Both the position numbers and the translations under genes were made by a program. Positions 1 to 64,000 of a DNA stretch of 64,000 bases are shown here, in pieces. Below the pieces are notes generated by a model. The model made no database searches, was not told the origin of the DNA, and saw only the letters and a program-made list of their open reading frames with translations. The DNA comes from an uncultured Sphingomonadaceae bacterium (GTDB lineage Bacteria; Pseudomonadota; Alphaproteobacteria; Sphingomonadales; Sphingomonadaceae): the NCBI GenBank assembly GCA_947503245.1, contig CANNCV010000001.1:1797501-1861500 (forward strand), read 5' to 3'. Position 1 is the stretch's first letter; each line of letters begins with the position of its first letter.

Positions 1-699
1 CTGAAGGCCGAGATGTTCAAGAACACGGCGCACTTCGCGGTTCTTGCCCTCTTTCAATGTCAGTTCCACCCATTGGTTTTTGCCTGTTCGGCGTTCCAAA
101 TTGGCATCAATGCGCCCATAGCGAACACCCTGAATCACTGTTCCAGAGATGAGATCTTCCAACTGGCTTTGGCTGACATCGCCAAAAGTGCGTGCGCGAT
201 ATGTGCGGGGAATACCGGATGCTGGCAATTCCATCTGCCGTTTGAATGCGCCATCATTGGTAAGCAGCAATAGACCCTCGGTATTAAGATCCAATCGGCC
301 TATTGGCATAACACGCGGCAAATCGGCACCAGTGTTTTTGAACACATCATAAATGGTCGTTCGCCCGCTAAAATCCCGTTCTGCGGTCAGTGCACCGACT
401 GGTTTGTGAAAACGCCATAGCTTGGTTGGTTCCGGCTGTTTCACCATTTTTCCATCAACGGTGATGCCATGCAGGCTGTGCAATAATGTTGCTGGTGTGG
501 TTATTGTCTCGCCATCTTTGGCAATGCGTCCATCGGCGATCATCCGCTCAACCTCACGGCGGGAAGCGACGCCGGAGCGCGCCAGTAATTTGGCAATGCG
601 GTCACCTTTTGCGGGTTCCTCAGTGTCCTGGGCACCGGACATGTTATCGGATTGGTTATCGCCTAGCGGATCGAAAGCAGGGGAGGTTTTTTTGGGCAT
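1..699 (-). CDS. rRNA pseudouridine synthase, RluB/RsuA family (3' end outside window)
   Basis: The reverse strand is open from an ATG at 699 to the window edge, giving the first 233 residues. The protein would isomerise a specific uridine of ribosomal RNA to pseudouridine in the cytoplasm. An S4-like RNA-binding segment (RIAKLLARSGVASRREVERM, about residues 33-52) follows a short polar leader. The catalytic region contains the family signature GRLDLNTEGLLLLTNDG with its active-site Asp, and the end shows NREVRRVLEHLGLQ, typical of the RluB/RsuA/RluE/RluF group. The C-terminal tail lies beyond position 1, so RluB cannot be separated from its relatives with certainty; RluB is the best guess. 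The gene is divergent from the DUF1223 gene at 872. Confidence 0.9.
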   Translation of the reverse strand, partial: MPKKTSPAFDPLGDNQSDNMSGAQDTEEPAKGDRIAKLLARSGVASRREVERMIADGRIAKDGETITTPATLLHSLHGITVDGKMVKQPEPTKLWRFHKPVGALTAERDFSGRTTIYDVFKNTGADLPRVMPIGRLDLNTEGLLLLTNDGAFKRQMELPASGIPRTYRARTFGDVSQSQLEDLISGTVIQGVRYGRIDANLERRTGKNQWVELTLKEGKNREVRRVLEHLGLQ

Positions 700-871
700 G
701 GGCGGCCTATAGCAAGCTGATAACAAAACGACAGCCGGAAACTGCACAGGCTGCATTGTTGCGAATATGCAATATTTTTTGCTCGCGATGAAATTTCGAT
801 GCGAGAGTGTAACTCTTTGGGGCTGCAATGCGTATTAACAATGACACGATAATTTTTTGCTGAGATAAGAT

Positions 872-1627
872 ATGCGTTTAATGGGCTTTTCATTGTTGGC
901 AGTTGGCACTCTGGGTGTTGGCTTTATGGCTTTCCAGTCTATGGACAGCGATGCCGCGCAAAAGAACACGTCATTTGATAATATGGATCGTGCTGTTGTG
1001 GCAGAGCTTTTCACCAGTCAGGGCTGTTCTTCATGCCCGCCAGCTGACACCGTTGCGGCGCATCTGGCCAAGAATGACAATGTGATTTTGATCAGCCGTC
1101 CAGTAACCTATTGGGACCGTCTAGGCTGGAAAGATACTTTGGCGCGAGAAGAGAATACTGAATTACAACGCGAATATGCACGTAAAGATTTTGCCAATGC
1201 AGGTGTATATACGCCGCAAATGGTGATTAACGGGCACCGTGCTGCCATCGGTTCGCGTGAATATCAGGTGCGCGACATTATCATGTCCGAACTGAAGAAA
1301 AGCAGTGCGGCTGATTTGAACGTTGTCAAAAATGATCAGGGTGGTTTCACTTTGACTTTGGATGGTTCCAGTGATGGACGTGCATCCGTCACACTTGTTG
1401 CGTTGGATAGCTCTGAAACAGTGCAGGTTGGCCGTGGTGAAAACCGGGGACGCAAATTGACCTATACAAATGTTCTGCGCGATGAAAACGTCATAGGCAC
1501 TTGGAATGGCGGTACAGCGCAATATACTGTGACAGCTGCGGACATGCAGATTGCAGATGCTGACCGCTATGCAGTGATCGTCCAGCAAGCAGGCGCAGGG
1601 GATATTGTTGCAGCAAGCTATTTGTAA
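872..1627 (+). CDS. Secreted DUF1223 thioredoxin-fold protein
   Basis: This 251-residue protein begins with a hydrophobic N-terminus (LLAVGTLGVGFMAF) that is either a signal peptide or a membrane anchor, so it should act in the periplasm. The DUF1223 family is recognised from VVAELFTSQGCSSCPPAD, which carries a CxxC pair as in thioredoxin-like proteins, and from VTYWDRLGWKDTLA followed by YTPQMVINGH. No reaction has been established for the family to my knowledge; a role in periplasmic thiol chemistry is inferred from the CxxC motif only. It stands alone, 172 bases from the divergent pseudouridine synthase gene and 123 bases before the MFS gene. Confidence 0.85.
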   Translation: MRLMGFSLLAVGTLGVGFMAFQSMDSDAAQKNTSFDNMDRAVVAELFTSQGCSSCPPADTVAAHLAKNDNVILISRPVTYWDRLGWKDTLAREENTELQREYARKDFANAGVYTPQMVINGHRAAIGSREYQVRDIIMSELKKSSAADLNVVKNDQGGFTLTLDGSSDGRASVTLVALDSSETVQVGRGENRGRKLTYTNVLRDENVIGTWNGGTAQYTVTAADMQIADADRYAVIVQQAGAGDIVAASYL

Positions 1628-1750
1628 CAGCTTGTTCCTCAGCTTATCACGGCTCTAAACATCTGTTTGGACACTCCATATTAACCAATCCGTTATTGCG
1701 TCTTTGACAATGCAATGCCATGACACGCCTTTGCAAAGGGCGGGTAATAT

Positions 1751-3091
1751 ATGACGGCAATACGTAATCCAGATTGGCGGAAAAGGCTTCCTATAGGGTT
1801 GCAGCCCTATTTTCAAAAGTCAGCTATTGCTGCACTTTTGCTAGGCGTCTCTTCTGGTTTTCCCTTTGCCATGATTGCAGCAACACTCACTACGAGGCTT
1901 GCCCAATCTGGCATTGAAAAGTCGACTGTGACACTGTTTGCGCTGACGTTTCTTGCTTATAATTTCAAATGGATATGGGCACCGATTGTCGATGTTGTAA
2001 AGCTACCAATAATCGGGCGTCTGGGGCAGCGTGTTTCTTGGCTGATTTTTGTGGCTATATTGGTTGCGGTTTCGATAATTGTGTTGGGCACCCTAGACCC
2101 TAAAGCGGATATTGCATCGGTTGCTATTGCGGCGATTTGTGTCGGTATTGCCGGCGCAACCTTTGATATCGTTATTGATGCTTATCGCATCGAACTGCTG
2201 AAACCGGAAGAATTGGGTGTAGGCTCTGGAATGTCGCAATATGGCTGGCGCATGGGCGCTGCCGGTGCTGGGTCTTTAGCATTGGTAGTGGCCGCGCGTT
2301 CGGATTGGGCAACAGCCTATTATGCCTGTGCCTGCTTTTCTTTGTTCGCGGTATTTACCGGGCTATGGATGGGAGAGCCATCACGGCGCAAAGAACCGCA
2401 AAAACTTACAAATCCAGTACAGGCAGCCATCGCTTATGTTAGCCCGCTTATAGAGTTTTTCAAAAGATCAGGCGCAGTTGTCGTGCTGATATTTGTGCTG
2501 GTCCACAAAATTGGAGATACGCTCGCCAACCTTACCTTCCGTTTGTTATTTGAGGATTTGGGTTTCACCAATGATGAAGTCGCATTTTATGATGTCGGCT
2601 TGGGCTTTATCGCTTTGCTGGTTGGTATATTTATCGGCGGTATCATCTACGCGCGTTTTGGCATGAAAAAGGCCGTGATGCTAAGTCTTATATTGATGAT
2701 GGTTAGCAATTTGTCCTTTGCTGGACTTGCCGCAATTGGGCATAATAATTGGGCGATGGCAGGGGCTATCGGTTTTGAGAATTTTGCCAGTGGCATTGGC
2801 GGAGTAGCCGTTGTTGCCTATATTTCTGCGCTTTGTAATTTGCAGTTTACGGCGACACAATTTGCATTGCTGTCCGCTGCGGCCAGTATCATCGGGCGCT
2901 TCTTGACTGGCACTACCGCAGGACAGTTGATTGATAGCTTTGGCTTTGTGAATTTCTATCTGCTGACGACTTTGGCAGCTCTGCCAGGGTGCATCATTTT
3001 CTGGCTGATGATACGTTCTGGATTGGTCGATAGATCGCTTGGCGATGTTGGCAGTAAAGATGGTGAGCAAGAAGCGGACATCTTCGCTTAG
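1751..3091 (+). CDS. AmpG-like MFS permease
   Basis: This 446-residue polytopic membrane protein has about twelve hydrophobic segments. The N-terminal part (YFQKSAIAALLLGVSSGFPF, then a TLTTRLAQSGIEK loop and YNFKWIWAPIVD) matches AmpG-type permeases, which import anhydro-muropeptides or related compounds from the periplasm during cell-wall recycling. The conserved intracellular segment FDIVIDAYRIELL also fits that group. The substrate here is inferred from family resemblance; other AmpG-like MFS members carry other solutes. A GGGCGGGT stretch sits shortly before the ATG. The gene is convergent with folC, only 21 bases away, with no clear terminator between them. Confidence 0.8.
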   Translation: MTAIRNPDWRKRLPIGLQPYFQKSAIAALLLGVSSGFPFAMIAATLTTRLAQSGIEKSTVTLFALTFLAYNFKWIWAPIVDVVKLPIIGRLGQRVSWLIFVAILVAVSIIVLGTLDPKADIASVAIAAICVGIAGATFDIVIDAYRIELLKPEELGVGSGMSQYGWRMGAAGAGSLALVVAARSDWATAYYACACFSLFAVFTGLWMGEPSRRKEPQKLTNPVQAAIAYVSPLIEFFKRSGAVVVLIFVLVHKIGDTLANLTFRLLFEDLGFTNDEVAFYDVGLGFIALLVGIFIGGIIYARFGMKKAVMLSLILMMVSNLSFAGLAAIGHNNWAMAGAIGFENFASGIGGVAVVAYISALCNLQFTATQFALLSAAASIIGRFLTGTTAGQLIDSFGFVNFYLLTTLAALPGCIIFWLMIRSGLVDRSLGDVGSKDGEQEADIFA

Positions 3092-3112
3092 CGGGTTAGC
3101 GCTTAGAGAAAA

Positions 3113-4453
3113 CTACTCGGGTTCTTGCTCATTTGCAGCCAAAACTTCGCCTGCGAGATACAGTGAACCTGCGATCAGGATTGTGTTAGGGCCATGCTTT
3201 GAGAGTGCTTCCATAGCGTCTGCTATAGTGTCTGCGCGGGTAAATGGGATCGTTGTTTTTGCGAGATAAGAGCCAAAGCGCTCACTTGTATGGCTGTCAT
3301 GACCGGGAACGGGCAGGGCAGTAACGCTTGCCAATTTGGGGAGCAGGGGGCGAATTATTGCTGCTGGATCTTTATTGGATAGCATGGCGATTATCAGGTG
3401 GAGTGAAGCATCGGGCAGAGCTGAGAAATGCTTGGCCAAAACCTCGCCAGCCAAGGGATTATGCCCGCCATCCAGCCAAAAATCGACGTCGGGAATTGTA
3501 TTGGTTACGGGACCATTGCCAAGCTTTTGCAGTCGCGCGGGCCATTTTGCCCAGCCCATAGCGGCAGATAAGGCTGCATCGGTGATCCTAATGGCATCTT
3601 GATGACGCAGCATGGCAATCGCCAGAGCTGCATTATCTGCTTGAAAATCACCCGCAAGCCCGGGCATGGGAAGTGCCAAACGGCCTTTGCTATCACGATA
3701 ATGCAATTTGTTTTCATAGATCCCGGCATCCCAGCCTTCTCCGCGATCAACCATCATCGCACCATTTCGCATGGCTTGTTTGGCTATCTCCAATTGGATG
3801 TCCGCCGTATATTTTTGCGTAGCCAGCGGTACCCCAGATTTGGCTATTCCTGATTTTTCATAAGCAATGCGCGGCAGAGGAGCGGATGGTATATCCTGAT
3901 TATCGGGTTCATCGGAGAGCAAAAAGGCTTCATGATCCAACCCCAAATGCGCAATGCCGCAAATGGCAGGGGCTGGTATCACATTGGTCGCATCAAGCCG
4001 TCCGCCCAGACCGACTTCGATGATGCAGGCATCTGCAGGCACACGAGAAAATGCCACAAATGCTGCAGCCGTAGTGACTTCAAAAAAGCTGGCTGCCAGA
4101 TCATCAGCAACATCATTCACCTCTGCCAATATGGCGGCGAGCAGATCATTATCTATTAAAGCCCCGGCTATTCGGATGCGCTCATTAAAGCGCACCAGAT
4201 GCGGACTGGTATAGACATGGGCTTTCAGGCCTGATGCTTCTATTGCGGCGCGCAAAAAGGCACAGGTTGAGCCTTTGCCATTGGTACCGGCAACATGAAA
4301 AACAGGTGGCAGGCTATGATGAGGGTTACCGAGCCGTTTCAGCAAAGTCTCTATACGCTCAAGGCCCAGAACATCGCGGCCTGGCGAGCGCATGGTCAAG
4401 CGGTCAAGCTGGTACTGGACATCGGGGTTAGAAGATCGCGCACCATCAGCCAT
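3113..4453 (-). CDS. folC: Bifunctional folylpolyglutamate synthase/dihydrofolate synthase
   Basis: The 446-residue cytoplasmic enzyme joins L-glutamate to dihydropteroate (dihydrofolate synthase) and extends the glutamate tail of folates, using ATP. It belongs to the Mur ligase superfamily: the P-loop GTNGKGS lies at residues 56-62, the central domain carries EVTTAAAFVAF and EVGLGGRLDATN, and the C-terminal ligase domain has FWLDGGHNP. The length is usual for FolC. It is the last gene of the leftward run trpF-trpB-trpA-accD-folC and starts 45 bases after accD, an order common in alphaproteobacteria. Confidence 0.96.
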   Translation of the reverse strand: MADGARSSNPDVQYQLDRLTMRSPGRDVLGLERIETLLKRLGNPHHSLPPVFHVAGTNGKGSTCAFLRAAIEASGLKAHVYTSPHLVRFNERIRIAGALIDNDLLAAILAEVNDVADDLAASFFEVTTAAAFVAFSRVPADACIIEVGLGGRLDATNVIPAPAICGIAHLGLDHEAFLLSDEPDNQDIPSAPLPRIAYEKSGIAKSGVPLATQKYTADIQLEIAKQAMRNGAMMVDRGEGWDAGIYENKLHYRDSKGRLALPMPGLAGDFQADNAALAIAMLRHQDAIRITDAALSAAMGWAKWPARLQKLGNGPVTNTIPDVDFWLDGGHNPLAGEVLAKHFSALPDASLHLIIAMLSNKDPAAIIRPLLPKLASVTALPVPGHDSHTSERFGSYLAKTTIPFTRADTIADAMEALSKHGPNTILIAGSLYLAGEVLAANEQEPE

Positions 4454-4498
4454 GGGTTTTGGGGCCTATCTGTCTAGCGATGATATTAGCGAGCTTGA

Positions 4499-5353
4499 TC
4501 AGGCGGCCGCTTTTGGTGCCAATGTATAGTCAATAATATGCGATAGTTGCTCGCGCATTTTATGGCGGTGCACCACCATATCGATCATGCCATGATCAAG
4601 CAGATATTCCGCGCGCTGAAACCCTTCAGGCAGCTTTTCACGGATCGTTTGCTCGATCACACGCTGCCCGGCAAAGCCGATAAGAGCGCCTGGTTCAGCA
4701 ATTTGTACATCGCCCAGCATGGCATAGCTGGCCGTCACGCCGCCAGTTGTCGGGTCGGTTAGTACCACAATATAGGGCAAGCCAGCCGCTTTCATTCGTT
4801 GAATGGCGACTGTCGCTCTGGGCATTTGCATCAAAGACAAAATACCTTCCTGCATGCGCGCTCCGCCAGCAGCAGTGAATAAGATATAGGCCGATTTGGT
4901 CGCGATAGCGGCCTCTGTGCCCGCAACAAAGGCATTGCCTACGGCCATGCCCATAGAGCCGCCCATAAATGCGAAATCCTGCACGCCGATAACGGCATTT
5001 TGATTGTCTATCGTGCCCCGTGCATTGGTAAGAGCATCGGGAAATTCATTGGCGCTGCGTGCCGCTTTTATGCGGTCGGTATAGCGTTTGCTGTCGCGGA
5101 ATTTCAGCGGATCTTCTTTGGCAGCGGGACTATCCAATATCTCCCAGCTATCCTGATCAAAAAGCGCCTCAAAACGGGTCCGTGCACCAATACGGCCATG
5201 ATGTTCACAGCGAGGGCACACGCTTTGATTATCCTGATATTCCTGCAAGAAGATCATTTCTTCGCACGACTTGCATTTTAGCCAAAGCGTATCGGCAGTT
5301 TCGCGTTTCGCTGCAAAGGGCAGCGAATTTCTTACCCGGCTGAACCAGCTCAT
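4499..5353 (-). CDS. accD: Acetyl-CoA carboxylase carboxyltransferase subunit beta
   Basis: The 284-residue protein is the beta half of the carboxyltransferase that moves carboxyl from carboxybiotin to acetyl-CoA, giving malonyl-CoA for fatty-acid synthesis; it works with AccA in the cytoplasm. A four-cysteine zinc ribbon is visible (C27, C30, C46, C49). The crotonase-fold body follows with [15 protein letters not shown] and [16 protein letters not shown], both diagnostic of AccD. The gene starts 12 bases after trpA, so the two are surely co-transcribed. AccA is not in this window. Confidence 0.97.
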
Positions 5354-5365
5354 AATCTCACCTTG

Positions 5366-6157
5366 TTAGTTACGCGCGTTTTTGATCGCAGTTGCAAGCG
5401 ACGATACATAATCCCTAACATGGTCGGCTGCAATGGCGCCATGCTTAGCGATAATTTCAATGATTGCAGACCCGACGACAACGCCGTCTGCGACTTTGGC
5501 TATAGCGCTTGCTTGTTCCGGCGTGCGCACACCAAAACCGACAGCAATCGGTAATTCGGTCGCAGCTTTTAACTTGGCGACAGCCTCTTCAATAGAGGCG
5601 GTTGCTGCTTGCTGTTTGCCGGTAATGCCAGCGACAGAGACATAATAGACAAAACCGCTGGAACCGTTGAGCACTGCGGGCAGACGCGCCTCATCCGTAG
5701 TAGGGGTCGCTAAGCGTATCGGTGCAATCCCTTTGTCGCGCAGGGCAGGGCCAAGAGCGGCATCCTCTTCCGGTGGAACGTCCACACAGATTATGCCATC
5801 GACACCCGCCTGTTCGCATTGATCGGCAAACCAGTCAGGCCCGCGATGTAGCATCGGGTTGGCATATCCCATGAGAACCAGAGGCACATTTGGATGACGT
5901 GCGCGAAAGTCTGCGGCGATACGAAATATGTCGGCGGTTTTCGTTCCGGCACCAAGGCTGCGCAAATTGGCCTTTTGGATGGCAGGGCCATCAGCCATCG
6001 GGTCAGTGAAAGGCATGCCAAGCTCAATGACATCAGCGCCGCCTTCTACCAGCGCGTCGAGCAGTGCAGGGGTTGCATCGGCATGAGGGTCACCCGCAGT
6101 GATAAAGCAAACCAGGGCTGCGCGATCAGAAGGAAAGGCATTTGTGAGACGGGTCAT
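5366..6157 (-). CDS. trpA: Tryptophan synthase alpha chain
   Basis: The 263-residue TIM-barrel subunit cleaves indole-3-glycerol phosphate to indole, which passes through a tunnel to TrpB. The catalytic Glu and Asp are present in ELGMPFTDPMADGPAIQ (E45 and D56, matching E49 and D60 of the E. coli enzyme). The C-terminal phosphate-binding part GFGVRTPEQ and the SVAGITGKQ loop are intact. It lies 49 bases after trpB and 12 bases before accD in one leftward transcription unit. Confidence 0.97.
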   Translation of the reverse strand: MTRLTNAFPSDRAALVCFITAGDPHADATPALLDALVEGGADVIELGMPFTDPMADGPAIQKANLRSLGAGTKTADIFRIAADFRARHPNVPLVLMGYANPMLHRGPDWFADQCEQAGVDGIICVDVPPEEDAALGPALRDKGIAPIRLATPTTDEARLPAVLNGSSGFVYYVSVAGITGKQQAATASIEEAVAKLKAATELPIAVGFGVRTPEQASAIAKVADGVVVGSAIIEIIAKHGAIAADHVRDYVSSLATAIKNARN

Positions 6158-6206
6158 GCTGTCCTCATATTGATAAGGGATAGACCATTAGACATGGCGG
6201 TCATAG

Positions 6207-7439
6207 TCACATCGTCACTCCCAATGCCTCTGCAACGGTGAAAATGTCTTTGTCACCGCGGCCGCACAGATTTGCCAGGATGATCTGGTCACGGTCCATA
6301 GATTTTGCGCGTTCTACGACTTTGGCGATGGCGTGGCTAGGTTCCAATGCAGGGATGATGCCTTCGCAGCGGCAAAGCTGTTTAAAGGCTTCTAAGGCTT
6401 CCTCATCGGTGCAGCTATCATATTCCACACGGCCTATGTCTTTTAACCAGCTATGCTCTGGTCCGATGCCGGGATAGTCCAAACCTGCGCTGATCGAATG
6501 GGCCTCATCAATCTGGCCATCTTCGTCTTGCAGCAAATAGGTCTTGTTACCATGCAGGATACCGGGTGAACCGCCGGTTAGTGATGCTGCGTGTAGCTTG
6601 TCCAAGCCCTGACCTCCGGCTTCTACACCTAGCATTTTGACCTCTGTATCATCCAAGAAGGGGTGGAACAGGCCCAGCGCATTGGAACCGCCACCAATAC
6701 AGGCGATCAGCAGATCAGGCAGACGGTTGATGCGGTTGAGCATTTGCGCACGTGCCTCTTTGCCGATCACGCTTTGAAAATCGCGAACCAGTTCAGGATA
6801 GGGGTGCGGGCCAGCTGCGGTGCCAATAATATAAAATGTGTCATGTACATTGGCGACCCAGTCACGCAGGGCTTCATTCATTGCGTCTTTCAGCGTCGCG
6901 GAACCACTGGTTACAGGGATGACTTCTGCGCCGAGTAATTTCATGCGGAAGATATTGGGCTTTTGCCGTTCAATATCTGTGGCACCCATATAAATGACGC
7001 ATGGCAGCCCGAAACGCGCGCAGACTGTCGCCGTTGCCACCCCGTGTTGACCTGCACCAGTCTCAGCAATAATCCGTTTTTTGCCCATGCGTTTGGCAAG
7101 CAAAATCTGGCCAATGCAATTGTTGATTTTGTGTGCACCTGTATGGTTCAATTCATCGCGTTTGAACCAGATTTGTGCGCCTTTGCCCTCAGTACAATCC
7201 TTACGGACATCCTCGGTTAGACCTTCCGCATAATAAAGCGGGGAAGGGCGGCCAACATAATTGGCCAGCAAATCGTCAAATTCACGAGCAAATTCAGGGT
7301 CGGCCTGCGCAGCGCGATATTCACGCTCTAGGTCAAGGATTAAAGGCATCAATGTCTCGGCGACATAACACCCGCCAAATTCACCAAAATGGCCGTGATT
7401 ATCCGGCTGATTACGGAAACTATTGGGGCGATCATTCAT
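6207..7439 (-). CDS. trpB: Tryptophan synthase beta chain
   Basis: The 410-residue PLP enzyme condenses indole with serine to give tryptophan. The PLP lysine is K104 in HTGAHKINN, the phosphate-binding loop is GGGSNALG, and the start [15 protein letters not shown] is that of the standard TrpB1 type. It sits 79 bases after trpF, with its partner subunit trpA directly downstream. Nothing in the sequence looks altered. Confidence 0.97.
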
Positions 7440-7518
7440 ATTTGAAAAAATCCATTTATACCAAGAAAATGCCGGTACGCTCTATTGTCTAAGGTGCGCT
7501 CTGACAGGGTTTTAGGAG

Positions 7519-8178
7519 CTAAGGAGACACCTTGTTCATTGTTTTTACCGCTTGGCAAAAGGCAGCGATCTTGTCTACATTTTTCACGCCTGGTTCGTCC
7601 TCTACGCCAGAAGAGACATCGACCAAAGGTGCATTTGTAGCATTGATGGCATCAACAACATTGCCTGGAGTTAGACCACCTGCCAGACCCCAAGCATAAT
7701 CCGGGGCAAAGTCTGCAAATATCGGCCAATTGCCAATGGCCCCATTTCCACCGGGCAATGCGGAATTGGCGGGTGGCGGTGTGTCGAACAAAATACGTGA
7801 GACGCAGGGTACAAAAGGCGCCGCCTTATTCAGTGAGCGCGGTGTTATGGCTGGCAAGGCCTTCCAAAATTCCAAATGGGTTTCTTCGTGCCATGTAGTG
7901 ATATCTTCTGCCGTTTCATGGCCGTGTAATTGTACAATGATTTGGCCAAAATCATCACGAATCTGCCGTAATATTTCAAGATCAGGGTTAACGAGCAGGA
8001 TAACCGCACGAACACTATCTGGCAGCGATTGAGCCAAGCGTAATGCGCGTGGTAGGGAGAGGTGGCGCGGGCTTTTGGGGAAATGGACCAACCCAACATA
8101 ATCCGCACCGGCATCAACAGCTGCTTGCAACGTTCTGTCTGTCGACAGGCCGCAGATTTTGATGGCGCTGCCTGTCAC
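7519..8178 (-). CDS. trpF: Phosphoribosylanthranilate isomerase
   Basis: The enzyme performs the Amadori rearrangement of phosphoribosylanthranilate, third step of the tryptophan branch, as a TIM barrel. The opening AIKICGLS (catalytic Cys at residue 9) and the end GLTPGNV ... VDVSSGVE are family hallmarks. I chose the GTG at 8178, which gives 219 residues starting MTGSAIKICG. It stands one base after the pyrF stop, and a GAGGG sequence lies 11 bases before it. A longer reading from a TTG at 8196 would overlap pyrF by 17 bases. Translation is probably coupled to pyrF. Confidence 0.93.
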   Translation of the reverse strand: MTGSAIKICGLSTDRTLQAAVDAGADYVGLVHFPKSPRHLSLPRALRLAQSLPDSVRAVILLVNPDLEILRQIRDDFGQIIVQLHGHETAEDITTWHEETHLEFWKALPAITPRSLNKAAPFVPCVSRILFDTPPPANSALPGGNGAIGNWPIFADFAPDYAWGLAGGLTPGNVVDAINATNAPLVDVSSGVEDEPGVKNVDKIAAFCQAVKTMNKVSP

Positions 8179-8179
8179 T

Positions 8180-8854
8180 TTAAAGCGTTCCCTCAATGGC
8201 GCGCGCAGCAGCTACAGGGTCTTCAGCGCGTGCTATGGGGCGGCCAATGACCAATATGGATGCACCTTTATCACGTGCTTCACGCGGAGTAACGGCGCGC
8301 TTTTGATCGCCCATTGCGGAGCCTGCAGGACGCAGACCAGGCACAACAAAATACCCTTTTTTCCATTGACTATGTACCGCGCCAACCTCTTGACCAGAGC
8401 ATACAATACCATCCAGACCGGATTTTTCGGCCAGTTCAGCAAGGCGCAGCACTTGGTCCCGCGGTTCACCATTATAGCCAATTTGCGTTATATCCCGCTG
8501 GTCCAGGCTTGTAAGCAAAGTAACGGCGACCACCTTTGTATTTGCCCCTGCCGCTGCCTTTGCATCCTCCATCATGGCCCGTCCACCAGCAGCATGAATG
8601 GTAACGATAGCTGGCTCTAGCACGTGAATCGCCTGCATGGCGGCAGCAACCGTATTAGGGATGTCGTGCAGTTTAAGATCAAGAAATATCGGCAGGCCAA
8701 GATGGGATATTTCATGCACACCATGATGGCCATGCGCACAGAAGAACTCTAAGCCCAGCTTTACTCCGCCAATATGATCGCGCACCTTTTTTACCAGAGA
8801 AAGTGATTTATCAAGATCGGGGATATCAAGGGCGAGATAAACCGGATTGCTCAT
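8180..8854 (-). CDS. pyrF: Orotidine 5'-phosphate decarboxylase
   Basis: The 224-residue enzyme converts OMP to UMP, the last step of pyrimidine synthesis. The catalytic Asp-Lys-Asp array is visible as DLKLHD at residues 59-64, followed by IPNTVAAA, and the phosphate-binding end reads LVIGRPI. Its stop is one base from the likely trpF start, linking pyrimidine and tryptophan synthesis in one transcript; both pathways depend on PRPP. It follows the LapA-domain gene by 18 bases. Confidence 0.97.
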   Translation of the reverse strand: MSNPVYLALDIPDLDKSLSLVKKVRDHIGGVKLGLEFFCAHGHHGVHEISHLGLPIFLDLKLHDIPNTVAAAMQAIHVLEPAIVTIHAAGGRAMMEDAKAAAGANTKVVAVTLLTSLDQRDITQIGYNGEPRDQVLRLAELAEKSGLDGIVCSGQEVGAVHSQWKKGYFVVPGLRPAGSAMGDQKRAVTPREARDKGASILVIGRPIARAEDPVAAARAIEGTL

Positions 8855-8872
8855 GAAAATGTCCCTTAAAGG

Positions 8873-9202
8873 TTAGTCGGCTGTAAGCGGGGTATTATCC
8901 TCTTGAGCAGCAGGCGGTGTTGGCTTGGTTTCGGGCTTTTTATCAGAACTGTTGGGCACAACCAATTTGGTGCGGCTTTCCAGCGAATCAATGCGTCTTT
9001 TCATGCGCCAGCGGCCCGTACGATAGACCAGCCACATGGGCAGAAATCCAAGCAGAAACGAACCAATGACCAATATCGGTAATTTGGTGTCGAGCAATGT
9101 CTGATCCCAGATTAGAACCGTGACATTGACCCAATTATTATAGGAAAAGGCCACCAGCAAAACAGCAAGAAGCACCCAGAATAAGGTTTTGATGAACTGC
9201 AT
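8873..9202 (-). CDS. LapA-domain (DUF1049) inner-membrane protein
   Basis: This 109-residue protein has two membrane segments (LFWVLLAVLLVAFSYN near residues 7-22 and LPILVIGSFLLGFLPMWLVY near 41-60) followed by a basic and then Pro/Glu-rich cytoplasmic tail. In Gram-negative bacteria LapA-type proteins help assemble lipopolysaccharide together with LapB. No lapB is seen here, so that role is transferred by family only. It lies between purB and pyrF on the same strand. Confidence 0.8.
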   Translation of the reverse strand: MQFIKTLFWVLLAVLLVAFSYNNWVNVTVLIWDQTLLDTKLPILVIGSFLLGFLPMWLVYRTGRWRMKRRIDSLESRTKLVVPNSSDKKPETKPTPPAAQEDNTPLTAD

Positions 9203-9266
9203 ATGCTTCTCCTACCCAATGTTGACAGCAACATAGCTGTCTCATCCAGTCTTGGCCAGACTATGA

Positions 9267-10580
9267 TTATGCGCCGAACACCCGTCCAAAGATCGTATCG
9301 ACATGTTTAAAATGATAATCCAGATTGAAACGGTCGCGAATTTCCTGTTCGGAAAGGGCATTGGTGACTTCTTCATCGGCCAGCAAAAGGTCGAGCAATG
9401 ATAATGCGCCATCACTTTCCCATACCTTCATCGCGTTGCGCTGTACCAGACGATAGGCATCTTCACGGCTGACACCAGCTTGTGTCAGAGCAAGCAAAAC
9501 GCGTTGCGAATGGACAAGGCCTCCCATGCGATCCAGGTTCTTCTGCATACGTTCTGGATAGATCAGCAATTTATCGACAACGCCTGTTAGACGCCGCAAT
9601 GCAAAATCGAGCGTGATTGTAGCATCAGGGCCAATGAAGCGTTCAACCGAGCTGTGGGAGATATCACGTTCGTGCCACAGAGCGACATTTTCCATAGCAG
9701 GAACTGCCGCCCCGCGGACCACACGGGCAAGGCCTGTGAGATTCTCAGTCAATATCGGGTTGCGCTTATGCGGCATCGCGCTGGAGCCTTTTTGGCCTGG
9801 TGAAAAATATTCTTCTGCCTCTAGCACTTCAGTGCGCTGTAAGTGGCGAACTTCTGTTGCCAGTCTTTCGATAGAAGAGGCGACAACTCCCAAATTTGCA
9901 AAATATTGGGCGTGGCGATCACGGGGAATAACCTGTGTGGATACCGGTTCGACTGAAAGGCCAAGCTGGTCAGCAACATATTCCTCAATTTGCGGGTCGA
10001 TATTGGCAAAAGTTCCAACAGCACCGCTGATTGCGCAGGTTGCAATTTCTGCTCGCGCTGCAACCAGACGGTCACGATTGCGCGCAAACTCTGCATAGGC
10101 TTGGGCCAATTTCAAACCAAATGTCGTGGGTTCAGCGTGGATACCATGGCTACGGCCGATGGTGGGGGTGTAACGATGCTCTTCTGCTCTGCGTTTAATC
10201 GCATCAAGCAAATTATCCATATCTGCAAGCAACAAATCACTGGCTTGTGTCAGTTGCACGGCCAAGCATGTGTCCAACACATCAGAACTGGTCATGCCCT
10301 GGTGCATAAATCGCGCTTCATCGCCTACCTGTTCTGCCACCCAGGTTAGAAATGCAATGACATCATGTTTGGTAACAGCTTCGATCGCGTCAATTGCAGG
10401 CACATCAATTTGTGGTTCGGTGGCCCACCAGTCCCATAACGCTTTTGCAGCGCTTTGCGGAACCACACCCTTATCTGCCAAAGCCTGAGTGGCATGAGCC
10501 TCTATCAGAAACCAGATACGAAACTTGTTTTCCGGTTCCCAAATTGCGGTCATATCGGGGTGGGCGTAACGAGGGACCAT
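9267..10580 (-). CDS. purB: Adenylosuccinate lyase
   Basis: The 437-residue enzyme acts twice in purine synthesis, releasing fumarate from SAICAR and from adenylosuccinate. The fumarase/aspartase superfamily signature GSSAMPHKRNP is present, along with TSSDVLDT and the catalytic-histidine region GRSHGIHAEPTTFG. The length matches the shorter bacterial PurB class. It is first in the leftward series and faces the DoxX/NDH-2 fusion gene across a 192-base divergent gap, where promoters for both should lie. Confidence 0.97.
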   Translation of the reverse strand: MVPRYAHPDMTAIWEPENKFRIWFLIEAHATQALADKGVVPQSAAKALWDWWATEPQIDVPAIDAIEAVTKHDVIAFLTWVAEQVGDEARFMHQGMTSSDVLDTCLAVQLTQASDLLLADMDNLLDAIKRRAEEHRYTPTIGRSHGIHAEPTTFGLKLAQAYAEFARNRDRLVAARAEIATCAISGAVGTFANIDPQIEEYVADQLGLSVEPVSTQVIPRDRHAQYFANLGVVASSIERLATEVRHLQRTEVLEAEEYFSPGQKGSSAMPHKRNPILTENLTGLARVVRGAAVPAMENVALWHERDISHSSVERFIGPDATITLDFALRRLTGVVDKLLIYPERMQKNLDRMGGLVHSQRVLLALTQAGVSREDAYRLVQRNAMKVWESDGALSLLDLLLADEEVTNALSEQEIRDRFNLDYHFKHVDTIFGRVFGA

Positions 10581-10772
10581 ATTGGCGATTCCTTAAATTG
10601 GCAAAATTCCTGACGTGCTGCGGCGGCTAGCAGGAAGAAACCGTGATCGCAATTGCCTGACCCTGTTCTATAAACATTTATGGGGAGGATGTCAGGATTC
10701 GCAGCCTAGCTATGCTATGGCGAGAATGAATCTACATCTTAAATTCCCGATTGAGATGAGAGAGGATAATTT

Positions 10773-12926
10773 GTGGAAGACGTTATCAAAGCCGATTTTC
10801 TGTCTAAGAACCCTGCTCTTCGGGTCGCAGGACGTGTCTGGATCAAAGGCTTTAAAGCAGCCATTTCCCTCAGCAGACCATTTTGGGACTTTCTTGCACG
10901 GTTCGTCTTGGCACAGGCCTTACTCGCATCTGCTTTTGTTAAATTAAGCGATTGGCAAACTGCAATCGCGCTAGCGACCTTTGAATATCCCGTACCATTT
11001 ATGTCACCGGTAATGGCGGCGCAAACTGGCCTGGCCATAGAATTGATAGGCGGGATTTTGTTGTTGCTGGGGCTGATGACACGCGGGGCATCTTTAGCGG
11101 TCGCCATATTGTTGGCCGTTAGCCAATTTCATTATATCCCCACTGATTATAATCTCTTCGCCATTGCATTGCTTTCATGGTTTTTTGTGCATGGTGCAGG
11201 CGCGTTTTCAATAGACAGGGTCATTGGTAAAGGCGTTGCAGATAGCGCGCTTCCTCTTGCGGCGCAGCTCTATGCCTTTGGCCAAATGATGACCGTTTAT
11301 TTGTCACCCTGGTTGCTATTTATCTTTCGTCTTTGGTTGGCAATCACAATGCTAATCTCTGCCGAGATATTACCAGGGTTTGCCAATGCAATGCTTTATC
11401 CATCAGGGTCTTTTGCGCCCATTTTGCCAGCCATATTGATCGGCCTCGCTGCGTTTGCATTCTTGGGTATTGCAGGGAGTGTTTTTGCAGTTACCTTGGC
11501 ATTATTGCTGACGGGAACGGACTTTATGGGGTTCAATCCGTCACTGACATTCGCCAGTATTTTGATGATTTTGGTTTTTCTCTTCCACGGCAGCGGCCAA
11601 ATTTCTGTTGACCGAGTAATTGGCCATTGGCTTGAGCGTAACTTACTGTTTGACAGGAAACACAATGCTGTGCCCGATAGCTGGCCACATATTGTGATTA
11701 TTGGCGGCGGCTTTGGCGGCCTTTCATGCGCTATGAAGTTGAAAGGCATGCCGGTTAGGATAACGCTGATTGATCGTAACAATTTCCATCTTTTCCAACC
11801 ATTATTATATCAAGTCGCAACTGCTGGCCTCTCGCCCTCAGATGTTGCGATACCTATACGCAGCCTGTTCAGGAATGATCGTAATGTTAGGATTTTGCTG
11901 GGTGAGGTGAGCGCTATTGATAGAGATGCGCAAACAGTTACCTATAATGGCGGCTCTACCAGCTATGACCATCTGGTTGTGGCAACTGGTGCGACGCATA
12001 GCTATTTTGGCAAAGATGAATGGGCACCATTTGCACCCGGATTAAAACGTGTTGAAGACGCGATTAATGTGCGAGGCCAAGTGTTGCGCGCCTTTGAGGA
12101 GGCAGAGGCCTCAAACGACCCTGAACAAGTCAAACGCTTGCTGACCTTTGTGATTGTTGGCGGTGGTCCGACAGGTGTTGAACTGGCGGGAGCCATTGCA
12201 GAACTCGCACGCTTCGGTTTGGCCGATGAATATCGCAATTTTGACCCTGCCAATGCGCGCGTAATTTTGGTGCAATCAGGCCCGCGGGTTTTGCTGCCCT
12301 TTCCTGAAAGCCTCTCAGAAAATGCGGCACAATCGCTGCGTGATCTGGGTGTAGAGCTGCTGTTGGGTGGGCGCGTCACAGATATTCAGGATGGATATGT
12401 GCAGGTTGGTGAAGACCGTATTGATACGGAAACCGTTCTTTGGGCGGCGGGTGTTGCAGCATCACCTGCGGGCAAATGGCTGAGTGTGGAAACGGACCGG
12501 GCAGGGCGCGTGCCCACTGACGAATATTGCCGCTTGCAAGATAATCCCAACATTTATGTGATTGGGGATACTGCTTCAACCAATGCTTGGGACGGTAATG
12601 CTGTTCCAGGTTTAGCGCCCGCTGCGAAGCAGGCCGGTCTTTATGTTGCGTCTGCGCTTAGGCAGCAGCTTTCCGGTCAAGGCTTACCGCCGGCCTACCG
12701 CTATAAGCATCAAGGCAATTTGGCGACGATAGGCCGTAAGGCGGCTGTTGCTGATTTTGGCAAGGTGAAGTTTTCAGGCACATTGGCCTGGTGGTTCTGG
12801 GGTATTGTCCATGTCGGTTTTCTGGTCGGTGTGCGTAATCGAGCCACCGTATTGATAAACTGGATATGGAATTATTTCACGCTAAGAATGGGAATCAGAC
12901 TCATTACCAATGATGAGCGGAAGTAA
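10773..12926 (+). CDS. Fusion of two DoxX-like membrane repeats with an NDH-2-type FAD oxidoreductase
   Basis: The 717-residue protein starts at a GTG preceded by GAGAGGA. Residues about 35-155 and 175-285 are hydrophobic units resembling DoxX, and they end in nearly the same motif: GAGAFSIDRVIGKG (141-154) and GSGQISVDRVIGHW (273-286), which shows an internal duplication. From about 305 a type II NADH dehydrogenase-like flavoprotein begins, with FAD site VIIGGGFGGL, NAD site VIVGGGPTGVELAGAIAEL, and YVIGDTAS near the end. The C-terminal VLINWIWNYFTLRMGIRL resembles the amphipathic membrane anchor of NDH-2. It probably passes electrons from NAD(P)H to quinone, with the DoxX part as anchor or second redox module; that coupling is inference. 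It is convergent with radC. Confidence 0.85.
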   Translation: MEDVIKADFLSKNPALRVAGRVWIKGFKAAISLSRPFWDFLARFVLAQALLASAFVKLSDWQTAIALATFEYPVPFMSPVMAAQTGLAIELIGGILLLLGLMTRGASLAVAILLAVSQFHYIPTDYNLFAIALLSWFFVHGAGAFSIDRVIGKGVADSALPLAAQLYAFGQMMTVYLSPWLLFIFRLWLAITMLISAEILPGFANAMLYPSGSFAPILPAILIGLAAFAFLGIAGSVFAVTLALLLTGTDFMGFNPSLTFASILMILVFLFHGSGQISVDRVIGHWLERNLLFDRKHNAVPDSWPHIVIIGGGFGGLSCAMKLKGMPVRITLIDRNNFHLFQPLLYQVATAGLSPSDVAIPIRSLFRNDRNVRILLGEVSAIDRDAQTVTYNGGSTSYDHLVVATGATHSYFGKDEWAPFAPGLKRVEDAINVRGQVLRAFEEAEASNDPEQVKRLLTFVIVGGGPTGVELAGAIAELARFGLADEYRNFDPANARVILVQSGPRVLLPFPESLSENAAQSLRDLGVELLLGGRVTDIQDGYVQVGEDRIDTETVLWAAGVAASPAGKWLSVETDRAGRVPTDEYCRLQDNPNIYVIGDTASTNAWDGNAVPGLAPAAKQAGLYVASALRQQLSGQGLPPAYRYKHQGNLATIGRKAAVADFGKVKFSGTLAWWFWGIVHVGFLVGVRNRATVLINWIWNYFTLRMGIRLITNDERK

Positions 12927-12929
12927 GCG

Positions 12930-12965
12930 CAAAGCGACAGGGCCTAGATTAATCCTTTCGCTTTG
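12930..12965. terminator. Inverted repeat between convergent genes
   Basis: CAAAGCGA (12930-12937) is matched exactly by TCGCTTTG (12958-12965) with a 20-base loop. It lies between the convergent oxidoreductase and radC genes and overlaps the radC 3' end. It may work as a terminator in both directions, though there is no long T run. Confidence 0.4.
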
Positions 12966-13744
12966 AAACTTAGATGACCTGTACGGCCGATAATAATATG
13001 GTCATGCACGGTAATATTAAGGCGGCGCCCAGCCTCGGCAATATCACGCGTAATGGCGATGTCCTGTTTGCTGGGGCTGGGGTCGCCGCTTGGATGGTTG
13101 TGCACTAAGATGAGCGATACTGCGCCAAGCTCCAACGCTCTGTGAATAACCTGGCGTGTGTAAATGGCAGTCTCATTTACGGATCCATCGCCAAAATTCT
13201 CATCACTGATCAAAATGTTGCGACTGTTCAAAAACAGTATGCGGACACGCTCTATGGTCAGATGTGCCATGTCACCATGCAGGTAATCCAACAATGATTG
13301 CCATGATCCGATAATCGGTTTTTGCATCACGGGTTCGCGCAACAGCCGTAATGCGGCGACTTGAGATATCTTCAATGCGGCAACGCTGGTTTCACCCAGA
13401 CCATCAAAACGCAATAATGCTTGGGCATCGGCGGTTAAAATCCCTGCCAAACTGCCAAAATGGGCCAGCAATGCCTTAGCCAGCGGTTTTGTGTCCCGTC
13501 TGGGGATCGCTAATGCCAAGAGATATTCAATAATCTCATGGTCAAGTAACGCTTCGGTATCTTTGCGCAAAAAGCGCTTTCTCAATCGTGCTCGGTGCCC
13601 GGCTTTATCCTTATCATTGCCTGTAGCCACGTGTTTCTCTGTGCGCGATGTTATTTCCCCTGATGGATGAAACAGCTGGTCCATTTGCGCTGTCGCATTG
13701 GGAGCGATGGGTGCAGAGCTATTATCGTGTTGATTATCACTCAT
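12944..13744 (-). CDS. radC: RadC family JAB/MPN-domain protein
   Basis: This 266-residue protein has a polar N-terminal extension of about 45 residues, helix-hairpin-helix-like segments (ILTADAQALLRFDGLGETS), and a JAMM metallo-domain with HNHPSGDPSPSKQD, the zinc-binding motif of the family. RadC was named for DNA repair but its biochemical role remains uncertain. Downstream, it ends 17 bases from the convergent oxidoreductase gene; upstream it is divergent from the YdbH-like gene. Confidence 0.93.
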   Translation of the reverse strand: MSDNQHDNSSAPIAPNATAQMDQLFHPSGEITSRTEKHVATGNDKDKAGHRARLRKRFLRKDTEALLDHEIIEYLLALAIPRRDTKPLAKALLAHFGSLAGILTADAQALLRFDGLGETSVAALKISQVAALRLLREPVMQKPIIGSWQSLLDYLHGDMAHLTIERVRILFLNSRNILISDENFGDGSVNETAIYTRQVIHRALELGAVSLILVHNHPSGDPSPSKQDIAITRDIAEAGRRLNITVHDHIIIGRTGHLSFKAKGLI

Positions 13745-13869
13745 GGTCCAATCTTACCCTCCCTACATATTTGCTGTGAAAATTAGCATAGCAGTTTAGA
13801 GCTTCAATATCTATTTGGCTTAGGTTCATAGCCAATTGCTTATCATCCGCATTTGCCCCAAAAGACATT

Positions 13870-16800
13870 ATGCCCCCGCCAAGTAACACTGAGACAGCAG
13901 ATGAGAATGATGCGCGACCATTTTGGAAGCGCAAATGGTTTGCTATTGTCTTGGTTTCTCTTGTTGTTCTGGCTGTTGTCATATTGATAGCTTGGACACA
14001 GCGTTTGGTGATTGCTGATAGATATGTGCAGGAATATCTTGATGATCTGGGGGTTGATGCAAGTTATGAGATTGTCGATCTTGGCGTTAAACGCCAGCAT
14101 TTACGCAATATACGTATAGGTGACCCGCAACAGCCGGATCTGGTCATTGACGATCTGGTTGTCATTACTGCTCCCCAATTATCCGGTATATTGGTTGATG
14201 AAATAAGGGTCAAAGGTGTGCGCTTATTTGGTGAGTGGCGTGATGACCGTTTGCATTTCGGTGTGCTTGACCAATTTATCTATACAGATTCTGACGCGCC
14301 GCTCGCGCTGCCTGATTTGACGGTTGCTATTGATGATGCACGAGCAAAAATAGGAACGCCTTATGGTGCCATTGGGCTCTCTGCCAAAGGTGAGGGCCAT
14401 TTGCTGGATGGTTTTGAAGGCGATGTTGCTCTTATCGCAAAAAATCTGGATTTTGATAGCTGTAAGCTCGCCAAGCCCAGCGCCTATTTGTCGATTTCCA
14501 TCGATTCGCTGCAACCCAGAATAACTGGCCCTTTGCGCTTCAATGGTGTTGATTGCCCTATATTGGCTGCAGGTTCCGGCGATAGTGGCCTGCAAACAGA
14601 TATTGTAATCGCTCGTGATCTTGATGCTGCAGAACTTTCTTTGGTGGGTGAATTGAACCAAGCATTTTACCGCCTTGATAATAAACAGAGCATTGAAGGC
14701 GGCACTATTAGAATCGCTACTAAAGGTGACATTGACGCAGCGTCATTTGATGGTGAGGCTGAAGTGAATATTACTGCATTATCATCGCCATGGGCAGATG
14801 CCGGCAGCGCTAAGCTGGATGTTGCCATGACGGATGAACTGCCATTTGATTCCCTAGGCGATCTTTCATCTTTGTCGCTTGCTTACCGACTGAGCGCAGA
14901 CAATATCGCTGCGAAAGGAAGCTGGCGCAATGCACTCGCAAGCTATGGTGACGGTCTTGAAGCAACGCCCATTGGTCCGCTTTGGGCAAAGATTTTGCAA
15001 GTTTTGGAACGCAGCGCAGCTTCGTCAAGGCTATCGGTATCTGGCAATGTTGATGATAGCATTATCACTGCGGACAGCGCGACATTAAGGGAAGGTGATA
15101 ACAGGCTGATTACCCGTGTGCAGGATGTGCGATATTCCTTGCGTGAAGCGGGTATTGCCGGATTACAAAGCTTTGGCTTTGCCTTTGTTCATCCTCAGCT
15201 TCCCCGACTTTCTGGCAATTGGCAGGGTGAAGGCAATCGGCCAAGAATGACGCTGGAAATGCCAGAATATCGCTCTGGCAATGCCAGTCTTTTGTTGGAG
15301 CGGACAATTGTCACGCTGTCACCAAATAACCCCGATCGCATTTCCTTTGATGGGGCGATGCGCTTAGACGGTCCATTGGCGGGAGGGAGCCTAACAGGCG
15401 CGCGAATCCCGCTCTCGGGCACGCTGGTTGATGGCTCACGCTATTATGCAAGCAATGACGGCTGCCAATCTATCGGCTTTACAGAGCTTAATGTCTCTAC
15501 GCTTGCTGCTGGCCGTCAGTCACTCACATTTTGCCCCAAAGCAAGGCAACCATTATTAGCATTTGGCGATGATGGGCTTGTTATAAATGCACAAAGCCAG
15601 GCTTTGGCCATTGATGCTACTCTTGGTGGATCACCATTATCCATTGCTGCAGATGGTGTTGATATTGGTTATCCGGCAACCTCTAACATCAGCAATCTTA
15701 GCGTGCTTATTGGTGATGTAGATAGCGGAACATCCTTTTCGGCAGGTACGCTGAGCATGTCTGGCGGCAGCGATTTGGTTGGGGAGTTTGATGGCGCCAA
15801 TGCATTTATTGGCAATATCCCTTTATTGCTCAGCGATGGGCAAGGAGAGTGGAGCTTTGCTAATTCGGTTCTGGATATCTCATCCAATAGTTGGACAGTG
15901 AGTGACCGTGCAGAGGCGCAGAGATTCAATCCACTTACCGGACGTAATATCAATCTGGTGCTGGAAAATTCTATCATTCTTGCCAAAGGTGATTTGTACC
16001 TCCCTGATAAGCGTGATCTTATTTCATCAGTCAGCATCGTGCATAATCTTGAAAATGCAACGGGCGGGGCTGATGTGATTGTGCCGGGAATCAGCTTTAG
16101 TGAAAATCTGCAACCCAATATGCTCACCGACCTGACCATTGGAATCGTCGAACTTGCAAATGGTAGTGTTAGCGGAACTGGCCGCATAGATTGGGATAGC
16201 GATAATATTAGCAGCACAGGCAAATTTGGTACTGATGGTCTTGATTTCGCGGCTGCTTTCGGACCAGTGAAAGGTTTGAAGGGGGATATTGTCTTTTCCG
16301 ACCTTCTGGCGTTTGAAACACCCCCCGGTCAGATTGTCACACTGGATGAAGTGAACCCAGGTATTGCCGCTTATGATGGTATAGTGCGCTATCAACTGCT
16401 CGCTAATCAGCGTGTGGTGCTTGAAGAAGCGCATTGGCCCTTTTCTGGCGGTGATTTAAGCTTAGAGCCAACGACTTTCAATCTTGCGATTCCAGAAGAA
16501 CGCGAATTGAATTTCGAGATGAAGGGATTGGACGCGGCTGCTTTTTTGACGCAATTTGATTTTGAAAATCTGGCCGCCACAGGGACTTTTGATGGGCGGT
16601 TGCCGATGCGGTTTAACCTTGCAGGAGGACGGATTGAGGGCGGTCGTCTGGTCGTGGGGCCTGCTGGCGGAACATTATCTTATATTGGCGAACTGACCTA
16701 TGAAGATTTGGGTGCCTATGGCAATTTTGCTTTTCAAAGTTTGCGCGATATCCGCTATAAAACTCTGGTCGTAGAAATGGATGGGCCACTTGATGGGGAG

Positions 16801-17052
16801 CTAGTGACCCGTGTGCAGTTTGATGGTCTTAGCCAAGGGGACACGGCGTCCCGCAATTTCTTGACCAAACAAATCGCCAAATTGCCGATCCAGTTTAACA
16901 TAAACATACGCGCGCCATTTTTTCAGCTCATCACCTCAACGCGTTCGCTTTATGACACCAACTATTTGTTAGATCCGGTTAGCGCTGGCATTTTGTCGCC
17001 AAAAAAGGGCGTGATATTGGATCAAGATACAGGAAATAACCAACCTGAATGA
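13870..17052 (+). CDS. ydbH: YdbH-family intermembrane lipid-transport protein
   Basis: The 1060-residue protein has a basic cytoplasmic start, one N-terminal membrane helix (WFAIVLVSLVVLAVVILIAW, residues about 26-45) and a very long beta-rich periplasmic region. The C-terminal part has the features of the YdbH/AsmA-like class: repeated short hydrophobic strands, then LPIQFNINIRAPFFQLITS near the end. In E. coli, YdbH with TamB and YhdP supports phospholipid movement between inner and outer membranes, and YnbE and YdbL assist YdbH. Here the same three genes occur in the same order, which is stronger evidence than sequence alone. It starts 125 bases from the divergent radC gene. Confidence 0.85.
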   Translation: MPPPSNTETADENDARPFWKRKWFAIVLVSLVVLAVVILIAWTQRLVIADRYVQEYLDDLGVDASYEIVDLGVKRQHLRNIRIGDPQQPDLVIDDLVVITAPQLSGILVDEIRVKGVRLFGEWRDDRLHFGVLDQFIYTDSDAPLALPDLTVAIDDARAKIGTPYGAIGLSAKGEGHLLDGFEGDVALIAKNLDFDSCKLAKPSAYLSISIDSLQPRITGPLRFNGVDCPILAAGSGDSGLQTDIVIARDLDAAELSLVGELNQAFYRLDNKQSIEGGTIRIATKGDIDAASFDGEAEVNITALSSPWADAGSAKLDVAMTDELPFDSLGDLSSLSLAYRLSADNIAAKGSWRNALASYGDGLEATPIGPLWAKILQVLERSAASSRLSVSGNVDDSIITADSATLREGDNRLITRVQDVRYSLREAGIAGLQSFGFAFVHPQLPRLSGNWQGEGNRPRMTLEMPEYRSGNASLLLERTIVTLSPNNPDRISFDGAMRLDGPLAGGSLTGARIPLSGTLVDGSRYYASNDGCQSIGFTELNVSTLAAGRQSLTFCPKARQPLLAFGDDGLVINAQSQALAIDATLGGSPLSIAADGVDIGYPATSNISNLSVLIGDVDSGTSFSAGTLSMSGGSDLVGEFDGANAFIGNIPLLLSDGQGEWSFANSVLDISSNSWTVSDRAEAQRFNPLTGRNINLVLENSIILAKGDLYLPDKRDLISSVSIVHNLENATGGADVIVPGISFSENLQPNMLTDLTIGIVELANGSVSGTGRIDWDSDNISSTGKFGTDGLDFAAAFGPVKGLKGDIVFSDLLAFETPPGQIVTLDEVNPGIAAYDGIVRYQLLANQRVVLEEAHWPFSGGDLSLEPTTFNLAIPEERELNFEMKGLDAAAFLTQFDFENLAATGTFDGRLPMRFNLAGGRIEGGRLVVGPAGGTLSYIGELTYEDLGAYGNFAFQSLRDIRYKTLVVEMDGPLDGELVTRVQFDGLSQGDTASRNFLTKQIAKLPIQFNINIRAPFFQLITSTRSLYDTNYLLDPVSAGILSPKKGVILDQDTGNNQPE

Positions 17053-17098
17053 AAAACCATTTGCTCATTCAGACTCCAGAAAGTGAGGATAATCCATA

Positions 17099-17323
17099 AT
17101 GATTGCATGGATGAAACACAAATCACAAGCGCAGCTGTCATGCGGATTGTCCAATATGGCCTTGGCCATGATGGCGTGCATATCGCTCAGCGGCTGTATT
17201 ACACTCGCGGCTCCGGATAAGCCGATTGTTATCGAGCTGAATATCAACATTCAGCAGGAAGTTGTGTATCGTCTTGATGGCGATGCGAAGAATCTGATCG
17301 AAGAAAATGAGGATATTTTCTGA
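17099..17323 (+). CDS. ynbE: YnbE-like outer-membrane lipoprotein
   Basis: This 74-residue protein has a lipoprotein signal ending in LSGC and then a short mature region, IVIELNINIQQEVVYRLD, which is the YnbE pattern. In E. coli YnbE sits in the outer membrane and stacks with the end of YdbH to complete the lipid bridge. Its stop overlaps the ydbL start region (TGATG), so the two are translationally coupled. An internal ATG at 17111 is another possible start; the ATG at 17099 has GTGAGG upstream. Confidence 0.82.
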   Translation: MIAWMKHKSQAQLSCGLSNMALAMMACISLSGCITLAAPDKPIVIELNINIQQEVVYRLDGDAKNLIEENEDIF

Positions 17324-17727
17324 TGCTAATAAAGAATATTTCTGGCGCAAAATTGGCGCGAAAATTTTTACTGCCGCTGGCTGTCACTGCAATGATTGCG
17401 GCACCTGTTGCCGTATCAGCGCAAGGTCTTACCTATAAATCAGCAAAATCCGCTGGTGTTATTGGTGAAAAGCCGGATGGCTATTTGGAAGTTGTGAGCA
17501 GCGGTAATGCTGAAGCGCGCAAGCTAGTTAATTCTGTGAATATTAAACGTAAAGCCAAATATACGGAATTAGCGGCACAAAAAGGCGTTACCGTTCAAGA
17601 TATTGCCTTTACCACAGGCTGTAATCTTATTGCGCAGACATCTCCGGGGGAGAAGTATCTTGCGCCAAATGGGCAGTGGAAGACCCGTGATGGTTCACCG
17701 CCGCAGCGTGACGCACGCTGCCCTTAA
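17323..17727 (+). CDS. ydbL: YdbL family (DUF1318) periplasmic protein
   Basis: The 134-residue protein has a signal peptide (LPLAVTAMIAAPVAVSAQ) and a DUF1318 domain, seen from GVIGEKPDGYLEVV and the VNIKRKAKYTELAAQKG helix. In E. coli YdbL is a periplasmic helper that regulates the YdbH-YnbE assembly. The start codon shares its A with the YnbE stop. The gene closes the three-gene operon, and a strong terminator follows at 17774. Confidence 0.87.
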   Translation: MLIKNISGAKLARKFLLPLAVTAMIAAPVAVSAQGLTYKSAKSAGVIGEKPDGYLEVVSSGNAEARKLVNSVNIKRKAKYTELAAQKGVTVQDIAFTTGCNLIAQTSPGEKYLAPNGQWKTRDGSPPQRDARCP

Positions 17728-17773
17728 AGCATGAAATTAGATGAATTTGGCCTTAGCGCCAACATCATAGACT

Positions 17774-17812
17774 AAGCGCCGCGCCCAGACATTGGTTCGC
17801 GGCGCTTTATTT
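17774..17812 (+). terminator. Rho-independent terminator after ydbL
   Basis: AAGCGCCGCG (17774-17783) pairs perfectly with CGCGGCGCTT (17798-17807), with a 14-base loop and a T-rich tail (TTTATTTATT). It closes the YdbH-YnbE-YdbL operon and separates it from the F0 genes. Confidence 0.85.
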
Positions 17813-17962
17813 ATTGTCAATGATTATACGCAGCTTTGCGCAATTGCTCTCTTGAGATGTTGACTTGCAGCCATGGTCTATCTAAACGGGCCGCGCCTAG
17901 GCGGAGTGCGCATGGGTTTAGCGTTGACACTATGGCTTTATAGCTGTTGAGACATTAGACTT

Positions 17963-18298
17963 ATGAGCAATTCCGACGATAACCCAAAGGCAGACGACCC
18001 GCGCCTCGATTCCATAGATGACAGGCTGGATCGGCTTGATGCTGCGCTGCAACCAAAAAAATCTGGCGGCAGAGTAGAAGCGGACCCCAATTATCGCATT
18101 GGGAGCCGCGTTTTGGCCGATTTGATAGCAGGTGTTGCAGGCGGGTTGTTGTTTGGCTGGCTGTTTGATTGCTGGCTGGATACTACGCCATGGCTAATGT
18201 TGGTGTTCTTGTTTTTGGGCATCATTGTCGCTTTTAAAAATATTCTGCGCCTGACCAGCACGACGACTGGTAAGCCAGATAAAGAAGATAGAGGTTAA
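17963..18298 (+). CDS. atpI: AtpI/AtpZ-type ATP synthase assembly protein
   Basis: The 111-residue protein has a charged N-terminus with a short DDRLDRLDAAL coiled segment and two membrane helices (LADLIAGVAGGLLFGWLFD and PWLMLVFLFLGIIVAF). This is the layout of the small AtpI/AtpZ proteins encoded first in many F0 operons, where they help c-ring assembly or handle magnesium. It ends one base before the likely start of atpB. Assignment rests on layout and position, because the sequence is weakly conserved. Confidence 0.85.
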   Translation: MSNSDDNPKADDPRLDSIDDRLDRLDAALQPKKSGGRVEADPNYRIGSRVLADLIAGVAGGLLFGWLFDCWLDTTPWLMLVFLFLGIIVAFKNILRLTSTTTGKPDKEDRG

Positions 18299-18299
18299 T

Positions 18300-19088
18300 G
18301 TGGCCGGCGAATCAGGTAAAATTGATCCGATGCACCAATTTTTGATCGAACCGGTTGTGCCCGGTCTCGGTTTCGAAATTGGTGGCCAGTTCATCACACT
18401 GACCAACAGCGCGGTGTGGATGTTGCTGACACTCGTATCGCTGTGGATCTTCATGCAAGGCGGAATGCGCCGTGAGCTTGTGCCTGGCCGTTGGCAAGTG
18501 ATGGTCGAAGGCTTCACCAATTTTATTGACGACATGATGATTACCAATATCGGTGAACAAGGCCGCAAATATGCGCCTTATGTATTTTCACTGTTTATGT
18601 TCATATTGTTCGCCAATATTTTGGGCCTGATGCCCATCGGTGTTTTGGGTCTCCATCCTTTCACTGTAACTAGTCACCTCACAATCACTTTAGTTTTGGC
18701 AATCGTCAGCTTCTCCATTGTTTTGATTGTTGGTTTCTGGCGGCACGGTTTTCACTTTTTCTCGCTCTTCATTCCAGAGGGCACACCTCTACCAATGATT
18801 CCATTCATTTTTGTGGTTGAGTTATTGTCATTCCTAGTGCGCCCTTTTAGTCTTGCTTTACGACTTTTCGTTGCCATGACGGCGGGCCATATTTTGTTGA
18901 AAGTGTTGGCGGGTTTTGTGATCAATTCGACAAGCGCTGGCGCGGCTTATGGCGTGCTCATCGGCATACCCAGCCTCACACTGATGATAGGTATCAGCGC
19001 TTTGGAAATTCTGGTGGCTGTGGTGCAGGCCTATGTGTTTGCCCTGCTGACATCGCTCTACATTAATGACGCAGTTAATCTTCACTAA
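18300..19088 (+). CDS. atpB: F0F1 ATP synthase subunit a
   Basis: The 262-residue inner-membrane subunit forms the proton half-channels next to the c ring. The essential Arg is in the conserved helix RPFSLALRLFVAMTAGH, and the C-terminal helix ILVAVVQAYVFALLTSLYI is typical. I took the GTG at 18300, preceded by AGAGG, though the ATG at 18330 would also give a plausible protein. It is followed by atpE after 31 bases. Confidence 0.97.
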   Translation: MAGESGKIDPMHQFLIEPVVPGLGFEIGGQFITLTNSAVWMLLTLVSLWIFMQGGMRRELVPGRWQVMVEGFTNFIDDMMITNIGEQGRKYAPYVFSLFMFILFANILGLMPIGVLGLHPFTVTSHLTITLVLAIVSFSIVLIVGFWRHGFHFFSLFIPEGTPLPMIPFIFVVELLSFLVRPFSLALRLFVAMTAGHILLKVLAGFVINSTSAGAAYGVLIGIPSLTLMIGISALEILVAVVQAYVFALLTSLYINDAVNLH

Positions 19089-19119
19089 TTTCATTTTTTA
19101 TCGTTAAGGAGTAAGTATA

Positions 19120-19347
19120 ATGGACGCAGAAGCAGCAAAGCTCATCGGTGCCGGTTTGGCCGCTATCGGTGCTGGTATGGCCGCCATCGGTGTTGGTAAT
19201 GTTTTTGGCTCGTTCTTGGAAAGCGCTCTGCGCAATCCTGCAGCGGCTGACGGTCAGCAAGGCCGTTTGTTCATCGGCTTCGCTGCTGCTGAACTTTTGG
19301 GTCTGTTGGCGTTTGTTGTCGCCATGATCCTGATTTTTGTTGTCTAA
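19120..19347 (+). CDS. atpE: F0F1 ATP synthase subunit c
   Basis: The 75-residue hairpin protein forms the rotating c ring. Helix 1 has the glycine repeat AIGAGMAAIGVGNVFG and helix 2 has the ion-carrying carboxylate E58 in GFAAAELLGLLAF. The neighbouring residues lack the polar set typical of sodium-binding rings, so proton coupling is expected. A GGAG lies a few bases before the ATG. A strong hairpin follows the stop, which may help raise c-subunit yield. Confidence 0.97.
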   Translation: MDAEAAKLIGAGLAAIGAGMAAIGVGNVFGSFLESALRNPAAADGQQGRLFIGFAAAELLGLLAFVVAMILIFVV

Positions 19348-19351
19348 TTCT

Positions 19352-19401
19352 TTTGCCGGTTGTTGCCAGACAATAATATTATTTCTGCAAGAACCGGCAA
19401 A
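19352..19401 (+). promoter_or_regulatory. Intercistronic hairpin after atpE
   Basis: TTTGCCGGTT (19352-19361) is complemented exactly by AACCGGCAAA (19392-19401) across a 30-base AT-rich loop. It occupies most of the 79-base gap between atpE and the b' gene. It has no T tail, so mRNA stabilisation or partial termination is more likely than full termination. Confidence 0.6.
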
Positions 19402-19426
19402 CCATTCTGACTGACGGGTATTTGCC

Positions 19427-19921
19427 GTGCCACAAATTGCTCAAATTATGGAAACTTATGGGTCACAGCTATTCTGGCTGGTGATCTGTTTTGGTCTTAT
19501 CTATCTCGTCATAGGGCGGGGCATGATGCCCAAGATTCAAGGCACTGTGCAGATGCGTGAGAAACGTATTTCTGACGATATGGCCGCTGCGCGTCTTGCC
19601 CATAATCAAGCTGATGAACTGGAAGAGACTTATAAAGCCCGTCAGGCAGAGGCTCGTGATGAAGCGCATAGCGTCATCATTGCAAGCCGTGAAAAGGCTG
19701 CAAAAAGTGCAGAGCGTCGTTTGAATGATGCAGACAAACGTGTTGCAGAAACTATGGCTGCCGCTGAAGCAGAACTGACGACCCAGCGTGATGCTGCTTT
19801 GGCAGAGCTTGAAAGCTCTGCGACGGAAGCAACGCAGGACATTTTTGCAAAGCTGACCGGATCGAAAGTGACCAAAGCGCAGGCACGCACTGCGGTTAAG
19901 GGAGCGATGAAGAATGCTTGA
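19427..19921 (+). CDS. atpF2: F0F1 ATP synthase subunit b'
   Basis: The 164-residue protein has one N-terminal membrane helix (LFWLVICFGLIYLVIG) and a long charged alpha-helical stalk rich in Ala, Glu, Lys and Arg, which forms the peripheral stator with subunit b. Having b' as well as b is normal in alphaproteobacteria. The reading starts at a GTG at 19427; an ATG at 19448 (METYGSQLFW) is an alternative. The 3' end overlaps the next gene by 8 bases. Confidence 0.93.
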   Translation: MPQIAQIMETYGSQLFWLVICFGLIYLVIGRGMMPKIQGTVQMREKRISDDMAAARLAHNQADELEETYKARQAEARDEAHSVIIASREKAAKSAERRLNDADKRVAETMAAAEAELTTQRDAALAELESSATEATQDIFAKLTGSKVTKAQARTAVKGAMKNA

Positions 19922-20474
19922 TTTGGTTTTGATGGCCGTTGAATCTGGCGGTGAGCCCTATGTAGAGAATGCTGTGTTCGGCATTACTGCTACGGCATGG
20001 GTTTCAATTTCCATGTTGATCCTAATCGGTATCATCCTTTGGAAAAAAGTGCCGGCAATGATCGGTGCCTCACTCGATAAACAAATTGCAGAGATTCGCT
20101 CGCATCTCGATGAAGCCAAGAATCTTCGCGAAGAAGCTGAAAAAATCCGTTCGGAATATGAGTCAAAACTGGCTTGTGCTGTCACCGAAGCTGACGAGAT
20201 GAAGCAACGGGCAGAACAAGAAGCAGAAATGATTGTTGCTGAAGCCAAAGATAATGCCACTGCTTTGATTGCGCGCCGCAAAAAACTGGCTGCTCAGAAA
20301 ATTGATGCTGCTGAACGCGCGGCTATCGCCGATATCCAAAGCCATGTCGCAGATACAGCCATTGCAGCGTCACAAGCGCTGATAGAAAAGCAGCATGATA
20401 AAGATAAAGACGGTGCTTTAGTGAATCAGACGATTGACGGCCTCACCACAGCACTCGGCAAATCAATTCATTAA
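19914..20474 (+). CDS. atpF: F0F1 ATP synthase subunit b
   Basis: The 186-residue protein has a membrane helix (ITATAWVSISMLILIGIILW) and a long coiled-coil stalk (EAKNLREEAEKIRSEYESKL and onwards) that holds F1 still while the rotor turns. It overlaps the b' gene by 8 bases, so the two are made in a coupled way. The F1 genes (atpHAGDC) are not here, which fits the separate F0 and F1 operons of alphaproteobacteria. Confidence 0.95.
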   Translation: MLDLVLMAVESGGEPYVENAVFGITATAWVSISMLILIGIILWKKVPAMIGASLDKQIAEIRSHLDEAKNLREEAEKIRSEYESKLACAVTEADEMKQRAEQEAEMIVAEAKDNATALIARRKKLAAQKIDAAERAAIADIQSHVADTAIAASQALIEKQHDKDKDGALVNQTIDGLTTALGKSIH

Positions 20475-20557
20475 AATCATATCTGTGCACCGCCACGCAA
20501 ATATGGCGTGATTGTTCATTCCAATTCAATATAGTGCAGGCTATTGTGCAAGACATG

Positions 20558-21406
20558 ATAGCCGCCATATTTTACCATTTTTCACGCTTGATAGCATCAT
20601 GCATCTTGCTTTGCATGGGCGGGCAACTCGCAAATGCACAGCAGCGGCCGCCTGAAACCGTCAAACCCGTCCTCGATAATAGCTATCATGTCGCGGCCTG
20701 TTACCCGCATGATCCAAAAGCCTTTACCCAAGGCCTCTTCTTCTATGACGGCGCTCTGTATGAAAGTACCGGCCATGTCGGGCAGTCTACCATAAGGCGC
20801 ATCAACCTTGAAAGTGGTGAAGTTGAGCAATCAGCCAATGTTCCACCGCCTTTTTTTGGTGAAGGCTCAGTACAGTGGAAAGATGAAATATTGTCTTTAA
20901 GCTGGAAAGCCGGTGTCGGATTTCGCTGGAATCTTAATGACTTCAAAGAGAAATCTCGTTTTTCCTATGCTGGAGAGGGCTGGGGACTTACCCGCACTGA
21001 CAATGAGCTTATTATGAGCGATGGCACAAATCAGCTGCGCTTCATTGACCCTGAAGATTTTTCGGAAAAGCGGCGTATCGCGGTCACGGCCAATGGCCGG
21101 CCTATTGCACGCCTGAATGAACTGGAATGGATAGATGGCAAAATATGGGCGAATATCTGGATGAGCAGCCAAATTGTTGGCATTAATCCTGACAGCGGGG
21201 CCATCTCGTCCGTTATAAATCTCAAACCTTTGACAGATGCGATAGCCTCTAATGACTTTAATGCTGTCCTTAATGGTATCGCTTGGGATGCGAAGGGTAA
21301 AAGATTGCTGGTCACTGGCAAGCGTTGGCCATGGCTTTTTGAATTGAGAAAAGGGCCGCCCGCCAAAGATGCTGGATGCAAAGCCTTGCCAGCGGCAAAG
21401 CTCTGA
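20558..21406 (+). CDS. Glutaminyl-peptide cyclotransferase (plant-type beta-propeller)
   Basis: The enzyme turns N-terminal glutamine of peptides into pyroglutamate, releasing ammonia. The family is recognised from PHDPKAFTQGLFFYDGALYESTG, followed by LNELEWIDGKIWANIW and VLNGIAWD, spread over about 240 residues as in five-bladed propeller glutamine cyclases. The ATG at 20558 gives 282 residues with a good signal peptide ending ANA, so the protein is periplasmic; GTG codons at 20534 or 20552 would only lengthen the N-terminus. It lies after the F0 operon and before uvrC, apparently without functional link to either. Confidence 0.85.
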   Translation: MAAIFYHFSRLIASCILLCMGGQLANAQQRPPETVKPVLDNSYHVAACYPHDPKAFTQGLFFYDGALYESTGHVGQSTIRRINLESGEVEQSANVPPPFFGEGSVQWKDEILSLSWKAGVGFRWNLNDFKEKSRFSYAGEGWGLTRTDNELIMSDGTNQLRFIDPEDFSEKRRIAVTANGRPIARLNELEWIDGKIWANIWMSSQIVGINPDSGAISSVINLKPLTDAIASNDFNAVLNGIAWDAKGKRLLVTGKRWPWLFELRKGPPAKDAGCKALPAAKL

Positions 21407-21472
21407 ACATTTATTGCGCGGTTTATCCGACTTTCCCTTTTCTAAAGCGCTTGCAATCGCCATAAAGCGGGC

Positions 21473-23425
21473 ATGTCTGTTGATGATCCTGACCGCCCTG
21501 ATGAGAAAGGGCCCTTGCCTGATGCTCCGGACAGGTTTCGCGAAGAAAAGGCGACCTATGCGGTGCGTGGCAGTGAGTTGCCGGATATAGATCGCGGCAT
21601 ATCGGTCATTCAATCAGTCGTTAAAAGCCTATCATCCACTCCCGGGGTCTATCGCATGCTCGATGCCCGTGGCGATGTGCTCTACGTTGGAAAGGCGCGA
21701 GCACTGAAGCACCGAGTGACCAGCTATACGCAGCAAGCGCGACTGCCCGGTAGATTATTGCGTATGGTAGCGCAGACGCGCAGCATGGCGATTGTCAGCA
21801 CTTCTAGTGAGGCTGAGGCCTTGCTGATGGAGGCGCAGCTCATCAAGCGCTACCGGCCACCCTATAATGTGCTGCTACGAGATGATAAAAGCTTCCCCTA
21901 TATCCTGCTGCGCGATGATCATGATTTTCCGCGCATGTACAAATATCGGGGTGCGCGCAAATATAAGGGGGAATATTTCGGCCCCTTTGCGAGTGCCGGA
22001 TCAGTCACATCGACCTTAAATGCTTTGCAAAAGCTGTTTCTGCTGCGTTCGTGTAGTGACAGTTTTTTCAATAACCGCTCGCGTCCATGCCTGCTTTACC
22101 AGATAAAGCGCTGCTCTGCGCCATGTGTAGATCGCATCAGCAAAGAAGATTACGCATCTTTGGTGCGCGACTCGCGCAATTTCTTGCAGGGCAAGTCTAC
22201 GGATGTGCAGGAACGTTTGGCGGCGCAGATGCAGACAGCATCTGATGCACTCGATTTTGAAACAGCAGCACGTTATCGTGACCGTCTCAAGGCGCTGACC
22301 TTCATCCAAAGCGGGCAAGCGGTTCAGGCCAAGGGCGTGAGCGATGCCGATATTTTTGCTTTGGCGCAGCAAGGTGGAACGGCCTGTATTCAAGCATTTT
22401 TTATCCGCGCAGGGCAAAATTGGGGCAATCGCAGTTTCTTCCCTGCGCATGTTAATGATGTTGACCCCGGCCAGATTTTGACCAGCTTCATCATGCAATT
22501 TTATCAAGACGTGCCGCCACCGAAACTGATTTTGGTTGATCGACAGCTGCATGAGCAAGAGCTGGTCAACGAAGCCTTGTCTGATAGGGTTAGCGGGGCA
22601 TTGGAGATCGCAGTGCCAGTGCGTGGTGGGCGTAAAAAGCTGATAAGCGATGCTGCGCGCAATGCTGCTGAAGCATTGCAACGGCGTGTTGCGGAATCGA
22701 GCAGCCAACAAAAGAATATTCAGGCGCTTGCCGATTTTCTGGAACTTGACGGTCCGCCGCAACGCATCGAGGTTTACGATAACAGCCATATTCAGGGCAG
22801 CCATGCGCTGGGCGCGATGATCGTGGCCGGACCGGAAGGTTTTATCAAAAACGCCTATCGCAAATTCAATATCAAGGATGAATCAACGGTACCGGGTGAT
22901 GATTTCGCGATGATGCGCGAGATGCTCCACCGCCGTTTTGCCCGCGCTCAACAGGAAGACCCTGAGAGGACATCGGGTAACTGGCCTGACTTGCTGTTGA
23001 TTGATGGCGGCAAGGGGCAGGTAAGCGCTGTTGAAGGGGTGATGGCGGAACTGGGCATTGACGATGTGCCTTTTGTTGGCGTCGCCAAGGGGCCGGATCG
23101 CAATGCGGGAAGAGAGACTTTCTACTTTCCAGATGGCCGCGAGGCGATATTGCCGATGAACAATGCGTTGCTTTTCTTTCTGCAAAGGCTGCGCGATGAG
23201 GCGCATCGTTTCGCTATCGGGGCCCATCGTAAGAAGCGAACGGCTGCTATGGGCACAAGCCCGCTCGATGATGTGCCCGGCATTGGTCCAACGCGCAAAA
23301 AGGCATTGTTGATGCATTTCGGTACGGCGCGTGCCGTGCGCAATGCTTCACGCGATGATCTGCGCCGTGCACCTGGAATTTCGGCCGCAATGGCTGACAG
23401 CGTTTACGATTTCTTCCACGGCTAA
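21473..23425 (+). CDS. uvrC: Excinuclease ABC subunit C
   Basis: The 650-residue nuclease makes both cuts around a DNA lesion after UvrA and UvrB find it. Order of domains: GIY-YIG nuclease (GVYRMLDARGDVLYVGKA, near residues 58-75), UVR motif that binds UvrB (ALDFETAARYRDRLKAL), UvrC RNase H-like nuclease (EVYDNSHIQGSHALGAMIV), and a C-terminal helix-hairpin-helix pair (DDVPGIGPTRKKALL). An N-terminal extension of about 45 polar residues precedes the nuclease. It is followed by recO after 4 bases. Confidence 0.97.
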   Translation: MSVDDPDRPDEKGPLPDAPDRFREEKATYAVRGSELPDIDRGISVIQSVVKSLSSTPGVYRMLDARGDVLYVGKARALKHRVTSYTQQARLPGRLLRMVAQTRSMAIVSTSSEAEALLMEAQLIKRYRPPYNVLLRDDKSFPYILLRDDHDFPRMYKYRGARKYKGEYFGPFASAGSVTSTLNALQKLFLLRSCSDSFFNNRSRPCLLYQIKRCSAPCVDRISKEDYASLVRDSRNFLQGKSTDVQERLAAQMQTASDALDFETAARYRDRLKALTFIQSGQAVQAKGVSDADIFALAQQGGTACIQAFFIRAGQNWGNRSFFPAHVNDVDPGQILTSFIMQFYQDVPPPKLILVDRQLHEQELVNEALSDRVSGALEIAVPVRGGRKKLISDAARNAAEALQRRVAESSSQQKNIQALADFLELDGPPQRIEVYDNSHIQGSHALGAMIVAGPEGFIKNAYRKFNIKDESTVPGDDFAMMREMLHRRFARAQQEDPERTSGNWPDLLLIDGGKGQVSAVEGVMAELGIDDVPFVGVAKGPDRNAGRETFYFPDGREAILPMNNALLFFLQRLRDEAHRFAIGAHRKKRTAAMGTSPLDDVPGIGPTRKKALLMHFGTARAVRNASRDDLRRAPGISAAMADSVYDFFHG

Positions 23426-23429
23426 GCGC

Positions 23430-24182
23430 GTGCATATAACCTCTTTTGATCGCGCTATTGTTTGCACCGTAAAACGGCATGGGGAAAGTTCGGTCATTGT
23501 GCGCTTGATGACCAGTGAGCAGGGGCTTTGCGCAGGCTATGTTCGCGGCGGTCATGCACGGGCACGGCGGCCGATTTGGCAACCGGGCAATATCATTAAC
23601 GGTCAATTGAAAAGCCGTGTTGAAGGCCAGTTGGCCAGTTTGCAGGGTGAGCTCCAATTGTCCAGAGCGCCGCATTATTCCGAAGCTATGGCGAGTGAGG
23701 CCATAAGCTGGATATGTCATGGCACGGCCTTCATGCTGCCCGAAGGCCAAAGCTATCCGCAACTTTACACCGGATGCGCAGCTTTGCTGGACGCTGTGAC
23801 TATGGCTCCTTCTGCCCGTGGCTGGGCAGAGGCTCTTATACGCTATGAATTATTGTTGTTGGCACAACTAGGCTTTGGCCTCGACTTGGACGTCTGCGCG
23901 GTTACGGGGGAAGAGCATGACCTGGCTTATGTGAGTCCGCGCACTGGCCGCGCTGTTAGCGAAGCAGCGGCAGGTACTTATCGTAAAATATTATTGCCAT
24001 TGCCATCTTTCCTCAGTGATGCTGCTGTCAACGAAGAGTCATTCCCGACTTCGCAAGACCTGTGTAATGGGCTGGACCTCACGGGGTATTTTCTCAAAAA
24101 ACACTGTTTTTCGGAACGTGGTCAGGATATTTTTGCCGGGCGGGATCGTTTGATAGACCGCTTGAGAACGGCTTTGCTGTGA
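23430..24182 (+). CDS. recO: DNA repair protein RecO
   Basis: The 250-residue protein helps RecF and RecR load RecA at single-strand gaps. It opens with an OB fold (AIVCTVKRHGESSVIVRLMT, then GYVRGGHARARRP) and continues with a helical domain. I chose the GTG at 23430, four bases after the uvrC stop, because it gives the usual RecO N-terminus MHITSFDRAIVC. An in-frame reading back to 23331 would overlap uvrC by about 95 bases. The zinc-ribbon cysteines are only partly present (one near CAVTGEEHD), which occurs in many RecO proteins. Confidence 0.9.
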   Translation: MHITSFDRAIVCTVKRHGESSVIVRLMTSEQGLCAGYVRGGHARARRPIWQPGNIINGQLKSRVEGQLASLQGELQLSRAPHYSEAMASEAISWICHGTAFMLPEGQSYPQLYTGCAALLDAVTMAPSARGWAEALIRYELLLLAQLGFGLDLDVCAVTGEEHDLAYVSPRTGRAVSEAAAGTYRKILLPLPSFLSDAAVNEESFPTSQDLCNGLDLTGYFLKKHCFSERGQDIFAGRDRLIDRLRTALL

Positions 24183-24267
24183 CCACATGATCTGGCATGA
24201 TACGATTAATTTCACTTTTGCGAGACAGAGGCTTTGCATTGTTGAATTTTATCGGCATAATTTCTTT

Positions 24268-24666
24268 ATGCAGAGTCTCTTTGATTATAGCGCCGAAACG
24301 GAAGACGTAGTTGTGCGGGTGGCCGTGAGCTTTTTGCCCGAGCAATCACGCAGTGATGATGCGCGCTGGTTCTGGGCCTATCATGTGCGGATCGAGAATC
24401 ATGGAGATATGGCGGTCAAACTTTTGACTAGGCATTGGCTTATAACCGATGGCAGAGGCGGCCAGCATCATGTTGATGGTGAAGGTGTTGTCGGTGAGCA
24501 GCCCTATCTTCAGCCCGGAGAAACCCATGATTATGTCTCTGGCTGTCCATTGAATACGCCAACCGGCAGGATGGAAGGCATATTTCGCCTTATGCGCGAT
24601 GATGACAGTATAGTGAATGCGACCATCCCGCGTTTCCCGCTAGTGGCACCGGCAATAGCAAGATGA
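24268..24666 (+). CDS. apaG: ApaG-domain protein
   Basis: The 132-residue protein is a single ApaG (DUF525) immunoglobulin-like domain. Typical sequence includes RVAVSFLPEQS, the strand FWAYHVRIENHGD, and LLTRHWLITDGRG with EGVVGEQPYLQPGE. ApaG was linked to cobalt and magnesium resistance in enterobacteria, but its biochemical activity is not settled. The ATG at 24268 gives the normal length; an upstream in-frame ATG at 24187 adds 27 residues without family resemblance. Its last four bases overlap the start of the LysR gene (ATGA). Confidence 0.93.
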   Translation: MQSLFDYSAETEDVVVRVAVSFLPEQSRSDDARWFWAYHVRIENHGDMAVKLLTRHWLITDGRGGQHHVDGEGVVGEQPYLQPGETHDYVSGCPLNTPTGRMEGIFRLMRDDDSIVNATIPRFPLVAPAIAR

Positions 24667-25490
24667 AACGCACATTATTGCCGCTTAACGGCTTGCGTGT
24701 GTTTGATGCTGCTGCACGCCATTTAAGCTTTACCAGAGCTGCTGATGAGCTGGCTGTGACACCAGCCGCAGTTGGCCAGCAAATACGCGCTCTGGAGGAC
24801 TTGCTGGGCGTTATCCTTTTCCGCCGTACACCGAAGGGGTTGGAACTTACTGATGAAGCTTTGATGGGGCTTGATGCCCTAAGAGGCGGCTTCTTGCAGT
24901 TTGAAGAGGCTGTACGCGCCATACAGGCGGGTCAATCAAGTTATAGACTGACCATAGCCGCGCCGCGCGATTTTACGGAAAAGTGGTTGCATGCAAAATT
25001 GGCAGACTTTGCCAAGGCTAATCCGGAAATTCGCTATAATCTGGTTGATCTTGATGGTGATGTCGATTTCACTGAGGCGAATCTGGATATAGCGATCATG
25101 CTGGCCGAAGGGCCGGGCGACCATGAAGGCATGGCATTGGCCGAGGGTGAGTTTGTTTGCGTTTGCGCTCCCAATTTTGACGCACATGACAATCAAAAAA
25201 ATACACAGATAGTGTGGCCGGGCTGTCCAAGAGAAGAACGCAGTCAGAAGCAAGAAGAAGAGCCCTATTTGCAAGTTGGTGATGCAGGATTGGCTATTGA
25301 AATGGCCGCTGCTGGTCTGGGCTATGCCAGTGTGCCGCTTTTGCTAGCACAGCAGGATCTTAGCGCCGGACGTGTCATTGTGCATAAAGCGGCCCGACCA
25401 TCGCGCCGTTCTTATTGGATGGTTGCGCCATTGCCGCAATGGAGGCAAAAAAAGGTCAAAGCCTTGGTTGCTGCACTAAGTGCTGAGTAA
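24663..25490 (+). CDS. LysR-family transcriptional regulator (GcvA-like)
   Basis: The 275-residue protein has a winged helix at residues 1-65 (FTRAADELAVTPAAVGQQIRALEDLLGVILFRR) and a periplasmic-binding-like effector domain (LTIAAPRDFTEKWLHAKLADF and onwards). The opening LPLNGLRVFDAAARHLSFT is that of GcvA/AmpR-like members. Its start overlaps apaG by 4 bases, so it is made from the apaG transcript instead of facing its own target as most LysR genes do. The target genes cannot be named from the sequence. Confidence 0.92.
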   Translation: MKRTLLPLNGLRVFDAAARHLSFTRAADELAVTPAAVGQQIRALEDLLGVILFRRTPKGLELTDEALMGLDALRGGFLQFEEAVRAIQAGQSSYRLTIAAPRDFTEKWLHAKLADFAKANPEIRYNLVDLDGDVDFTEANLDIAIMLAEGPGDHEGMALAEGEFVCVCAPNFDAHDNQKNTQIVWPGCPREERSQKQEEEPYLQVGDAGLAIEMAAAGLGYASVPLLLAQQDLSAGRVIVHKAARPSRRSYWMVAPLPQWRQKKVKALVAALSAE

Positions 25491-25508
25491 TCCGGTCGAG
25501 GGCAATCG

Positions 25509-26849
25509 CTAGCGATCTGACAAGAGATTGAGCAATCGTGTCGCAAGTGCCAGAAAGCGGCCTTCGTCAACAGGCTGATTAACATCATTCCAATGCATAG
25601 AAATGATATATTTTCGGCCTTGCCATGACTTAGTAAGAAAGTTCAAAGACATAACACCTGCTTCTGACCCACCTTTATAGCCCAGATATTGCCACTGCTC
25701 GGCCGCAAGGGGGCCAGCACCATTGTTTATCGCCATGATTTCCCGTGCAGTATCGCTCGCATTATCATCAAGATAAGCGAGCAGCCGGACAATATCATCA
25801 GGGCTGGCAAACCATTCAATTTCATTCACTAAAGTTGGCCGTGCAGTTAGAAATCCGAAGTCGATACTTTCCAATGTCAATAAAGGGTCTATCTGACGCA
25901 AATAGGCACTTCGCTGCGCACTCTTTTGACCAAGATATCTATCACGAAGCGGCGCATTGCCCGGCGTTTTCAGCGCGGTAACTTGGCGCGTCATCAAAAA
26001 TGGTGTGAATTCTGACGGCTTATTGTGTCCTGCTTTGCGCACGATGGATTGCAGTGCATCCTGTCCCAATATGCGGATCAGTGTATCGGTCGCGCTATTA
26101 TCGCTAACTGAGATCATAAGAGTTGCCAATGTCTGCAATGTCATGGGCATATTGTCAGGCCAGTCCTGACTAACTCCGGAAGGATGGGATTTTGGACCAA
26201 GCCTGACAACATCAGACCATTTGCGTTGGCCAGACTGTATCTGGCGATCCAATTCTGCGAGGATATAAAGCTTGAAGGTAGAGGCAATCGCAAAACGTGA
26301 TGTGCTGTCTTTTCCCGCTATTGATCGCAATGCGCCGTTTTTAATCTCTCTTACGCTTACCCCCGTTCGACCGGGCAGATCAGCGATTGATTGCAGTACT
26401 TCATCTATGCTGCTGCCTGCGCTAGCAAAACCTGTAATCCGGAAACCAGAGATTAAATTGGGATCATTGGGTTCAAGAGAAATAATAAATTGCCCAATTG
26501 ATTTCTCATATTGCACACGAAAGGTGGCATAATTGGGGTCGCGTTCGGTGATGGAAAGAATAGTCAGAGGCTTTCCGTGCTGACTGGTCAATTGACTAAC
26601 AATAAGGCGCAATTGCTCTGCGGAAACAGCATTGCGAAAATTCTGATTGAATATGTCGCTCTTAACGTCTTCACCTTGCAACAATGCAAAAATATCGTTG
26701 ATCCTGCGTTGCAGCGGGGCATCAGCGCTATTAGGTGCAGACGCCAATTGCGGACTGGCTGTAGCCGAGCCCAGAGGCAATAAAATTTGACTGCAGAAAA
26801 ACAAAGCCAGCAAAAGAGTCTTCAAATATCCTTTTGCATAGTTAGGCAT
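25509..26849 (-). CDS. Serine beta-lactamase-fold hydrolase with N-terminal accessory domain
   Basis: The 446-residue exported protein starts at an ATG at 26849 whose 8 first bases overlap the end of parE, and has a signal peptide ending near ATA-SPQ. Residues about 45-145 form a small accessory domain; from 150 a class A beta-lactamase-like domain follows with catalytic S190-T-F-K193, S249-D-N251 and K392-G-G394 in place of the classic K-T-G. This layout recalls the LpqF/ORF12 group, which are esterase-like and not antibiotic lactamases. Activity on beta-lactams is therefore uncertain. A longer reading to 26933 would run far into parE. Confidence 0.8.
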   Translation of the reverse strand: MPNYAKGYLKTLLLALFFCSQILLPLGSATASPQLASAPNSADAPLQRRINDIFALLQGEDVKSDIFNQNFRNAVSAEQLRLIVSQLTSQHGKPLTILSITERDPNYATFRVQYEKSIGQFIISLEPNDPNLISGFRITGFASAGSSIDEVLQSIADLPGRTGVSVREIKNGALRSIAGKDSTSRFAIASTFKLYILAELDRQIQSGQRKWSDVVRLGPKSHPSGVSQDWPDNMPMTLQTLATLMISVSDNSATDTLIRILGQDALQSIVRKAGHNKPSEFTPFLMTRQVTALKTPGNAPLRDRYLGQKSAQRSAYLRQIDPLLTLESIDFGFLTARPTLVNEIEWFASPDDIVRLLAYLDDNASDTAREIMAINNGAGPLAAEQWQYLGYKGGSEAGVMSLNFLTKSWQGRKYIISMHWNDVNQPVDEGRFLALATRLLNLLSDR

Positions 26850-28830
26850 CAATAGTGTCCCGATCCACTTCTGACGCATTGTCTTGAATAAAGCGAAATC
26901 TGTGCTCAGGATGCTTGCCCATAAGACGATCAATCAAATCCTTTGTACCAGCCCGATCCTGATATTCACGAGGCAGCTTGATTTTCAATAATGTCCGGCT
27001 TTTTGGGTCCATTGTCGTTTCGCGCAGCTGTTTAGGGTTCATCTCACCCAAACCTTTAAAGCGACTGACCTCGACCTTTTTGCCTTTGAACAGGGTTTTC
27101 TCAAGCTCCGCGCGATGTGCATCATCCCGCGCATAGGTGCTTTGTGCGCCAGACACGAGACGATATAGCGGTGGCTGAGCGAGATAGAGGTGACCATTCT
27201 TCACCAGTTCTGACATTTCTTGGAAAAAGAATGTCATCAATAAGGTCGCAATATGTGCCCCGTCGACATCAGCATCTGTCATCACGATGATGCGGTCATA
27301 GCGCAGAGCAGTATGATCGCATTGCTTACCCATGCCACAACCAAGGGCTTGCGCTATGTCGGCAATTTCTTGATTGGCATGGATTTTCGCGCTTGTAGCG
27401 GAAGCAACATTGAGGATTTTGCCGCGAATTGGCAGGATGGCCTGCGTAATGCGGTCACGCGCTTGTTTGGCCGAGCCGCTAGCGCTGTCACCCTCTACGA
27501 TGAACAACTCTGTGGTGACATCTTTGCCACCGGTGCAATCGGTTAATTTGCCAGGCAATCGCAATTTGCGCGATGATGTCGCGGTTTTGCGTTTTACTTC
27601 TCGCTCCGCCTTGCGTTTTAGGCGTTCATCCATCCGCTCCAAAACTATGCCGAGCAAAGCTTTGCCGCGGTCCATATTATCGGATAGGAAATGATCAAAA
27701 TGGTCACGCACGGCATTTTCCACCAACTTGGCAGCATTGGCTGAGGTTAAGCGATCTTTCGTCTGGCTTTGAAATTGCGGGTCACGGATAAAGACGGACA
27801 GCATCATTTCAGCGCCTGTCATAATATCATCGGCGACCAGCTGACTGGCCTTTTTCAGATTGATCAATTCACCAAAAGTACGCAGCGACTTTAACAAAGC
27901 TGCGCGCATGCCATTTTCATGCGTACCGCCATCAGGGGTAGGGATGGTGTTACAATACCAACTGTGGCTGCCTTCGCTCCATAACGGCCAAGCGACAGCC
28001 CATTCAACGCGGCCTTCGGCATCTGGAAAGTCCTGCTTGCCATGAAAGAATTCAGATGTCGCGCATTCACGGGAACCAAGCTGCTCACGAAGATGATCCG
28101 ACAGGCCGCCGGGGAAGCAGAATGTGGCTTGTTCCGGAACGTCCTCACTGGCCAGTTCAGGGGAACAGCGCCAGCGTATTTCTACGCCTGCAAAAAGATA
28201 GGCCTTTGAACGTGCAAGCCGAAACAGCCGCGCAGGCTTGAACTTCGCTTTTTCGCCAAAAATCTCTGTATCAGGAACAAATCTTATACTTGTACCACGC
28301 CGGTTTGGCGCGCTGCCTACCTTTTCGAGCGGTGCCAGCGACTTCCCTTGAGAGAATTTTTGGACATATAGTGATTTTTCGCGAGCAACTTCGACACGCG
28401 TTTCACTAGATAGGGCATTAACGACAGATACGCCCACGCCATGCAGGCCGCCGCTGGTAGCATAAGCTTTGTCAGTAAATTTGCCGCCCGAATGCAATGT
28501 CGTTAAAATCACCTCCAAAGCAGACTTACCAGGATATTTTGGATGTGGGTCGACGGGAATACCGCGGCCATTGTCTGAAATGGTCAGCCTATTGTTAGGC
28601 TCTAGGAAAATCTCAATTCGGTTAGCATGGCCGGCAACGGCTTCGTCCATGCTGTTGTCCAAAACTTCTGCTGCAAGATGGTGGAGGGCGCGCTCATCAA
28701 TGCCGCCAATGTACATACCCGGGCGCTTGCGAACTGGCTCAAGTCCTTCCAGCACCTCAATGGCAGTGGCATCATAATTTCCCGAACTGGATTGTGGGGC
28801 GCTAGCAAAGAGATCATCATCATTATCCAT
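26842..28830 (-). CDS. parE: DNA topoisomerase IV subunit B
   Basis: The 662-residue ATPase subunit works with ParC to decatenate sister chromosomes. The GHKL ATP site is visible in EVLDNSMDEAVAGHANRI, TISDNGRGIPVD and SGGLHGVGVSVVNALS. The TOPRIM part has LFIVEGDSASGSAKQARDR and VMTDADVDGAHIATLLMTFF, and the end has EVSRFKGLGEMNPKQLRETTMD. The length and the RPGMYIG opening favour ParE over GyrB, which is longer. parC is not in the window. Confidence 0.95.
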   Translation of the reverse strand: MDNDDDLFASAPQSSSGNYDATAIEVLEGLEPVRKRPGMYIGGIDERALHHLAAEVLDNSMDEAVAGHANRIEIFLEPNNRLTISDNGRGIPVDPHPKYPGKSALEVILTTLHSGGKFTDKAYATSGGLHGVGVSVVNALSSETRVEVAREKSLYVQKFSQGKSLAPLEKVGSAPNRRGTSIRFVPDTEIFGEKAKFKPARLFRLARSKAYLFAGVEIRWRCSPELASEDVPEQATFCFPGGLSDHLREQLGSRECATSEFFHGKQDFPDAEGRVEWAVAWPLWSEGSHSWYCNTIPTPDGGTHENGMRAALLKSLRTFGELINLKKASQLVADDIMTGAEMMLSVFIRDPQFQSQTKDRLTSANAAKLVENAVRDHFDHFLSDNMDRGKALLGIVLERMDERLKRKAEREVKRKTATSSRKLRLPGKLTDCTGGKDVTTELFIVEGDSASGSAKQARDRITQAILPIRGKILNVASATSAKIHANQEIADIAQALGCGMGKQCDHTALRYDRIIVMTDADVDGAHIATLLMTFFFQEMSELVKNGHLYLAQPPLYRLVSGAQSTYARDDAHRAELEKTLFKGKKVEVSRFKGLGEMNPKQLRETTMDPKSRTLLKIKLPREYQDRAGTKDLIDRLMGKHPEHRFRFIQDNASEVDRDTIDA

Positions 28831-28967
28831 GTGATCACATTAGTGCGCGAACAAGCCGCTGTACAAGGAAGATCGCCATTTATCTCCACAGCCTTATGGC
28901 GAGTTGTAACTTTTTCACCACGCCATGCGAAACCTTAGCAACGAGACTATCATCTGGAGGTTGAAAA

Positions 28968-29882
28968 ATGCACGCTGCTAAAAAGATATTGTTCACTGGA
29001 TTAGCTGGATTAGCCATTTTGGCCGCTGGGCAAAGCGCTGTCGCACAATTTGGAAATTCGACGCAGGTTGAAAAATTCGCCGTTCATGATCAGAACAGCA
29101 TTTCAGCAATCTCCTATTCGGTTATAGACCAAATTCTGGAAGCCTTTGTCATCGAAGAGCGCGGCCGTAGCGTAGTACGCTACAGCGTGATGAAAGGTGC
29201 AGGCCAGCGTGCCATTGAAAGCGTTGTGAGTGGATTTGAAAATATCCCGCCCGCTAAACTTAACCGTGATGAGCAACTCGCATTCTGGCTTAACCTCCGC
29301 ACATTGATGGTGTTGCACAGCACCAGTGCGGCATATCCATCGGCTGATCCAAAATTGCTTTTGAAGTCCAATAGCGGTTTTCTTAATACGCCTCTTATCA
29401 CCATTTCAGAGGAAGATTTGAGCATTAATGATGTCGACAACATTTTGCTGACACATTGGAAAGATGAACCCAATTTGGTCTTCGGCCTTTTTGTTCCGAC
29501 GCAGGGTAGCCCGGATTTCCCAGTCAAAGCGTTTAGTGGTGCCTCTGTAAAGCAAGATTTGGAAGCTTTAGGTCGCAAATTCGTCAACCGCAAAGATGTG
29601 GTCAAGGCGAGCAAAGGCAAAGTGACGATAGCACAATTCTTGGTCGATTATCAGGAGCATTTTGGTGGTGAGGCTGGTTTGGTTTCTCATGCAAAATCTC
29701 TGGCTTCACCAAAATTGGCAGCAAAATGGTCGCAAACTGCACGATTACAGCCTAAAGCCAATTGGCGCTTGAACGAGCGTAAAGAACGCAGTCTTGCAGC
29801 TGGTCGCGGTCGTGGCGGTTTTGGAGCAGATGTCGGCGGCGGTCTTGCTGGTGGTAGCGGCTTTTCAGGTGGCGGTTCTTAA
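28968..29882 (+). CDS. Secreted DUF547-domain protein with Gly-rich tail
   Basis: The 304-residue protein has a signal peptide (LFTGLAGLAILAAGQSAVAQ) and a divergent DUF547 domain with the conserved LNRDEQLAFWLNLRTLMVLH and EEDLSINDVDNILL. Residues about 283-304 are almost only Gly, Ser, Ala and Arg. A strong GGAGG lies seven bases before the ATG. DUF547 proteins are widespread envelope proteins without a settled activity. A second, more typical DUF547 protein is encoded at 32284-33177, beyond the glycosyltransferase pair. Confidence 0.85.
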   Translation: MHAAKKILFTGLAGLAILAAGQSAVAQFGNSTQVEKFAVHDQNSISAISYSVIDQILEAFVIEERGRSVVRYSVMKGAGQRAIESVVSGFENIPPAKLNRDEQLAFWLNLRTLMVLHSTSAAYPSADPKLLLKSNSGFLNTPLITISEEDLSINDVDNILLTHWKDEPNLVFGLFVPTQGSPDFPVKAFSGASVKQDLEALGRKFVNRKDVVKASKGKVTIAQFLVDYQEHFGGEAGLVSHAKSLASPKLAAKWSQTARLQPKANWRLNERKERSLAAGRGRGGFGADVGGGLAGGSGFSGGGS

Positions 29883-29898
29883 ACCTTATATCGTAAAG

Positions 29899-29965
29899 CC
29901 TATAGACAAATATAGGATAGTTTTATGGCGATAGGCACCCGCAATCTCTACTGGACTGCGGGTGC
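29899..29965 (+). repeat. Two inverted repeats around the start of the GT-C gene
   Basis: CCTATA (29899-29904) pairs with TATAGG (29911-29916), whose AGG is part of the ribosome-binding site for the ATG at 29925. A second, stronger repeat lies in codons 4-14: GCACCCGCA (29935-29943) with TGCGGGTGC (29957-29965), 13-base loop. Both could limit translation initiation. Confidence 0.5.
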
Positions 29966-31406
29966 TTTGCTAACCATTGCTTTTTCTATTTCCTGTAACG
30001 CTATATCTTCTCAATTCGCTTGGGATATCCCCCTTTTTGAACGCCCAATTTTGACCTTTGCGGGCCTTTTATTGAGTGCAAATATTCTTTTCCTCACATG
30101 GTTTGTTCTTACACAAAAAAAACTGATAACGACACGTAAAGGCATCTTTGAACCCAGAAGATTTTGGAAATCCGCTCTCTTTATTTTTGCTATTGGTATT
30201 TTTGCACGAGCGATATTGTTTGCCTCCACGCCCATTCTTGAAGATGATTTCTATCGTTATATGTGGGACGGGGCCGTTAGCGCTGAGTCTTTAAATCCAT
30301 ATCAGCACGCACCTGATAAGTTCGCTATAGCACCAGATGTTTCGCAGTTATTGGAAGAGCTCGGCGTCGATGCTGATCCATTGCCAACAGGGTATGAGGA
30401 TTTGGCACAGCGCGGTGAAGAGACATTGCTGCGGACTAACAATCCCAATATCACAACCATCTACCCGCCCTTGGCGCAGGCAGGCTTTGCTCTTGCCTAT
30501 ATGATCGCACCTTTTGACGTTATTGGCCTGCGAATTGTCAGCCTGATTGCTGAAACCCTTGCTTTTATCTTCATGGCTCTTGCCTTACGCACTGCAGGGC
30601 TGAAAAGCTTCGGATTGGCATTATATTGGTGGCACCCGATGGTGCTTAAAGAGTTTGCCAATAGCATGCATATGGATGTTCTGCTGATGCCTTTTATCGC
30701 ATTGGCATTGTTGATGATCATATCACGCAGAGAATTTTTTGCGCAATTGGCGCTAGGTTTGGCAGCCGCTATAAAAATATGGCCGATCATGCTCATGCCC
30801 TTTATCGCGAAACGCGATATACGCTCTATCGCTTATGTTGCTACTGGCGTTGCTATATTGCTTTTTCTGATGCTGCCACAATTGCTAGCCTTGGGAGAGG
30901 GCGCCGGGTTGACTCGTTTTGGTCAAGATTGGCAACGCAATAGTTTTGCCTTCACGCTAGTAAGTGGTGGGTTATCCTACATTACTCCGCTTGGCGGAAC
31001 GTTGGCTCGCTTGCTCATAGCAGGACTGTTCCTGTTCTTCATTGTGCGTATCTGGTGGTATGAAAAATTACAGATTGATGGAGCCAAAGACCTAACAGCG
31101 TCTCATCCAATGCGCGCCAATAAGATAATAGATGCCAGCATATTGACGATCACTTTATTGTGGCTTGTCCTGCCGACGGGATATCCTTGGTATACATTGT
31201 GGTTGCTGCCGTTCGCAGTGTTGCGTCCAAACCTTGCTGCCATATTGCTCACCGCTACCTGTGGTTTTTACTATATGGACTTTTATGCTCAATCATTGCC
31301 AGAAACATCTTTTCTGCAATGGTTACCCGCAGCATTATGTGCACTACCTGTCTGGATAGCTCTTGCCTTCCAGACGCTTAGAGGAAAGAATGGTATTAAT
31401 GTCTAA
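29925..31406 (+). CDS. Polytopic GT-C-type glycosyltransferase (predicted)
   Basis: The 493-residue membrane protein has about ten to twelve hydrophobic helices. Its first periplasmic loop has the acidic motif EDDFYRYMWDG followed by LNPYQHAPD, the pattern of GT-C enzymes that use polyprenyl-phosphate sugars as donors. Another loop has WWHPMVLKEFANSMHMD. The next gene, overlapping its 3' end, is a GT2 enzyme of the dolichol-phosphate-sugar synthase type, which would make such a donor. The acceptor is unknown; a cell-envelope glycan, lipid or protein would fit. The two-gene module is an inference from families and overlap. Confidence 0.75.
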   Translation: MAIGTRNLYWTAGALLTIAFSISCNAISSQFAWDIPLFERPILTFAGLLLSANILFLTWFVLTQKKLITTRKGIFEPRRFWKSALFIFAIGIFARAILFASTPILEDDFYRYMWDGAVSAESLNPYQHAPDKFAIAPDVSQLLEELGVDADPLPTGYEDLAQRGEETLLRTNNPNITTIYPPLAQAGFALAYMIAPFDVIGLRIVSLIAETLAFIFMALALRTAGLKSFGLALYWWHPMVLKEFANSMHMDVLLMPFIALALLMIISRREFFAQLALGLAAAIKIWPIMLMPFIAKRDIRSIAYVATGVAILLFLMLPQLLALGEGAGLTRFGQDWQRNSFAFTLVSGGLSYITPLGGTLARLLIAGLFLFFIVRIWWYEKLQIDGAKDLTASHPMRANKIIDASILTITLLWLVLPTGYPWYTLWLLPFAVLRPNLAAILLTATCGFYYMDFYAQSLPETSFLQWLPAALCALPVWIALAFQTLRGKNGINV

Positions 31407-32205
31407 ACCATCTACGCCTCTCAAACAAAATGCCATTATTACAGTTATTATACCTGCCAGAAATGAGCAGCATGCCTTAGCGAAGATGCTGCCTGAAATT
31501 CCGCAATGGTGCGATCATGTTGTCGTGGCCGATAATGGTTCAACCGATGACACTGTAAATGTAGCGCAAGCAAATGGCGCGATTGTGACTTCTGCTCCTG
31601 TTGCAGGATATGGCAGAGCCTGTCTTGCCGGCATCGCGGTAGCAAAAGAATTAGGCAGTGATATTATTGTTTTTCTCGATGGAGATCGCAGTGATTATCC
31701 TGACCAGATGCAGCGATTGGTGGAGCCTATCTTATCCGGCCAGAATGACATGGTTATTGGCTCACGCATGCAAGGAAATCGCGCACCAGGCGCACTTACA
31801 CCACAGCAATATTTCGGCAACAGCCTAGCATGTTCTCTGATCAAATTATTTTGGGGTTTTCGCTATACCGATCTTGGGCCATTTCGTGCCATATTGGTCG
31901 ATGCGCTCAATATACTTGAAATGCGATCACCAACTTTTGGCTGGACAGTGGAAATGCAGATTAAAGCTCTGCAACACGGTTTATCAGTCAGTGAAGCTCC
32001 TGTAGATTATCGCAATAGAATTGGCATCTCTAAGATTTCAGGAACAGTTCGCGGCGTGATTTTGGCCGGTTATTATATATTGAGCACAATTTTTTCGGCC
32101 GCGCTTCAAGATATCTCTTTAGCAAAACGACCATTATTTTCACGGCCTGCAGCACTGCCTGGCCGCGATGAGAAACTGGCGGCTATTCACCAAAACTCCG
32201 CGTAA
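31390..32205 (+). CDS. GT2-family glycosyltransferase, polyprenyl-phosphate sugar synthase-like
   Basis: The 271-residue GT-A enzyme has the nucleotide-sugar site VIIPARNEQHAL and VVADNGSTDDT, the metal-binding DGD in IIVFLDGDRSDYP, and a later VIGSRMQG segment. It resembles dolichol-phosphate mannose/glucose synthases (DPM1-like) and ends in a hydrophobic patch near residues 230-250 that may touch the membrane. Its start at 31390 (GAGGAAAG upstream) overlaps the GT-C gene by 17 bases; an ATG at 31399 is possible. It probably charges undecaprenyl phosphate with a hexose for the neighbouring GT-C enzyme. Confidence 0.87.
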   Translation: MVLMSKPSTPLKQNAIITVIIPARNEQHALAKMLPEIPQWCDHVVVADNGSTDDTVNVAQANGAIVTSAPVAGYGRACLAGIAVAKELGSDIIVFLDGDRSDYPDQMQRLVEPILSGQNDMVIGSRMQGNRAPGALTPQQYFGNSLACSLIKLFWGFRYTDLGPFRAILVDALNILEMRSPTFGWTVEMQIKALQHGLSVSEAPVDYRNRIGISKISGTVRGVILAGYYILSTIFSAALQDISLAKRPLFSRPAALPGRDEKLAAIHQNSA

Positions 32206-32225
32206 TATCGCGCACTGTGCATATA

Positions 32226-32263
32226 AAAAAGCCGGTCATACTTTATGCATAACCGGCCTTTAT
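32226..32263. terminator. Bidirectional terminator between convergent genes
   Basis: A-run, GCCGGT (32231-32236), 15-base loop, ACCGGC (32252-32257), then CTTT. The hairpin is flanked by A and T tracts and lies between the convergent GT2 and DUF547 genes, so it can serve both strands. Confidence 0.75.
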
Positions 32264-32283
32264 AGGTGTTTGATGCTTTTAGA

Positions 32284-33177
32284 CTATTTGGCGAGGTTCA
32301 AATTCCAGTTATAATCATAGCTGTCAATTTTGGTGCGACCTTTCAATTTGGCTTTGGTCGCTGCATTGGCATAGCGGCGAGCATGACGCAGAACAGCGCC
32401 TTGGCTGCCCCAATCGGACTGATACCAAGAGAAAATTGACGAAGCTTGCAGCTTGCCACCTTTTACAACAAAGGCGCGGTTATGGTTGATAAAGCTACGT
32501 GCTGCGGCTTCCAATTTTGCGTTGAGGTTTGCTGCGGTATAGGGTCTGCTGGAGAGGTTGGGGCAGCCAATAGATGCACAGTTCACGGCATAGTGAATAC
32601 GGACATCTTTCCATATTGGGCGCAAAATCCGGTGCTCAATATCGTTCAAGGAAAGTGAAACGCCGCGTACTTTCAAAACCTTATCATCCCAAGGACCAAG
32701 GGTTAGAAAACTACGCACATTTCGGATTGAGGAAACGGGATAGGCTTCGACAACTAAATCAACGGTCTTGGCGTTGTACAGGTTAATCCAATACGCCATT
32801 TGCTGATTCTTGGTAAGCCGGTCGACATTAACCGCTTCCAGTTGCTTGATATATTTGCGCAAATTCGCCTTATCAGCAGCAGATACCTTGCCATATTTCA
32901 CCAGATTAATACCGGTGCGGCCGCGAACGACATTGCGCGCAAGAAAGCTCGAATATAGGCTGTTATCAACTTTGATCGTTGGTGTTTTCGCGCTTTTTGT
33001 CCAGCGCGCCCAAAGGTTCTGCTTTGGGGGCCCCAATTGGGCAGATGCCGGCTGAGCGGCCATCACAAATGCTGAAAATATTATGGTCAATGCCAATAGG
33101 GTCTTTGCCAATAGGCGGGGTAACCTAGTGGGTGCGCTATTTGGCGAGGACAGGATGGTGGCGGGGGCAGTCATCAT
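32284..33177 (-). CDS. Secreted DUF547-domain protein
   Basis: The 297-residue protein has an N-terminal signal peptide (LLALTIIFSAFVMAAQPASAQ) after a polar leader. The DUF547 domain is complete: NQQMAYWINLYNAKTVDLVV, VSLSLNDIEHRILRPIW, and RIHYAVNCASIGCPNL with a conserved Cys pair. The fold is related to papain-like/transglutaminase enzymes by some analyses, but no reaction is known to me. It is distinct from the divergent DUF547 protein at 28968. Confidence 0.9.
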   Translation of the reverse strand: MMTAPATILSSPNSAPTRLPRLLAKTLLALTIIFSAFVMAAQPASAQLGPPKQNLWARWTKSAKTPTIKVDNSLYSSFLARNVVRGRTGINLVKYGKVSAADKANLRKYIKQLEAVNVDRLTKNQQMAYWINLYNAKTVDLVVEAYPVSSIRNVRSFLTLGPWDDKVLKVRGVSLSLNDIEHRILRPIWKDVRIHYAVNCASIGCPNLSSRPYTAANLNAKLEAAARSFINHNRAFVVKGGKLQASSIFSWYQSDWGSQGAVLRHARRYANAATKAKLKGRTKIDSYDYNWNLNLAK

Positions 33178-33288
33178 ATCGGGTTCCTTTCAAGACGTTA
33201 CCCAATGTTCGTTGACTGCACGGAAATAGTTACGCTTGCGAACAATTCACAGCGTATTGATGGATTACCGCCAGATAATCATAATAAA

Positions 33289-33969
33289 TTAGCGGACGCG
33301 CGGGCCGCCAAATGGTAGCGGTGGTGGTGGACGACGTGTTCCGCGAGGCAATTGTGCTTGATAAGCACGACCACAATGTTCGACACAATATGGGAAACCT
33401 GGGTTTACCTTTGATCCACAAAAGTGAAAATCAGGTTCGCCCGGGTGACCCATTGGCCAGCGACATACCTTGTCACTCAGATCAAGCAGACTGGTTTTGT
33501 CAGCGATTTCCGGGCTTGGCTTTGCGGGAACAAGGCGGCGTGGCGGTGCAGGAGGAATGGGTGCCTGTTGATCACCGGGGCCTTGGCGCAAAAACCCACC
33601 AGGGCCCACGGATACGATTTTGGGCATTGGGGAGGGCTGCCACTGCGCATTATTATTGGTGGCAGGTGCCGCCGGTTTTGCAGCAGGGCTGGCCTGTGGA
33701 GCCGCCTGTGCAGGAGACTTCTTGGTTGGCGTGGGTGCCGCTGCCTTTGTCTTAGGTTTTGCTACCTTTTCCTTCGCCTTGCGAGCGGTTTTGGCTTTCT
33801 TATCGCCAGACTTAACAGGCGATGGTCGTGACTTCAGGCCCAGTCTATGGGCTTTGCCAATAACGGCATTGCGACTGACGCCGCCCAGTTCTTCTGCAAT
33901 CTGGCTGGCTGTATTGCCTTTTTCCCAGAGCTTTTTCAGCTGGTCAATTCTTTCGTCAGTCCATGCCAT
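33289..33969 (-). CDS. gcrA: GcrA cell-cycle regulator
   Basis: The 226-residue protein starts with the GcrA signature MAWTDERIDQLKKLWEKG, a helix-turn-helix (ASQIAEELGGVSRNAVIGKAHRLGL) that binds promoters carrying methylated GAnTC sites. A Lys/Ala/Pro-rich linker of about 100 residues follows, and the C-terminal domain that contacts sigma-70 contains CRWPMGHPGEPDFHFCGS and PYCVEHCGRAY. In Caulobacter GcrA works with the methylase CcrM to activate S-phase genes. The gene is divergent from the ABC permease gene. Confidence 0.96.
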   Translation of the reverse strand: MAWTDERIDQLKKLWEKGNTASQIAEELGGVSRNAVIGKAHRLGLKSRPSPVKSGDKKAKTARKAKEKVAKPKTKAAAPTPTKKSPAQAAPQASPAAKPAAPATNNNAQWQPSPMPKIVSVGPGGFLRQGPGDQQAPIPPAPPRRLVPAKPSPEIADKTSLLDLSDKVCRWPMGHPGEPDFHFCGSKVNPGFPYCVEHCGRAYQAQLPRGTRRPPPPLPFGGPRVR

Positions 33970-34058
33970 CTTTATTAAACTTCCTAATGCTCAATGTTTC
34001 ACCCGATCAGGGTCATAACCTCTTGCGCTGTCGCATAAGCTCCGATACTCGCAACATC

Positions 34059-34901
34059 ATGGTACAGCAACCCGAAATGCACGATTTACCCGAGCCTGGT
34101 TTCTCTGAACCCGGCATATCACGCATCGCCCGGATAAACTGGACGGGCCTTCATGCACTCTATATGAAAGAGGTGAGGCGGTTCTTCAAGGTCAAGTTGC
34201 AAACACTCTGGGCGCCAGCGGTCACAACCCTGCTTTTTCTGGTAATTTTTAGCGTTGCTTTGGGGCGGGGCGGGCGCACGGTTCTGGACGTGCCATTTTC
34301 AACATTTGTAGCGCCGGGTTTGATCGTTATGGCGATGCTGCAAAATAGCTTTGCCAATGCCAGCTTTTCCCTTCTCGCCGGAAAATTGCAGGGGACAATT
34401 ATCGATTATCTCATGCCGCCGCTTTCAGTGGGAGAGGTGCTTGCAGCTCTGGTCGGCGGCGCACTAACCCGCGCAGTATTGGTGGGTATGACGATATGGC
34501 TTGCAATGTTCCTTTGGCCAGATGTCAGCGTGAATATAAGCCACCCGCTATATGTAATATTTTTCGGCCTGATGGGCGCTATAATGCTTGCCTTTATGGG
34601 TGTTCTTACTTCCATTTGGGCGGAAAAATTTGACCAAAGTGCCATGATTACAAATTTCGTCGTTGCACCTCTGTCTTTGCTGTCTGGCACATTTTACGTG
34701 ATCGACAATCTGGCTCCGGCATTCCAGGTTATCAGCCAAATCAACCCGTTTTTCTATATAATATCTGGCTTCCGCTATGGCTTTATAGGTTCAACTGATG
34801 GGTCATTGGCTGTTGGTGCAATCGTGCTGTTATTCACCAATATTCTATTGGCAACAATCAGCTATATGCTGTTGAAAAAAGGTTGGAAAATCAAATCATA
34901 A
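34059..34901 (+). CDS. ABC-2 type transporter permease
   Basis: The 280-residue membrane protein has six hydrophobic segments after a cytoplasmic N-terminus of about 50 residues (LYMKEVRRFFKVKLQTLWAP ahead of helix 1). The segment ISQINPFFYIISGFRYGFIG is the ABC-2 permease signature shared with DrrB/NodJ-like exporters. The ATPase that must accompany it is not adjacent, as the next gene runs the other way. The ATG at 34059 is my choice; ATG 34077 (MHDLPEP) would also do, and a reading from 33963 would overlap gcrA. Confidence 0.87.
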   Translation: MVQQPEMHDLPEPGFSEPGISRIARINWTGLHALYMKEVRRFFKVKLQTLWAPAVTTLLFLVIFSVALGRGGRTVLDVPFSTFVAPGLIVMAMLQNSFANASFSLLAGKLQGTIIDYLMPPLSVGEVLAALVGGALTRAVLVGMTIWLAMFLWPDVSVNISHPLYVIFFGLMGAIMLAFMGVLTSIWAEKFDQSAMITNFVVAPLSLLSGTFYVIDNLAPAFQVISQINPFFYIISGFRYGFIGSTDGSLAVGAIVLLFTNILLATISYMLLKKGWKIKS

Positions 34902-34908
34902 CATGCAG

Positions 34909-35295
34909 TTAATGGCGACTGCGTAATTGATATCCGCCATTACTATCTTTGTGAAATAGCTGCTCTATAGATGGATGACTGACCGGTATCTCGCTATCAT
35001 CGGGCACAAGATTCTGCTGGCTGACATAGGCGACATAGCTATTCTCGCTATTCTCTGCGAGGAGATGATAAAAAGGCTGGTCCTTTGGGGGGCGAATGTC
35101 GATAGGAATGGCCTCATACCATGCCTCGCTATTGGCGAAGATTGGGTCAATATCATAAATGACACCGCGAAAATCGAACAAACGATGACGCACAATATCA
35201 CCCACCGCAAATTTCGCGCTGCGCACAATTGGCATAGTATCGATTAATTCGCGTTCGCCGGCCAAATTGGAAAGTTGGGGGTTTTTGCCATCCAT
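34909..35295 (-). CDS. hspQ: HspQ/YccV-like hemimethylated-DNA-binding protein
   Basis: The protein shows the HspQ core AKFAVGDIVRHRLFDFRGVIYDIDP, followed by WYEAIPIDIRPPKDQPFYHLL and YVAYVSQQNL. In E. coli HspQ (YccV) binds hemimethylated DNA and acts as a specificity factor for Lon protease. From the ATG at 35295 it has 128 residues; an ATG at 35235 giving 108 residues is closer to the usual length, and I cannot decide between them as neither has a strong ribosome-binding site. It is convergent with the ABC permease gene, 7 bases away. Confidence 0.9.
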   Translation of the reverse strand: MDGKNPQLSNLAGERELIDTMPIVRSAKFAVGDIVRHRLFDFRGVIYDIDPIFANSEAWYEAIPIDIRPPKDQPFYHLLAENSENSYVAYVSQQNLVPDDSEIPVSHPSIEQLFHKDSNGGYQLRSRH

Positions 35296-35451
35296 ATCTC
35301 TAATTTAGCGATGCCCGAGGGATCTGCAAGGCGCGTACGGCAAAACTGTCAGTGATTGGCGGTTATTGGCCTTGGCAATTGTGGATGAATGGTTTAGTGG
35401 CGCTCGTCTTCGGCTGTTTGATGGACCAGAATATATCGCAGTCAAGATAAA

Positions 35452-35541
35452 GGAGAGGTGCCGGAGTGGTCGAACGGGGCGGTCTCGAAAACCGTTGTGG
35501 GCTCGCGCCTACCCAGGGTTCGAATCCCTGTCTCTCCGCCA
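35452..35541 (+). tRNA. tRNA-Ser (anticodon CGA)
   Basis: The 90-base sequence folds as a class II tRNA: acceptor stem GGAGAGG with TCTCTCC, D arm with GGTCGAACGG, anticodon stem-loop with loop CTCGAAA giving anticodon CGA (reads UCG), a long variable arm (GTGGGCTCGCGCCTACC), T arm GGGTTCGAATCCC, discriminator G and an encoded CCA at 35539-35541. The long variable arm and anticodon identify serine. Confidence 0.96.
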
Positions 35542-35548
35542 TTTTTAT

Positions 35549-35685
35549 CCGGTCTATCGCTTCGCTGTTTGAGACCGGCTCCGAGTTCGAACTTTGTCCC
35601 GAACTCTCCGCCATTTTTTCCGGTCTACCGCTTCGCTGCTTGAGACCGACTCCGAGTTCGAGCTTTGTCCTGAACTCTCCGCCAT
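35549..35685 (+). repeat. Two tandem 71-base repeats downstream of tRNA-Ser
   Basis: Unit 1 (35549-35619) and unit 2 (35620-35685) are close copies. Each starts with a hairpin CCGGTCT...AGACCG(G/A), continues with a second hairpin GAGTTCG...(C/T)GAACTC, and ends in CTCTCCGCCAT, which equals the 3' terminus of the preceding tRNA plus its first flanking bases. The TTCGA in the middle recalls the T loop, so each unit looks like a degraded copy of the tRNA 3' half joined to a stem-loop. Confidence 0.75.
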
Positions 35686-35806
35686 AATGGTTTGTATTTG
35701 GGCGAATTTAAGTTTGAAATCTTTTTCGTGATCTTTACAATGTTTAATAAATGCAATCTCCAAATAGAAGACAAACATTGTCTGAAAATACCATCAGGGC
35801 TTTTTA

Positions 35807-36013
35807 ATGAGCGACAGCGATAAGATATTAACAGAGGCTAAAGAGAGATATAAGTCCGATGGCGATGTGAGAAATCTATTATTGTTTCTTCATAGAAACG
35901 GCTTTTCTCAAGGTTTGAGTACAGTTTTCCTGATATCTTTAGGGCTTGGTGAAACCAATCATTGTCGCGATATAGTTTTGGCATCTGGTTTTTGGAGCGA
36001 TCAAAGTCAGTAA
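35807..36013 (+). CDS. Small hypothetical protein
   Basis: I do not recognise this 68-residue protein. It is soluble-looking, with a charged first half (KILTEAKERYKSDGDVRNLL) and a hydrophobic middle (GLSTVFLISLGLG). No good ribosome-binding site is visible; the bases before the ATG are CTTTTTA. It lies in an AT-rich stretch between the tRNA-linked repeats and the cupin gene, so it could be recently acquired. The 221 bases after it show nothing but an imperfect inverted repeat TATCTA/TAGATA near 36204-36223. Confidence 0.45.
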   Translation: MSDSDKILTEAKERYKSDGDVRNLLLFLHRNGFSQGLSTVFLISLGLGETNHCRDIVLASGFWSDQSQ

Positions 36014-36234
36014 TTCGCCTTATTCATTCGCCTGTTTGTGACTTTCTTGCCTTAACTCTGGGTGATATCCATTAGGAATTGTTGCTGGTTAGCTATCCTT
36101 ATGTTGCCGCAAATTCGCTACGCTTATAGCCCCTTTTTCCCCCTGAAGAGCTGCATTTTATCCTTACTCAGTTTATTCCTCTTGATATCAGAAAACAATA
36201 AGCTATCTATCACTAGGTAGATAATTGAGTCGTA

Positions 36235-36906
36235 GTGGAGTTTTTTGTGCACTTACATGCGGATTTTTCGAAACGGGTTGTCGTAGATAGTGAGGCATTG
36301 CCTTGGGAGGACTCTCCCATGAAAGGGGTGCAAAGACGCAAGCTGGACCGGATAGGCGATGAGGTGGCGCGGGCGACGTCGCTTGTGAAATATGATCCGC
36401 AATCCTATTTTAGCCCCCACACACATGATGGCGGTGAGGAAATATTTGTTGTTGATGGTATATTCTCCGATGAACATGGAGATTATCCCGCCGGCACATA
36501 TATTCGCAACCCAATAGGCACGCGCCATAAGCCGCATAGCGACAATGGCTGTATCATATTTGTGAAACTGCATCAGTTCGACAAAGATGATGCACAGCAA
36601 TTCACCATTGATACTCTAACGGATGATTTCCAAGATACCGACATTGCGGACATGACCGTTCTGCCATTGCATAGTTTTGGTACAGAAAATTGCGGTCTTG
36701 TAAGATTAGCAGCCGATACAGAAGCCGAGATTTGCGACAATATTGGCGGCAAAGAAATTCTGGTGCTTGAGGGCACTGTCTCTGACAACAATGGACATTA
36801 TCCAAAAGGGACATGGCTTCGTATTCCGCATGGAACAGTGCATCATTTTTTTTCTAGTGATGGGTGCCTATTTTATCAAAAAAGCGGCCACTTACCGCAA
36901 AAGTAA
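36235..36906 (+). CDS. Double-cupin protein, ChrR-like
   Basis: The 223-residue protein has two cupin repeats. The first (about residues 50-115) has the metal-binding pattern HTHDGGEEIFVVDG and later GTRHKPHSDNG. The second (about 155-220) keeps the fold (GGKEILVLEGTVSDNNGHYPKGTWLRIPHG) but has lost the HTH pair, so it probably binds no metal there. It resembles the C-terminal cupin domain of ChrR anti-sigma factors, but without the N-terminal sigma-binding part, so a small-molecule or dioxygenase-like role is equally possible. The start is a GTG at 36235; GTG 36247 is an alternative. The VOC gene follows after 41 bases. Confidence 0.82.
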   Translation: MEFFVHLHADFSKRVVVDSEALPWEDSPMKGVQRRKLDRIGDEVARATSLVKYDPQSYFSPHTHDGGEEIFVVDGIFSDEHGDYPAGTYIRNPIGTRHKPHSDNGCIIFVKLHQFDKDDAQQFTIDTLTDDFQDTDIADMTVLPLHSFGTENCGLVRLAADTEAEICDNIGGKEILVLEGTVSDNNGHYPKGTWLRIPHGTVHHFFSSDGCLFYQKSGHLPQK

Positions 36907-36947
36907 AGGTTTTCTCTCCCTATCCATAACCCCTGAAAGGACATAAT

Positions 36948-37310
36948 ATGATTGGATACACAACATTAGGCGTTACAAATCTGGACGCCGCGAAGACATT
37001 TTATACTAAGCTGCTGGATGCAGAAGTTCTGCTCGACGTTGGCCGCCTTGCAATGATTGGCAAAGATATGGCTGAACCCAAAATCGCGGTATGTGAGCCA
37101 TTTGATGGCAATGCGCCGTCGGTCGGCAATGGTTCAATGACAGCTATTCCCGGTGGATCGCGCGAAGGGGCGGATAAGCTATATCATAAAGCTATTGAGC
37201 TTGGCGCGACATGCGATGGCGCACCTGGATCACGCATTGAAGGGGCGTTTTACGGTGCATATGTGCGCGACCCTGATGGCAACAAACTCTGCTTTTTCGA
37301 CTTTAGCTAA
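36948..37310 (+). CDS. VOC family (glyoxalase/bleomycin-resistance fold) protein
   Basis: The 120-residue protein consists of two beta-alpha-beta-beta-beta units: MIGYTTLGVTNLDAAKTFYTKLLDAEVLLD and the second half ending GAFYGAYVRDPDGNKLCFFDFS, the usual VOC ending. VOC proteins include glyoxalase I, dioxygenases and drug-binding proteins, and the substrate cannot be told from sequence. An AAGGA lies nine bases before the ATG. It likely shares a transcript with the cupin gene. Confidence 0.87.
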   Translation: MIGYTTLGVTNLDAAKTFYTKLLDAEVLLDVGRLAMIGKDMAEPKIAVCEPFDGNAPSVGNGSMTAIPGGSREGADKLYHKAIELGATCDGAPGSRIEGAFYGAYVRDPDGNKLCFFDFS

Positions 37311-37331
37311 TAACCTGTCATATAAGAGGAG

Positions 37332-37364
37332 AGGGGCATGAAACTCCAATGTTCATGTCCCTTT
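37332..37364. terminator. Hairpin between VOC gene and lyase gene
   Basis: AGGGGCATGAA (37332-37342) pairs along its whole length (one G-T pair) with TTCATGTCCCT (37352-37362), 9-base loop, followed by TT. It sits between two convergent genes and can terminate both. Confidence 0.7.
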
Positions 37365-37399
37365 CCATATAGATTGGATTTTGGCGCGGCATTTTTTCC

Positions 37400-39106
37400 C
37401 TATTTGTTGCCAGCCGCGTTTAATCTCTGATCACGTTGATATTCGTAAAGCGAAGGCACGCTTGTGACCTTTTTATTCAGAGACTCGATATAAGGCTCAG
37501 GCCGATGATCGAGTATGATTTTGCGATTGCCATGCATGCCGACCACCCGTGCATCTGGCCCCTCTGAACCCGCATATACAACTATGGGTTGATCGGGTGC
37601 GACGCCGCCTTCAACCAATATCTTCACATTCCAAGCTGTGCTGAAGCGGCCATGACCTGGCTGCCAATAGCCTGCGCCCCCAGCTTTATAGAGGTCATAT
37701 AAAGCTGTGCCATCCTTGCGTGTTTGGTCAGGCGTAAAGCGGACGATTACATTATCATAAAGGTTTTGGTGATTTGCGCCTGCATGTTGATCAAGCGTTG
37801 GTGTCATCCATGCTGTGGAATTGGTATAAACAGATTTGGTCGCGCGCGTGTTAAAACTAAACGTGTGTTCGGTCGGATTGAACACGGACAGATTGTCAAT
37901 CAGCACATTATGCACATTACCGACATGAACACTATAATGTGCCTTATGATTTCCCTGTGTGACGATGTTACGGATAGTAACATTTGCAATATCGTCAGTT
38001 AAGATTGCGCTGTCAGAGTTTTTCACGCGCACATTGCGGATCCATCCATTATGAACGCCTGAAAAATAGACACCATTAAAGCCGGCTTCGTTATGATGAC
38101 CAAAATAGGGGTTTTCTGGGAATTCAATGGCAAAATCTTGCAGGCCTACATTGCTCAAATGATTCCAAGTGGCAAAATTTGCCGGAATATCTGCATTGAT
38201 ATCATGTAATAACGGGTCGGCAATCGTCACTCTATTGCCTTTAATCGCGACAATTTGTGTTGGCTGCACGACTAAGGGGCGTTCCGGAGTTTCCCAGTGC
38301 CGACTACCGATTTTCAATGTGGTGTCACCATAAAGCGACTTGAGCAATGGGCCTTTTGGGCCTGCGCGATTATGCCAATTGATTTTGAGAACTTGTCCTA
38401 CGCTAAGCCCTTTAGTGTTGGCCATTACAAGCTCACGTCCACCGCGCCTGCCCGAATTGATATCCGCCAATTTTTGTATCTTGGTGTCATAACGCTCCAA
38501 ATATGTCGCATGGCGTCCATTGGGTACACGCGTCCATATGAAACCAGCGCTCCAGCTATATTCAGAAAAGAGAACGTTCAGATTTTGATCTTTGATACGC
38601 TCAAACTTGTCATTCTCTTTGAGATATTCGCGGATTTCTTTCAGCGCCCCGCTATCGTCAATCTGGTTAAGTGGTCGCGGCATATATAATGTTGTGCCGC
38701 CAGTGCCGCTACCCATTCCGGAGAGCACAATGCCACTTTTTTCAATCCACAGGATTTCGGTTAGCTGATAGCGCCCAGCATGCATTTGTATGCGCACCGG
38801 ACCATTAGCCTTATGCGCGGCTGTAAGTGCTGCTTTTAATGCGGCACTATCATCTTTGCCATCATCGGGGATGGCACCGAAATCTGCGACATCAATGATA
38901 TTTGTGACATTAGGAATAGCGGCAATGCCAAAGCCGTAACCGGCATAGGAAAAGTCCGGAAGATACTCATCTGAGGAAGCGCTACCCTGGCTGAGAATGG
39001 CAGGTAGTTGTTGGGCGCTTAATGGCGTTGCAACTAAGGAGAACAAAGCTCCGATTGATAAAAAATGGCTCTTTTTCAATCTATTAAACCATGGTTTTTT
39101 CATCAT
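37400..39106 (-). CDS. Secreted right-handed beta-helix polysaccharide lyase/hydrolase-like protein
   Basis: The protein (568 residues from ATG 39106) has a signal peptide ending ATPLSAQQ and a pectate-lyase-superfamily opening, VADFGAIPDDGKDDSAALKAAL, followed by beta-helix coils such as NVTIRNIVTQGNHKAHYSVHVG and NVLIDNLSVFNPTEH. It should cut an acidic polysaccharide outside the cytoplasm; the polymer (pectin, alginate, ulvan or another uronan) cannot be told. ATG codons at 39112, 39106 and 39103 are all possible; GAGG six bases before 39106 favours that one. It is divergent from the uronate-type operon and its promoter overlaps a LacI operator. Confidence 0.8.
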   Translation of the reverse strand: MMKKPWFNRLKKSHFLSIGALFSLVATPLSAQQLPAILSQGSASSDEYLPDFSYAGYGFGIAAIPNVTNIIDVADFGAIPDDGKDDSAALKAALTAAHKANGPVRIQMHAGRYQLTEILWIEKSGIVLSGMGSGTGGTTLYMPRPLNQIDDSGALKEIREYLKENDKFERIKDQNLNVLFSEYSWSAGFIWTRVPNGRHATYLERYDTKIQKLADINSGRRGGRELVMANTKGLSVGQVLKINWHNRAGPKGPLLKSLYGDTTLKIGSRHWETPERPLVVQPTQIVAIKGNRVTIADPLLHDINADIPANFATWNHLSNVGLQDFAIEFPENPYFGHHNEAGFNGVYFSGVHNGWIRNVRVKNSDSAILTDDIANVTIRNIVTQGNHKAHYSVHVGNVHNVLIDNLSVFNPTEHTFSFNTRATKSVYTNSTAWMTPTLDQHAGANHQNLYDNVIVRFTPDQTRKDGTALYDLYKAGGAGYWQPGHGRFSTAWNVKILVEGGVAPDQPIVVYAGSEGPDARVVGMHGNRKIILDHRPEPYIESLNKKVTSVPSLYEYQRDQRLNAAGNK

Positions 39107-39150
39107 ATACATCCTCGTTGCACTTTTTTGAACTTATGTATTGACCTCAA

Positions 39151-39166
39151 TTGGCACCGGTGTCAA
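39151..39166. promoter_or_regulatory. Predicted LacI-family operator 1
   Basis: The palindrome TTGGCACCGGTGTCAA has a central CG as in LacI-family operators. On the reverse strand its TTGACA is spaced 17 bases from CAATAC, a fair promoter for the lyase gene, so binding would block transcription leftward. Confidence 0.75.
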
Positions 39167-39172
39167 TTACTT

Positions 39173-39188
39173 GGGTAACCGGTGTCAA
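39173..39188. promoter_or_regulatory. Predicted LacI-family operator 2
   Basis: GGGTAACCGGTGTCAA shares its right half with operator 1. The two centres are 22 bases apart, about two helical turns, so two dimers could bind on the same face of the DNA between the divergent genes. Confidence 0.72.
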
Positions 39189-39370
39189 TTTAGATGCCAG
39201 AGCGTCATGGGGGAGTATGATGGGCATCTGAATATATGACAGATGCTGTAAAATGCTGAGCTAATGTCCAAAGTTGCGGCATAATGTCAGCACTGATTGC
39301 TCGTTTGGCGTGCTTTGAATCGTCAGTCATTATGTCTTGATAGATATAATAGAATAAGATGGAGAATAAT

Positions 39371-40141
39371 GTGTCTGAGCCCGATCCCTATTTGCAGGGT
39401 ATCTCACAAAAATTGATGGCCGCACGCCGCAAAGCAACAGGATTATCAGGATTTCCCGGTGTTTTGCCGGAAACATTTGGTGAAGCTTATGCAGTCCAGC
39501 ATATGTCCAGAAAACAATGGTCAGATAAAGCTGTTGGATGGAAAGTTGGCGGTGTGCCAGCCGCTTTTATTGAGCGATTTGGCGAGACAAGACTGACGGG
39601 CCCGATATTTGCAAACTCGGTTGTAAAGGCTGAACAGGGTAAAGTAGCTGAAATGCCAGTATTTGATGGTGGTTTCAGCGCGATAGAACCGGAGTTCATC
39701 ATCGAATTGGGCAATAACCGTGCTGATGACCGCATGTATATAGGTGCAGAAATCGCAGGCAGCTCAATCCCAGCGATCAATGATGTTGGCCCAATTGCAG
39801 TTATCTGCGACTTTGGGAATAATAATGGCATGTTGTTGGGACCAGAAATTGACGACTGGCAATCCACAACGCCTGACACTCTGGTGGTAGAAACGCATAT
39901 TGATAACGCATTGATTGCCACGCGCACATTGGAAGATTTAAGAATAGATCCTAAAGCTGCTGTGGCCTTTCTCCTAGATCATGCAGAAAAGCACGGTATC
40001 GATATGCCTGCCGGAACATTTGTTTCTACTGGCGCGATAACCGGTGTGCATGAGGCAAAGATAGGCGCCCAGTCGCATCTTGATTTCGGACGCTATGGCA
40101 GCCTTGACCTTGTTCTTGTAAAAGCGAAACAAGCGCAGTGA
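39371..40141 (+). CDS. FAH/MhpD-type 2-keto-4-pentenoate hydratase-like protein
   Basis: The protein (256 residues) belongs to the fumarylacetoacetate hydrolase fold, MhpD branch: AVGWKVGGVP near the start, the metal-binding acidic cluster IEPEFIIELG, and a late GTFVSTGAITGVHEA segment. Such enzymes hydrate, decarboxylate or cleave 2-keto acids. In a sugar-acid locus it probably acts on a keto-deoxy intermediate, which is inference. I chose the GTG at 39371 because GGAG lies six bases before it; the ATG at 39359 (four codons longer) has a weak site. It is first in the rightward operon and overlaps the next gene by 4 bases. Confidence 0.8.
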   Translation: MSEPDPYLQGISQKLMAARRKATGLSGFPGVLPETFGEAYAVQHMSRKQWSDKAVGWKVGGVPAAFIERFGETRLTGPIFANSVVKAEQGKVAEMPVFDGGFSAIEPEFIIELGNNRADDRMYIGAEIAGSSIPAINDVGPIAVICDFGNNNGMLLGPEIDDWQSTTPDTLVVETHIDNALIATRTLEDLRIDPKAAVAFLLDHAEKHGIDMPAGTFVSTGAITGVHEAKIGAQSHLDFGRYGSLDLVLVKAKQAQ

Positions 40142-41136
40142 TAAAGCTCGGGCGCAGAGAGTTGCTGGTAGGCGCTGCGTTAACAAGCGGTGCCCTTATT
40201 CTGCCAGGCTGTGCGCCGCGTCTTTCTAATCTTTTCACCTCAGCTGATACCCATGTCAAAGATTACCCAACGGTGCAGGCTGTTGAGTATTTTGGCCAAT
40301 TGCTCTCTGAACGTACGGATGGAAGATTGGGCCTTAAAGTCTATTCTGGCGGGCAACTGGGCAATGAAAGCGATACACTGGAAATCACCACATTTGGCGG
40401 GCTTGACTTTAACCGCGTGAACCTCGCGCCGCTCAATTCGATAGAGGCTACTACGCGCATACCATCATTGCCATTTTTGTTTGAATCAACTGAACATATG
40501 CGGAAATCGCTGGATAGTGAGATTGGTGATGAGATCCTTGCATCATTAGAACGGCATGGGTTGATAGGCTTGTGCTTTTACGATTCTGGAGCGCGGTCTT
40601 TTTATAATAGCCGCGGACCCATCAACACTCCGGAAGATATGCGCGGTTTGAAACTGCGGGTTCCTGGTTCTGATCTTTATGTCGCAATGGTAAAAGCCTT
40701 GGGCGCTGACGCAGTGCCCATGCCACTTGATGAGGTGTATCAATCTCTGTCTCAAGGGGTGATTGATGGCGCAGAAAATAATTGGCCATCTTTTGAAAGC
40801 GGCCGCCATTATGAGGTCGCAACCTATTATAGTCTGACCCGGCATTTATTGGCGCCTGAGGCATTTGTAATGTCCAAAATCAGTTGGGACAAACTCTCAA
40901 CGGCAGATCAGCAAGTTGTGCGCCAATCTGCAAAGGATTCGGTGCCATATATGCGCAAATTATGGGATCGTCAGGTTGAGAAAAGCATGAAGGTCATCAC
41001 TGGTGCTGGCGTTAAGGTCAACATGGTTGATCCTGCTCCATTTACAGAGCTTATGACCGATATGTGGTCGGACTTTGTCGACGAACCGCATCAAAAGGTG
41101 CTGGTTGATCGTATATTGGCAATGCGGAAGGGGTGA
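40138..41136 (+). CDS. dctP: TRAP transporter substrate-binding protein (DctP type)
   Basis: The 332-residue protein binds an organic acid and hands it to the DctQM permease. Its N-terminus has both a twin-arginine pair (GRRELLVGAALTSG) and a lipobox (ILPGC, Cys25), so it is likely anchored to the membrane. The DctP core shows EYFGQLLSERTDGRLGLKVY, the ligand-contacting Arg in LKLRVPGSDLY, and EVYQSLSQGVIDGAENNWPS. In this context the ligand is probably a uronate or unsaturated oligo-uronide. It overlaps its neighbours by four bases at each end. Confidence 0.93.
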   Translation: MIKLGRRELLVGAALTSGALILPGCAPRLSNLFTSADTHVKDYPTVQAVEYFGQLLSERTDGRLGLKVYSGGQLGNESDTLEITTFGGLDFNRVNLAPLNSIEATTRIPSLPFLFESTEHMRKSLDSEIGDEILASLERHGLIGLCFYDSGARSFYNSRGPINTPEDMRGLKLRVPGSDLYVAMVKALGADAVPMPLDEVYQSLSQGVIDGAENNWPSFESGRHYEVATYYSLTRHLLAPEAFVMSKISWDKLSTADQQVVRQSAKDSVPYMRKLWDRQVEKSMKVITGAGVKVNMVDPAPFTELMTDMWSDFVDEPHQKVLVDRILAMRKG

Positions 41137-41609
41137 GGCAGATGCGCGCTATTTCTGATTGGCTTGTTAAATTAGGGGCTGCCGGCCTTATTCTTATGAC
41201 GGCAATTATCGGATGGCAGGTCTTTGGCCGTTTTGTGCTCAATTCCAGCCCCTCCTGGTCTGAGCAGGGCACATTATTGCTGATGATATGGTATGTATTC
41301 TTTGCCGCTGCCGCCGGTTTTCGAGAAGGGTTTCACATACGCATTGCGATATTGGAAAACTCTGTTTCTGAAAGTGCAGCCAGCAAAATCAGGCTGATTG
41401 TCAATTTTGTTGTGGCTATATTTGGACTGGTGTTGCTGATTTATGGAGCTCAACTTGTCTGGCTGGTGTGGGAATTTGTTATCCCATCATTGGGGATTAG
41501 CAGGGGCATTGCCTATCTGCCCATACCATTTTGCGGGTTTTTGATTGCACTCTTCGCATCTGCGCATGTTGTCACAGAATTACGCAATAACGAAGGGCGG
41601 ACAGGCTGA
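41133..41609 (+). CDS. dctQ: TRAP transporter small permease (DctQ type)
   Basis: The 158-residue inner-membrane protein has four hydrophobic helices and the DctQ signature of helix 2, WSEQGTLLLMIWYVFFAAAAGFREGFHIRI. It forms the smaller half of the TRAP permease. The start is a GTG at 41133 overlapping dctP; the ATG at 41142 would drop three residues. Its stop shares a base with the dctM start. Confidence 0.92.
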   Translation: MRQMRAISDWLVKLGAAGLILMTAIIGWQVFGRFVLNSSPSWSEQGTLLLMIWYVFFAAAAGFREGFHIRIAILENSVSESAASKIRLIVNFVVAIFGLVLLIYGAQLVWLVWEFVIPSLGISRGIAYLPIPFCGFLIALFASAHVVTELRNNEGRTG

Positions 41610-42886
41610 TGGAAGTTCTGGTTCTTTTTGGCGTATTAATTCTCCTTCTTGCACTTGGCGTGCCCGTTGCGGTGGCGTTGTTTGCTGCTGCTTTGGCAAC
41701 ATTTGCGGTTATTGATATTCCGCTGGTTGTCGCTGTTCAGCGCATGGCCGCCGGTATCAGCGTATTTACGCTTATGGCTATCCCGTTCTTCATATTTGCA
41801 GGCGATTTAATGTACCGTGCAGGCATTGCAGAGCGCCTTGTGCGCGTTGCCGATGCAGCATTTGGACGTTTGCAAGGCGGGCTTGGCGTGGTCAATGTTG
41901 GTGCTTCGATGATGTTTGGCGCTGTCTCAGGCTCTGCAATCGCCAGCGCCTCCGCCATAGGCTCAACCATGGTTCCGCTTATGGAAGAGAAGGGATATCC
42001 CAAAGACTATTCAGTCAATGTCACAGTAACCGCTGCTATTGTGGGATTGTTGATCCCGCCATCGCATAATATGATTATCTATGCCGCAGCTTCAGGCATT
42101 GGCGTGTCTATTGGTGACCTGTTTCTTGCAGGGATTGTACCGGGCGTTTTGACTGGTCTTATGCTCGCTACAACCGCTTGGATTGTTGCCAAACGCTCAG
42201 GTTTGCCGAGAGGCGTTTTCCCGGGTTGGCGGCAATTTGCACGCGCACTAATATATGCAATTCCAGGGGTTATGACTGGTGTCATCATAATGGGCGGCAT
42301 TTTAAGTGGTTTCTTCACACCGACTGAGTCATCAGCCATTGCCGTAATCTACACTGCGCTGATAGGGACATTTGTCTATCGCAGCCTCGGTTGGAAAGGG
42401 CTAACCGAAGCTGCTGCAAAATCGGTGCGCACTGCATCCATGGTGTTGTTCATTATTGCGGCGGCGACTGCATTTGGTTTTGCTCTTGCCTTGTTGGAGG
42501 TTCCGCTGCAGCTCGGTGCGCTTATCGGAGTCATGACGGATAACCCCATTATGACATTGATCATCATCAATATCATGCTGCTGATATTGGGGACATTTAT
42601 GGACATGGCCCCATTGATTGTTATCACAACCCCGATTTTCCTACCGATTGCGATGGCAAATGGTGTTGACCCTGTTCATTTCGGTATCATCTTGATGATA
42701 AATCTGGGTATCGGTTTGGTGACGCCGCCTGTCGGTTCCGTGCTGTTTGTCGGTTCCGCCGTTGGCAAGGTGCCTGTTGCAACTATGGTTCGTACAATCT
42801 GGCCATTCTACCTGACTTTGATTGTCGCGCTTGGTATGATTACCTTTCTGCCGGGCTTATCATTATGGCTCCCAGGGATATTCTAA
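41609..42886 (+). CDS. dctM: TRAP transporter large permease (DctM type)
   Basis: The 425-residue protein has about twelve helices and forms the ion-coupled transport channel. Typical segments are AIPFFIFAGDLMYRAGIAERL, FGAVSGSAIASASAIGSTM and the TPPVGSVLFVG stretch near the end. TRAP systems are driven by a sodium or proton gradient and need no ATP. It is the last gene before a small hairpin, with the LacI gene next. Confidence 0.96.
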   Translation: MEVLVLFGVLILLLALGVPVAVALFAAALATFAVIDIPLVVAVQRMAAGISVFTLMAIPFFIFAGDLMYRAGIAERLVRVADAAFGRLQGGLGVVNVGASMMFGAVSGSAIASASAIGSTMVPLMEEKGYPKDYSVNVTVTAAIVGLLIPPSHNMIIYAAASGIGVSIGDLFLAGIVPGVLTGLMLATTAWIVAKRSGLPRGVFPGWRQFARALIYAIPGVMTGVIIMGGILSGFFTPTESSAIAVIYTALIGTFVYRSLGWKGLTEAAAKSVRTASMVLFIIAAATAFGFALALLEVPLQLGALIGVMTDNPIMTLIIINIMLLILGTFMDMAPLIVITTPIFLPIAMANGVDPVHFGIILMINLGIGLVTPPVGSVLFVGSAVGKVPVATMVRTIWPFYLTLIVALGMITFLPGLSLWLPGIF

Positions 42887-42898
42887 TGCTGCAAATCC

Positions 42899-42920
42899 TA
42901 GGCTGTTGCTCTACAGCCTA
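42899..42920 (+). other. Hairpin between dctM and the lacI-type gene
   Basis: TAGGCTGT (42899-42906) and ACAGCCTA (42913-42920) form a perfect 8-bp stem with loop TGCTCT, 12 bases after the dctM stop. No T run follows, so partial termination or a 3' end barrier against exonucleases is more likely. Confidence 0.55.
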
Positions 42921-42954
42921 TGGACATTAGCAACGGGGGCGACAAAATTATAAG

Positions 42955-43965
42955 ATGGCTAACAGCAATTCGACCATCAATGATGTGGCACGCATTGCCA
43001 ATGTATCCAAAAAGACCGTCAGCCGGGTTATCAATAAATCACCGCTGCTGAGCGAAAAAACGCGTGAGCATGTTGAGAAGGTTATTAAAGAGATTGGCTA
43101 TGTGCCAAACCCTCAAGCGCGGGCATTAGCATTACGACGTAATTTTATCATTGCGGCCATTCACGACAACCCAAATGCCCAGTTTCTTGTCAATGTTCAG
43201 CAAGGCATATTAGAAGGAATTTCGGGCAGCGAATTTGCTCTGATGGTGGAGCCTGTTGATCGCAATTCACCAACAATCGTCAACGATGTTCGCCAGTTTC
43301 TTGAGCGGCAGCGCCCTTATGGTGTAGTTTTGCTTCCACCAGTTTCCGAAAATGACGAGCTGGCGGATCTGTGTGACAGTCTTGGGATACGCTATGTGCG
43401 CATGGTATCGGGTGAGTTGGATAAGCCTGAAAATATAGTGATGTCGAATGACCGCGAGGCAGTTTACGGTGCAGTACGGTATTTGATAGAGCAGGGTCAT
43501 CAAAAAATTGCCTTTATCGAAGGACCGGACTCATTATCGCCTGCCGAACGAAGAGCGGGCTATGATCAAGCAATGGCAGAAGCAGGGCTGCTGGTTCATG
43601 ATTGGATGATTGCCAAAGGAAATTACACATTTGAAACCGGAGTTGAGGCCGGACTTGCCCTTATTGATGGTGCAGTTCGCCCGACAGCAATTTTTGCCTC
43701 CAATGATGAAATGGCAATAGGTGCGATTATTGCAGCGCGTAAACGGGGCATCAGAATTCCAGATGGATTATCGATTATTGGTTTTGATGACACGCCTTTG
43801 TCCAGCCATATCTGGCCATCATTAACAACGGTGAGATGGCCGATTGTGGAAATGGCAAAAGCAGCTGCGTTAAAACTGATTGAGGATGAAGAGACTGATC
43901 CCATGCTTGGCGTAGGGCTCGGCTCAGTCCTTATTGAGCGCGGTTCTGTCCGCCCGTTAGATTAG
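42955..43965 (+). CDS. LacI-family transcriptional regulator
   Basis: The 336-residue protein has the LacI helix-turn-helix at residues 7-55 (TINDVARIANVSKKTVSRVINKS, with the minor-groove helix PNPQARALALRR) and a sugar-binding core (GVVLLPPVSENDELADLCDS, AIFASNDEMAIGAIIAARKRG, IIGFDDTPLSSHIWPSLTTV). It most likely represses the surrounding locus by binding the three palindromes near 39158, 39180 and 44022 and lets go when an uronate intermediate is present. The signal ligand is inferred from context. Confidence 0.95.
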   Translation: MANSNSTINDVARIANVSKKTVSRVINKSPLLSEKTREHVEKVIKEIGYVPNPQARALALRRNFIIAAIHDNPNAQFLVNVQQGILEGISGSEFALMVEPVDRNSPTIVNDVRQFLERQRPYGVVLLPPVSENDELADLCDSLGIRYVRMVSGELDKPENIVMSNDREAVYGAVRYLIEQGHQKIAFIEGPDSLSPAERRAGYDQAMAEAGLLVHDWMIAKGNYTFETGVEAGLALIDGAVRPTAIFASNDEMAIGAIIAARKRGIRIPDGLSIIGFDDTPLSSHIWPSLTTVRWPIVEMAKAAALKLIEDEETDPMLGVGLGSVLIERGSVRPLD

Positions 43966-44014
43966 CATAATGGGTCAATATAGGCTGGTCTCAATTAACT
44001 GCTTGCATAGAGAA

Positions 44015-44030
44015 ATGACACCGGTTACCA
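44015..44030. promoter_or_regulatory. Predicted LacI-family operator 3
   Basis: ATGACACCGGTTACCA is, but for its two outer bases, the reverse complement of operator 2 at 39173. It lies 68 bases before the isomerase ATG, in the 132-base gap after the regulator gene, and so extends the regulon to the isomerase and kduD. Confidence 0.75.
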
Positions 44031-44097
44031 AATATCCAAATCCATATAACATTATAAAAATATGACCCAGAAAATAGGTCAAGAAGAGCGAGATATT

Positions 44098-44730
44098 ATG
44101 AAAATTGCATTGATCAGCGAAAACAGCCAGGCCGCCAAGAACAGCATTATCAACGATGCTTTGACCTCTGTCGCAAGCCAATATGGCCATGAGGTTTTCA
44201 ACTATGGTATGTACAGCGCTGAAGATGACGCGCAGCTAACCTATGTCATGAACGGCCTATTGGCCGGGATATTGCTGAATTCCAAAGCAGTGGATTTTGT
44301 TGTCACCGGATGCGGCACCGGAATGGGGTCAATGCTGGCATGTAATGCTATGCCAGGCGTATTTTGTGGTTTGGTTATTGATCCAACGGACGCCTTTTTG
44401 TTCAACCGCATCAATGATGGCAATGCAATGTCTATGCCTTATGCCAAGGGATTTGGCTGGGCGGCTGAATTGAACCTGCAGGATTGTTACCATAAATTGT
44501 TCGCAGAAGAAGGCGGCATTGGCTACCCCACAGAACGCGCTGAAATCATGGCGAAAAACCGTTCTATCCTGTCTCAAGTTAAAGGCGCAGCTTGCCACGA
44601 CATGCTAAGCGTATTGAAAGGTGTTGATCAAGATCTGCTTAAATCGACCATTGCTGGCGAAAAGTTTGCAGAATATTTCTACCCCAATTCTCAGGATGAC
44701 GAAATTAGCAACTATCTGCGCAGTCTCTAA
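44098..44730 (+). CDS. RpiB/LacA/LacB-family isomerase, probably of the DhuI type
   Basis: The 210-residue protein shares the RpiB fold: MKIALISENSQAAKNSIIND, the catalytic-loop segment VTGCGTGMGSMLACNAMPG (Cys72), and NDGNAMSMPYAKGFGW. RpiB-like proteins of this longer kind next to kduD act as isomerases of 4-deoxy-5-hexosulose uronate (DhuI, described in streptococci) in place of KduI. The ATG at 44098 follows AGAGCGAG; a reading from 44062 would add 12 residues lacking similarity. The neighbouring kduD supports this role. Confidence 0.82.
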   Translation: MKIALISENSQAAKNSIINDALTSVASQYGHEVFNYGMYSAEDDAQLTYVMNGLLAGILLNSKAVDFVVTGCGTGMGSMLACNAMPGVFCGLVIDPTDAFLFNRINDGNAMSMPYAKGFGWAAELNLQDCYHKLFAEEGGIGYPTERAEIMAKNRSILSQVKGAACHDMLSVLKGVDQDLLKSTIAGEKFAEYFYPNSQDDEISNYLRSL

Positions 44731-44798
44731 TCACGGACAATGTAATCGCGATATGCGATAACCATCACGCTCATAGAGCTATAGATAGGGCGGCAATA

Positions 44799-45557
44799 AT
44801 GTCTGATAATTTTTTCGATCTCACTGGTAAGGTTGCGTTGGTCACGGGGGCAAATACCGGCATAGGGCAGGGCATAGCGGTTGCGCTGGCGAAAGCCGGT
44901 GCGGATATTATACTAACCGCGCGCCGTGATCCATCTGAAACGCGTCAATTGGTTGAGGCCGAAGGCGTGAAGGCGCATGTAGTTATGGCCGATTTGTCCA
45001 GCATTGAGCCTTGTGACAGAATTGTCTCTGAGACAATTAACGCTTTTGGCCGGTTAGATATACTGGTCAACAATGCAGGCATTATCAGGCGCAATGATGC
45101 GTTGGACTTTACCGAAGATGATTGGGATGCGGTGATGGACACCAATCTTAAAATCCTCTTCTTTCTCTGTCAGTCAGCTGGCCGTTATATGGCCGCTAAT
45201 GGTGGCGGTAGCATTATCAACATCGCCTCTATGCTCACCTTCCAAGGTGGCATTCGCGTAGCCAGCTATACTGCTTCAAAAAGCGGTGTTGGTGGATTAA
45301 CCAAATTATTAGCCAATGAGTGGGCGCCCAAAAACATCAATGTCAACGCCATTGCACCTGGCTATATTGCAACCAACAACACTGCGGCGTTGCAGGCTGA
45401 CAAAGATCGCAACAGGCAGATATTGGAACGTATCCCTGCTGGCCGTTGGGGAGAGCCAGGCGATATTGGCGGCGCTGCAGTATTCCTGGCATCTGATGCT
45501 GCGAAATATGTACAGGGCCATGTCCTTGCTGTAGATGGCGGTTGGCTGGCTCGCTAA
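44799..45557 (+). CDS. kduD: 2-Dehydro-3-deoxy-D-gluconate 5-dehydrogenase
   Basis: The 252-residue short-chain dehydrogenase reduces 2,5-diketo-3-deoxygluconate to 2-keto-3-deoxygluconate with NAD(P)H. The cofactor site is TGANTGIGQG, the catalytic residues are S144, Y157 and K161 (SYTASKSG), and the stretches ASMLTFQGGIRV, NAIAPGYIATNNT and VDGGWLAR are KduD hallmarks. It is the last gene of the locus. The kinase and aldolase that would complete the route to pyruvate (KdgK, KdgA) are not in the window. Confidence 0.93.
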   Translation: MSDNFFDLTGKVALVTGANTGIGQGIAVALAKAGADIILTARRDPSETRQLVEAEGVKAHVVMADLSSIEPCDRIVSETINAFGRLDILVNNAGIIRRNDALDFTEDDWDAVMDTNLKILFFLCQSAGRYMAANGGGSIINIASMLTFQGGIRVASYTASKSGVGGLTKLLANEWAPKNINVNAIAPGYIATNNTAALQADKDRNRQILERIPAGRWGEPGDIGGAAVFLASDAAKYVQGHVLAVDGGWLAR

Positions 45558-45625
45558 GACCGTCATTCAAATATTATAAAAATATGCGCGCCTCACAAAC
45601 CGCGCCTCAAAGCCCGCGAGCTTAA

Positions 45626-46126
45626 TCAGCGTAACACTGCGGCTTTTTTGCTGTCACCGGCGCGGAAGATGAGTGTATCCACGCGCGTGCCTGTTCCAAG
45701 GTTGACGCGGTTTTCTTGCCGTTGCCAGATATTCGTCAAAATCTGCGAATATATTTGCAACTCGCTACCAATGCCGGGCGAGGGTGCTTCCTGAAATATC
45801 AGTACATTTCCACCCTCAATTTCTGTGCCCAGCAACGCCATTTTGAGGATTTCGCCATTGCTGCTGACAGTGAAATTCTGATCAACATATAACGCAAAAG
45901 CGCGGCGGCTATTGATATTGGTTACGATATCCGGCGCTCGCTCACCCTGCCATTTTAACGCATGTTCCGCATCATGCAGAGGAACACGGTGCACAACCTC
46001 CACCATGTTGGTACGGCTATTATGCGATATGGTGGAGATTGTTATTTTTTGCTGATGCGCAATTGCGGGCAAGGCTAATAATGCCGCTAAAACACATATT
46101 AGAAGTTTTGCAAGGTGCTGCTTCAC
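45626..46126 (-). CDS. Secreted DUF6702-like protein
   Basis: The 166-residue protein has a signal peptide ending ALPAIAHQQ and a small beta-rich body (KITISTISHNSRTNMVEVVHRV, then LIFQEAP) that fits DUF6702, a family often found beside M1-type peptidase genes. Its function is unknown. The start overlaps the peptidase stop by four bases (ATGA), so the two proteins are probably made together and may act together. Confidence 0.7.
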   Translation of the reverse strand: MKQHLAKLLICVLAALLALPAIAHQQKITISTISHNSRTNMVEVVHRVPLHDAEHALKWQGERAPDIVTNINSRRAFALYVDQNFTVSSNGEILKMALLGTEIEGGNVLIFQEAPSPGIGSELQIYSQILTNIWQRQENRVNLGTGTRVDTLIFRAGDSKKAAVLR

Positions 46127-48546
46127 TCTTGCGCACCTTGCGATTCTGCCATCAAGTCGCGGCCCACACGCGAACTTCTGCCCGGTGATTTGAACGCCTC
46201 TATGCGGCTTGGGATAATCTGACGTGGATAATGATTATTCGCAATATCTGCATCGGCCGTTTCCCAATCCGGATCAACCACTACTTGCGTCAATTCCTTA
46301 CCTTTCGGGAAGACCAGCAGCTTTCTGACTTGGCGTGAATTGCGCCGCCAGATTTCTGCAGGAATATTCATTTTCTCTGTCGATCCATCAGCGAAGGTAA
46401 GACCCAATATGATCGGCATGACCAGTCCACCCTTGTTAGAGAAGCTTAGCACATAATAGTTGGCATCTTCTGCTACGGCCCGGTCAAAAGCCTGACGCAT
46501 CCACGGTTCATCCAATGATTCTAAGAAGCTGTCATATTTCTTGCTATCTTTTGGGGTTACCGTGAATTGGTCATTCTGGTCGTAAAAGTCGGTTACTCCC
46601 GGGTTCTCTAACACCCAGATTGGTAGACCTTGCTGACGGTTAAGTTCGACACCAACCTTTGCTGGCTCACCCGTTAATTCCTGCCGTCGTCGTGGCAAAT
46701 CGATATCAGGGTTTGCCGTATCGATACGTAGCCGGTGAATTGTATCGAGAGAAATATCAACATGGTCGGTTGTGTAGAACCAACCGCGCCAGAACCAATC
46801 CAGATCGGTTCCCGATGCTTCCTCAATAGTGCGGAAAAAGTCAGCCGGTGTAGGGCGCTTATATTTCCAGCGACGTGCATATTCTTTCAATGCGAAGTCG
46901 AAGCGCTCACGGCCGATCACGGTATCACGCAGGATATGAAATGCTGCCGACGGCTTGCCATAAGCATTTGGCCCCAGGTTAAGTACGCTGTCTGATTGGG
47001 TCATGATCGGAACCTGCCGGTTTGATGTCATATATGGGACCAGATCGCGTGGCAGGCTGCGTGTCCATGGCATGTCAGGGTCCCACTCATAGCCTGCCAC
47101 AGAATCGAGGAAGGAGTTGATACCCTCATCCATCCATGTCCATTGCCGTTCGTCCGAATTCACGGTCATTGGGAAATAGATATGCCCGACCTCATGAATG
47201 ACCACACCAATCAGGAATACCTTTTCTGACAAGGAATAGGTGCGCGTACCGTCTTCATTAAGGGTGGTTCGCGGGCCATTAAAGGTGATCATGGGGTATT
47301 CCATGCCGCCAACTGGTCCATTGACTGATTGAGCAGTGGGATAGGGATAATCAAAGCTAAAGCGTGAATAGACCTTCATCGTGTGCACAATGGCGGCGGT
47401 GGAATATTTGCGCCAAAGCTCGCCACCTTCTTTGGGCCAGAAAGACATGGCCATGACTGTCGAATTTTTCGCACCTGGCTGGCGATGTCCTTGCGCATCC
47501 CATGCAAATTTACGGCTTGATGCCCATGCGAAGTCTCGAACATTTTGTGCAGTAAAGCGCCAGCTCTTGGTACCATTTGGGCCGGTACGCTCATTGGCTT
47601 CGGCTTCCTCTGGCGTAACAATAAACACTGGAGCATTGGCAGTACTCGCCGTTCTTAAGCGTTGGCGCTGTGTGGCTGTCAAAACCTCTGCCGGGTTAGC
47701 GAGCACGCCTGTTGAAGAAACGATATGATCATCTGGTACGGTCATAGTGACATCATAATCACCAAACTCCAGAGTGAACTCACCGCTGCCCAAAAACTCC
47801 TTATTGTGCCAACCTTCATAATCAGAATAAGCAACAAGGCGCGGGAACCACTGAGCAAGAAGGAATATGTCATTCCCGCCGGGACGTGGATCATCCGGGA
47901 AATGTTCATAACCAGATCGGGCACGAACCGCGTCTTCTTCAACAATATTATAAGCCCAGTCGATTTTGAAATTCACAGTTCTTCCGGGCGCAAGCCGGGT
48001 TGGCAGATCGATGCGCATGAGCGTTCCGACAATCGTATATTTTAGCGCAGTGCCATTAGAAAGGCGGACGCTACCAATCTCATAGCCGTAATTGTTATCG
48101 GCCAAAGATTGCTGCCGGCGAATTTGGCCAAGCGATAATCTGGCAGGGTCATTGAAGCGCGCGCTTGAAACGCCGACGCCATTTGATGACGAACCGCCAA
48201 AAGTGCGCGTGGTCTCTGCTATTGAATCGCGGCGGAAAATATTCTGATCGAGCTGCATCCATATCCACGGGAGTGTGTCCGGCGAATTATTGGTGTAGCT
48301 GATGGTGGCCTGTGCAGTGATGCGACGCTTCTCTTCATCCAACTGCGCATTAATCCGGTAATCGGCCTTTTGCTGCCAATATTGATGGCCAGGTGCGCCC
48401 GATGCATTGCGATAGACATTAGGGTCAGGGAGAACTTCGTCGAGCTGGCGGAACTTGTCTTGAAAGTCGCCTTTTGTTTGCTGAACACCTTGCGCAAATA
48501 CAGGTGAAGCCATGAACAAAAATGCGATGCAGGCGATGAGTCTCAA
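46123..48546 (-). CDS. M1-family zinc metallopeptidase, exported
   Basis: The protein (about 807 residues) has an N-terminal beta-sandwich domain with no catalytic residues, then a gluzincin domain with GGMEYP (substrate-binding exopeptidase motif) and HEVGHIYFP with a downstream WMDEG, the zinc site. It should release amino acids or cleave peptides in the periplasm. I chose the TTG at 48546, which has AAGGA seven bases before it and gives a clean signal peptide (MRLIACIAFLFMASPVFAQ). ATG codons at 48603 and 48621 would give long charged leaders. DUF6702 follows in the same operon. Confidence 0.9.
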   Translation of the reverse strand: MRLIACIAFLFMASPVFAQGVQQTKGDFQDKFRQLDEVLPDPNVYRNASGAPGHQYWQQKADYRINAQLDEEKRRITAQATISYTNNSPDTLPWIWMQLDQNIFRRDSIAETTRTFGGSSSNGVGVSSARFNDPARLSLGQIRRQQSLADNNYGYEIGSVRLSNGTALKYTIVGTLMRIDLPTRLAPGRTVNFKIDWAYNIVEEDAVRARSGYEHFPDDPRPGGNDIFLLAQWFPRLVAYSDYEGWHNKEFLGSGEFTLEFGDYDVTMTVPDDHIVSSTGVLANPAEVLTATQRQRLRTASTANAPVFIVTPEEAEANERTGPNGTKSWRFTAQNVRDFAWASSRKFAWDAQGHRQPGAKNSTVMAMSFWPKEGGELWRKYSTAAIVHTMKVYSRFSFDYPYPTAQSVNGPVGGMEYPMITFNGPRTTLNEDGTRTYSLSEKVFLIGVVIHEVGHIYFPMTVNSDERQWTWMDEGINSFLDSVAGYEWDPDMPWTRSLPRDLVPYMTSNRQVPIMTQSDSVLNLGPNAYGKPSAAFHILRDTVIGRERFDFALKEYARRWKYKRPTPADFFRTIEEASGTDLDWFWRGWFYTTDHVDISLDTIHRLRIDTANPDIDLPRRRQELTGEPAKVGVELNRQQGLPIWVLENPGVTDFYDQNDQFTVTPKDSKKYDSFLESLDEPWMRQAFDRAVAEDANYYVLSFSNKGGLVMPIILGLTFADGSTEKMNIPAEIWRRNSRQVRKLLVFPKGKELTQVVVDPDWETADADIANNHYPRQIIPSRIEAFKSPGRSSRVGRDLMAESQGAQE

Positions 48547-48796
48547 TGTATGTTCCTTCGCAGCTTGTTCCAACGATCCGATCCTAAAACGAGCTTTGGC
48601 CATAATATTATGTATCCGCATATGTTCGCGGAAACGGATAATTAATGATGAAAAAACTGATTTTAGAAAAGTTGTTATGCAATCGAAATCGTTAGAGAAT
48701 CGATGTATTGAGAGGTAACACTGAAAAATTAGGCGATCAATTGCTCGTTGGCGAGCATTCTCTTTATTGATCATATGAATAGTATAATGGGTTGCT

Positions 48797-49750
48797 CTAT
48801 TCCGATGGTAGGATAGCGGTTAATTCATCTAACCCTAGTGCAAGATTAATATTCTGCACGGCCTGAACCGCTGCACCTTTCAGCAGATTGTCTTCTGCCG
48901 CAACGACAGCGAGATGTGTTTTGTCTGCGCTCAGGCTGATACCACCAATGACGACACCTGGATTGCCTGTCCCATCTCTCAATTCAGGCTCATGCTCTTG
49001 CAGAGAAACAAGTGGCTCATTGTCATATATTTGCTCATATAAAGCGAGCGCACTTTGTTCATCCAGCTGACCATTAAGCGGAATATTTACGCTCGTAACA
49101 ATACCGCTAAAGGCAGGATGAACATGTGGCATAAAACGTATCGCCGTACCCAGGTGCCGTGTTGCTTCACGTTCATGATTATGATTATGCAGCTTATATG
49201 GCATAAGATTATCGCGCAATTTCGCCACATCATTTTTAGGGCTGGGCTTGGTCCCTGCGCCTGAATATCCTGAAACACCAAAGGCAACTGGTGTGCCATT
49301 AATAAAGGGCAGCACAGGAGCAATTGCAAGCTGAATGGCCGTTGCATAGCAGCCAGGATTTGCGATGCGTTTTGCGTCTTTAATGTTGGCGCGATTGCGT
49401 TCTGGCAGACCATAAACCCATTGATCGGTAAAGCGATAATCAGCGGATAAATCGACGATGATTGTATCGGGGGAGAATGTATCGATCGCGTCGACATAAT
49501 CCGCCGCAGCACCATCAGGGGTTGCAAGAATGACGACATCAGCGCAGCGTTTCGCAACATCTTCTGGCGATAGAGCAGAAAAGTTGAGTTGCGTAATTTC
49601 AGGCGCAATATCGGCGACCGGCTTGTCTGCAAATTCGCGGCTATTGGCAAAGTCCAGTTGCAAATTCGGATGACGAGCGATGATCCGCAATAATTCGCGG
49701 CCTGTATGGCCACGCGCGCCCACGAGCCCCAGAGAATAGCGTTTTATCAT
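48797..49750 (-). CDS. argC: N-acetyl-gamma-glutamyl-phosphate reductase
   Basis: The 317-residue enzyme reduces N-acetylglutamyl phosphate to the semialdehyde in arginine synthesis. It has a Rossmann opening LGLVGARGHTGRELLRI, the active-site Cys134 in NPGCYATA, and the GYSGAGTKPSPKN loop with HNHNHE. It starts one base after the fused kinase/synthase, which makes its substrate. The gene pair thus covers the first three steps of the pathway. Confidence 0.95.
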   Translation of the reverse strand: MIKRYSLGLVGARGHTGRELLRIIARHPNLQLDFANSREFADKPVADIAPEITQLNFSALSPEDVAKRCADVVILATPDGAAADYVDAIDTFSPDTIIVDLSADYRFTDQWVYGLPERNRANIKDAKRIANPGCYATAIQLAIAPVLPFINGTPVAFGVSGYSGAGTKPSPKNDVAKLRDNLMPYKLHNHNHEREATRHLGTAIRFMPHVHPAFSGIVTSVNIPLNGQLDEQSALALYEQIYDNEPLVSLQEHEPELRDGTGNPGVVIGGISLSADKTHLAVVAAEDNLLKGAAVQAVQNINLALGLDELTAILPSE

Positions 49751-49751
49751 A

Positions 49752-51062
49752 TCAGATAGCCTCTAAGGTTGCTGGCAGATTGGCAATTTTACCGGTCATT
49801 TCAGCGATGCGAGCAAATTCGGTTTCGCCATACCAATAGATTGTCCATTCCCCGCGTTTGATAGAGCCTGTCGCTCTTTCGGCATAAAATTCGTTAAAAC
49901 CATTATCCTTGTGTGTGCGCCAGAAAAGGGAAGGGTGGTTGCTTTCTATCCTGCGCCAGATTGCATGAGCCAAACCCTCACCGCGGGCTTCTTCCAACAC
50001 AGCAAATTTATCAAGATACGCTGTGCCACCAAAATCTTTCACAATGGCGCAGGCACGATAACTCTCAGTCACATAGGCACTGTCCAACTCAAGATCATCC
50101 CACCACCCTGGGGTCAATGACCGTTCAAAGGCTGTCTGAATGAGTTGGATCAATTGAGCCTTATTCAGCTCACTTTTTTGAGAATATTTATGAATGGCTT
50201 CGCCCATACGGACCAATGTTCCAGAGCCGCCATGTGTGAAGAGTTCGCGCAGCAGGCCCTCTGGCGATGTAATAGATACCGATGTTGAGAGCGGCGCATT
50301 TTCAAGCAATTGTGCAATTTCCTGCAATTTTAACCGCATACCTGAATGGACCCAATCGGCCGCCATCAGTGCCGAAAAGTCTGTCGCAAGGTTGATGGAA
50401 TGCAATGCTTCGCCATCTTCGCCCAACAGCCCGCCAACGCCTGATAAAAAGATGATCTTCATCGGCTCAAGTGCGGCCACCAATGCACGGGTTGCGGAGT
50501 CGCCATTAATATTGAGCATTTGCCCGCCAGGCCCAATGCCCATACAACTGATAATTGGAATAGCACCAGCAGCAACGCTGTTTTGCAGCATGCCCTGACG
50601 AACAAGAGTTGGTTCACCCACAAAACCATAGGTTTCGCGATTGATATAATCCGCTTCCAATACGCCAGTAGGCAAGGAATGGGCTGCGACCCCTTGCTCT
50701 CTTATGGCTTCGACCAGTTTGATATTGGCCCCGAAAAACACATCGCGTGCGGCGTCTAGGGCTGCAGCCTGTGTTACACGCAGGCCATCAATTTTTGGGG
50801 TGTCTATGCCGCGTTTGGTGATTTCTTGGTCCAGCTGCGGTCCGCCGCCGTGCAGAACCACTGGTGTTAATCCAACACGGTGCAAAAATGCGAGTGCAGA
50901 CGCTGTCTCTTCCAATTGCTCTGCGATAATGGCTCCGCCAATTTTGATAACGGCAAAGCGTGTTTTGCCAACTTCAGAGAAGCGATTGAGATAAGAACGA
51001 ATCTCTTTCTTGTCGGAAATTTGCGAGAGCAATTGGACAATGGTTTGATGAGTTTGTGACAT
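49752..51062 (-). CDS. argB: Fused N-acetylglutamate kinase / N-acetylglutamate synthase
   Basis: The 436-residue protein has an amino-acid kinase domain (residues about 1-285; FAVIKIGGAII, LHGGGPQLDQEI, NINGDSATRALVAAL) and a C-terminal GNAT-like domain (about 300-436; AYVTESYRACAIVKDFGGTA and FWRTHKDNGFNEFYAERATG). This is the bifunctional NAGS/K type first described in Xanthomonas and Maricaulis, related to animal NAGS. The ATG at 51062 gives MSQTHQTIVQLL; an ATG at 51083 adds seven residues. argC follows one base after its stop. The 273-base gap before thyA holds nothing I can identify. Confidence 0.9.
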   Translation of the reverse strand: MSQTHQTIVQLLSQISDKKEIRSYLNRFSEVGKTRFAVIKIGGAIIAEQLEETASALAFLHRVGLTPVVLHGGGPQLDQEITKRGIDTPKIDGLRVTQAAALDAARDVFFGANIKLVEAIREQGVAAHSLPTGVLEADYINRETYGFVGEPTLVRQGMLQNSVAAGAIPIISCMGIGPGGQMLNINGDSATRALVAALEPMKIIFLSGVGGLLGEDGEALHSINLATDFSALMAADWVHSGMRLKLQEIAQLLENAPLSTSVSITSPEGLLRELFTHGGSGTLVRMGEAIHKYSQKSELNKAQLIQLIQTAFERSLTPGWWDDLELDSAYVTESYRACAIVKDFGGTAYLDKFAVLEEARGEGLAHAIWRRIESNHPSLFWRTHKDNGFNEFYAERATGSIKRGEWTIYWYGETEFARIAEMTGKIANLPATLEAI

Positions 51063-51335
51063 GTGGTCTCTGCTGCCAATCATTTTGCGGCATGAATAAT
51101 CTGCGTCTAATATTAGTCCGGCAAGAATGATAATATCCCGCCAGACTAGCCGTTACTGCATGATCTCTGGACGAAGGCCATCATAACCGCGTGATGAGCC
51201 ATAGAAATTCCTATGAAGGGTTGCAAGCTGTGAACAAGGGCAGTTTGCATAACGAGCTATAAAATATCATGATTTTGCCACAGCTAATTATGTAATCGAT
51301 TTGGTCAATCCGTCTGCAGCTTCTACATTCACCCC

Positions 51336-52265
51336 ATGCATTATGAAAATCAATATCTCGATCTCATGCGAACAATCTGGTCAAGCGGTGCCGCGCGCGG
51401 TGACCGGACAGGGACCGGAACCAAGGCCGTATTTGGCGCTCAGATGCGTTTTTCACTAGAGAATGGCGCAATACCCTTGTTGACGACCAAAAGGGTTTAT
51501 TGGAAAACTGCAGCGCGCGAGATGCTGTGGTTTCTGACAGGTGACACCAATATCCGCGCTTTGGTTGAGCAGAAGGTGCATATTTGGACCGATTGGCCCT
51601 TGGCGAAGTTTAACGGTGAGACAGGTGAAAATCTCGATCGCGATACATTTGAAATGCGAATTATTGAAGATGATGATTTTGCAGAGAAATGGGGTGATTT
51701 GGGACCGGTTTATGGCAAACAATGGGTCGACTGGCCAGTTTATGATGCAGCTCCGGATGAAGGGGAGGGGCTTTATCGCAAAAGAGCAAAAGGCATTAAC
51801 CAGATAGAAGAACTGGTCGATAGTTTGCGCAATAATCCCAACTCACGCCGCCACATCTTTGAAGGATGGAATGTCGCGGACATTGATCATATGGCGCTGC
51901 CACCCTGCCATAAAACCTATCAGTTCTTTGTTGTAGATGGCAAATTGACCTGCTTGCTCTATCAACGCTCTTGCGATCTGGCACTTGGTGTGCCGTTCAA
52001 TATATTTTCCGCAGCTTTGATAACCTATATGCTGGCTCAGCAGTGCGATTTACAACCGCATGAATTGATCTGGACCGGCGGTGATGTGCATCTTTACACC
52101 AATCACGCTGAATTGGTGGAAGAGCAATTATCGCGCAAACCAACCGGCCATCCTCGCCTAGAAATTACGCGAAAACCGGCATCTATATTTGATTATACCA
52201 TAGAGGACTTTTCGGTTAGTGAATATGCTCCTCAAAGCCATATTTCTGCGCCTGTCGCTGTATAA
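51336..52265 (+). CDS. thyA: Thymidylate synthase
   Basis: The 309-residue enzyme methylates dUMP to dTMP with methylene-tetrahydrofolate. The catalytic Cys191 is in ALPPCHKTYQFF, the phosphate-binding arginines are in RGDRTGTGT and SRRHIFEGWN, and the end has IWTGGDVHLYTNHAELVEEQ. It is about 45 residues longer than the E. coli enzyme owing to an insertion near residues 95-155. No clear ribosome-binding site precedes the ATG. It stands alone between divergent argB and the bkd operon. Confidence 0.96.
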   Translation: MHYENQYLDLMRTIWSSGAARGDRTGTGTKAVFGAQMRFSLENGAIPLLTTKRVYWKTAAREMLWFLTGDTNIRALVEQKVHIWTDWPLAKFNGETGENLDRDTFEMRIIEDDDFAEKWGDLGPVYGKQWVDWPVYDAAPDEGEGLYRKRAKGINQIEELVDSLRNNPNSRRHIFEGWNVADIDHMALPPCHKTYQFFVVDGKLTCLLYQRSCDLALGVPFNIFSAALITYMLAQQCDLQPHELIWTGGDVHLYTNHAELVEEQLSRKPTGHPRLEITRKPASIFDYTIEDFSVSEYAPQSHISAPVAV

Positions 52266-52413
52266 GCTTGCAATAGGTTTTTGGGTCAGAACTATTGCCC
52301 TAATCGTATTTTTGTAATAATGGGCAAGCAAGGCGAAAGAAAATATAGGTTAGACCTAGATAGTCCAACATTCCGCAGATGCATTATTACGCGGATATGT
52401 GGCAGGAGAGCAT

Positions 52414-53709
52414 ATGGCGGATGATAACAAGTCTGCAAGCCATGAGGTGCGCAGCAATTTGCCACCTTTGGAATTGCATGTACCGCAACCGAAATTTAGG
52501 CCGGGTGACCCCGTAGACTATTCGCATATTCATGTTCCGAAAGCTGGCAAACAAGCGCGGCCTGATATTGCTGCTGATGCCAAAGAGACCAATGAACTGG
52601 TCTATGATCTGGTGCGCGTGCTGGATGATGATGGCAAGGCGGTTGGCCCATGGAACCCCAAATTATCAACCGACATATTGATCAATATGTTAGAAAAGAT
52701 GGTGCTGGTCCGCGCATTTGACGAGCGATTATTTCGTGCCCAGCGCCAAGGCAAAACCAGCTTTTACATGAAATGCCGCGGTGAAGAGGCGACATCTGTT
52801 GCTGCGGCATTCGCACTTGCCTCTGATGACATGGTGTTCCCCAGCTATCGTCAGCAGGGCGTACTTATCACGCGTGGCTATCCGCTTATTGAGATGGTCA
52901 ATCAGATATTTTCCAACAAGGGCGACAAGCTGAAAGGCCGCCAATTGCCGATCATGTATTGTTCGCGCGAGCACAGTTTTTTCACCATTTCAGGCAATTT
53001 GGCGACTCAATATCCGCAAGCGGTTGGTTGGGCCATGGCCAGTGCGATTAAAGGTGATACGCGTATCGCAGCAACATGGTGCGGTGAAGGCTCAACAGCG
53101 GAAGGCGATTTCCACAGTGCGTGCACATTTGCCGCTGTTTATAATGCCCCAGTCATATTGAATGTCGTCAACAACCAATGGGCGATTTCGAGTTTCTCCG
53201 GCTTTGCCGGTGCGGAACGGACAACCTTTGCCGCGCGCGCCGTTGGTTACGGTATTGCCGGGCTTCGAGTGGATGGCAATGATCCGCTCGCTGTTTATGC
53301 GGCAACATCATGGGCTGCAGAACGTGCGCGTACAAATAAAGGCCCGACGCTAATCGAGCATTTCACTTATCGTACAGAAGGACATAGCACCTCTGACGAT
53401 CCTTCGGCCTATCGCAGTACCGATGAAAGTAAGGACTGGCCCTTGGGCGACCCGGTTAACCGGTTGAAACAACATTTAATATCACTGGGCGTCTGGGATG
53501 ATGAGCGCCATGCTGCGCTCGATAAAAAAATGGCAGAAACGGTCAAAGACGTTGCCAAAGCAGCGGAGAAAAATGGTGTATTGGGGCATGGTTTGCACCA
53601 GCCTTTTGCAACCATGTTTGAGGATGTGTTTGAAGAGCTTCCCTGGCATTTGCGTGAACAGAGCGAGCAAGCTGACCGTGAAAGGGCGATCAAATGGCCG
53701 AACAGATGA
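52414..53709 (+). CDS. bkdA1: Branched-chain 2-oxoacid dehydrogenase E1 subunit alpha
   Basis: The 431-residue protein is the TPP-binding alpha part of the E1 that decarboxylates 2-oxo acids from valine, leucine and isoleucine. The TPP motif is visible in WCGEGSTAEGDFHSACTFAA and continues to VVNNQWAISS; PSYRQQGVLITRGY is another typical stretch. I chose ATG 52414, with AGGAG five bases before it, over a GTG at 52399. It overlaps the beta-subunit gene by 16 bases. The first 55 residues are polar and Pro-rich, as in other long E1alpha proteins of this family. Confidence 0.93.
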   Translation: MADDNKSASHEVRSNLPPLELHVPQPKFRPGDPVDYSHIHVPKAGKQARPDIAADAKETNELVYDLVRVLDDDGKAVGPWNPKLSTDILINMLEKMVLVRAFDERLFRAQRQGKTSFYMKCRGEEATSVAAAFALASDDMVFPSYRQQGVLITRGYPLIEMVNQIFSNKGDKLKGRQLPIMYCSREHSFFTISGNLATQYPQAVGWAMASAIKGDTRIAATWCGEGSTAEGDFHSACTFAAVYNAPVILNVVNNQWAISSFSGFAGAERTTFAARAVGYGIAGLRVDGNDPLAVYAATSWAAERARTNKGPTLIEHFTYRTEGHSTSDDPSAYRSTDESKDWPLGDPVNRLKQHLISLGVWDDERHAALDKKMAETVKDVAKAAEKNGVLGHGLHQPFATMFEDVFEELPWHLREQSEQADRERAIKWPNR

Positions 53710-54764
53710 TTTCGGATGAAGCCGCCAGCAAAAGTGGTGACCAGCCTGATACGCCGCGCATGAATATGATTGAAGCGATCAATAGCGCGCTTGATGTCAT
53801 GCTGTCGCGTGATCCGAATGTTATATTGATGGGTGAGGATATTGGCTATTTTGGCGGCGTTTTCCGCTGTACGGCCGGTCTTCAGGAGAAGCATGGTCTG
53901 ACGCGTGTATTTGACACGCCGATTAGTGAATGCGGCATTATTGGTGCTGCGGTTGGGATGGGGGCTTATGGTCTGCGCCCTGTGCCGGAAATACAATTTG
54001 CCGATTATATTTACCCCGGTATTGACCAACTTATTTCTGAAGCCGCGCGGCTTCGCTATCGTTCGGTTGGAGAATTTATTTCACCACTGACTGTGCGCTC
54101 GCCATTTGGCGGCGGTATTTTTGGCGGGCAGACTCACAGCCAATCACCGGAAAGCCTGTTTACACATGTTGCAGGCCTAAAAACGGTTATTCCGTCTACG
54201 CCCTATGATGCCAAAGGACTGTTGATCGCGTCGATTGAAGACAATGACCCTGTGATCTTCTTTGAACCTAAACGCATATATAATGGCCCTTTTGATGGCT
54301 TTTATGACAAGCCGGTTCAGCCTTGGTCAAAGCATGATGGTTCGGAAGTTCCCGAAGATTATTATCGCGTTGAATTGGGTAAAGCCAATATTGTGCGCGC
54401 TGGGACGGAGTTTACCGTGCTGGCTTATGGCACGATGGTCCATGTTGCCAAAGCAGTGGTAGAGGCGCATGGCGTTGATGCAGAGGTCATCGATCTAAGA
54501 ACATTGGTGCCGTTAGACATTGAGACGATCGAGGCGTCAGTGAAAAAGACTGGACGCTGTTTGATCGTGCACGAAGCAACGCGCACCAGCGGTTTTGGTG
54601 CAGAGCTTGCTGCTTTGGTGCAAGAACGCTGTTTCTATCATCTCGAAGCACCTGTTGAACGCGTTACTGGTTTCGATACACCTTATCCGCACTCGCTGGA
54701 ATGGGCATATTTCCCCGGACCCGTACGGATTGGTGATGCCATCGCCAAATTGTTAAAGGACTGA
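53694..54764 (+). CDS. bkdA2: Branched-chain 2-oxoacid dehydrogenase E1 subunit beta
   Basis: The 356-residue transketolase-like subunit pairs with E1alpha. It shows VILMGEDIGYFGGVFRCTAGL, FDTPISECGIIGAAVGMGAYG and IQFADYIYPGIDQL, all conserved in BCKDH E1beta. It starts within the end of the alpha gene, and the E2 gene follows after 5 bases, so the three are one operon. Confidence 0.95.
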   Translation: MAEQMISDEAASKSGDQPDTPRMNMIEAINSALDVMLSRDPNVILMGEDIGYFGGVFRCTAGLQEKHGLTRVFDTPISECGIIGAAVGMGAYGLRPVPEIQFADYIYPGIDQLISEAARLRYRSVGEFISPLTVRSPFGGGIFGGQTHSQSPESLFTHVAGLKTVIPSTPYDAKGLLIASIEDNDPVIFFEPKRIYNGPFDGFYDKPVQPWSKHDGSEVPEDYYRVELGKANIVRAGTEFTVLAYGTMVHVAKAVVEAHGVDAEVIDLRTLVPLDIETIEASVKKTGRCLIVHEATRTSGFGAELAALVQERCFYHLEAPVERVTGFDTPYPHSLEWAYFPGPVRIGDAIAKLLKD

Positions 54765-54769
54765 TAAAT

Positions 54770-56047
54770 ATGGCAAAATATAGCTATACACTGCCCGATA
54801 TTGGCGAAGGTGTTGTTGAGGCCGAGATTGTTGCATGGCATGTCAAAGTTGGTGATGTGGTCAATGAAGATGACCCGATAGCCGATATGATGACCGACAA
54901 AGCAACGGTTGAGATGGAAAGCCCTGTCACTGGAGTTGTAACCAAATTGGCTGGTGAAGCAGGCGATATTGTCAATATTGGTTCTATGCTCGTCGAATTT
55001 GAAGTCGATGGCGATGTGGCGTCAGATGATCAATCGAGTGAGACTGACAGCGATCCTGTCTCTGTCACGCCGGCTGAAGACATTAAACCGGCGCCGGTAA
55101 AGACGGAAAATATAAGAACAGAAAAACCAGCTATAGAGGCGGCGGCGCCACCAAAAACCGCACCTGTTGCGCCAAAACCAACGGGTGCTCAATCATCTAG
55201 TAAAGTGTTGGCTTCTCCGGTTGTTCGGCAAAGAGCGCGTGAGCTTGGTGTAAATCTGGAACGGGTAAAACCTCAGGCTGATGGCCGTATCCGTCATTCT
55301 GATCTGGATGCATATTTAAGCTATGGTGGCGGCGCTGCTCATGGCGGGCGAGCGGCTGATGAAGACATTAAAGTCATTGGAATGCGCAAACGCATTGCCC
55401 AGAATATGGCTGAGTCCAAGCGCAATATTCCGCACTTCACCTATGTTGAAGAGATCAACGTCTCGAAACTTGAAGATATGCGACAAGAGATGAACGCCAA
55501 TCGCGGAGAGCGGCCAAAACTGACGGTTTTGCCGCTTCTTATCACGGCCATCTGTCGCACATTGCGTGATTATCCGATGTTGAATGCGCGCTATGACGAT
55601 GAAGCCGGTATTGTTACGCGTTCCGGCGCAGTGCATCTTGGCATTGCGACACAGACCGATGCAGGTTTGATGGTTCCCGTCCTTCGCGGTGCAGAAAGCA
55701 TGAATGTCTGGGATATGGCGAGTGAAATTGCGCGTTTATCCGAAGCAGCTCGCAATGGGAAAGCACGGAGTGATGAACTTTCCGGATCAACCCTGACGCT
55801 AACATCTTTGGGTCCATTGGGAGGTGTGACAACAACACCTGTTATCAATCGGCCTGAAGTGGCGATTATTGGGCCTAACAAAATTGTCGAGCGACCCATT
55901 GTTGAAAATGATACAGTCGTGATCGCCAAGATGATGAACATCTCGATATCCTGCGATCACCGCGTCGTGGATGGTTATGATGCCGCCAGCTTTGTTCAAG
56001 ATCTCAAACGCAAAATTGAGACACCGGTTTTCATTTTTGCAGACTGA
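54770..56047 (+). CDS. bkdB: Dihydrolipoamide acyltransferase (E2), branched-chain type
   Basis: The 425-residue core protein has one lipoyl domain (lipoyl Lys44 in MTDKATVEMESP), a Pro/Ala-rich linker, a subunit-binding domain (VLASPVVRQRARELGVN), and the acyltransferase domain with catalytic HRVVDG near the C-terminus. It passes the acyl group from E1 to CoA. The E3 lipoamide dehydrogenase gene is not adjacent; the cell probably uses an lpd elsewhere. A small hairpin follows before the convergent DUF11 cluster. Confidence 0.94.
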   Translation: MAKYSYTLPDIGEGVVEAEIVAWHVKVGDVVNEDDPIADMMTDKATVEMESPVTGVVTKLAGEAGDIVNIGSMLVEFEVDGDVASDDQSSETDSDPVSVTPAEDIKPAPVKTENIRTEKPAIEAAAPPKTAPVAPKPTGAQSSSKVLASPVVRQRARELGVNLERVKPQADGRIRHSDLDAYLSYGGGAAHGGRAADEDIKVIGMRKRIAQNMAESKRNIPHFTYVEEINVSKLEDMRQEMNANRGERPKLTVLPLLITAICRTLRDYPMLNARYDDEAGIVTRSGAVHLGIATQTDAGLMVPVLRGAESMNVWDMASEIARLSEAARNGKARSDELSGSTLTLTSLGPLGGVTTTPVINRPEVAIIGPNKIVERPIVENDTVVIAKMMNISISCDHRVVDGYDAASFVQDLKRKIETPVFIFAD

Positions 56048-56061
56048 TATTCTGCGGCGCA

Positions 56062-56083
56062 ATTATCAGTTTTGATAATCTTT
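56062..56083. terminator. Hairpin between convergent genes
   Basis: ATTATCA (56062-56068), loop GTTT, TGATAAT (56073-56079), then CTTT. It lies in the 34-base gap between the E2 gene and the large surface-protein gene, whose stop it touches. The stem is AT-rich and so only moderately stable. Confidence 0.5.
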
Positions 56084-59000
56084 AGCGGCCAACCAATTGA
56101 CCAATGCTTTGTTGGTCAAACTTCAGGCGGAAGGTTATGAATGGGCCGCTGCGTGTGTAGCGTGCCTGTTCAAAATCACGATCTTCAAAGCCTACAAAGT
56201 TATAGCCGATAATGACATTGCTGTTCTTAAAAGGTGCCAGTCCAACAGTCGGGCCCCCTGCATAGGCAATGCTGTCAGCATTATTACCAATTCTTACTGT
56301 GCCAGCGCCGCCAACCGAAACTGTGTCATTAACATCGAAACGGATATCCGCGCCAACAACATTGGTCCAGCCTTCGATATCGTCCAGGCCAAAGCGGTCA
56401 AAGACATAACGTGTACCCCAGAAGAGGCTGTACTCACCACGTTCCCAGAAACGCAGGCCGTCATCGACACGGCGATCGTCATTCTCATGGATTGGTGTGT
56501 AGTTTACACTCAGGCTGTTAATGACCCGGCGTGAAGTAACATCACCGCTTACCGTCAACAATGCGCCGCCAATGGGGCCAGCTTCGCCAGCGATAGCGTT
56601 ACGAACACTGTCTTCACGATATTCAAGGCGGTTCAGGAATGACCAGCGGCTATCATCAGGACGGTGTGCCCAGCTAAGCTCGCCTTCAATATTCGTGGTT
56701 TCAACACCGCCATTGGTTTCAGCTGTGAAGTAGCTGAACAGTCCAGCAAGCGAGCTGCCATTACCAATTTGCTTCAGCGCAGCGGTGTTAATTCCATAAC
56801 GGTCACCCAGCTCACCAAAGCGATATTCTGCACGGCTAGCCCAGCTCCAATCATCCTTGCGATAGGTTGCCCCTGCGGTCAGCGCGATAAAGTCTTCGCT
56901 GATCGCGCCGGTGGTAGCGAGGAAGCCGCCCGATGCAACAGGCTGCAAAGGATTGAGTACGTCTTCGGTTTGGATAGCACCATTTAATGTCTGATTGGCA
57001 TCCAAAGAGAAATCGACTGTCCAATTGTCATCCAGTTTCAAAGATTGAGCGAAACCAAGTGACGCGAAGGTGCGTGGTCCAAATTCTTCGATCGACTGCT
57101 GATTGGCAGTGGTCAGGATACGAGCGCCGGCCCATGGTGACAGTTCGAAACCAACACGTGCTGTTTGTGCATCAAACGTTTCACCGTCAGCAATTTCATA
57201 TCCGCCAATCACTTTGATATCGGGCGTGATAGCATAGCGAGCACCGATACGATGGCGGGCAGGGAAGTCCGCACTGTCATTATTGCCACCAAGTGCAAAC
57301 TCGGTTGAGGCATCAATTTCCAGCTTATTATCAAAGAAGCGTTTTGCACCACCAATATTGACCAGTGTCGAACGGTTGACGCTGCCATCAGCCAAACGAT
57401 CTTCTGCATGGGTCAGACCGGTACGCAGAGATTGTGTATCACCGCGATACTCAATGCTGGCGCTACCTGCACGGCGACGGGCACCGGAAAAGAGGAAGTC
57501 TTCCTGATAAGCAGCCAGAGCAACGTTAATCTGCTTGTTGAGACGATAGCGTGTATCGATACCGAATTTGCGCGTGCCGGCTTCAACACCATTTTGCTGA
57601 CCCAGGCCGAAATTCACAGCCTGACGACGGACATAAGCAAGTACATCGAGTTTTGCACCATGATGCTCAGCTTCAACCAACCATGCAGTTGCTGTGCCAG
57701 GGTCTGCAATGCCGCTATTGGCATTGCTGTCGCCATCAGAGATTGCGAATTCAGCACGCAGCTCAGTCTGTACATCTGGCTGATAGCGAATATCGACACC
57801 GCCAAGATTGGTGGTTTGATCAGCGCCTTCATCATGAATGGCACTCGCCGCTATCTGCAATTTCTGGTCTGCACTGCGCCAGCTGACACGGCCGCCAGCA
57901 TTTAATGTACGCTCACCAATGCCATCAACTTCATAGGTGATGATGATGAACTGTGGATCAAGGTTAATCCGGCTCAAAATAGGCTCACGGAAGCGCAAGG
58001 TGCCAGTCACATAATCAATATCATAATCAATATGGCGTGTCAGTTGACGCTCTTCGACTATGCGTTGTGATTGGAAGCGGTCACGGATTTGGATAGAAAC
58101 GCGTTCGCTGTTGATGATGACATCGCGCGACGACAGGGCATAAGGGCCAGTCAGGCCATTGCCTTGCAGTTCTTCGCGGCGGAAGCGGAAAGGCGTATCG
58201 GCTGCGAATGCGGTCGCTGAAACCTGATCAGAGCGATATTCACTTTTCACACCGTTGAAAGAACGCTGATAGCGGGACAGCTGAGATTCGTTCAAGCCAG
58301 TCTCATAATCACCAAACAGAGCATAGAATTGCGGGCGTTCAAGGCGCAGATACAGGCGGCGAATGCTTGCAGCGTCAAAGCGTTGCTCTGAACGGTCCGC
58401 ATAGATTGTGTAATAGCTACGTGGATCGATAACACCGCCAAATTCGGTTTCATCGCTCTCTTTGTTGCTATCATAAGCCAGTGTCAGCAACCATTTGCCC
58501 TGCACACGGCCTTTTGCATAGAGCGCAACACGGCCATCAAGGTTGATGCTGTCTTCGTCGTCTGACAGAGCCTCTAAACGGCTGTCCAGAGTGTTGAAGC
58601 CAACGGTACCAGCTGCAAAGCCTACAACTGTCCAAGGACGGTTGCCCGGATCGAGCCACGTTTCAACGCGTTGTGTGCGCTGTGTTTCGCCATCTTGGAA
58701 GTTAAAGGTCACGCTGACCGTGCCTGACGCAGTGGTTGGCGCCAGTGTTACATAAGCGATGCCATCATCACCTTCGACACGCCATACCGGCCGTGCACGC
58801 TCAAGACCTGATAATTGGTTGGCCTGTTGTGCATCAACCTCAATAGCGGGCTGATAGGGTGCAGGAACCTGGAAATCACCAACAGAGTCATGACGGATAG
58901 GCTTACCATCGCGATCGGTCAGGCGCACAGCGATAACTGGGCGTGTAACACCATCTGCAATCAGTATCGAACGCTCTTTCAAGAATTCTGCGTTCAGTGG

Positions 59001-61193
59001 ACCTGATGCATAATGCACGGTGCGGGTGAGTTCTTCGACAACATTACCGCCACGGTTCAGAATTTTTGCGGTCAGGACATTTGAACCTTGGTCGAGTTCA
59101 ATTGCACGCCATATGCTGATGCGCCAGCGACCATCAGGGCTTTTACGAGCGCCTTCAAAAGTCAGATTGTTGACGGCTTTGCCATTGGCGAACAACTCAA
59201 CGGTCTGTCCGGCCATATGCTTGATAACAACGCGCAGTGATTTGGCACGTGGATTGTGGTTTTCCTGTGGGAAGACCCAGCCAATACCAGCGGTTTCGCC
59301 TACAAACCAGTCACGATCGCTGCCAGCAGCTTCTTGGTCGGTAAGAATGTCAGGGCGCTTGGTCGCAGCTTCAACAGCTGCAGGAGCGTCACGTGGGGCA
59401 ACTTTGCGGGCACGGAAGTCTGCGCGCTTCAATGCGCCGCCACGGCCTTCTACAAAGCGTGAAATATCACTGCCCGCGCTGCGTGTATTGCGTGCACAAT
59501 CCATCGGCGCAAGGTCCAGAGGGAAGGTTGATGGGTCAACTTGAACCACATGCAGTCCTGGCAATACGCCTTCAAAGTGATAGCGACCATCTTGATCGGT
59601 AATCGCGAAGCGACCGTCTTGTAGCATAACACGTACACCAGCGATGCCGTTTGCCTGGCGAGGGTCAACGGTGCAGGCACCATCGGTAACCCGGCCGATA
59701 ATCGTAAAGCGATCGGAAATGGCGTCACGTGCAATGCGGGTAAAGGCTTCAGCTACGCCGCTGACAGCGCCGCGTGTATCACTTGCAGTTGCTGTGTTGG
59801 CAATGTCACCAGGTAATGCATCAGGGCGAACCTCGGTCAAATAGGTCAGCAATCCACTGCCGCCGGCAGGAAGTGCAGGGACTTCAAGCGAAAAGCTTCC
59901 ACCGTCAGGCGCTATATCGGCGGTAACCAAATCGCCATTATAGCGGATGGTGTCTGCTCTTAAGCGCAGGGCAAATGGCAGGTCATCTGTGATGGTGATA
60001 CGGCCCGTATCACGGCGCGAATCTGAGTTGCGTACAATAATGCGATATTGCAAAGCATCACCCGGTTCCGCAACGGCAGCTGACACTGTTTTGGTCAAAG
60101 CAAGCGGTGCACCTGGTTGATCGACAGGAATATCGATGCGTACAGGGGCAGGGTCATCAAGGGTTATGATGCCACCAAAAGAACCATCTGCAATGATGAA
60201 GGCTTCGCCATCTGGACGGCGCAATAGTGCGATTTCTTCAGGTGTGGCGTTCGAAATCCATGTGAACGGAGCAGGGGGCTCTACAATGATACGATAGTCA
60301 CCAGGACGCGCAAATGGGAAGCGGTAAAAACCTGGCTCAAATACATAGACTGCGCCGCTGGCATCAGTGACTGTTGATCCTGTAAATATGGTTGACGGGA
60401 AGGCGGAAACGCCGTCGTCACCGAAAACTTCTGCTGGTTGACCAGTTGCATTGTCGATCAGAGTTACGCGCGCACCAGAAACCGGAGTGCCGTCCGCACT
60501 GTCAAATACCAAACCAAATGGGTCAATTAATATATCAACGCTAACCTCACCTAATAGTTCGCCGCCATCATCATCGCTAATATCGATGCTGAGCTCACTG
60601 CCAGGAACAACCGACAGGATACAATTGCCTTGAACAGGCTGTGGAGGCACGGATGCTGTATTGATGACCCCGACAAAGTCACTCGTGTTAACACCAGTCT
60701 CTGTAACAGAGATGGTTTCACGGTCACCTTCTTCAGTGGTCAGGACAATGTTAAAGCTATCAATCGCATTGGCGTCCAGATTATGGGCCGGTGAGTTGAT
60801 AAGAATAACAAGCGGTTCATTCGGTGAGATCACAGTCCGGGGGCTTAAAGATGCAGGTGCCGTCTCAAGACCTGAGAACACACCGCCAAGTGTGATCGGA
60901 ACAACGCCATTATTGCTTTGGCATTGGGTCTCGGGCAAATTGATCTGGGTGCCGCCACCCGGAGGATCATCAAACTGAAAAGTTGTAATAATAATCGGAG
61001 CGTCCGGGGGGGGCGGCGCTACGACCAAATCCACTCTGTTCGAAGGAAGCTGTACGCGTCCTTCAGAACCATCCCATTCAACAAATGCGGTATTACTAAT
61101 GGTTTGAGCATGCGCATTTGCAGAAAGCAAAGCGGCCGCCAAACCTATAGTCGCACTAGCGAGGGGTTTAAAAAGAGTGGTTAATATGTTCAT
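56082..61193 (-). CDS. Large DUF11/carboxypeptidase-regulatory-like protein with C-terminal outer-membrane barrel
   Basis: The 1703-residue protein has a signal peptide (cut near AHA-Q30), a module also found at the start of its neighbours (SNTAFVEWDGSEGRVQLPSN), a SdrD/carboxypeptidase-regulatory-like domain at about 225-305, a DUF11 repeat at about 364-485 (ALTKTVSAAVAEPGDALQYR), and a second regulatory-like domain at about 497-555 (DQDGRYHFEGVLPG). Beta-sandwich regions follow to about 890. From about 900 to the end, alternating hydrophobic and polar strands with aromatic girdles suggest a beta-barrel, the last strand being GPFITFRLKFD. Function is unknown; a surface-display or secretion platform is my inference. 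Confidence 0.75.
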   Translation of the reverse strand: MNILTTLFKPLASATIGLAAALLSANAHAQTISNTAFVEWDGSEGRVQLPSNRVDLVVAPPPPDAPIIITTFQFDDPPGGGTQINLPETQCQSNNGVVPITLGGVFSGLETAPASLSPRTVISPNEPLVILINSPAHNLDANAIDSFNIVLTTEEGDRETISVTETGVNTSDFVGVINTASVPPQPVQGNCILSVVPGSELSIDISDDDGGELLGEVSVDILIDPFGLVFDSADGTPVSGARVTLIDNATGQPAEVFGDDGVSAFPSTIFTGSTVTDASGAVYVFEPGFYRFPFARPGDYRIIVEPPAPFTWISNATPEEIALLRRPDGEAFIIADGSFGGIITLDDPAPVRIDIPVDQPGAPLALTKTVSAAVAEPGDALQYRIIVRNSDSRRDTGRITITDDLPFALRLRADTIRYNGDLVTADIAPDGGSFSLEVPALPAGGSGLLTYLTEVRPDALPGDIANTATASDTRGAVSGVAEAFTRIARDAISDRFTIIGRVTDGACTVDPRQANGIAGVRVMLQDGRFAITDQDGRYHFEGVLPGLHVVQVDPSTFPLDLAPMDCARNTRSAGSDISRFVEGRGGALKRADFRARKVAPRDAPAAVEAATKRPDILTDQEAAGSDRDWFVGETAGIGWVFPQENHNPRAKSLRVVIKHMAGQTVELFANGKAVNNLTFEGARKSPDGRWRISIWRAIELDQGSNVLTAKILNRGGNVVEELTRTVHYASGPLNAEFLKERSILIADGVTRPVIAVRLTDRDGKPIRHDSVGDFQVPAPYQPAIEVDAQQANQLSGLERARPVWRVEGDDGIAYVTLAPTTASGTVSVTFNFQDGETQRTQRVETWLDPGNRPWTVVGFAAGTVGFNTLDSRLEALSDDEDSINLDGRVALYAKGRVQGKWLLTLAYDSNKESDETEFGGVIDPRSYYTIYADRSEQRFDAASIRRLYLRLERPQFYALFGDYETGLNESQLSRYQRSFNGVKSEYRSDQVSATAFAADTPFRFRREELQGNGLTGPYALSSRDVIINSERVSIQIRDRFQSQRIVEERQLTRHIDYDIDYVTGTLRFREPILSRINLDPQFIIITYEVDGIGERTLNAGGRVSWRSADQKLQIAASAIHDEGADQTTNLGGVDIRYQPDVQTELRAEFAISDGDSNANSGIADPGTATAWLVEAEHHGAKLDVLAYVRRQAVNFGLGQQNGVEAGTRKFGIDTRYRLNKQINVALAAYQEDFLFSGARRRAGSASIEYRGDTQSLRTGLTHAEDRLADGSVNRSTLVNIGGAKRFFDNKLEIDASTEFALGGNNDSADFPARHRIGARYAITPDIKVIGGYEIADGETFDAQTARVGFELSPWAGARILTTANQQSIEEFGPRTFASLGFAQSLKLDDNWTVDFSLDANQTLNGAIQTEDVLNPLQPVASGGFLATTGAISEDFIALTAGATYRKDDWSWASRAEYRFGELGDRYGINTAALKQIGNGSSLAGLFSYFTAETNGGVETTNIEGELSWAHRPDDSRWSFLNRLEYREDSVRNAIAGEAGPIGGALLTVSGDVTSRRVINSLSVNYTPIHENDDRRVDDGLRFWERGEYSLFWGTRYVFDRFGLDDIEGWTNVVGADIRFDVNDTVSVGGAGTVRIGNNADSIAYAGGPTVGLAPFKNSNVIIGYNFVGFEDRDFEQARYTRSGPFITFRLKFDQQSIGQLVGR

Positions 61194-61206
61194 GGGGGCA
61201 AAGGGT

Positions 61207-61245
61207 GGGGATCGTCAGTCAGGAGGCTCCTTCCCGACGATCCCC
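61207..61245 (-). promoter_or_regulatory. Strong hairpin ahead of the large surface-protein gene
   Basis: GGGGATCGTC (61207-61216) and GACGATCCCC (61236-61245) form a perfect 10-bp stem; the 19-base loop holds a nested AGGAGGCTCCT. It fills the 59-base gap between the third and fourth genes of the cluster. No T run follows on the transcribed strand, so attenuation or mRNA processing is likelier than termination. Confidence 0.6.
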
Positions 61246-61252
61246 GCCATCC

Positions 61253-62356
61253 TTAGTCTACAGTAACTCGGAAAACGAGCGTACGTGCATCGCCTGCAGC
61301 GACTGTTGGGATTGTGCCCGTAACAGTGTTGCTTGCGAAGCTGCCACCTGCGGCGCCATCGGCGTTACAAGTAAAGCTTGTTGCTATGTCACCGGTAATC
61401 GTGCCGTTAAGCAGATTGCCGAAGCTCGAGTCATAAGTGATATTGGCCAAGAGCGGATCCGATATTGTAATGCTTGAAGCATCGGCAACGCCGGACGCGT
61501 TTCCGATTGCGATACAATATTCTACGACCGCACCTGGAATAGCTTTAGGGTTAGTCGTGCCATTTACTGGATCAGAGATAACCGTAGAGATTTTTCGTAC
61601 GGTAATATCAGCAGCTTGAACGGTGTAATCGTCGGTAGCGCTGAATGAACCATCGCGGTTTGCGTCGGTATCACCTGCACCATCAGCGAATACGGTTTCA
61701 ACACCGTCTGTGTCTGCACCGGTATCTTCAGTAATTGCTGCACCAACTGTGCCGCCAACTGTACCACCTTCACGCGCAGTTGCTGTCAATGTTACAGCTG
61801 CAACATCACCATTAACCTGAGCGTTAGGAATTGAACCGATTACAAATACAGTAACGTTCGCGTCTACGCCCAGCTCATCGATAAATGTTTGTGTATCGTC
61901 AGCAGGGTTATAGATGCCGTCGCCATCATCGACGAAAATTTGCAGCGAACCTACGTCAAAGTTGTCGGTTCCGCCATTTGGAGCAGCACCGCCGCCTTGG
62001 TTTGCTACTGCAAGCTGGAAGTCGAGAACTTCGTTTGACGTGTTGGTTACAACAAAAGTTGTTACCGGTGGCGGTGTATCACTGTCATTTTGTCCAGGTG
62101 ATACTGATGTTGTTGCATTATCAGATGCAGCAACCGTCAAGTTGATCACACGGTCAACTTGAAAGGTATCAGAGGCTGTCTCTTCCGTCTGATCAACGCC
62201 GCCAACCTGGTAATTAACCGTTACGGTGTTATCGATATCTGTGCCCGCCAACGTTGTGTTGGGGACTGTAGTCGCTTGTGCAAACGCTGGATTGGCTGCG
62301 CCAATCGATAATGCGAATGCCGAAGCAGCTACAAGAAACTGCTTTCTACTATTCAT
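61253..62356 (-). CDS. Secreted DUF11-type protein, paralogue of the 62886-63899 product
   Basis: The 367-residue protein has a signal peptide ending NPAFAQ, the module AGTDIDNTVTVNYQVGG, a Ca-binding-like loop IFVDDGDGIYNPADD, the strand VDANVTVFVIGSIPN and, at the C-terminus, a DUF11 domain (AADITVRKISTVISDPVNGT, AIPGAVVEYCIAIGN, ITISDPLLANITY). Each part has a counterpart in the same order in the product of 62886-63899, so the two arose by duplication. It contains two cysteines in the last domain (EYCIAIG and FTCNAD) that may form a disulfide. Confidence 0.75.
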   Translation of the reverse strand: MNSRKQFLVAASAFALSIGAANPAFAQATTVPNTTLAGTDIDNTVTVNYQVGGVDQTEETASDTFQVDRVINLTVAASDNATTSVSPGQNDSDTPPPVTTFVVTNTSNEVLDFQLAVANQGGGAAPNGGTDNFDVGSLQIFVDDGDGIYNPADDTQTFIDELGVDANVTVFVIGSIPNAQVNGDVAAVTLTATAREGGTVGGTVGAAITEDTGADTDGVETVFADGAGDTDANRDGSFSATDDYTVQAADITVRKISTVISDPVNGTTNPKAIPGAVVEYCIAIGNASGVADASSITISDPLLANITYDSSFGNLLNGTITGDIATSFTCNADGAAGGSFASNTVTGTIPTVAAGDARTLVFRVTVD

Positions 62357-62418
62357 TTCTGGTCTCCATTCTTCTTCAATTAATCCAAAGTATTCCGCTT
62401 GGATGTTGTGCGGTGTGA

Positions 62419-62889
62419 CTATTTAACTACGCCACGAAACGTTAATTTCCCTTCATCACCATTTGTAATATCTTCTAAAATGACCCAGCGAATGTGCGTG
62501 ACATCTGCTGGTGAAGCGGGACGAAAACGCCCATCGTCGAGGGCGATTCGCAAATCTTCCAATCGCGCCCAGTTTTTTCCGCCATCAACGGAAACTTGTT
62601 CGCTGCCATCCAGGGTTTCCTGGAATCTTACGGCAGCGGGAATCGGGTTTGTAATCACAACATCGGTTGCCGGTGTCGGACTGGTGTTTTTGTAGCTGAC
62701 TACAAAAACAAGCCGGTCACCCGGGATCAAAGATGTTGGTCTTTCAAGAACAACAGCAGGCTTTCCTGCCGTTTTGGTAATGCGTTCGACAAAAATTTCG
62801 CTTTCAAGCGCGATATTGCCATTGGCCAGAGCAGGCGCGGAAAATATTGCGCTGACGGCTGCTAAAATAGTGAAAAATTTACGGATCAT
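62419..62889 (-). CDS. Small secreted DUF11-type protein
   Basis: The 156-residue protein is a signal peptide (ILAAVSAIFSAPALANG) plus one DUF11-like domain: LIPGDRLVFVVSYKNTSPTP, ATDVVITNPIPAAVRF and VSVDGGKNWARLEDL. The last part, RPASPADVTHIRWVILEDI, is common in small sphingomonad proteins of this kind. The start overlaps the previous gene by four bases (ATGA), so expression is coupled. It could be a subunit or partner of the larger paralogues; the role is unknown. Confidence 0.75.
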   Translation of the reverse strand: MIRKFFTILAAVSAIFSAPALANGNIALESEIFVERITKTAGKPAVVLERPTSLIPGDRLVFVVSYKNTSPTPATDVVITNPIPAAVRFQETLDGSEQVSVDGGKNWARLEDLRIALDDGRFRPASPADVTHIRWVILEDITNGDEGKLTFRGVVK

Positions 62890-63899
62890 GGGGTCACCTC
62901 GTCATCAATTTCGACTTGGAAGGTTATGGTGCGTGTCTGCCCGCCGGGAACGTCGCCAAGATCGACAGAGATTGCGGTTCCATCAAATGCACCGGCATCA
63001 TCAGCGGTGTCGGCATCGGTTAATGACGCACCTTCCAATGTAATTGTCTCAGTCTGGTAAATTGTGTTCGCTGGGATAGGGTCAGAGATGATAACATTCT
63101 CAAGTGTGCCACTACCCGTAACGGTGGCGATCAGCGAATATGTGATGATCGATCCAGGAACGGCAGAAGTGCCGCCAAAAGGATCGAGAACAGTGGCTTC
63201 TTTTACCAATGCGATAGAGGCGGCTTGAATGATGAAGAAACCACTGTCATCATCATCAGCACCAGTCGTACCGACAACAGCATCACCGCCGCCATCGCCT
63301 TGACCATCGAATACAGTGCCTGGGGCGCCAGTTCCGGTCACTGCCTCAGCAGTAAGCGAGACCTCTGCACGTTGACCATCTTCGGCATCGGCAGGAATAT
63401 TGTTAATAATGAAAACGGTGATATTGGCGTCTGGTTCAAGAACTGGATCATTCACACCAGCGACATAAATCTCATCTTCGCCGGGATCATATACGCCATT
63501 ACCATTGGTATCGAGCACGATTTGTACCAGCGCAGTGTCAAAATCATCACCAGGACGCGCAGTGTCTGCGGTTAGCGTAAATGCTTCTGATCCGTTACCG
63601 GTGTTGGTCACCAAATATGTCAGAACTTCGTCATCTGCATCAGGTGAAGTCGCGACATCGCCCGGATCGGAAGAATCAACCGTCACATCCAGAAGCTCGT
63701 CTACAGTTATGGAAACAGTATTAGAGGGCAGTTCAACCCGACCATCTGGTCCGTCAAAGCTTGCCGTCGCAGTGTTGTCGATCGGTGTACCGGCACGTGT
63801 GCCAGCAGCCAGAGCAGTATGACTGGTCGTCATTGCAAGGGCAAAAATCGATATTGCGCTTAGACGCAAACAACCGGTGGAGAATTGTGATTTAAACAT
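62886..63899 (-). CDS. Secreted DUF11-type protein, first gene of the cluster
   Basis: The 337-residue protein has a signal peptide (LSAISIFALAMTTSHTALA), the module GTPIDNTATASFDGPDGRV with LPSNTVSITV, a Ca-binding-like loop LDTNGNGVYDPGEDE, the strand PDANITVFIINNIPA, and a C-terminal DUF11 domain (AASIALVKEATVLDPFGGTS, AVPGSIITYSLIATV, VIISDPIPANTIYQTE). The protein is very acidic (runs such as DADDE and GADDDDSG). It is the first of four leftward genes; the 101 bases before it, up to the window end, must hold the promoter but no clear elements could be assigned. Confidence 0.78.
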   Translation of the reverse strand: MFKSQFSTGCLRLSAISIFALAMTTSHTALAAGTRAGTPIDNTATASFDGPDGRVELPSNTVSITVDELLDVTVDSSDPGDVATSPDADDEVLTYLVTNTGNGSEAFTLTADTARPGDDFDTALVQIVLDTNGNGVYDPGEDEIYVAGVNDPVLEPDANITVFIINNIPADAEDGQRAEVSLTAEAVTGTGAPGTVFDGQGDGGGDAVVGTTGADDDDSGFFIIQAASIALVKEATVLDPFGGTSAVPGSIITYSLIATVTGSGTLENVIISDPIPANTIYQTETITLEGASLTDADTADDAGAFDGTAISVDLGDVPGGQTRTITFQVEIDDEVTP

Positions 63900-64000
63900 A
63901 AAAATAATCCGCTTTCATTTCGATAGTGCGGGTTATGTCAGAGAAATCACAAAAAACGGTTAACAGAGAGGCGCTTATCTGTGCAAAGCAAAATGCTATT

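Follow-up and report, generated by a model that had tools for sequence, protein, structure and literature searches.

In chaperone–usher pili such as type 1 and P pili, the Ig-like domain of a subunit is incomplete, lacking its last strand, and is completed by the N-terminal extension of the neighbouring subunit. Tip adhesins such as FimH have a two-part layout, with a binding domain first and an incomplete domain last. In SpyTag/SpyCatcher and similar pairs, which are man-made and mostly of the CnaB type, a Lys-bearing catcher domain and a separate partner strand bond unaided. The DUF11 family has been solved as a crystal structure (9IFR) and named CLIPPER, with an isopeptide bond between Lys715 and Asn806 and with Asp748 (PMC12617251); such bonds are absent from some DUF11 domains (PMC12617251). 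The threads of Sulfolobus are head-to-tail donor-strand fibres with proposed inter-subunit bonds and no sortase (PMC9715654).

We analysed a window of 64,000 nucleotides from an uncultured Sphingomonadaceae bacterium (contig CANNCV010000001.1) that contains four leftward genes, here called D, C, B and A (Table 1). An initial annotation had described them as four genes with signal peptides and DUF11-like domains, two of them overlapping by four bases; the open reading frames, coordinates and profile matches agree with that description, and the overlap is the one between the D and C reading frames. A hydrophobic start and an AxA-type signal-peptidase site, identified by eye with no predictor, are present in all four proteins. 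That annotation had passed over the hairpins at the N termini, the truncation of the C-terminal domains, the split triad, the unlinked or adjoining adhesins and the terminator-like hairpin lying between the B and A genes. We found no earlier published description of the cluster in the open-access literature, whose coverage is incomplete. A T11SS paper retrieved as a source on DUF11 was discarded, its hits being word-start matches, mainly to DUF1194, plus DUF560.

Downstream of the cluster, the opposite strand carries thyA and the genes of branched-chain keto-acid dehydrogenase, whereas the upstream side, beyond the window, has a tRNA, a 6S RNA with a 5-FCL gene, a SAM riboswitch with metX/metZ, zapA and transketolase (gene names on both sides come from reading translations). 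B and D are paralogues with 31% identity. A has a DUF11-type match of 35.4 bits, above the Pfam cut-off, plus two CarboxypepD_reg stretches, and the NCBIfam model B_ant_repeat exceeds its cut-off in A, C and D. AlphaFold2 predicted D as a monomer with a pLDDT of 91. A PDB profile match of D to the archaeal bundling-pilus protein AbpX (E 0.023) was set aside as chance because a histidine kinase scored equally, and where the D model matched integrin and macroglobulin structures, common beta-sandwich folds are the reason.

Table 1 Features of the cluster and of the unlinked adhesins in the same genome
Feature	Location	Strand	Description
D	62886-63899	minus	337 aa: signal peptide, N-terminal donor hairpin, beta-sandwich domain (res. 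~70-226), truncated DUF11-type acceptor (res. ~227-337)
Donor hairpin of D	63681-63794	minus	I-x-N-T-A ... S-N-x-V; Asn42 codon 63774-63776
Acceptor domain of D	62889-63221	minus	DUF11-type, stop codon precedes Asn strand; Lys233 63201-63203, Asp273 63081-63083
C	62419-62889	minus	156 aa: signal peptide and single truncated DUF11-like domain, without donor hairpin
B	61253-62356	minus	367 aa: donor hairpin, middle domain, truncated DUF11 acceptor domain
Donor hairpin of B	62135-62248	minus	Asn43 codon 62228-62230
Acceptor domain of B	61256-61612	minus	Lys255 61592-61594, Asp300 61457-61459; ends at DUF11 profile position 84
Terminator-like RNA hairpin	61207-61245	minus	Between B and A (GGGGATCGTC...GACGATCCCC)
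A	56082-61193	minus	1703 aa: donor hairpin, middle domains (one complete DUF11, CarboxypepD_reg stretches), long C-terminal barrel
Donor hairpin of A	61008-61106	minus	Asn34 codon 61092-61094
Complete internal DUF11 of A	59709-60110	minus	Intact triad Lys368, Asp403, Asn466
Core of A, most conserved	57666-58658	minus	Res. ~846-1176, common to distant outer-membrane proteins of other proteobacteria
Barrel part of A (predicted, outer-membrane)	56124-57959	minus	Res. ~1079-1690, ~32 long antiparallel strands
672-aa adhesin	C1:6711-8729		P-domain and complete DUF11
501-aa adhesin	L129		H-type lectin domain
513-aa adhesin	L130		DUF6923 and Ig/cadherin-like domains

Donor hairpins, acceptor ends and a proposed split triad

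Proteins B, C and D and the adhesin group all finish on a last strand of the form F-R-V-x-[IV]-[DNK], followed by the stop codon. On the Pfam DUF11 profile, which has 114 positions, the ends of B and D correspond to position 84-85, and the absent part is the strand bearing the N-T-A motif. Directly after the signal peptide, A, B and D carry an I-x-N-T-A ... S-N-x-V hairpin that resembles the strands absent from the acceptors. Across all loci, this hairpin was present in 82 of 83 D, 85 of 87 B and 76 of 87 A proteins and was found neither in C (0/89) nor in the adhesin tips (0/23; 0/112 together). The C-terminal strand abuts the stop codon in D (82/83), B (86/87), C (86/89) and the tips (21/23; the end of the locus truncates the remaining two).

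Searches of whole genomes with the hairpin matched only A, B and D, giving three matches in the window's genome, three in G409 and six in G207, which has two clusters; in one distant genome the profile gave two very weak additional matches. Profiles of the B and D hairpins find the N terminus of A, and vice versa. Their sole match inside another protein is to an internal DUF11-like domain at locus L098 (E 6e-4), where it begins right after the preceding strand, as expected.

Joining hairpins to acceptors raised Pfam DUF11 scores modestly. The DUF11 match of B, which emerges only when the scan is limited to the last 119 residues, rose from 27.0 bits to 32.7 or 32.4 bits with the A or D hairpin appended (controls 26.3-28.0), and that of C rose from 23.6 to 27.6 or 27.9 bits (controls 23.8 and 24.5); in the internal DUF11 domain of A, the corresponding strand is worth 9 bits. 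The C terminus of D gained just 1.2 bits from its own hairpin, and B hairpins appended to acceptor ends brought no Pfam DUF11 gain. Small home-made DUF11 profiles, too poor to measure gains, gave no clear gain on joining. The predicted strand complementation is well supported by sequence.

A profile of the internal DUF11 domain of A matched 9IFR with an E value of 9e-6, and Lys368 and Asn466 aligned on the bonded Lys and Asn. Their spacing fits the published 9IFR numbering, with the Asp within one residue by hand count. Among relatives, this complete domain retains Lys in 66 of 71 and both Asp and Asn in 71 of 71. The acceptor Lys is present in all 189 aligned domains (D 81/81, B 84/84, adhesins 24/24; 7 more were not aligned), as is the acceptor Asp in all 196 (D 84/84, B 88/88, adhesins 24/24), and these domains have no Asn of their own because the chain ends before the Asn strand. 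Nowhere in B, D or the tips did we find all three triad residues within one domain; the Asn is instead on the N-terminal hairpin, where it occurs in 248 of 257 cases (D 82/83, B 86/87, A 80/87). The A hairpins without it belong to truncated reading frames or to distant relatives, some with Ser. At four loci of distant relatives (L117, L118, L120 and L123), Ser or another residue replaces the Asn in A or D, so that the bond cannot form there.

The simplest reading is that the cluster encodes a naturally split isopeptide (DUF11/CLIPPER) domain, with the Lys–Asn bond made between chains, and the head-to-tail joining of subunits would probably be covalent without a sortase. The initial annotation had noted isopeptide stabilisation of DUF11-type stalks, an apt remark, but the residues here point to a bond between subunits and not merely within them. 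We regard this putative split triad, with its donor hairpins and acceptor ends, as the main new finding.

Three unlinked proteins of the window's genome bear the acceptor end (Table 1), and adhesins with this end are laid out like the two-part tip adhesin FimH. At other loci adhesins adjoin A and bear ice-binding or repeated DUF7933/DUF11 domains. The binding domains on proteins sharing this C terminus thus comprise H-type lectin, P-domain, ice-binding and cadherin/Ig domains.

Proteins C and A and the spread of the cluster

In the triad columns of C, Glu stands in for Lys in 81 of 90 sequences and Asn for Asp in 82 of 90; in the window these residues are E35 (62785-62787) and N81 (62647-62649). 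Despite losing Lys and Asp, C keeps the fold signature, its length and the other conserved residues, which indicates that both are dispensable for mere folding. C is most simply read as an acceptor that would be unable to react. In 24 genomes C stands by itself, with neither A nor D; in one of them (G435, L094) it lies exactly where the cluster is found elsewhere. C is absent between D and B in three clusters: L026, L073 and, judged by position, G527, whose C is unlinked. No proposed role of C accounts for solitary C and C-less clusters.

The 1703-residue protein had been annotated as having a barrel-like region, and the C-terminal half of A is indeed predicted to be barrel-like. Residues 617-1703, modelled from an alignment containing 53 native homologues, gave a model of moderate confidence (pLDDT 70, pTM 0.42) with about 32 or more strands from residue ~1079; residues ~850-979, among the most conserved stretches, are poorly predicted in it. 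No specific barrel relative emerged from a structure search, in which MtrB, BtuB, LptD, FimD, SprA and the Deinococcus S-layer complex matched about equally. Distant proteins that have only residues ~846-1176 in common with A were found in other alphaproteobacteria, and at two of the fetched loci (L097 and L098) the N-terminal modules form a separate gene adjoining a core-only relative of A. At L097, a truncated DUF11-like domain closes the adjacent adhesin, and the protein that follows opens with an N-T-A hairpin, which is the donor/acceptor logic of the cluster in a split layout.

The RNA hairpin after B is conserved in structure but not in sequence. RNA folding at 74 loci gave a mean z of -4.4 after B, compared with -0.4 after C and -0.1 after D. 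A strong hairpin (z < -3) follows B at 59 of the 74 loci, with a T run behind it in about half, and a strong hairpin with a T run was not seen after C or D at these loci. The hairpin is probably a partial terminator that would keep A less abundant than the other three proteins.

Using A as the query on the genome collection, we obtained 80 loci, with the order D-C-B-A in nearly all; because B and D are paralogous and the loci related, such counts are not independent events. The order is kept despite differing flanking genes, with Lysobacteraceae and Moraxellaceae records included, and the cluster is therefore not a product of chance. Co-occurrence was judged at the order level, in 197 Sphingomonadales genomes, the class-wide survey being too sparse for that purpose. 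Full-length A was found in 52 of the 197, and D and C in 52 of these 52; outside them D occurs in two broken assemblies only, and the exceptions to the pairing of A with D are contig breaks. These results bear out the co-occurrence of the four genes in Sphingomonadales that the initial annotation had named as a check. It had also proposed a dedicated surface-display system of sphingomonads. The best reading is still a system dedicated to the cell surface in which A acts as anchor or exporter, but the restriction to sphingomonads did not hold: a survey of the phylum found the cluster again in further proteobacterial families, Gammaproteobacteria included, with longer A, additional copies of B/D and adjoining adhesins.

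A proposed fibre model and its alternatives

Truncated ends, hairpins, conserved residues and gene conservation are established at the level of sequence, and on them we lean towards a surface fibre that A anchors in the outer membrane and whose subunits connect through a natural split DUF11 (CLIPPER) domain. Subunits would leave the cytoplasm by Sec, given the signal peptides identified by eye. Either in the periplasm or at A, a subunit would insert its hairpin into the open DUF11 domain of the preceding subunit, and each joint would be locked by a spontaneous Lys–Asn isopeptide bond, with Asp assisting. The chain would run from the adhesin tip through D/B to A: an adhesin can only be first because it has no donor, and A can only be last because its C terminus is the barrel. 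A is taken as the anchor because it has a donor and no terminal acceptor; its C-terminal barrel would tether the chain to the outer membrane, presumably at the cell surface, and A might also be the export pore for the other parts. As the weakest step, C would most likely cap donor hairpins reversibly before assembly. We place a little below an even chance the fuller proposal of natural split-isopeptide polymerisation, that is, self-ligation without a sortase or PapD-type chaperone, with interchangeable adhesin caps, the anchor A as last donor and the dead acceptor C as chaperone.

All of the evidence on hairpin and acceptor topology would stand without a bond, and the fibre could be a non-covalent donor-strand assembly as in chaperone–usher pili, with Lys and Asp forming a salt bridge. 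Isopeptide bonds are missing in some DUF11 domains (PMC12617251) and Ser replaces Asn in a few relatives, yet Lys, Asp and Asn are near-invariant even though they lie on different chains, and the related C has neither Lys nor Asp even though its length and remaining conserved residues are retained; we judge a bond-free fibre unlikely, if by no means negligible. It is more doubtful still that the hairpins of B and D fold into their own C-terminal domains, making them monomeric surface proteins exported singly through A. In the AlphaFold2 monomer of D the local confidence of the hairpin is high (pLDDT 96-97), but a domain of ~150 residues separates hairpin from acceptor in D, A has a hairpin without a terminal acceptor, and acceptor ends without a hairpin occur in the adhesins and C. 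The unpaired donor in A and the unpaired acceptors in the adhesins and C need partners in other chains.

We give very little credence to A being purely a type 9-like secretion channel, with the common C-terminal domain merely an export signal, which would leave the matching N-terminal hairpins of A, B and D and the split triad unexplained. The C-terminal domain is indeed common to the adhesins, and Foldseek lists SprA among many barrels for the A model, but the weak SprA-like stretch in A scores 8.9 bits against the SprA/Sov family TIGR04189, far under the curated cut-off of 200.

If the split-domain fibre is real, it would be a sortase-free Gram-negative route to covalent surface fibres, present in several proteobacterial families, and a natural counterpart to engineered tag/catcher pairs. 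It would also assign a function to truncated DUF11 proteins and to an outer-membrane protein family that is widespread but uncharacterised, with the role of the cut-off DUF11 proteins becoming a simple question of covalent joining that depends on three named residues.

Comparison with known systems

As a very large single-chain outer-membrane barrel, A is similar to the type 9 translocon SprA. The type 9 C-terminal sorting domain had no match in B, C or D (Pfam, NCBIfam) or in the adhesins (Pfam). A matched neither the classical 12-strand autotransporter barrel PF03797, with ~32 strands predicted, nor the DUF560 outer-membrane protein of type 11 secretion (Pfam). A sortase LPXTG-type sorting signal is absent, B, C, D and the adhesins ending at the last strand.

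By its sequence, though with other domains, the cluster resembles type 1 and P pili in a predicted incomplete domain that would be completed from the N terminus of a neighbour, and likewise in the two-part tip adhesin and the co-encoded outer-membrane barrel protein. Unlike in those pili, the donor is a hairpin of the DUF11 family, the barrel protein itself bears a donor and the bond is probably covalent; A has no Pfam match to the usher PF00577 at E ≤ 1, and C, B and D have none to a PapD-like chaperone at the same threshold. No sequence relation was seen to the threads of Sulfolobus, which differ in their N-terminal Asp-to-Asn bond and in having no outer membrane.

With DUF11/CLIPPER (9IFR) the cluster shares the family and the positions of Lys, Asp and Asn, and one complete copy is present in A. 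In the published structure the bond joins residues of a single chain (PMC12617251), whereas the domain of B, D and the adhesins is split over two. Unaided bonding is proposed here as for SpyTag/SpyCatcher, except that the split would be natural, of the CnaA type and used for polymerisation.

Solitary and unlinked C genes

C, a single truncated DUF11-like domain, occurs without A and D in 24 genomes of the Sphingomonadales survey. Genome G435 carries C in the absence of A, B and D, and its single C gene (L094:6709-7176) lies between the E2 and 5-FCL genes, the same chromosomal site as the cluster. This arrangement suggests that C serves some function independently.

The window's genome encodes a second C paralogue, unlinked to the cluster (L089:7785-8345; G000:C1, ~1306788-1307243).

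Distant A-like proteins

At L097 and L098, the N-terminal modules of the A-like protein form a gene of their own, adjoining a DUF11 adhesin. Genome G100 encodes both a distant A-like protein and an 888-residue protein (L099:610-3276) that appears to comprise two von Willebrand A domains and DUF11 domains, and the C-terminal end of which is a truncated DUF11 domain.

Neighbouring features

At its 5' end, the listed 5-FCL open reading frame overlaps the 6S RNA (L007).

Coordinates of RNA elements and distant A-like proteins
Feature	Position	Location
tRNA	L007:10265-10338	adjoins cluster, just upstream of the window
6S RNA	L007:13835-13991	adjoins cluster, just upstream of the window
SAM riboswitch	L007:14136-14252	adjoins cluster, just upstream of the window
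Distant A-like outer-membrane protein	L097:5442-11962	genome other than the window's
Distant A-like outer-membrane protein	L098:147-11194	genome other than the window's
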